The notes beneath the pieces are model-generated. The model had not been told where the DNA came from. It ran no database searches and was given only the letters and a program-made list of their open reading frames with translations. 20,680 nucleotides of DNA from the NCBI GenBank assembly GCA_023807065.1, contig JAJJLU010000738.1:1-20680 (forward strand), given 5' to 3'. Of the stretch, positions 1-20,680 are shown piece after piece. Every line of letters begins with the position of its first letter. Position 1 is the first letter of the stretch. The stretch comes from Isotricha intestinalis (taxonomy: Eukaryota; Ciliophora; Litostomatea; Vestibuliferida; Isotrichidae). The position numbers were made by a program, and so were the translations under genes.

Positions 1-19
1 AAAATTATATAATATTTAG

Positions 20-1497
20 AAAGTAAATTAAAAAAAAAAATAAAAAAGCAAAAAATATTAATAAAATATTAGCCAGTCATTTAATATTATTAATTAATTA
101 TAGTATGTAATATAATATTATTAATTAATTATAGATAGTAAATATAATATTATTAATTAATTATAGATAGTAATATAATATTATTTATTAATATAGGATG
201 TAATATAATATTATTAATTATTATAGATAGTAATATAATATTATTATTAATTATAGTGGATAAGATAATATTATTAATTAATTATAGCAAGTAATATAAT
301 ATTATTATTAATTATAGGGAGTAATATAATATCTTTTTTATTTAATTATAGGAAGTAATATAATATTATTAATTAATCATAGCAAGAAATATAATATTAT
401 TAATTAATTATAGGGAGTAATATATTATTATTAATTAATTATAGGGAGTAATATTATATTATAAATAATAAGGGAGTAATATAATATTATTAATAATTAT
501 AGTTTGTAATATAATAGATTATTAATTAATTATAGTCAGTAATTTAATATTATTATTTAATTATAGTTTGTAATATAATATTATTAATTAATTATAGTGG
601 ATAAGATAATTTTATTAATTAATTATAGATAGTAATATAATATTATTAATTAATTATAGGGAGTAATATAATATTATTAATAATTATAGGGAGTAATATA
701 ATATCATTAATAATTATAGGGAGTAATATAATATTATTAATTAATTATAGTATGTAATATAATATTATTAATTAATATAGGGAGTAATATAATATTATTA
801 ATTAATTATAGATAGTAAATATAATATTATTAATAAATTATAGGAAGTAACATAATTTTATTAATAATTATAGTTTGTAATATAATATTATTAATTAATT
901 ATAGAGAGTAATATAATATTATTACAATTAATTATATGGAGTAATATATTATTATTAATTAATTATAGGGAGTAATATACTATCTTTTTTATTTAATTAT
1001 TGGAAGTAATATAATATTATTAATTAATTACAGTATGTAATATACTATTATTAATTAATTATAGCCAGTAATATAATATCTTTTTTATTTTTGATTGTTA
1101 ATTATTTTAAATAATTTAAAAGTGTGTATTTATTCTTTTATTTTAGTATGTAATTTTTATTTTATCTTTTTGAATGTAATATTATTAATTATATTATAGA
1201 ATGTAAAATGAATTTAAAATTAGAATGTAAAATAATATTAATTGTAGGCTGTATTTAATTAATTAATATATTAGTGTGTATTTAATATATTTAAATTAGC
1301 CTGTAAATTATTATTAATTAGAGAATGTTTTGATATATTATAATTTTAGTGTGTAATTAATTAAAATAATATAAAGGGAGTAATTAAAAATTAAATTAAT
1401 AATTAGAAAGTAATATATTATTAATATGATAGAAAGGAGTATATAAGTTATATATTTTTAGGATAATTCTAAAGAAGCACATGAATTAGGAAAATAA
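20..1497 (+). CDS. Putative gene built of single-codon exons (5' end outside window)
   Basis: Forty-seven 3-nt units are separated by intron-like spacers, nearly all GT...AG. They start at AAA 20, CCA 73, TAT 104, ATA 135, ATA 167, GAT 197, ATA 227, TGG 257, CAA 288, GGA 318, GAA 352, CAA 383, GGA 414, GGA 445, GGA 473, TTT 503, TCA 536, TTT 567, TGG 598, ATA 629, GGA 660, GGA 690, GGA 720, TAT 751, GGA 781, ATA 812, GAA 844, TTT 874, AGA 905, GGA 938, GGA 969, GAA 1003, TAT 1034, CCA 1065, ATT 1094, TGT 1123, TAT 1147, AAT 1173, AAT 1200, AAT 1224, GCT 1248, TGT 1275, CCT 1300, AAT 1324, TGT 1350, GGA 1377 and AAA 1407. A 6-nt exon (1433-1438, KG) and a terminal exon (1462-1497, DNSKEAHELGK, TAA) follow. 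No triplet is a stop. The only triplets ending in G or C are the two TGG (Trp). The first part is Gly/aromatic-rich; the end carries Cys-x5-CPNCG, a zinc-knuckle-like motif. Phase is 0 throughout. Splicing is inferred, the function is unknown, and a non-coding satellite remains the alternative. Confidence 0.6.
73..1067 (+). repeat. Tandem array of near-identical 27-31 nt intron-like units with 3-nt variable separators
   Basis: About 33 copies of one unit occur here. The typical copy starts GTAATATAATATTATT and ends AATTAATTATAG. Between successive copies lie exactly three variable bases. From the triplet at 73 to the triplet at 1065 there are 32 intervals over 992 bp, a mean period of 31.0 bp, close to three helical turns. 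Most copies differ by one to three bases. Some share special variants: ATAAGATAAT after both TGG triplets (260, 601), a CTTTTTTATTT block (321, 972, 1068) and GTAAATATAAT (138, 815). This indicates internal duplication of blocks. Each unit has TTAAT close to its end, which fits a YTRAY branch-point consensus. The array could be read as a satellite, but the bases between copies behave like codons. Confidence 0.9.
1068..1461 (+). other. Diverged short intron-like spacers continuing the 3-nt exon pattern
   Basis: After 1068 the spacer sequences no longer resemble the upstream unit or each other, and most are shorter (21-27 nt). The AG-NNN-GT grammar still persists: for example the spacers 1126-1146, 1176-1199, 1203-1223, 1227-1247, 1251-1274, 1278-1299, 1303-1323, 1327-1349, 1353-1376, 1380-1406 and 1410-1432 all begin GT, end AG and are separated by exactly three bases. 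The spacers at 1068-1093 and 1150-1172 end TG instead of AG, so the triplets ATT 1094 and AAT 1173 are less certain. The last spacer, 1439-1461, ends TTTTTAG and leads into an ordinary coding exon. This part is hard to explain by satellite amplification. Confidence 0.65.
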
Positions 1498-2040
1498 AAA
1501 ACAATTAATTAAAATAATACTTCTGTTATAATTATTAATAATAAATAAAAAACTTTTAAATTAATTAAAACAATAATTTTTAATATATACAATCAAATTC
1601 ATAGAATAAGATGAATTTATTATAATGATAAATGTAAAAACAAAAAATAAATATAATCCCTAATCTCAGAAAAAAAAAGTAGTTCCCTTCAATCAGAAAA
1701 TTTAGATACATGAGGAAATAAAAAATAAAATTCAATATCTTCAATTCATAATTTAAGTTTAAATCAAAGTCAATGTCAAGATAATTCAAATAAAGTAATC
1801 AATATAATGACGATAATTATTTTTTATTAACACTCTTAGAAAAAATTACCTTTAATACTCAATTAAATATTACCACTTATATAAAATTAAATAAAAAAAT
1901 GATATAATAAAGGAACAGAAGATTCTTTTTACTCAGTAGATGTTGTTTCTGCAGTTTATACAAGTTAATTTTTTAAGAAACTAAATGTAAAAAAAGAAGA
2001 AAAGAGGAAATATCAAAGTTGAAATAATAAAAAAAAAAAT
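1498..2040. other. AT-rich stretch with possible decayed coding sequence
   Basis: No intact gene is visible. On the plus strand around 1665-1800 one frame gives a Ser/Asn/Gln-rich translation broken by a TGA and a TAA. Around 1930-2030 short open pieces are again broken by stops. This may be the degraded N-terminal part of the kinase fragment that follows, but nothing in it is recognisable as kinase N-lobe. The 69-codon minus-strand reading frame at 1580-1789 is Phe/Tyr/Leu-only and looks like chance in AT-rich DNA. Confidence 0.4.
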
Positions 2041-2298
2041 TTAAATGAAAAAGAAGCATTAATAATATTTCTCAATTAATAGATGCGATGAAAAATATGT
2101 ATAATATGAATATATGTCATAGAGATATAAAACCAGAAAATATATTATTTGATGAAAATAACAAAATAAAATTAATAGATTTTGGATTTAGTTTTTGTTA
2201 TCAGAATATATGCTTGTCCAGAAATGCATAAAGGAGAAAAATATAATCCTGAATTAATATTAATGAAGAAAAAAGATATTAAAATATTATACAATTAA
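2041..2298 (+). pseudogene. Protein kinase pseudogene fragment
   Basis: Parts of a Ser/Thr kinase catalytic domain are spread over shifting frames. A helix-E-like stretch (NEKEALIIF, then SQLIDAMKN after a one-base frame change near 2070) leads to the catalytic loop HRDIKPEN at 2118-2141 and to LIDFGFSF (DFG loop). The frame then changes again, the activation segment is mostly missing, and YACPEMHKGEKYNPE (an APE-like motif) follows from 2209 to a TAA at 2296-2298. The N-lobe with its Gly-rich loop and VAIK lysine, and the C-lobe after helix F, are absent. Style and motif order suggest a CAMK/AMPK-like kinase. The two frame breaks plus truncation at both ends make a functional kinase unlikely; unrecognised introns seem less likely because no splice pair restores the frame. 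Confidence 0.8.
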
Positions 2299-2370
2299 AA
2301 TAATAAAAAATGATTTTTTTCTTCCCAATAATTTATACATTTATAAAAACATGAAAAAAAATAAAAATCG

Positions 2371-3204
2371 TTACTTAGATAAATTCAAATAAAATTGAAA
2401 AACTTCTTTTTCAATACTGAAAAGGGTTTTCCCACAAATTACAATAGAATGAAGTGGCATTCCAAAATCCATATGTAAAACATCTTTAATTTTTCCACAT
2501 TTAATAGTTTGTGTTTCACTTCCAATTCTGGCTAAACCAAAGCATAAAGACTCTAAACCAATGACTCCTCTGTATTCTTCTTTTTCACATTTTTCACTAG
2601 CTTCAATTAATTCATTAAGCCCTTCATTAACACTCATAAATTTAGGTTTTTCATAAATTTTTTTTCCTTTGATTAAATTCTCTTCTGAAATTTCTTTAAC
2701 TTTAATATCTAAAAGAACCAAAGTATGAAAATTATGAATATAATTAAAGCATATTTTCTCATAAAAAGAATAAGGTCTCCATTTTTCAGTAAAGAAAGGA
2801 ATAGAGACTGTTTCACCAAATCGATAAAGAGAAAGTCCTGTGATGCCAACAGCGTTAAGGATACTAGCGTTGTGTACTGTCTCTACATGAACACCCTCAC
2901 TTATACAACGAAGGTATAAGTCCATGTGAGTTGTAGCACTGAAGGGGTCTCCTACTACAAGGAGGGAGACTTTGTGTTCTTTTGCTTTTGAAAGTATTTC
3001 ACTATCAAAATTAGATTCTATCATTTCACGATCTGCTAATATTATTGGCTTTTCATATAGGGATTCTAATTTTGATTTGTCTACTGAAAGAATTGAAGTG
3101 TAGTATTCCATATATATATAATCTGAAGATTTTATATATTCTAATCCACGTAAGGTTATGTTCTTCTCATCACATAATCCTAACCCTATTAGGTAGAGGA
3201 CCAT
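2371..3204 (-). CDS. DPH5: Diphthine methyl ester synthase
   Basis: The 277-residue protein fits the eukaryotic/archaeal DPH5 family in length and motifs. This family uses S-adenosylmethionine to methylate the modified histidine of translation elongation factor 2 in the cytosolic diphthamide pathway. The sequence shows the SAM-dependent tetrapyrrole-methylase-like fold: N-terminal LYLIGLGL (3-10), YMEYYTSIL (31-39), GDPFSATTH (85-93), the long conserved HNASILNAVGITGLSLYRFG block (111-130), KWRPYSFYEKI (141-151) and the late GLESLCFGLARIGS segment. The start is the only sensible ATG, directly before MVLYLIGLG. The gene is intronless, ends TAA and diverges from the large lipid-transfer gene across about 270 bp. 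Codon use matches the neighbours, and nothing suggests transfer. Confidence 0.95.
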   Translation of the reverse strand: MVLYLIGLGLCDEKNITLRGLEYIKSSDYIYMEYYTSILSVDKSKLESLYEKPIILADREMIESNFDSEILSKAKEHKVSLLVVGDPFSATTHMDLYLRCISEGVHVETVHNASILNAVGITGLSLYRFGETVSIPFFTEKWRPYSFYEKICFNYIHNFHTLVLLDIKVKEISEENLIKGKKIYEKPKFMSVNEGLNELIEASEKCEKEEYRGVIGLESLCFGLARIGSETQTIKCGKIKDVLHMDFGMPLHSIVICGKTLFSIEKEVFQFYLNLSK

Positions 3205-3472
3205 TTTTCTTTATGAATGTTTTTTTTATTTTTTTAATTTTTTATTTATTTTTATTGATTATGGGATTAAAAGTTTAATATAATTTATTATCTTTAAAAT
3301 TTTTTATTTAGAAAATAACTTCTTAAAAATGCTGTTGATGGATTTTATAATAAAAGTGAATTTCATTCTTTTTATTTTCATTTATTTTGAATTATATTTT
3401 AATTCATAAATTGTTTCAAATTAATCTATTTTTTTTTAATATTTCTTTTTTATATTATTTTAATTCAAAAAT
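3205..3472. promoter_or_regulatory. Divergent intergenic region between DPH5 and the BLTP2-like gene
   Basis: This 268-bp stretch separates the two start codons and must hold both 5' leaders and promoters. It is T-rich on the plus strand near 3200-3260 and 3421-3460. No defined promoter element or RNA gene is recognisable. Confidence 0.4.
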
Positions 3473-6400
3473 ATGCATTTAATATTTATTATAGCAGGAT
3501 TATATATAATATTTTCTCTTCCTTTTTGGTCATTAATTTTCCTTTTAATTATATTAAGATTTTTCCTTAATATTTCATTTAAAGTTACAAGTTTATATTC
3601 TGTAAGTGATGTTGAAATTAATATTGGAAATGAATATTTATCTTTGCTTATTTATATTGAAAATATTAGATTTGTTTTAACTTGGTTAAGAATAAGAATT
3701 GTTTTTACAAATTTTGTTGTTTCTCTTCAATTAAATCAATTTGAAATTGAAGAATTACCTAAATTTGATTTAGAAAATAATTTAAATGATTTACCTTTTA
3801 TAAAAGAAAAATTAAATGAAATTTTAAAAGGAAAAATGTATACTAATAATATAGGAGAAACATTAATAAGAGAAGAAATAGAAAATTTAAGTTCAATATT
3901 AAATATAAAAAGATTAAATTGGTATGATTATATTTTAAGTAGGATTTTAAATTTTATTGATATATATATTCAATCAATAAAATTAATAGTTAAATTCAAA
4001 AGTAATAATTTTTATCATAGTATTTCTTCAAGAAAAATAATAATTGGAGTAGCAAAATCTCCAAATAAAAAAACAGAAATAAATTTATTAGGAGGAATAT
4101 ATAATTTTGAAGTGACAGAATATAGAAGGAAAAGTAATGATAAAGATAAAACAATCTGGAGGAAAAATAATATATTTAATTTAGATAATAATGAAATAAC
4201 AAATGAATATTATTATTATAGAATAATATATTTACCTGTTTCAGTGTTTAAAATTAAATTTTCAAATGGATTTACTTCTCATCCAAAAACTTTATCTCTG
4301 TGGAATACAATAAGTATAACTTTAGAAAGTCAAAATTTAATATCTGATATATGTACAAAATCACTTAACAATATTTTTCAATTTATAGTAAATTTAATTT
4401 CATTTTTTAAAAATTGTGAATTAAATAAATTAAATATTAAATTCCATAATACAGGAAATATCGAAGATGAAAATTCTATTCAAACAATAGAACAATATAT
4501 AATTAAATTATTAAATGCTACAATAAAAAAAGTAGATATTAAATTTCTTCATATAAAAGTAAGTATAAATAGTGATAATTTTATATTTAAACATATGGAA
4601 ATAATGTCAAATGGATTAGAATTTAATAGAATTTCCTATTTTTACATAGGAAATAATTATAATAATATGAATTTACATTTATTAAATTATGAATTAAAAG
4701 TAATTTTTTCAGAATTAAGAATTTCTCAATTTAAAAATCAAAGTTATATTCCAATGTGTAAAGTACCAAATTATTCAATAACAATTAAAAAAAATATAAT
4801 ATATAAAAATAGAACTCAAACAGCAGAAATTTCAACAATAATTTCATCAAAATTAGAAAATGTTAAAGTCTGTTTAAGAACAATAAATTTAGATAAAATT
4901 ATAGAAACCGTTATTACAATAATTGATGGAATTGAATTAATTGAATTAACATTAAAACAATCTCAAGTTAATTCAAAAAGTAAATTTGAAAAAGATTTAA
5001 TTGATTCAACAAATATAGATTTTTCCTTTAATAACATTGATGCAATTTTATATAGTCAAGACTTTAAAATTTTTACAAGAAATATAAGTTTAAAATTAAC
5101 AATGAATAAAATAAAAAATAAAGACAAGGAAATTTCTTTAAATTTCAGTCCAATAAATTTATCTTTTTCACATAATGAAAATGATAATTCAATAATTAAT
5201 AACTTTTTTACTGGACATTGTTTATTAGAAGATTTTAAAATACATTTAACAGATATAAAAAAAGAAAAAAAAATTCATTTAATTTTTGGAAATAGTTTAG
5301 CATTTGCTCATGATTTTCATTTATTTTATATAATGAAATTTGTTTCTGAAATAATTGGTTCAATATTTGAACAAGGAATAATGAAAAAAATAAAAGGAAA
5401 AAAATCTAAAATTCCAAAAAGAAAAACAGAAATAAAATTATTATGGATAAAAATAGAAATAGTACATTATTTAAATAAAATAGATATTATTCATGGTAAA
5501 ACAGAAAATTTCGAAATATTAGTTGGAGATCATTTATTAATACCTCATTTTAAAACTTATTATTGTAGTTCAATAAAAGATAATTTTTATGATTTTTGTG
5601 AATTAGAACATTTTATAATAGAATTTCGAGAAAAAGAAAATTTAACAAATTTAATATTTGATGACATTAAAATAAATGCATTTACACCTTTAGTAGCAAG
5701 ACCAATTCATCAATTTTCCACATTTTATATTTTTTTTCCTGTTTGGTTGGATTATTATTTAACAGAACAATTTATTATAGATGATGAAACTCAAATATGT
5801 AAATTTAAAACTGAAAAAACTAGAAATTCAAAATGTAAATTAACCTTTTCAAAAATACAAGTTGATATTAATGATAGTATTGTTACTACTGCTGCTATTT
5901 TACAAGCAAATAAAGTTGATTTAAAAAATGCTGCTTCTAAATCTGATTATCAAGTTATTCAATATTTAAAAAATATTAAAAAAGATTTATTAACTGTTAA
6001 AATTTCTGGATTTACTATTGATTGTGAAAGCATTAAAAATGTTACTGATAATTTGAATAATGAAATTAATTTCGGTTATTATTATGAAAAAATCATTAGA
6101 AATTCTCTTTGTAAATTATTTTTCGGTGAAATTAATGTTGAATTAGAAAAACATGAAATTTTATCTTTAAAAAATTTTACTATATTTACTAATTCAATTT
6201 ATGAAAAATATAATTTTAATCCTTATAAAAGTCAAACTTATTGCATTTTATTTGATGAATATTCTTTATTATTTTATAGAGTTTATTCTGATGAAACAAG
6301 AGATTCAAAATGTGAAATAAAAATAGATAATTTAAAATTTGATTTTCATGATGTTTTAGTTTTTGATAAAACTTTAAATTATACTTTTAAATCAGTTAAA

Positions 6401-9298
6401 GTTTGTACAAATCTTCCAATTAGACAATTTAATACATTTTTTTTAAGAGATACAAAAATGAAAAAATCAAATTCAACATTTAATTTAATAGTAAGTAATT
6501 TAAATGGAAATATAACAAGTGTAGATCCAATAACAAAAGAAGTATATAATAAATTAGATATTAAAATAGCAATTTTTTCTCTTTCTACAAATCTAAATAT
6601 GGAATTATTTTCAATTAAAAAAAATATATTAGAATTATCTTTACATTATTTTACTTTTGGATTTAATCCTTCTCAAAGAACTGGATTTCCTTTATTAATT
6701 CTTCCTTTAGCAGAAGCAAATTTTGATAATATTAAAAATATTATTAGAGTAAATGTTCCTACTGATATTTCTAATAAAACTTCTTATTCGCGTTTATTTT
6801 CTGAAATTTATAATGCTCAATTAAATAAATTAGTTATGGAAACAAAGTCATTAACTTTGTTTATTAATTTTAAATATATTAATACTTTTTATAAAATATT
6901 TGAAATTTTTTGGGCTAAAACTGAATCTTTGAGATTAAATTTAACTAAAAAAAATGAAAATGAAAAAACAAAAATTAAAACTCATTATAGTAGTAGAAGA
7001 ATTAATAATAATCAAGCATCTTATTCAAAAATACAACAATTAAAAAGACAATCTGTTTTTGAATTTTCTTTAAACAAAATAGAAAATTTAAAAGAAAATT
7101 TATTTAAAGAAAATGAAGAAAATGAAGAAATGGAAATTAATCAAAAATTATTAATTTCATTATTCGATTTTAAATTAATATATTTATTAGAATTTAAAGA
7201 AGAGTATGAAAAAACATTTAAATTTCATCCTTTTGTTAAAGAACATGGTTTTTTTGGTTATATATTTAGATTATATTCTGCTTCAATGAAATTACATTTT
7301 AAAAAACAACAAAAAAATTTAAAAGCAAATTTTGATTTTTTAACAGTTTCTTATTTAGATGATGATAATTATTCTGATGATGCTTTTTTCATTAATGATA
7401 GAGAAATTCAAATCAAGAAATTTTTCAATTTAAAAAATTTACAAAATTTTAATGAATTTATGGAATTAGAAAGATCAAATATATATAAATTAATAAATAA
7501 TAATTCTAGAAATTATATTGAATTAATTGAAAATAAATCAAATGAAGAATTACAATCTCAAAGTGAAAATATATCACATCAAAAATCAATAATAAGTAAA
7601 AAAGAAAAATTTGGTTATAATGATTTAAAATTTGATATTAGACATACTTTTATGAAAATTTCAAATTTTACTTTTCAATATAAAATAATTAATTCTAATA
7701 CTACAATATTAGCATTATTAATTGATACATCTAAAATAACTTGGAATAAATTTAATAAAGATGTATTACCAATAATTTTGAAAGATCTTTTATTAATAAT
7801 AGGTAAAATAATATTAAAAAAGGAAAAAAATGAAAATAATGATAAAAATAAAGATTCATCACCAGGAAAAACTAACATTAATTTAACAGAAGAAATAGAA
7901 GAATCAAACGATTCAATAGAAATAACAGAAACAAAAGAATTAAATAAATTAAATGGTCAATTTAATTTTCTTTTTGAAATAAAAAATTTACAAGTTGTAG
8001 TTCAAAACGAAGTAAAAAATTCAACATTATTATTATTAACAAAAGAGCCAATAACATTAGAAATATCTAAATTTCTTTTTGAAAATAATAATTTAAAAGA
8101 TTTTAGTATAGAAATAATATGTAATTACTTATATATTTATTCAGCTCCAAAAAATAGAAATGAAGGAATTTATTGGATGGGTGATAGAAGAGAAAATAAA
8201 TATTATTTAAATGAAGATAATTTTGGTAAAATAATAGAAACTCCAAAAATAAGATTTAAATTAAGTCAAAAATTAGAAACTATAGAAAATGAAATTTATA
8301 ATTCTTATTCAGTTGATGAAATTATGGTTGATAAAATTAAAGGAGATTTTGAAAGTTCTTATTTTACTGATTTTTTAAATATTGTAGAATTAGTTATTTT
8401 TGATAGAGGATTTTCTTTTTCTGAAGAAAAAGGTTATGAAGATATGAATTTAAAGGAAATATTAACTTATAAAAAAACAGATTTAGAAAATAAAATAAAA
8501 TCAGTAAGTAATTCAAAGTTATTAAAATTAAAATCAAAATTAAGAAGTGAAATAATATTTAATTTAGGAGAAGTAATATTAAATTTATGTTCAGATGGAA
8601 AAACATTAGTTCAATTTTTAATGTTAAATTTTGATGGAAATCATCAAATTTATGAAGATAAAAGTTCAGAAACACATATTAATGTAAGAAATATAAGAAT
8701 AAGAAATATAGAAAATGGAGGAAATGAATTAATATTAAGTCCTTTATATATTGATAGAACAGGAGAATTAGAAGATAAAATAAATATAATAACTTTTACA
8801 AAAAAAGATTCTTATATTAAATTAGAAACTCAATCTTTATGGTATGTTTTAGATTATTTAGAATTTAGTGTTAGACCAATAAGTATAAATATCTCTAAAA
8901 ATCAAATTATGTTTATATTAAATTTTTTCTTTGGATTAAAAAAAAATGATAATGAAAATAATAAAAAAGAAAAAGAAAAAAATGAAAATCCAATTTATTT
9001 TAAACATTTTCAAATTAATGAAACTGAAGTACTTTTAAATTTTGAATATGGGGAAGGACATCCTTTAAATATTCCAAAAACTAAATTAGAATTTGGGAAA
9101 TTTGATAAACAAGAAAAATTTTATAATATGGGAATTATGATTGATAGATTTATTTCTCATTCTAAAACACAATGTCTTAAAAATGTTGGCTCTATTATTT
9201 CTGGTTTATTTTCTTCTACTGAATATTCACCTTATGAAAAAAAAAAAAAAAAAGAAATGGCTGATCTTACTCAAAGAAAACTTCTTTTTGGGGATTAA
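3473..9298 (+). CDS. Bridge-like lipid-transfer protein, BLTP2/SABRE/FMP27/Hobbit-like
   Basis: The 1941-residue protein has one hydrophobic N-terminal membrane segment (residues 1-33). It is followed by very long beta-rich sequence with alternating hydrophobic residues, as in the repeating-beta-groove proteins that carry phospholipids between the ER and other membranes at contact sites. The last about 150 residues resemble the conserved C-terminal region of the FMP27/SABRE/Hobbit group: RPISINISKNQIMFILNFFF, then FKHFQINETEVLLNFEYGEG and a helix-rich end. Length is in the family range (about 2000-2600). Asn/Lys-rich insertions occur near residues 1160-1220 and 1440-1490. The gene is intronless, starts at the first ATG after T-rich leader DNA and ends TAA. 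A run of 17 A at 9237-9253 near the 3' end encodes poly-Lys. VPS13 or Csf1-type membership is possible; the broader RBG superfamily is more certain than the exact branch. Confidence 0.72.
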   Translation: MHLIFIIAGLYIIFSLPFWSLIFLLIILRFFLNISFKVTSLYSVSDVEINIGNEYLSLLIYIENIRFVLTWLRIRIVFTNFVVSLQLNQFEIEELPKFDLENNLNDLPFIKEKLNEILKGKMYTNNIGETLIREEIENLSSILNIKRLNWYDYILSRILNFIDIYIQSIKLIVKFKSNNFYHSISSRKIIIGVAKSPNKKTEINLLGGIYNFEVTEYRRKSNDKDKTIWRKNNIFNLDNNEITNEYYYYRIIYLPVSVFKIKFSNGFTSHPKTLSLWNTISITLESQNLISDICTKSLNNIFQFIVNLISFFKNCELNKLNIKFHNTGNIEDENSIQTIEQYIIKLLNATIKKVDIKFLHIKVSINSDNFIFKHMEIMSNGLEFNRISYFYIGNNYNNMNLHLLNYELKVIFSELRISQFKNQSYIPMCKVPNYSITIKKNIIYKNRTQTAEISTIISSKLENVKVCLRTINLDKIIETVITIIDGIELIELTLKQSQVNSKSKFEKDLIDSTNIDFSFNNIDAILYSQDFKIFTRNISLKLTMNKIKNKDKEISLNFSPINLSFSHNENDNSIINNFFTGHCLLEDFKIHLTDIKKEKKIHLIFGNSLAFAHDFHLFYIMKFVSEIIGSIFEQGIMKKIKGKKSKIPKRKTEIKLLWIKIEIVHYLNKIDIIHGKTENFEILVGDHLLIPHFKTYYCSSIKDNFYDFCELEHFIIEFREKENLTNLIFDDIKINAFTPLVARPIHQFSTFYIFFPVWLDYYLTEQFIIDDETQICKFKTEKTRNSKCKLTFSKIQVDINDSIVTTAAILQANKVDLKNAASKSDYQVIQYLKNIKKDLLTVKISGFTIDCESIKNVTDNLNNEINFGYYYEKIIRNSLCKLFFGEINVELEKHEILSLKNFTIFTNSIYEKYNFNPYKSQTYCILFDEYSLLFYRVYSDETRDSKCEIKIDNLKFDFHDVLVFDKTLNYTFKSVKVCTNLPIRQFNTFFLRDTKMKKSNSTFNLIVSNLNGNITSVDPITKEVYNKLDIKIAIFSLSTNLNMELFSIKKNILELSLHYFTFGFNPSQRTGFPLLILPLAEANFDNIKNIIRVNVPTDISNKTSYSRLFSEIYNAQLNKLVMETKSLTLFINFKYINTFYKIFEIFWAKTESLRLNLTKKNENEKTKIKTHYSSRRINNNQASYSKIQQLKRQSVFEFSLNKIENLKENLFKENEENEEMEINQKLLISLFDFKLIYLLEFKEEYEKTFKFHPFVKEHGFFGYIFRLYSASMKLHFKKQQKNLKANFDFLTVSYLDDDNYSDDAFFINDREIQIKKFFNLKNLQNFNEFMELERSNIYKLINNNSRNYIELIENKSNEELQSQSENISHQKSIISKKEKFGYNDLKFDIRHTFMKISNFTFQYKIINSNTTILALLIDTSKITWNKFNKDVLPIILKDLLLIIGKIILKKEKNENNDKNKDSSPGKTNINLTEEIEESNDSIEITETKELNKLNGQFNFLFEIKNLQVVVQNEVKNSTLLLLTKEPITLEISKFLFENNNLKDFSIEIICNYLYIYSAPKNRNEGIYWMGDRRENKYYLNEDNFGKIIETPKIRFKLSQKLETIENEIYNSYSVDEIMVDKIKGDFESSYFTDFLNIVELVIFDRGFSFSEEKGYEDMNLKEILTYKKTDLENKIKSVSNSKLLKLKSKLRSEIIFNLGEVILNLCSDGKTLVQFLMLNFDGNHQIYEDKSSETHINVRNIRIRNIENGGNELILSPLYIDRTGELEDKINIITFTKKDSYIKLETQSLWYVLDYLEFSVRPISINISKNQIMFILNFFFGLKKNDNENNKKEKEKNENPIYFKHFQINETEVLLNFEYGEGHPLNIPKTKLEFGKFDKQEKFYNMGIMIDRFISHSKTQCLKNVGSIISGLFSSTEYSPYEKKKKKEMADLTQRKLLFGD

Positions 9299-9637
9299 AT
9301 TATATTATTTATTTATTTTTTATTAAATATTAATATTTTATTTCATTATATTTTATTTTCTTTTTTTTCTTTTTTTTTTATAATATAAAAAAAAAATAAT
9401 TACTATTGTTTTATTCTTATTATTTATAATACTATTATTTATGCGAAAACACTCTTTTTAAAGTTTTACATATTTATATCACAAATACAAAAGAATACAA
9501 AAGCTAAATAAAAAATTTCAAATGTTATGCTTTTCTTATATATAAATCAAATAAAAATATATATAAAAGCATAAATCAAATAATTCAAAATGTAATCCAT
9601 CTCAAAAAATGAGACTATAAATAAATGTAATTTTCCA
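9299..9637. other. Convergent 3' intergenic region
   Basis: The 3' ends of the large lipid-transfer gene and the small minus-strand MGC gene face each other here. The sequence is T-rich then A-rich with no recognisable gene. On the minus strand the frame overlapping the end of the MGC gene stays open from 9732 to 9547, as noted under that gene. Confidence 0.4.
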
Positions 9638-10057
9638 TTAATATCTAATTCTTCTATAATTTTTCCTTCTTTTAACATTATTATCATCATTTTCTTTAAT
9701 TCTTTGTGCTTTTTTAGAAGAATATTTTCCATTATTATTTACTCTTTTATCAATTATTATATTATCTGGTTCAATACATGTAATTTTAGTAGTTTTTCTA
9801 GTATTTGAACTATGAAATGAAGATTTCTTTGACGAATGATTTCTTTTCATTAAATTATTTTTATTTTCTTCACCTGATTTTTCTTTTTTTTTCCCATCAA
9901 TATAATAATTTGGTATTGACTTTCTAAATAATCTTTCTCCTGTTATTTTTTCATAAGCTTTTATTTTTTCTTCTCTTTCTTTCGATATTTCTGCTTTTTC
10001 AATTTTTAACATTATTATTTTAGATTCTAGTATTTCTTTCGTGGTTGCACATCCCAT
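9638..10057 (-). CDS. Small basic protein with N-terminal MGC lipidation motif
   Basis: The 139-residue protein of unknown function begins MGCATTKE. Gly2 fits N-myristoylation and Cys3 fits palmitoylation, so membrane-surface attachment is likely (inference from the motif). Residues 8-45 form a Lys/Glu-rich, probably helical segment ending in YEKITGERLF. The rest is Lys/Asn/Ser-rich and probably disordered. The start is convincing because the lipidation motif sits exactly at the ATG. The C-terminus is less sure: around 9730-9640 a second minus-strand frame reads KEGKIIEELDINGKLHLF and stays open to 9547. A frameshift or a small intron (a GTAAAT donor lies just upstream) could alter the end. 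The CDPK in this window carries the same kind of N-terminus (MGCSCDKN), but the proteins are otherwise unrelated. Confidence 0.7.
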   Translation of the reverse strand: MGCATTKEILESKIIMLKIEKAEISKEREEKIKAYEKITGERLFRKSIPNYYIDGKKKEKSGEENKNNLMKRNHSSKKSSFHSSNTRKTTKITCIEPDNIIIDKRVNNNGKYSSKKAQRIKENDDNNVKRRKNYRRIRY

Positions 10058-10791
10058 TTTTTTGATAAAGGTATAATAAATTAATAATTAGGGATTGATT
10101 GTATATTATATTAATAAAATACTTATTATTAAATTGGTATAACAAAAATTAGTAATTAATAAAAAAAAAATAGCAATATTAAAGAAATATAATCATCAAA
10201 ATATTATCATTTATTAGATAAAGACAATATGATACAAATAATAATAGAATTAATTGATGAGAGAATTGTAGATGAAATAATATTTGAATAAAAAAAAAAT
10301 AGTATCTGACAGCAATATTAATATAGAAAATTACGTTAGATTTATTAAATTCATTAACATATTTATATAATGAAATAAAAATAAGATATAGAGATAATTA
10401 ATACAACTGATATTAAAAATTTTAATATATCAAGAACAATAATTATAAAATAAGGGTTTCATAATATTAATTATTAAAATTATTTTTTTAATGTTTTAAT
10501 TTTTATAATAAAAAAGAATTAAATTTTTGAAAACTTTTTATACCTTATATGGAAATATTGATATTATATTATTAAAATATATTTAAAACAGTTTTTTTTT
10601 TGATAATTTTTCATTTTTATAATTTAATACCAAAAAAAAATAATTTTTAAAAGATATACCTTTTTTTTTTGTTAAAATAATCATAAAATTCATATCATAT
10701 AATTTATATATTATACTAATTCTCTTTTTTTTATTTCAATGACTTATATATTTAACATTCATATTATTTATAAAAACAATAAATTTAATAT
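10058..10791. other. 734-bp intergenic region, mostly featureless
   Basis: It lies between the start of the MGC gene and the 3' end of the AN1 gene, so it should contain the MGC promoter and the AN1 3' UTR. The only structured piece is a group of short plus-strand open stretches at 10193-10401, listed separately. The rest is A/T homopolymer-rich with no RNA gene or repeat that I can see. Confidence 0.35.
10193..10401 (+). pseudogene. Possible decayed coding fragment
   Basis: Three consecutive plus-strand pieces in shifting frames have codon choice like the real genes. The first reads YYHLLDKDNM and IELIDERIVDEIIFE up to a TAA at 10289. The second reads SDSNINIENY from 10305. The third reads TLDLLNSLTYLYNEIKIRY from 10333 to a TAA at 10399. 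The acidic/Leu-rich composition differs from the surrounding low-complexity DNA, which suggests a broken gene. No family is recognised, and chance cannot be excluded at this length. Confidence 0.3.
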
Positions 10792-11175
10792 TTAATGTCC
10801 TTGATATTTAATTAATTTCATCCTATTCTTAACTAAATTTTTAGCCATCAAATATTTTTGATATGAAGGATTCAAATTTTGACATTGATGATTTAATAAA
10901 TCTCTATGTTTGAAGCAATAAATTTTGTCACAAGTTTTACAAGAATAATCTTTACCTTCAATAATAGGAAAATTATTATTACAAAATTCACATAATTTAT
11001 AAGAATATTTATTATTAATGTCAGTTAAAAATGTAGAATAATCAAATTTAGATAATATTTCTATAGATTTTTTAAATGCTTCTGTTTGAATAATTAAAGG
11101 TTCAGGACGAGAATTTTTTGAAATAATATCATTTATTTCTATTATTATTTTCTCTTCTGAAACTGAGGAAGACAT
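10792..11175 (-). CDS. AN1-type zinc-finger protein
   Basis: The 127-residue protein has one C-terminal AN1-like zinc finger. Ligands follow the family order: Cys62, Cys65, Cys79, Cys82, Cys87, His90, His96 and Cys98 (C-x2-C-x13-C-x2-C-x4-C-x2-H-x5-H-x-C, with a first loop slightly longer than usual). AN1 proteins of the ZFAND group act in ubiquitin/proteasome and stress pathways, often with an A20 finger or ubiquitin-like domain. Neither partner domain is present here; the first 55 residues are acidic/hydrophobic and unassigned. The protein ends in a basic helix (KNLVKNRMKLIKYQ). The gene is intronless with a TAA stop; a role in protein quality control is inferred from the finger only. Confidence 0.8.
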   Translation of the reverse strand: MSSSVSEEKIIIEINDIISKNSRPEPLIIQTEAFKKSIEILSKFDYSTFLTDINNKYSYKLCEFCNNNFPIIEGKDYSCKTCDKIYCFKHRDLLNHQCQNLNPSYQKYLMAKNLVKNRMKLIKYQGH

Positions 11176-11524
11176 ATTTATATATTATTTGTTTTTTAAT
11201 AAATCATAAATAAAAAATTTAGGTTATAAAATAATATAATGTCGAAATAAGATAATATTTAATGAAAATTTATCAAAATACATTTAAAAAATTACTTTAT
11301 TATGTATTTATATTAGAATTATTTTTATATTATTTGAAATTATATTATTGCAAATTTTAAAGCATTTAATTTATTTTTTTTTTCCTTTAAAATAAAATTT
11401 ATTTTTTCAGTTACATAATTTTAGAATATTTTATTATTGTTAAGATCGTCAAAATTTCATTGAATAAAAAGTAAAAATCTTATAAAACAATATATAATTA
11501 TTATTACTGATTTATTCTATTTAT
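11176..11524. other. Intergenic region between two minus-strand genes
   Basis: This 349-bp AT-rich stretch lies upstream of the AN1 gene and downstream of the 585-codon gene. It should contain the AN1 promoter and the neighbour's 3' UTR. No reading frame, RNA gene or repeat is recognisable. Confidence 0.35.
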
Positions 11525-13282
11525 TTATTCATATAATAATGAAAGTGTTTTTGCTAAATTTTTATCCATATGAGACAAAGATTTTTCATTTTTTGATAAT
11601 CTACCAAATTTATCTAAAATATTTTCAAATTTATTATTTCTTAAATAAATAGTTTTGATTTTTTCAGAAATATCTCTTTCATAAATTTTATTATTTAAAG
11701 ATTTAATATTATTTAAAATTAAAGAAGGATCATTAATGTCAATATTTAAAATATGATTTATTTTTTTTTGAGAATAATTTTTAAATCTCCTTAAATATAA
11801 TTTCATCATAAAAATGAATTTATTATAATTTTTATTATTAACTAAATTATAAATACAATTGAAAAATTCTTCCTTATTTTTAAAAGAATCAAATTGAGAT
11901 TTTAATTCAGTTTCTTCATTATTTATATTTTCAACAGATGATTTTTTCATATAATTATGTCTATTTAAAATGTTTAAATTATTTCTACTATTTTTATTAG
12001 AAACACTTTCATTTTGTAAAGGAGAAAAATTAAATTTAAAATAATTTTTAGTACTATTTTTTGTACTTAAAGGAGAAAAATTATTATTATTTAAATTTAT
12101 ACTAAATTTATGTTCTGGTTTTGTTTTAAGGATTTGTTTATTTTTTTTTTTATTAAATAATATATCTGATTGTCTTCTATTACTTTCTACAATAGGAATT
12201 TTAGTAAAAATTTGTTTTATTGATTTTTTATTCTTTTCTTTTTCACATTCAATTTCATTTAAATATTCAAATAATTTTTTTATCTCTTTTATTAATTCTT
12301 TATTCGATTCTTTTTTAAAATTTATTTCATTTGAAAATATACTATCTCTAAAACTCTTTTTAATTGGAGACAATGAATTTATTAAATTTTTATTTTTTTT
12401 CTCTTTATTTAATTTTTGAAATAAATTACTATTAACTCTATCAATTTCTTTTTGTCTTAATTTATATTTTATTGATTTATTTTTATTATCATTTTTTTCT
12501 TGAGAATGATTTGATGTTGTTAATGTTAAATGACTCATTGAATTTATTCTTTCTGTTAAAATATTATTTTTTAAATTTTTCTTAAAATTATTATCTATTG
12601 TATCTCTCATTGAAGAAGAATTATAATAATCTGAATTATTAGTTTCTTGATTATTATTATTATCATTTATATTATTTATATTAGTATTATGATTAAGATT
12701 TGTATTATTAATCATCCTTCTGTTTCTTTTTATTAAATTTAAATATTTTTTTGTGTTATTTAAAAAAATTATATTTTTTTCTGATTTTGGATTTTTATTT
12801 AAAGCTTCAATAATATCTTCTATTTTGGATTTATTTAATAATATAGGTTCAACTTTAAAAAGATTGTTTTTATCCATATTTAATTTAGGAATTTTAATAT
12901 ATCCTTTATTTTTATATTGAATAATAATATCTTCAAACTTTTGAAAATCTTCATAATTTTCATCATAATTTTTAACAAATTCTTTTTTATAATCTTTAAC
13001 ACTTTTAAAACCTTTTAAAAAATCTTCATTTTCTTCTTTTAATTCTTTATTAATATTTAAATTAATACTTAATGAACTTATGTCTTTTCTTATGTCTCTT
13101 AATTTTGAAACATCTTTTAAAGTATTACTTGCGATTTTATCTTTAATTAATAAATTATATTCATATTTATTTTTATAATCTTTTTTTATTCTTGAAGATA
13201 TTTTCTTTCTTGCTTCTAATCTTGCTGTTAAAAATTTATCTAATACTATATGTTTTTCTTTTTCATTGTTTTCACTCTTCAT
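11525..13282 (-). CDS. Lys/Asn-rich protein of unknown function (585 aa)
   Basis: I recognise no family. The protein is highly charged and low in hydrophobics. It has no signal peptide and no membrane segment. Residues 1-130 look helical and basic, starting MKSENNEKEKHIVLDKFLTA. An Asn-rich spacer follows near residues 190-225. The middle (about 225-450) is Ser/Lys/Asn-rich and probably disordered. The C-terminal 130 residues are more ordered, with alternating hydrophobic positions (for example FMMKLYLRRFKNY and ILNIDINDPSLILNNIKSLN), and look like the conserved part. A cytoskeletal or scaffold role would fit the composition, but this is a guess. The single intact frame with gene-like codon use supports a real gene. 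It ends TAA and diverges from the CDPK. Confidence 0.75.
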   Translation of the reverse strand: MKSENNEKEKHIVLDKFLTARLEARKKISSRIKKDYKNKYEYNLLIKDKIASNTLKDVSKLRDIRKDISSLSINLNINKELKEENEDFLKGFKSVKDYKKEFVKNYDENYEDFQKFEDIIIQYKNKGYIKIPKLNMDKNNLFKVEPILLNKSKIEDIIEALNKNPKSEKNIIFLNNTKKYLNLIKRNRRMINNTNLNHNTNINNINDNNNNQETNNSDYYNSSSMRDTIDNNFKKNLKNNILTERINSMSHLTLTTSNHSQEKNDNKNKSIKYKLRQKEIDRVNSNLFQKLNKEKKNKNLINSLSPIKKSFRDSIFSNEINFKKESNKELIKEIKKLFEYLNEIECEKEKNKKSIKQIFTKIPIVESNRRQSDILFNKKKNKQILKTKPEHKFSINLNNNNFSPLSTKNSTKNYFKFNFSPLQNESVSNKNSRNNLNILNRHNYMKKSSVENINNEETELKSQFDSFKNKEEFFNCIYNLVNNKNYNKFIFMMKLYLRRFKNYSQKKINHILNIDINDPSLILNNIKSLNNKIYERDISEKIKTIYLRNNKFENILDKFGRLSKNEKSLSHMDKNLAKTLSLLYE

Positions 13283-13898
13283 TATTATTTAATTATAATT
13301 TATTTTTTTGTTTTTCATTTTTTTAGTAAATACATCTTAATTCTTATTTTAAATTTTTTTTATTAAATATATTTTAATAAAATTTTTTAAATAAAATTAA
13401 GAAAAAAGATGTATTAAAAAGAAAGATTTAATGTTTTCTTGTTTAATTTATGGAAAATTTTTTATGAATAAAATATATTATTTAAATAATAAAAAACATT
13501 ACAACAAAGGCATTTAATGTATATAAAATGAAAATTAAAATTTAATAACATTTATCCTTTTTGTTCAGGGAAAAATTAACGGTGAACATAATTTTATACC
13601 AATTAATTTTAGTTTAAATTAAAAAAAAATATTAAAGAAGAAAAAAAGGTTCAATTTATTTCTTTTAATAATATTTAATATAAACAAACATTAAATTAAT
13701 AACTTACAAATATAACCAATAATATAATTAATGTAATTGAATTGAAATCTCATAAATTACATTTATTAAATAAAAAAAAATGAATAAACCTTAACAAACA
13801 TTTTTAATATAAAAAAAAGTAAATAAACAATAATTATTTTCAATAGAAAAAATAAAAAATTACCAAAAAAAAAAAAATAAAAATAAAAAAGAAAAAAA
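13283..13898. promoter_or_regulatory. Divergent intergenic region upstream of the CDPK and the 585-aa gene
   Basis: This 616-bp stretch contains both promoters and 5' leaders. It is very A/T-rich, with an A-rich plus-strand leader (13850-13898) directly before the CDPK start. A small island of higher GC lies near 13560-13600. No defined element, RNA gene or convincing reading frame is visible; the minus-strand Phe-rich frames that cross into the CDPK are shadows. Confidence 0.4.
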
Positions 13899-15431
13899 AT
13901 GGGATGTTCCTGTGATAAAAATTCAATATCAACAAACGATAGATCAGACTTAGATTCATCATCAAGTTCAATAAAAATAAAGAATACAGAAGAAGACATA
14001 TTAATATTATCAAAAATGTTAGTGAATGAAAACAAAGGAGATGTATCTCATTATTATACTCCAATACAAACAATAGGACAAGGTTCATTTGGAAAAGTAT
14101 TTAAAGTAAAACAAAAAGTAACAGGAAATATATTTGCAATGAAATTAGTTAATAAAGACACAGAATTAAATAATTCAGAAAATAAAAATTTTTTAAATGA
14201 AATATATATTTTACGTCAATTAGATCATCCAAATATATTAAAAGTATATGAATATTTTTCAAATGAAAAATATTGGTATTTTGTTATGGAATATGTTTCT
14301 GGAGGTGAATTATATGATAAAATATGTGAAATGAATTATTATGATGAATCTAAAGCTTCAATTATAATGAAACAAATATTAAGTTGTATAACTTATTTAA
14401 ATCAAATGAATATTGTTCATAGAGATTTAAAACCAGAAAATATGATGTTATTAAATAAAAAGAATGATTCTTTAGAAATTAAATTAATTGATTTTGGAAC
14501 AGCAGTTAAATTAAAAAAAAATAAAAGATTAAAAGTAAAAGTTGGAAGCCCATATTATATGGCTCCTGAAGTTTTAAAAGGAAATTATGGAATTGAATGT
14601 GATGTTTGGTCATGTGGAATAATATTATATATATTATTAGTTGGTTATCCTCCTTTTGATGGGAAAAATAATAGTGAAATATTTGACAATATATTAAAAG
14701 GTCAATTAAATTTAGAAGGAAATGATTGGACAAAAATATCAAATGAAGCAAAAGATTTAATAATAAAATTATTAGAAAAAAATCCTAAAAATAGAATTAC
14801 AGCAATAGAAGCATTAAAGCATCCTTGGATAGTAAAATATTCAATAAAATCAAATACTGCGTTAAATCCAAATATAAAGAAATTATCACTTAAAAATTGT
14901 TTACAAACTTTTTCTTCAAAACAAAAATTACATCAAGCATCAGTTGCATTTATAGTTCATCAAATGTCAAATACAAAAATGGTAGAAGATTTAGTAAATA
15001 TATTTAAAGAATTAGATGAAAGTGGTGAAGGCTTATTATCACCTGAAGAATTAAAAAAAGGATATAATAAATATTTCTCAGATAATTTAAATGATAAAGA
15101 ATTTGATGAAATTATGAATACTATTGATCAAGATAAATCAGGTCAAATTAGTATTGAAGAGTTTTTAAGAGCTACTATAAATTATGAAAATTTAGTCACT
15201 GAAAAAAATTTAAAACACGCTTTTGATTATTTTGATAAAGATCATTCTGGTTATTTATCTCCTGATGAAATTAAAGAAGTTTTAGGTTTAAACGATAATA
15301 GCGAAGAAACTAAGAAATTAGTTAATGATATTATGAAAGAAGTTGATACTAATGGAGATGGACAAATTAGTTATGAGGAATTTAAAGCTATGATGACTTC
15401 TCATCAAAATTTAATTACTCAAAATATGTAA
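13899..15431 (+). CDS. Calcium-dependent protein kinase (CDPK)
   Basis: The 510-residue protein has the complete CDPK layout. The N-terminal MGCSCDKN fits Gly2 myristoylation and Cys3/Cys5 palmitoylation, so membrane targeting is likely. The kinase domain spans about residues 53-310: Gly-rich loop GQGSFG (60-65), Lys82, helix-C Glu101, Met130 at the gatekeeper position, HRDLKPEN (174-181, catalytic Asp176), DFG (198-200) and SPYYMAPE (217-224). A junction/autoinhibitory region (about 311-360, with ASVAFIVHQM) connects to four canonical EF-hand loops at 373-384, 410-421, 446-457 and 483-494. All have Asp at position 1 and Glu at position 12, so all four should bind calcium. CDPKs are known from plants, green algae, alveolates and some other protists. 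The gene is intronless, with a clean start at the lipidation motif. Confidence 0.97.
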   Translation: MGCSCDKNSISTNDRSDLDSSSSSIKIKNTEEDILILSKMLVNENKGDVSHYYTPIQTIGQGSFGKVFKVKQKVTGNIFAMKLVNKDTELNNSENKNFLNEIYILRQLDHPNILKVYEYFSNEKYWYFVMEYVSGGELYDKICEMNYYDESKASIIMKQILSCITYLNQMNIVHRDLKPENMMLLNKKNDSLEIKLIDFGTAVKLKKNKRLKVKVGSPYYMAPEVLKGNYGIECDVWSCGIILYILLVGYPPFDGKNNSEIFDNILKGQLNLEGNDWTKISNEAKDLIIKLLEKNPKNRITAIEALKHPWIVKYSIKSNTALNPNIKKLSLKNCLQTFSSKQKLHQASVAFIVHQMSNTKMVEDLVNIFKELDESGEGLLSPEELKKGYNKYFSDNLNDKEFDEIMNTIDQDKSGQISIEEFLRATINYENLVTEKNLKHAFDYFDKDHSGYLSPDEIKEVLGLNDNSEETKKLVNDIMKEVDTNGDGQISYEEFKAMMTSHQNLITQNM

Positions 15432-15767
15432 TAGTTTAAATTTTTTTTTTATTTTTTTTTTATTTGAAAAAGCTTTATATAGGTTTTTGTTTGATTTTTT
15501 GAAATTAATTATTTGGTTATTTGGAATTTTATTTATTATGAACTATTTTATTTAATTAATTATATAAAATATAATTTATAAGTTTATTTATTATAATTTT
15601 ATAAACATAATATATTATTATTTTTATTTACTTCTAAAAACAATATTTACTAAGCAATAATACCCAAATAAAAAAAATTAATAAATCCCAATAACCAAAA
15701 ATTAAATAACCTTTAAAAAAAATAAAAAAAAACCCAAAATTAAAAAAAATTAAAATAAAATAAAGCA
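15432..15767. other. Convergent 3' intergenic region
   Basis: The 3' ends of the CDPK and the TLDc gene meet across 336 bp. T-rich runs follow the CDPK stop (15441-15465) and A-rich runs precede the TLDc stop (15715-15755), as expected for two facing 3' UTRs. No gene or repeat is seen. Confidence 0.4.
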
Positions 15768-16877
15768 TTAATAATTTAAAATTTGAAAAACTTCCATTTC
15801 AACAGGAACAATTTTTTCAGAGCCAGTTAACTCTAAATTAAAAGCTCCTTTTCCATAACTAGTAGGGAAATGAGAAGAAGCACTATTAACACTCATATAA
15901 ATATCACCTTGTCCAAAAATAGTTAAATAATCAGGATCAGCATAAATTGCTTTATTATAATCAGAAATAATATATTTATTCATATTTGATAAATTAAATA
16001 TAAATGCTTTTGAATCATATTTAAATCCTTTTCCATTCCAACTTTCACTCGTAAATCCACCTATTATTATTTTATTATTATCTTCTATTAATGTTATTGT
16101 ATTTTTTATATTATCACATTTTTCATGAAATTTTTTATTTGAATATCCATCTTTTGATGCTTGATATAATAATTTTAAATTATATTTATTTTCAAAATTT
16201 AATAATTTAACTAAGGAATTCAATCTTTCTTGAGATTTTATTATATTTGAATTTAGGTTTTTATAATTTATTTTATTTTCTTTTTTTTCTTCTTCTTCTG
16301 TTTGCTCAATTTGCTTTTCTATTGATAATATTTTTTGTTTTAAATTTTCTATTTTGGATATATATTCTTTATTATCGTTTGATAATTGAATTATATTATT
16401 TTGATAATCTTCATTTTTTTTATTTATTTCTAATATTCTTTTTTCTATTTCTTTAAGTTCATTTTGTAATGAATTTATTTTTTGAGAATTTAATTGATTT
16501 TCTTCATTTAATTTTTTGTTTTTTTTTTCAAATTCTTCGATTTCTGAATTTAAATTATTATTCTTTCTTGTTAATGATTCTTTTTCATTGTTTAATTTTG
16601 AATATTCTTCTTTTAAATTATATTCTCTTGAATTAATAATATTTAATTCATTTTTTAATTTATTATTTTGTTCTTTTAATACTGTTAATTGAGATGATTT
16701 TGTCACTAAAAAAATAGAAAGAAAAATCATAAAAAGAAGGGAAGTAAATATAATAAAATATTTACAATATTTATTTTTGTTTTTTATTATTTCATAATAA
16801 TTCTTTCTTTTATGCTTTTGAAATGGATTGTTATTGTCATTTAATGATGTATTCATTTGTTCATAATCTTCTTCCAT
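15768..16877 (-). CDS. Single-pass membrane protein with coiled coil and C-terminal TLDc domain
   Basis: The 369-residue protein has a basic N-terminal tail (KHKRK at 21-25, KNKNK at 32-36). One hydrophobic span follows (about 40-59, FIIFTSLLFMIFLSIFLVTK), then a long Lys/Glu/Asn heptad-rich coiled coil (about 62-222) and a TLDc-like domain (about 230-369). TLDc hallmarks are LLYQASKDGYSNKKFHEKCD, NTITLIEDNNKIIIGGF and KAFIFNLSN, with FGQGDIYM near the end. The positive charge before the span favours an N-in, C-out (type II) topology, placing TLDc outside the cytosol. That is unusual, because well-studied TLDc proteins (OXR1, NCOA7, TLDC2) act inside the cell on V-ATPase or oxidative stress. 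The gene is intronless, ends TAA and diverges from the zinc-knuckle gene. Confidence 0.85.
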   Translation of the reverse strand: MEEDYEQMNTSLNDNNNPFQKHKRKNYYEIIKNKNKYCKYFIIFTSLLFMIFLSIFLVTKSSQLTVLKEQNNKLKNELNIINSREYNLKEEYSKLNNEKESLTRKNNNLNSEIEEFEKKNKKLNEENQLNSQKINSLQNELKEIEKRILEINKKNEDYQNNIIQLSNDNKEYISKIENLKQKILSIEKQIEQTEEEEKKENKINYKNLNSNIIKSQERLNSLVKLLNFENKYNLKLLYQASKDGYSNKKFHEKCDNIKNTITLIEDNNKIIIGGFTSESWNGKGFKYDSKAFIFNLSNMNKYIISDYNKAIYADPDYLTIFGQGDIYMSVNSASSHFPTSYGKGAFNLELTGSEKIVPVEMEVFQILNY

Positions 16878-17162
16878 TTTTTTAAGATGTCAAAATAATT
16901 TTATAATATATTATTTATAGAATATTTTTATAAATAGTTAATGAAAGATTTTTATTAAACAAAAGAAAGAAATGAAAATAAACTTTTTTTCTTTTAACCA
17001 AAAATGATTCTCATTTTAGTGTCTGGTCACATAAATTCTATTAAATCTATTTAATTTTTTTTATAACAGAAATTATTAAATTGAACATTAAAGAAACCTT
17101 ATATAAATATATAATTAATAATATTTATTTTAAAATAAAAAATTTTTATTTATAAAATAAAA
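16878..17162. promoter_or_regulatory. Divergent intergenic region between TLDc and zinc-knuckle genes
   Basis: This 285-bp stretch must contain both promoters. A slightly GC-richer island lies at about 17003-17035 within AT-rich DNA. No defined promoter motif can be named. Confidence 0.35.
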
Positions 17163-18536
17163 ATGATAGGAGATAATATAAATACTCAAATTAAAAAGAA
17201 AAGAATTTACCCAAAAAACTTTGATTTAAATAATGAATTATATTCATTATCCTGTGAAAAAGAAAAAGTTTTTTTAACAGGTGATCAAGAAGAAGACAAA
17301 AAAAAATTAGAAACAATAAATTCAAATGAAAAAAACAAATTAAACATAATGGATCAAAAAAACTATTCTCTCATATCATTTATAACAAGTACAAAATTAC
17401 CAGATTTATATCATAGATATTGTTTTACAAGTGGAAATGAATATTCAATAATAAATTCAAATGATAATGAAAATGAAAAAAAAGAAGAAAAAAAAATAGA
17501 AATAAATAAAAATGATTCAGAAAGTGAAAGTTCTTCAAATTTATTAATTAAGAATAAAAATATAAGATATTTCACTTTTAACTATATTAAAAATTACAAA
17601 TGTTCTAATTGTGGAGAAATAGGACATATGAGTTTAAATTGTCCATTTGATAATATAATATATTGTTTAAAATGTAATAAAAAAGGACATGAAGAAAGAG
17701 ATTGTATTTTTTTAAAATGTTTTAAATGTAATAAATTTGGACATAGAAATTTTGAATGTCCAATTAAAGAAAATAACTTAAATATATGTACAAGATGCTT
17801 TGGAATTGGACATAAAAATGAAGAGTGTATAAAAGATCCTATTTATCCTTCTATTAATTATTATAATTTTAATAATTTTTCTTGTCCTTTTTGTGGAAGT
17901 AAAAAGCATTTAGTTTGCCCTATTCAAATTGATTATAATTATGATATTGTTAAAGAAGATTCTTTTAAAGATTATACTAATGATAATAATAATGATTTAC
18001 AGAAATTAAAAAATAATAATAATGATTTTATTGTTGAGAGAGAAGAAGGAGAAATTATTCATAAAAAAAATTACTTTAATGATATGAATAATTGTGATAT
18101 TGCAAGATGTATTTTTTGCCCTATTTGTGGAGAGAGACATTCTATTAATCAATGTAGGGAATATTTAAATAATAAAGATAAATATAGAAATAAATTCGAT
18201 GAACAAAGAGAAAATTATGTTAAGAATATTTTATTTAAAAATAATAGAAATTATAGAAATAATAGTTTTAGAGGAAGAGATAATTATGGGAATAAAGTTA
18301 GAGAAAGAAGTAGAGATGAAATATTTAATAATAATATGAGAAATAGAGCTCCTAATCACTATCATAATAATAATAATTATAATAATAATCATAATAATTC
18401 TAACTATAATAATAATAAATTTAATAATAATAATTTTAACAACAATAATTTTCATTATAATGATAATAATTTTAGAAGAGGAAATTATAGAGGAAAAAAT
18501 AATAATAATTTTTCAAAAAGAAATTATTCCAATTAA
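17163..18536 (+). CDS. Multi-CCHC zinc-knuckle RNA-binding protein, AIR1/2-ZCCHC7-like
   Basis: The 457-residue protein has four standard CCHC knuckles (C-x2-C-x4-H-x4-C): Cys147-Cys160, Cys168-Cys181, Cys186-Cys199 and Cys209-Cys222. Two variants follow: Cys241-Cys252 (C-x2-C-x4-H-x2-C) and Cys319-Cys331 (C-x2-C-x3-H-x4-C). Such closely spaced knuckles in the middle of the protein are typical of AIR1/AIR2 and ZCCHC7, which recruit RNA to the TRAMP polyadenylation complex in nuclear RNA surveillance. Other CCHC proteins (CNBP-like) remain possible. The N-terminal about 140 residues are Lys/Asn/Glu-rich. The C-terminal about 100 residues are Arg/Asn-rich with RGR and RGN motifs, probably a disordered RNA-binding tail. 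The Asn runs reflect AAT-repeat expansion. The gene is intronless and ends TAA. Confidence 0.8.
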   Translation: MIGDNINTQIKKKRIYPKNFDLNNELYSLSCEKEKVFLTGDQEEDKKKLETINSNEKNKLNIMDQKNYSLISFITSTKLPDLYHRYCFTSGNEYSIINSNDNENEKKEEKKIEINKNDSESESSSNLLIKNKNIRYFTFNYIKNYKCSNCGEIGHMSLNCPFDNIIYCLKCNKKGHEERDCIFLKCFKCNKFGHRNFECPIKENNLNICTRCFGIGHKNEECIKDPIYPSINYYNFNNFSCPFCGSKKHLVCPIQIDYNYDIVKEDSFKDYTNDNNNDLQKLKNNNNDFIVEREEGEIIHKKNYFNDMNNCDIARCIFCPICGERHSINQCREYLNNKDKYRNKFDEQRENYVKNILFKNNRNYRNNSFRGRDNYGNKVRERSRDEIFNNNMRNRAPNHYHNNNNYNNNHNNSNYNNNKFNNNNFNNNNFHYNDNNFRRGNYRGKNNNNFSKRNYSN

Positions 18537-18604
18537 ATATGGAATTATCATTTAATAATAATATTTATATTTATAATATGTTAATAAATTATATAATTAA
18601 AATC

Positions 18605-18954
18605 ATGGATAATAGAAAGAAAAATAGAGTAAAATATTTAAATCAAATTAAATCAAGAATTATAAAAGAATTGAAATCAAATAAAAAAAAATATGATAAT
18701 GCCAAAAAGAAATTATTTAATAATAAAGAATTTAATCATGATTTAAAACTATTTTCAAATATATTTAAATTAATAGAAAAGTAAATTATATAATTTTTAT
18801 TTTATATTTTTTATTCGCATTTATAATTATAAATTATACAATTTTATAATTATAAATTGGAAAATTTTTTAGAGTTGATTCAAAAGATAAAGAAATAATC
18901 AAAAGAAAAAAATGTGGAAAAACAGGAAGAAGACATAAAAAAAATAATTGGTAA
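18605..18954 (+). CDS. Small Lys-rich protein in two exons
   Basis: Exon 1 (18605-18780) and exon 2 (18873-18954) join across a 92-nt GTAAAT...TTTTAG intron to give 85 residues with a TAA stop. Without splicing the frame ends at once, because the donor GTAA itself supplies a TAA. With splicing the codon GAA AA|A GTT GAT continues in frame into DSKDKEIIKRKKCGKTGRRH and a KKNNW end. The protein is very basic and mostly helical-looking (RVKYLNQIKSRIIKELKSN); an RNA- or nucleic-acid-binding role is plausible from charge only. I recognise no family. ATG 18605 is preferred over the in-frame ATG at 18539, which lies only 2 nt after the preceding gene's stop and adds an Ile/Tyr/Asn-rich, unlikely N-terminus. 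Confidence 0.6.
18781..18872 (+). other. Spliceosomal intron, 92 nt
   Basis: The donor GTAAATTATATAATT directly follows coding sequence and the acceptor is a T-run ending in AG. Removing it restores a frame with gene-like codons on both sides. Inside, an ATAATTATAAATTATA-type palindromic stretch occurs. The donor start (GTAAAT) and TAG end match the intron-like spacers at the left edge of the window. Confidence 0.6.
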
Positions 18955-19115
18955 TAATACAAAGCGGTAAAAAAATTTATAATAAAATAAATAAAATTCA
19001 TTTAAAAAAATAAAAATAAAAATAAAAATTGATATAAAAAAAAATAATGAAATATCTTTAAAAAAAAAAAAAAAATTAAAAAAATATAAAAAAAAATTAA
19101 AGCAAATAAATTTTA
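18955..19115. other. A-rich leader region
   Basis: This short stretch between two plus-strand genes is almost pure A with scattered T (19000-19100). It probably serves as 3' UTR of one gene and promoter/leader of the next. The minus-strand Phe-rich reading frame here is the mirror of the A-runs. Confidence 0.4.
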
Positions 19116-19349
19116 ATGTCAGAAGCTCAAATACATAAAAAATTATATGATCCAGAAGTAATGAATGAAAAAAATTATTATACAATTCCAATTTTAAAAG
19201 AAAGAGAATCAAATAGTACAACTGATGGATTTGAAACTAAAATTCCTTTAATTAAACCTGCTTCTCAATTTGGAATAAACAAATTAATTAGGATGAAAAA
19301 TTTTATAAATTCTGCTTCAAATTATTGGTTTAAAGTTTGCAAAAAATAA
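19116..19349 (+). CDS. Hypothetical protein, 77 aa, last gene before the telomere
   Basis: I recognise no family. The protein begins MSEAQIHKKLYDPEVMNEKN and ends NYWFKVCKK. It has a balanced composition (Pro, Gly, Trp and Thr present), unlike the Phe/Ile/Asn-only chance frames in this DNA, and codon choice like the neighbours, so a real gene is likely. There is no signal peptide or membrane segment. The start follows an A-rich leader typical of this window. It could be a complete small protein or the first exon of a longer one, but no convincing downstream exon is visible. The stop is TAA, about 1.3 kb from the telomeric repeats. Confidence 0.6.
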   Translation: MSEAQIHKKLYDPEVMNEKNYYTIPILKERESNSTTDGFETKIPLIKPASQFGINKLIRMKNFINSASNYWFKVCKK

Positions 19350-20635
19350 TCAAACTTTTTTATTTTCATAAATTTTTAGTAGTGTTTATGTATTATTATT
19401 TATTTGATTATATTATATTGAATTTTTGAATTTTTTTTTTGATATACTTTTTTTCTTTTATAAAACTTATTATTACTTATAAAAAAAAAGTTTAAAATAA
19501 TAAAAATTTTTTATTAATTTTTTATTTTGTAAAATTTGTTATTTTTTTCACTAAGGAATAGAAGTTTCTAAATTGTTTTTGAAAGATGCAATAAATAATA
19601 TCAATTCAAATTACTTAAAATTTAATTAATATTTTGATAAATAATTCATATAATCTCTTAGGTATAAAAAATCAAAATTCTAATTAAAGTTCAAATTTTA
19701 ACTAATTAAGAATTGAATCTTACTAAAATATAAATAATATGTTTTTTTTATTGATAAAATTCTAACTGAAATTTTGTTTTTGATAAATTATAAATTAGCA
19801 TTAAGCAATTAAATTAAAAATGTAAAAAAAAAAAATTTAATAAAATTAAAATATGATATCTTAGATATATTTTTCTTTTTTTCCAAATAATCATTTATCT
19901 GCATTTATATTCTAATATTTATAAATATCTCTATATTTTTTTCATTAAATTTTCAATACATCTTTTTATTTATTATTAAATTATATAATTAAATGAAATA
20001 TTACCTTTATCATTATCTTATTATATCTTCAAACTTAGATAAAAATAATTTGAATATTTTGTTCTATATTCTAAAAAAAAAGGAATTGAAATTATAGGAG
20101 TAACTTAAAATGAATTTCTAAAATTCAGAATATTTTTAAAGAATTATTTAAATATGTAAATATAAGAATGAAAATCTAATTGTTATTTGGGCAATTATAA
20201 TTCATTATGAAAATAATTTAAGAGAAAAATGAATAAAATTCAGAAAAGAAAGAAAATAAAAATATAGAGTTCTATATCAAATTATTTATAAACAAATATT
20301 TCATATTATGTTCTTTTTTTAACGGTAAATATTGTTTTGAATTCAAGTTGATATCCAAATTGATGTTTCAATTTAAGATGAAAAATTTGGACATATATTT
20401 ATTAATTAAAAAATTAAATGATATGGAATAATACATTTTATTTTTAAATGAAATTGACCAATAATTCTCATTTTAAAACATTTCAAATATGTATATAATA
20501 ATAAATTGATGTCACAAATATTTATATTATCCATATTAAATATAAATATAATAAATTCATTTTTTATTTGTTTTATTTAAAAAATAATTATATTTTCCCT
20601 TTTAACAATAATAGCATAAAATTTATTTTTTTCTT
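19350..20635. other. Non-coding subtelomeric region
   Basis: About 1.29 kb with no intact gene. The sequence is AT-rich without obvious tandem repeats, unlike many subtelomeres. Short open stretches exist, such as plus strand near 20170-20231 (reading NLIVIWAIIIHYENNLREK) and minus strand 20397-20306, but each is under 35 codons and bounded by stops. They may be chance or remnants of decayed genes. Confidence 0.45.
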
Positions 20636-20680
20636 GGGGATGGGGATTGGGGATTGGGGATTGGGGATTGGGGATTGGGG
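20636..20680 (+). repeat. Telomeric repeat tract, (GGGGATT)n
   Basis: The last 45 bases consist of one GGGGAT, five GGGGATT units and a final GGGG running to the window edge. The abrupt change from more than 80% AT to a G-rich strand reading 5'->3' towards the end has the polarity expected for the right telomere of a linear chromosome. The unit resembles ciliate T2G4 with one inserted A. It could also be an internal G-rich microsatellite, but its position and polarity favour a telomere. Confidence 0.85.

Follow-up and report, generated by a model that had tools for sequence, protein, structure and literature searches.

At the left end of the 20,680-base stretch analysed here (the window, which makes up the entire contig C538; the genome assembly comprises 57.3 Mb in 2,153 contigs), the plus strand repeats AG, three bases, GT many times over, which raises the question of whether the three-base units are the codons of a gene in which each codon forms an exon of its own. 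A direct reading found 40 strict AG-NNN-GT sites within 20-1409. The features concerned, with exons and introns as predicted and positions counted within the window, are as follows.

20-22, plus strand: single-codon exon AAA (AG-AAA-GT), the first visible unit; the gene runs off the left contig end
23-72, plus strand: 50-nt GT..AG spacer, from the chain path and a by-eye comparison with paralogue L013; probably two introns fused through loss of a splice site
73-75, plus strand: single-codon exon CCA (Pro), assigned by eye; likely the P of a conserved ...WKGExxP motif, the 5' part of which lies beyond the contig
76-1093, plus strand: 33 introns of 25-31 nt with consensus GTAATATAATATTATTAATTAATTATAG, alternating with 32 single-codon exons YIIDIWQGEQGGGFSFWIGGGYGIEFRGGEYP
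260-287, plus strand: intron with an AT donor, ATAAG...TATAG, after TGG, the first of two in the window
601-628, plus strand: intron with an AT donor, ATAAG...TATAG, after TGG, the second of two in the window
1094-1432, plus strand: single-codon exons ICYNNNACPNCGK and 13 introns of 21-27 nt, outside the 31-bp array described below, with a C...CPNCG motif
1433-1438, plus strand: 6-nt exon AAAGGA (Lys-Gly), identical in paralogues L022, L023, and L025
1439-1461, plus strand: last intron, 23 nt, GTATAT...TTTAG
1462-1497, plus strand: ordinary terminal exon DNSKEAHELGK* with TAA at 1495-1497; several paralogues have similar last exons
20634-20680, plus strand: telomere (TTGGGGA)n, which reads (CCCCAAT)n on the opposite strand

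Decoding of 76-1432, with no more than one mismatched splice site tolerated per intron, yielded 46 spacers of 21-31 nt and 45 triplets; 43 of the spacers start with GT, 42 end with AG, and 39 do both. The original prediction had listed 48 spacers, 45 starting with GT and 44 ending with AG, and the decoded counts agree with it except for the splitting of degenerate units; its spacer length of mostly 21-31 nt was likewise recovered, the spacer at 23-72 having 50 nt. Together with AAA at 20 and CCA at 73, the decoding gives 47 triplets without a stop, so that the proposed open reading frame was recovered, and the 6-nt exon, the intron following it, and the terminal exon with its TAA were all found as claimed. 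Seven of the 46 introns lack either GT or AG, the departing donors being AT at 260 and 601 and GA at 386, and the departing acceptors AT at 937 and TG at 1002, 1093, and 1172. The best chain through the window comprises 42 introns and scores 34.6, far above the maximum of 3.0 in five local shuffles, which bears out the predicted grammar. The segment 20-1497 represents the 3' portion of a gene truncated by the contig start.

Is a length of three nucleotides special? When the exon length was left free between 1 and 15 nt, 239 of 256 exons at 11 loci came out as exactly 3 nt, and when it was fixed at values from 1 to 12 nt, long chains (11-39 introns) appeared only at 3 nt, at six of six loci. 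A pattern of three linked 3-nt exons matched the genome 276 times and its reversed control four times; a stricter three-exon pattern gave 46 matches (control 1), a pattern spelling W-K-G 16 (control 0), and the version with 4-nt exons none (control 4). Dozens of loci besides the window carry single-codon stretches between spacers of about 26 bases. We examined 54 loci, some of which may be allelic to each other or duplicated in the assembly. Runs of 10 or more consecutive introns occur at 46 of them, of 20 or more at 30, and of 40 or more at 19. At the 46 loci, 1,451 of 1,585 introns are canonical GT...AG, and the median length of the array spacers is 26 nt.

The window gene is a member of a family (family A) that numbers at least 23 genes in this genome, no two of the 23 being near-copies. 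Positions 1060-1520 match 57 places in the genome, and paralogues of the 1094-1432 region share 92-95% DNA identity with it, the CPxCG motif being seen again in those that were decoded. The family layout consists of a first exon ending in ...KWEL-AG, an intron, a 1-nt exon, another intron, the single codons, and an ordinary last exon, and the joined codons read C-x-x-C-x-Y-Q-F-W-K-G-E-x-x-P, followed by a variable middle and C...C-P-x-C-G or C-C-G. As judged by eye against paralogues, the window copy begins inside the gene, at about the P of this motif. The first exon, which the original prediction had expected further to the left, was found in the paralogues: it is an ordinary exon present in 20 of the 23 genes, and 21 genes, 20 of them within the set of 23, could be anchored at it. 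In these 21 genes the base of the 1-nt exon, left unconstrained, is A in 16, G in four, and T in one (C661, a poor parse), and the codon that it finishes encodes Arg in 17, Lys in three, and Ser in one. A genome-wide pattern of first exon, 1-nt exon, and first Cys codon, which permitted only A or G at the 1-nt exon, matched 18 times (13 A and five G; for example, C453:8002-8065) and never in the reversed control. The joined motif WELRCxxCxYQFWKGExxP ... CPxCG is conserved and zinc-finger-like.

In C826 and several other members, the protein is longer and the split region encodes its C-terminal end, and upstream in C826 lies a B-box-like domain just below the Pfam cut-off. The joined proteins themselves gave nothing above the Pfam cut-off. 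A protein search with the joined translation, by which the original prediction had hoped to check the gene, gave no support, with none of 114 candidate homologues at E <= 0.01. When an unsplit genomic copy was sought, only the query's own last exon matched. The joined codons of family A are rich in W, C, and G (6.4%, 7.2%, and 10.9%, in comparison with 0.4%, 1.4%, and 2.9% in six genes of the window) and poor in S, N, L, and V; the constraint imposed by the splice sites may shape the composition of these proteins.

Whether the triplets behave as codons could be assessed independently, since chain decoding relied on spacer length and the bases at the splice sites alone, with no coding information. 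When the same array was tested for stops in the paralogues, none was found among 795 triplets with AG before and GT after them, where 81 ± 8 would be expected after a shuffle of bases and 100 ± 7 after a shuffle of positions; this set covers the 23 family-A genes with good chains and leaves out short fragments including C1221 and C1149a, in which one of five and one of three canonical codons, respectively, is a stop. The first of these fragments, C1221, may be a decayed copy. With non-canonical units included, the 23 genes have 891 units, two of which are stops (in L064 and L074). The GC content of the family-A triplets is 0.31 and that of the introns 0.12. In a comparison of 15 paralogues at 11 motif positions, identity is 73% for homologous codons and 30% for codons at non-homologous positions, while the corresponding figures for the introns are 72% and 70%; in eight diverged genes, intron identity is 0.698 at homologous and 0.685 at non-homologous positions. 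Differences between the codons of the 15 paralogues are least frequent at the second position (0.31, 0.19, and 0.32 at positions one to three), and 1,155 codon comparisons comprised 522 identical, 103 synonymous, and 530 non-synonymous pairs. The first Cys of the motif, conserved in 13 of 13 decoded genes, is written TGT in seven and TGC in six, and the motif Gly, present in 15 of 15 genes, GGA in 12, GGG in two, and GGT in one. Synonymous-codon usage of the triplets correlates with that of the window genes (r 0.95) and equally with the trinucleotides of the introns (r 0.95).

The same architecture recurs in genes unrelated to family A. Contig C1849 carries 128 consecutive introns, all of them different and 126 of them GT...AG, which enclose 127 consecutive single-codon exons without a stop, the other two frames having 14 stops each. 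The exon upstream resembles the end of an ADP-ribosyltransferase (ART) domain, with a match just below the Pfam cut-off; this exon and the array may form one gene. Contig C546 has 69 introns in phase 0, again all different. In C439, C1606, C1561, C72, and one of the two split genes of C2, only frame 1 is open, which means that their codons straddle the introns; in C94 one stop remains in the most open frame, also frame 1. All frames are free of stops in L059, the other split gene of C2. The joined product of C439 would be hydrophobic, and the exon upstream of the C1606 array encodes a B-box (E 1.3e-9). Within the frame-1 group, the joined codons of L061 (C439:2000-5200), L057 (C94:6300-9500), and L058 (C2:40600-42700) end in C-x-x-C. 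For the exons that precede the arrays of L061 and L057, Pfam gave no match, and a reading of the C439 and C94 upstream exons as a trypsin-like protease, which we had considered, is unsupported by Pfam.

The window array could also be seen as the remains of a dead gene, or as non-coding DNA, namely a subtelomeric minisatellite that only looks like exons and introns. Tandem Repeats Finder (TRF) places a 31-bp tandem array at 56-1079, a point absent from the original prediction, some splice sites have been lost, and the C1221 copy holds a stop; the window copy alone might therefore pass for a minisatellite. For the family this is excluded by paralogues whose introns all differ. At C1201, C546, and C1849, the 62, 69, and 128 introns, respectively, are all distinct and the 3-nt periodicity is the same, and we have therefore rejected a minisatellite-only origin for the family. 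Neither a minisatellite nor a dead gene agrees with the absence of stops from 795 triplets and with the conserved motif, so that this explanation is extremely unlikely. Considering the open frames, the conserved joined motif, the codon-like pattern of substitution, the exact 3-nt exons throughout the genome, and the unrelated genes built likewise, the original reading as a gene of single-codon exons is upheld as far as sequence data can take it. Very probably, each codon is a separate exon of 3 nt, and the introns on either side, mostly GT...AG and about 20-30 nt long, are predicted to be spliced out successively by the spliceosome.

Removal of the spacers could, in principle, take place at the level of DNA, RNA, or translation. 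A U1 snRNA gene was identified at C831:209-368 (E 1e-16) with ACUUACC near its 5' end. In a donor census of 16 loci, array introns with a matched body start with GT in 137 cases, with AT in 26, and with other dinucleotides in 11, so that AT-AG introns with an ATAAG donor are the main non-GT class there. The donor is followed by AAG in 20 of the 26 AT introns and in 35 of the 137 GT introns, an apparent compensation. If AT donors are allowed, C826 and C1008 regain the conserved Pro, which suggests that the AT-AG introns are probably used.

Ordinary genes of the genome remain open under the standard code. Among the best 150 of 621 candidate Ras-domain matches, a sample skewed towards uninterrupted genes, 148 have no internal stop, and the two exceptions are Rab genes with 39-nt GTA...TAG introns; ordinary genes seem intron-poor. 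These two introns, proven by homology, are longer than the array introns. It is also notable that a genome of 57 Mb contains 150 or more Ras-domain matches, out of 621 candidates at first look.

Three copies of the telomere repeat match the genome 840 and 746 times, with none in the reversed control, and the repeat at 20634-20680 identifies the right end of the window as a telomere-capped chromosome end. Some contigs among the first 100 matches listed have telomeres at both ends, such as C2, with the repeat at 4-31 and 90,025-90,052 of 90,057 and two split genes in between. Telomere-capped contigs of this kind would be macronuclear chromosomes. Balantidium is a litostome. The repeat (CCCCAAT)n has been described as the telomere of the litostome ciliate Muniziella, which uses the standard code (PMC11316547), and of Balantidium (PMC10978948). 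Judged by its telomere motif and genetic code, the organism is likely a litostome, and probably a ciliate living in the gut.

With the organism likely being a ciliate by its telomere motif, the spacers might be internal eliminated sequences (IESs) left in the assembly, which would be removed from DNA and not from RNA. Ciliates do delete short AT-rich DNA segments; known IESs, however, end in TA, and the spacer borders are GT...AG in the 1,451 of 1,585 cases given above and not TA, the two Rab introns are bordered by GTA...TAG as well, and C2, capped at both ends, retains two split genes. We consider an IES origin very unlikely. Translational bypassing, in which ribosomes hop over the spacers as they do over the byp elements of some yeast mitochondria, would likewise yield a joined protein from an interrupted frame, but gives no reason for GT...AG borders, for AT-AG donors with a compensating AAG, for a 1-nt exon, or for phase-1 splitting, and is hardly conceivable here. 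Due to the GT...AG borders, the U1 snRNA, the similar ordinary introns, and the presence of the spacers in telomere-capped chromosomes, spliceosomal removal from RNA appears to be the best explanation.

Under spliceosomal removal, the spacers would be recognised as short units (intron definition). Since a 3-nt gap is too small for the complex at an acceptor and that at the following donor together, neighbouring introns would have to be removed sequentially or alternately, with every splice lengthening the exon available for the next. Skipping of an exon, or fusion of two introns after loss of a splice site, would delete codons while keeping the frame; as nearly all exons are 3 nt, both events would be frame-neutral, and the layout should be tolerant of error and decay.

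How such arrays arise is indicated by their most uniform parts. C1349 contains a run of seven 28-nt introns without a single difference over 196 nt, and the six codons between them, GAA TTA GAT TGG GGA GAA (ELDWGE), are of five kinds; in the window, identity is 94% among the 28-nt introns, of which there are sixteen, and 33% among the triplets that follow them. The coding reading may be right and the arrays nevertheless the product of tandem duplication of a codon together with its intron, followed by divergence of the codons. Higher-order repeats of 184 and 215 bp in the window and duplicated blocks in C826 (DSWVKDLGDEE) and C1925 (GLFG) are in line with this, and equal neighbouring codons exceed expectation in some genes (8 observed vs 3.9 expected in the window, 12 vs 5.1 in C546) but fall below it in others (1 vs 3.6 in C1201). 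In contrast, duplication of the unit would have copied the codons too, and selection on codons cannot produce such change while the introns stay as they are, so that the identical introns of C1349 and the near-identical ones of the window disfavour it; we regard unit duplication as possible, though somewhat doubtful. Identical introns between different codons suggest that introns were inserted, or homogenised, between codons that already existed, and such copying or homogenising fits better than unit duplication. The type of intron differs from array to array: GTAATATAAT... in the window, GTAAAATAAT... in C1925, where 14 identical 28-nt introns occur (L072), and a 33-nt type of its own in C439, with nine identical copies. 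The intron consensus is present on many contigs, mostly at family-A loci as far as these were decoded. We infer that intron copying or homogenising and the duplication of blocks both act: arrays would have grown through introns copied or homogenised between existing codons, larger blocks of codons plus introns being duplicated as well.

Small exons in series are known from the micro-exon genes (MEGs) of schistosomes, the exons of which vary between 6 and 36 nt and are separated by long introns. Runs of small symmetrical exons are found likewise in our arrays (239 of 256 exons of 3 nt), but here the exons are almost uniformly 3 nt, the introns are about 26 nt, and up to 127 such exons stand in a row. 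Stentor, a ciliate with tiny GU-AG introns resembling the array introns, has exons of ordinary size. Its spliceosomal introns are described as AU-rich and 15-16 nt long, and the term microexon is absent from that report (PMC9505925). Microexons, according to a 2026 review, typically measure 3-15 nt (PMC13149111), and a spliced 1-nt exon has been described in APC11 of Arabidopsis (PMC4674806) and a 3-bp exon in homothorax of Drosophila (PMC7392893); these are isolated microexons, whereas the exons of our arrays form an uninterrupted series. Introners, which spread through many genes by copying themselves as introns (PMC9860276), similarly give rise to near-identical introns at many sites, as in C1925 and C439; unlike introners, the near-identical copies here are packed within one gene, 3 nt apart, and are of different types in different arrays.

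For a series of codon-sized exons, no precedent was found in the open-licence literature on tiny and single-nucleotide exons, micro-exon genes, ciliate genomes and introns, and introners. This agrees with the original prediction of a new gene architecture, and a gene built codon by codon would be new if its spacers are spliced as predicted. Models of splicing presuppose enough space for the machinery at either side of an exon, and 3-nt exons in rows of 40 to 127 would make ordered, sequential intron-definition splicing directly testable; if spliced, the reading of one gene (C1849) would join up to 127 one-codon pieces in succession. The arrays also freeze intron gain at the densest state imaginable, so that intron multiplication can be tested within one genome. 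Ordinary gene finders would probably overlook such genes, and similar ones may therefore exist unseen elsewhere. A further scenario, in which self-copying introns invade the junctions between codons until no two codons share an exon and skipping then generates a library of peptides with fixed zinc-binding ends and a variable middle, is speculative and in our view unlikely.

Beyond the array, the window contains a 277-aa gene with a tetrapyrrole-methylase domain (PF00590) at 2371-3204 on the minus strand, which we take to be a likely diphthine synthase. It overlaps 2501-3000, the only stretch of the contig with 32% G+C, the rest ranging from 10 to 23%. A kinase gene of the window has 353 relatives at E <= 1e-100, at least some of which are annotated as calcium-dependent protein kinase. 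Closer to the array, at about 2080-2200 on the plus strand, the sequence resembles by eye the catalytic loop of a protein kinase (HRDIKPEN...DFG) without forming a full gene, and is perhaps a gene remnant.
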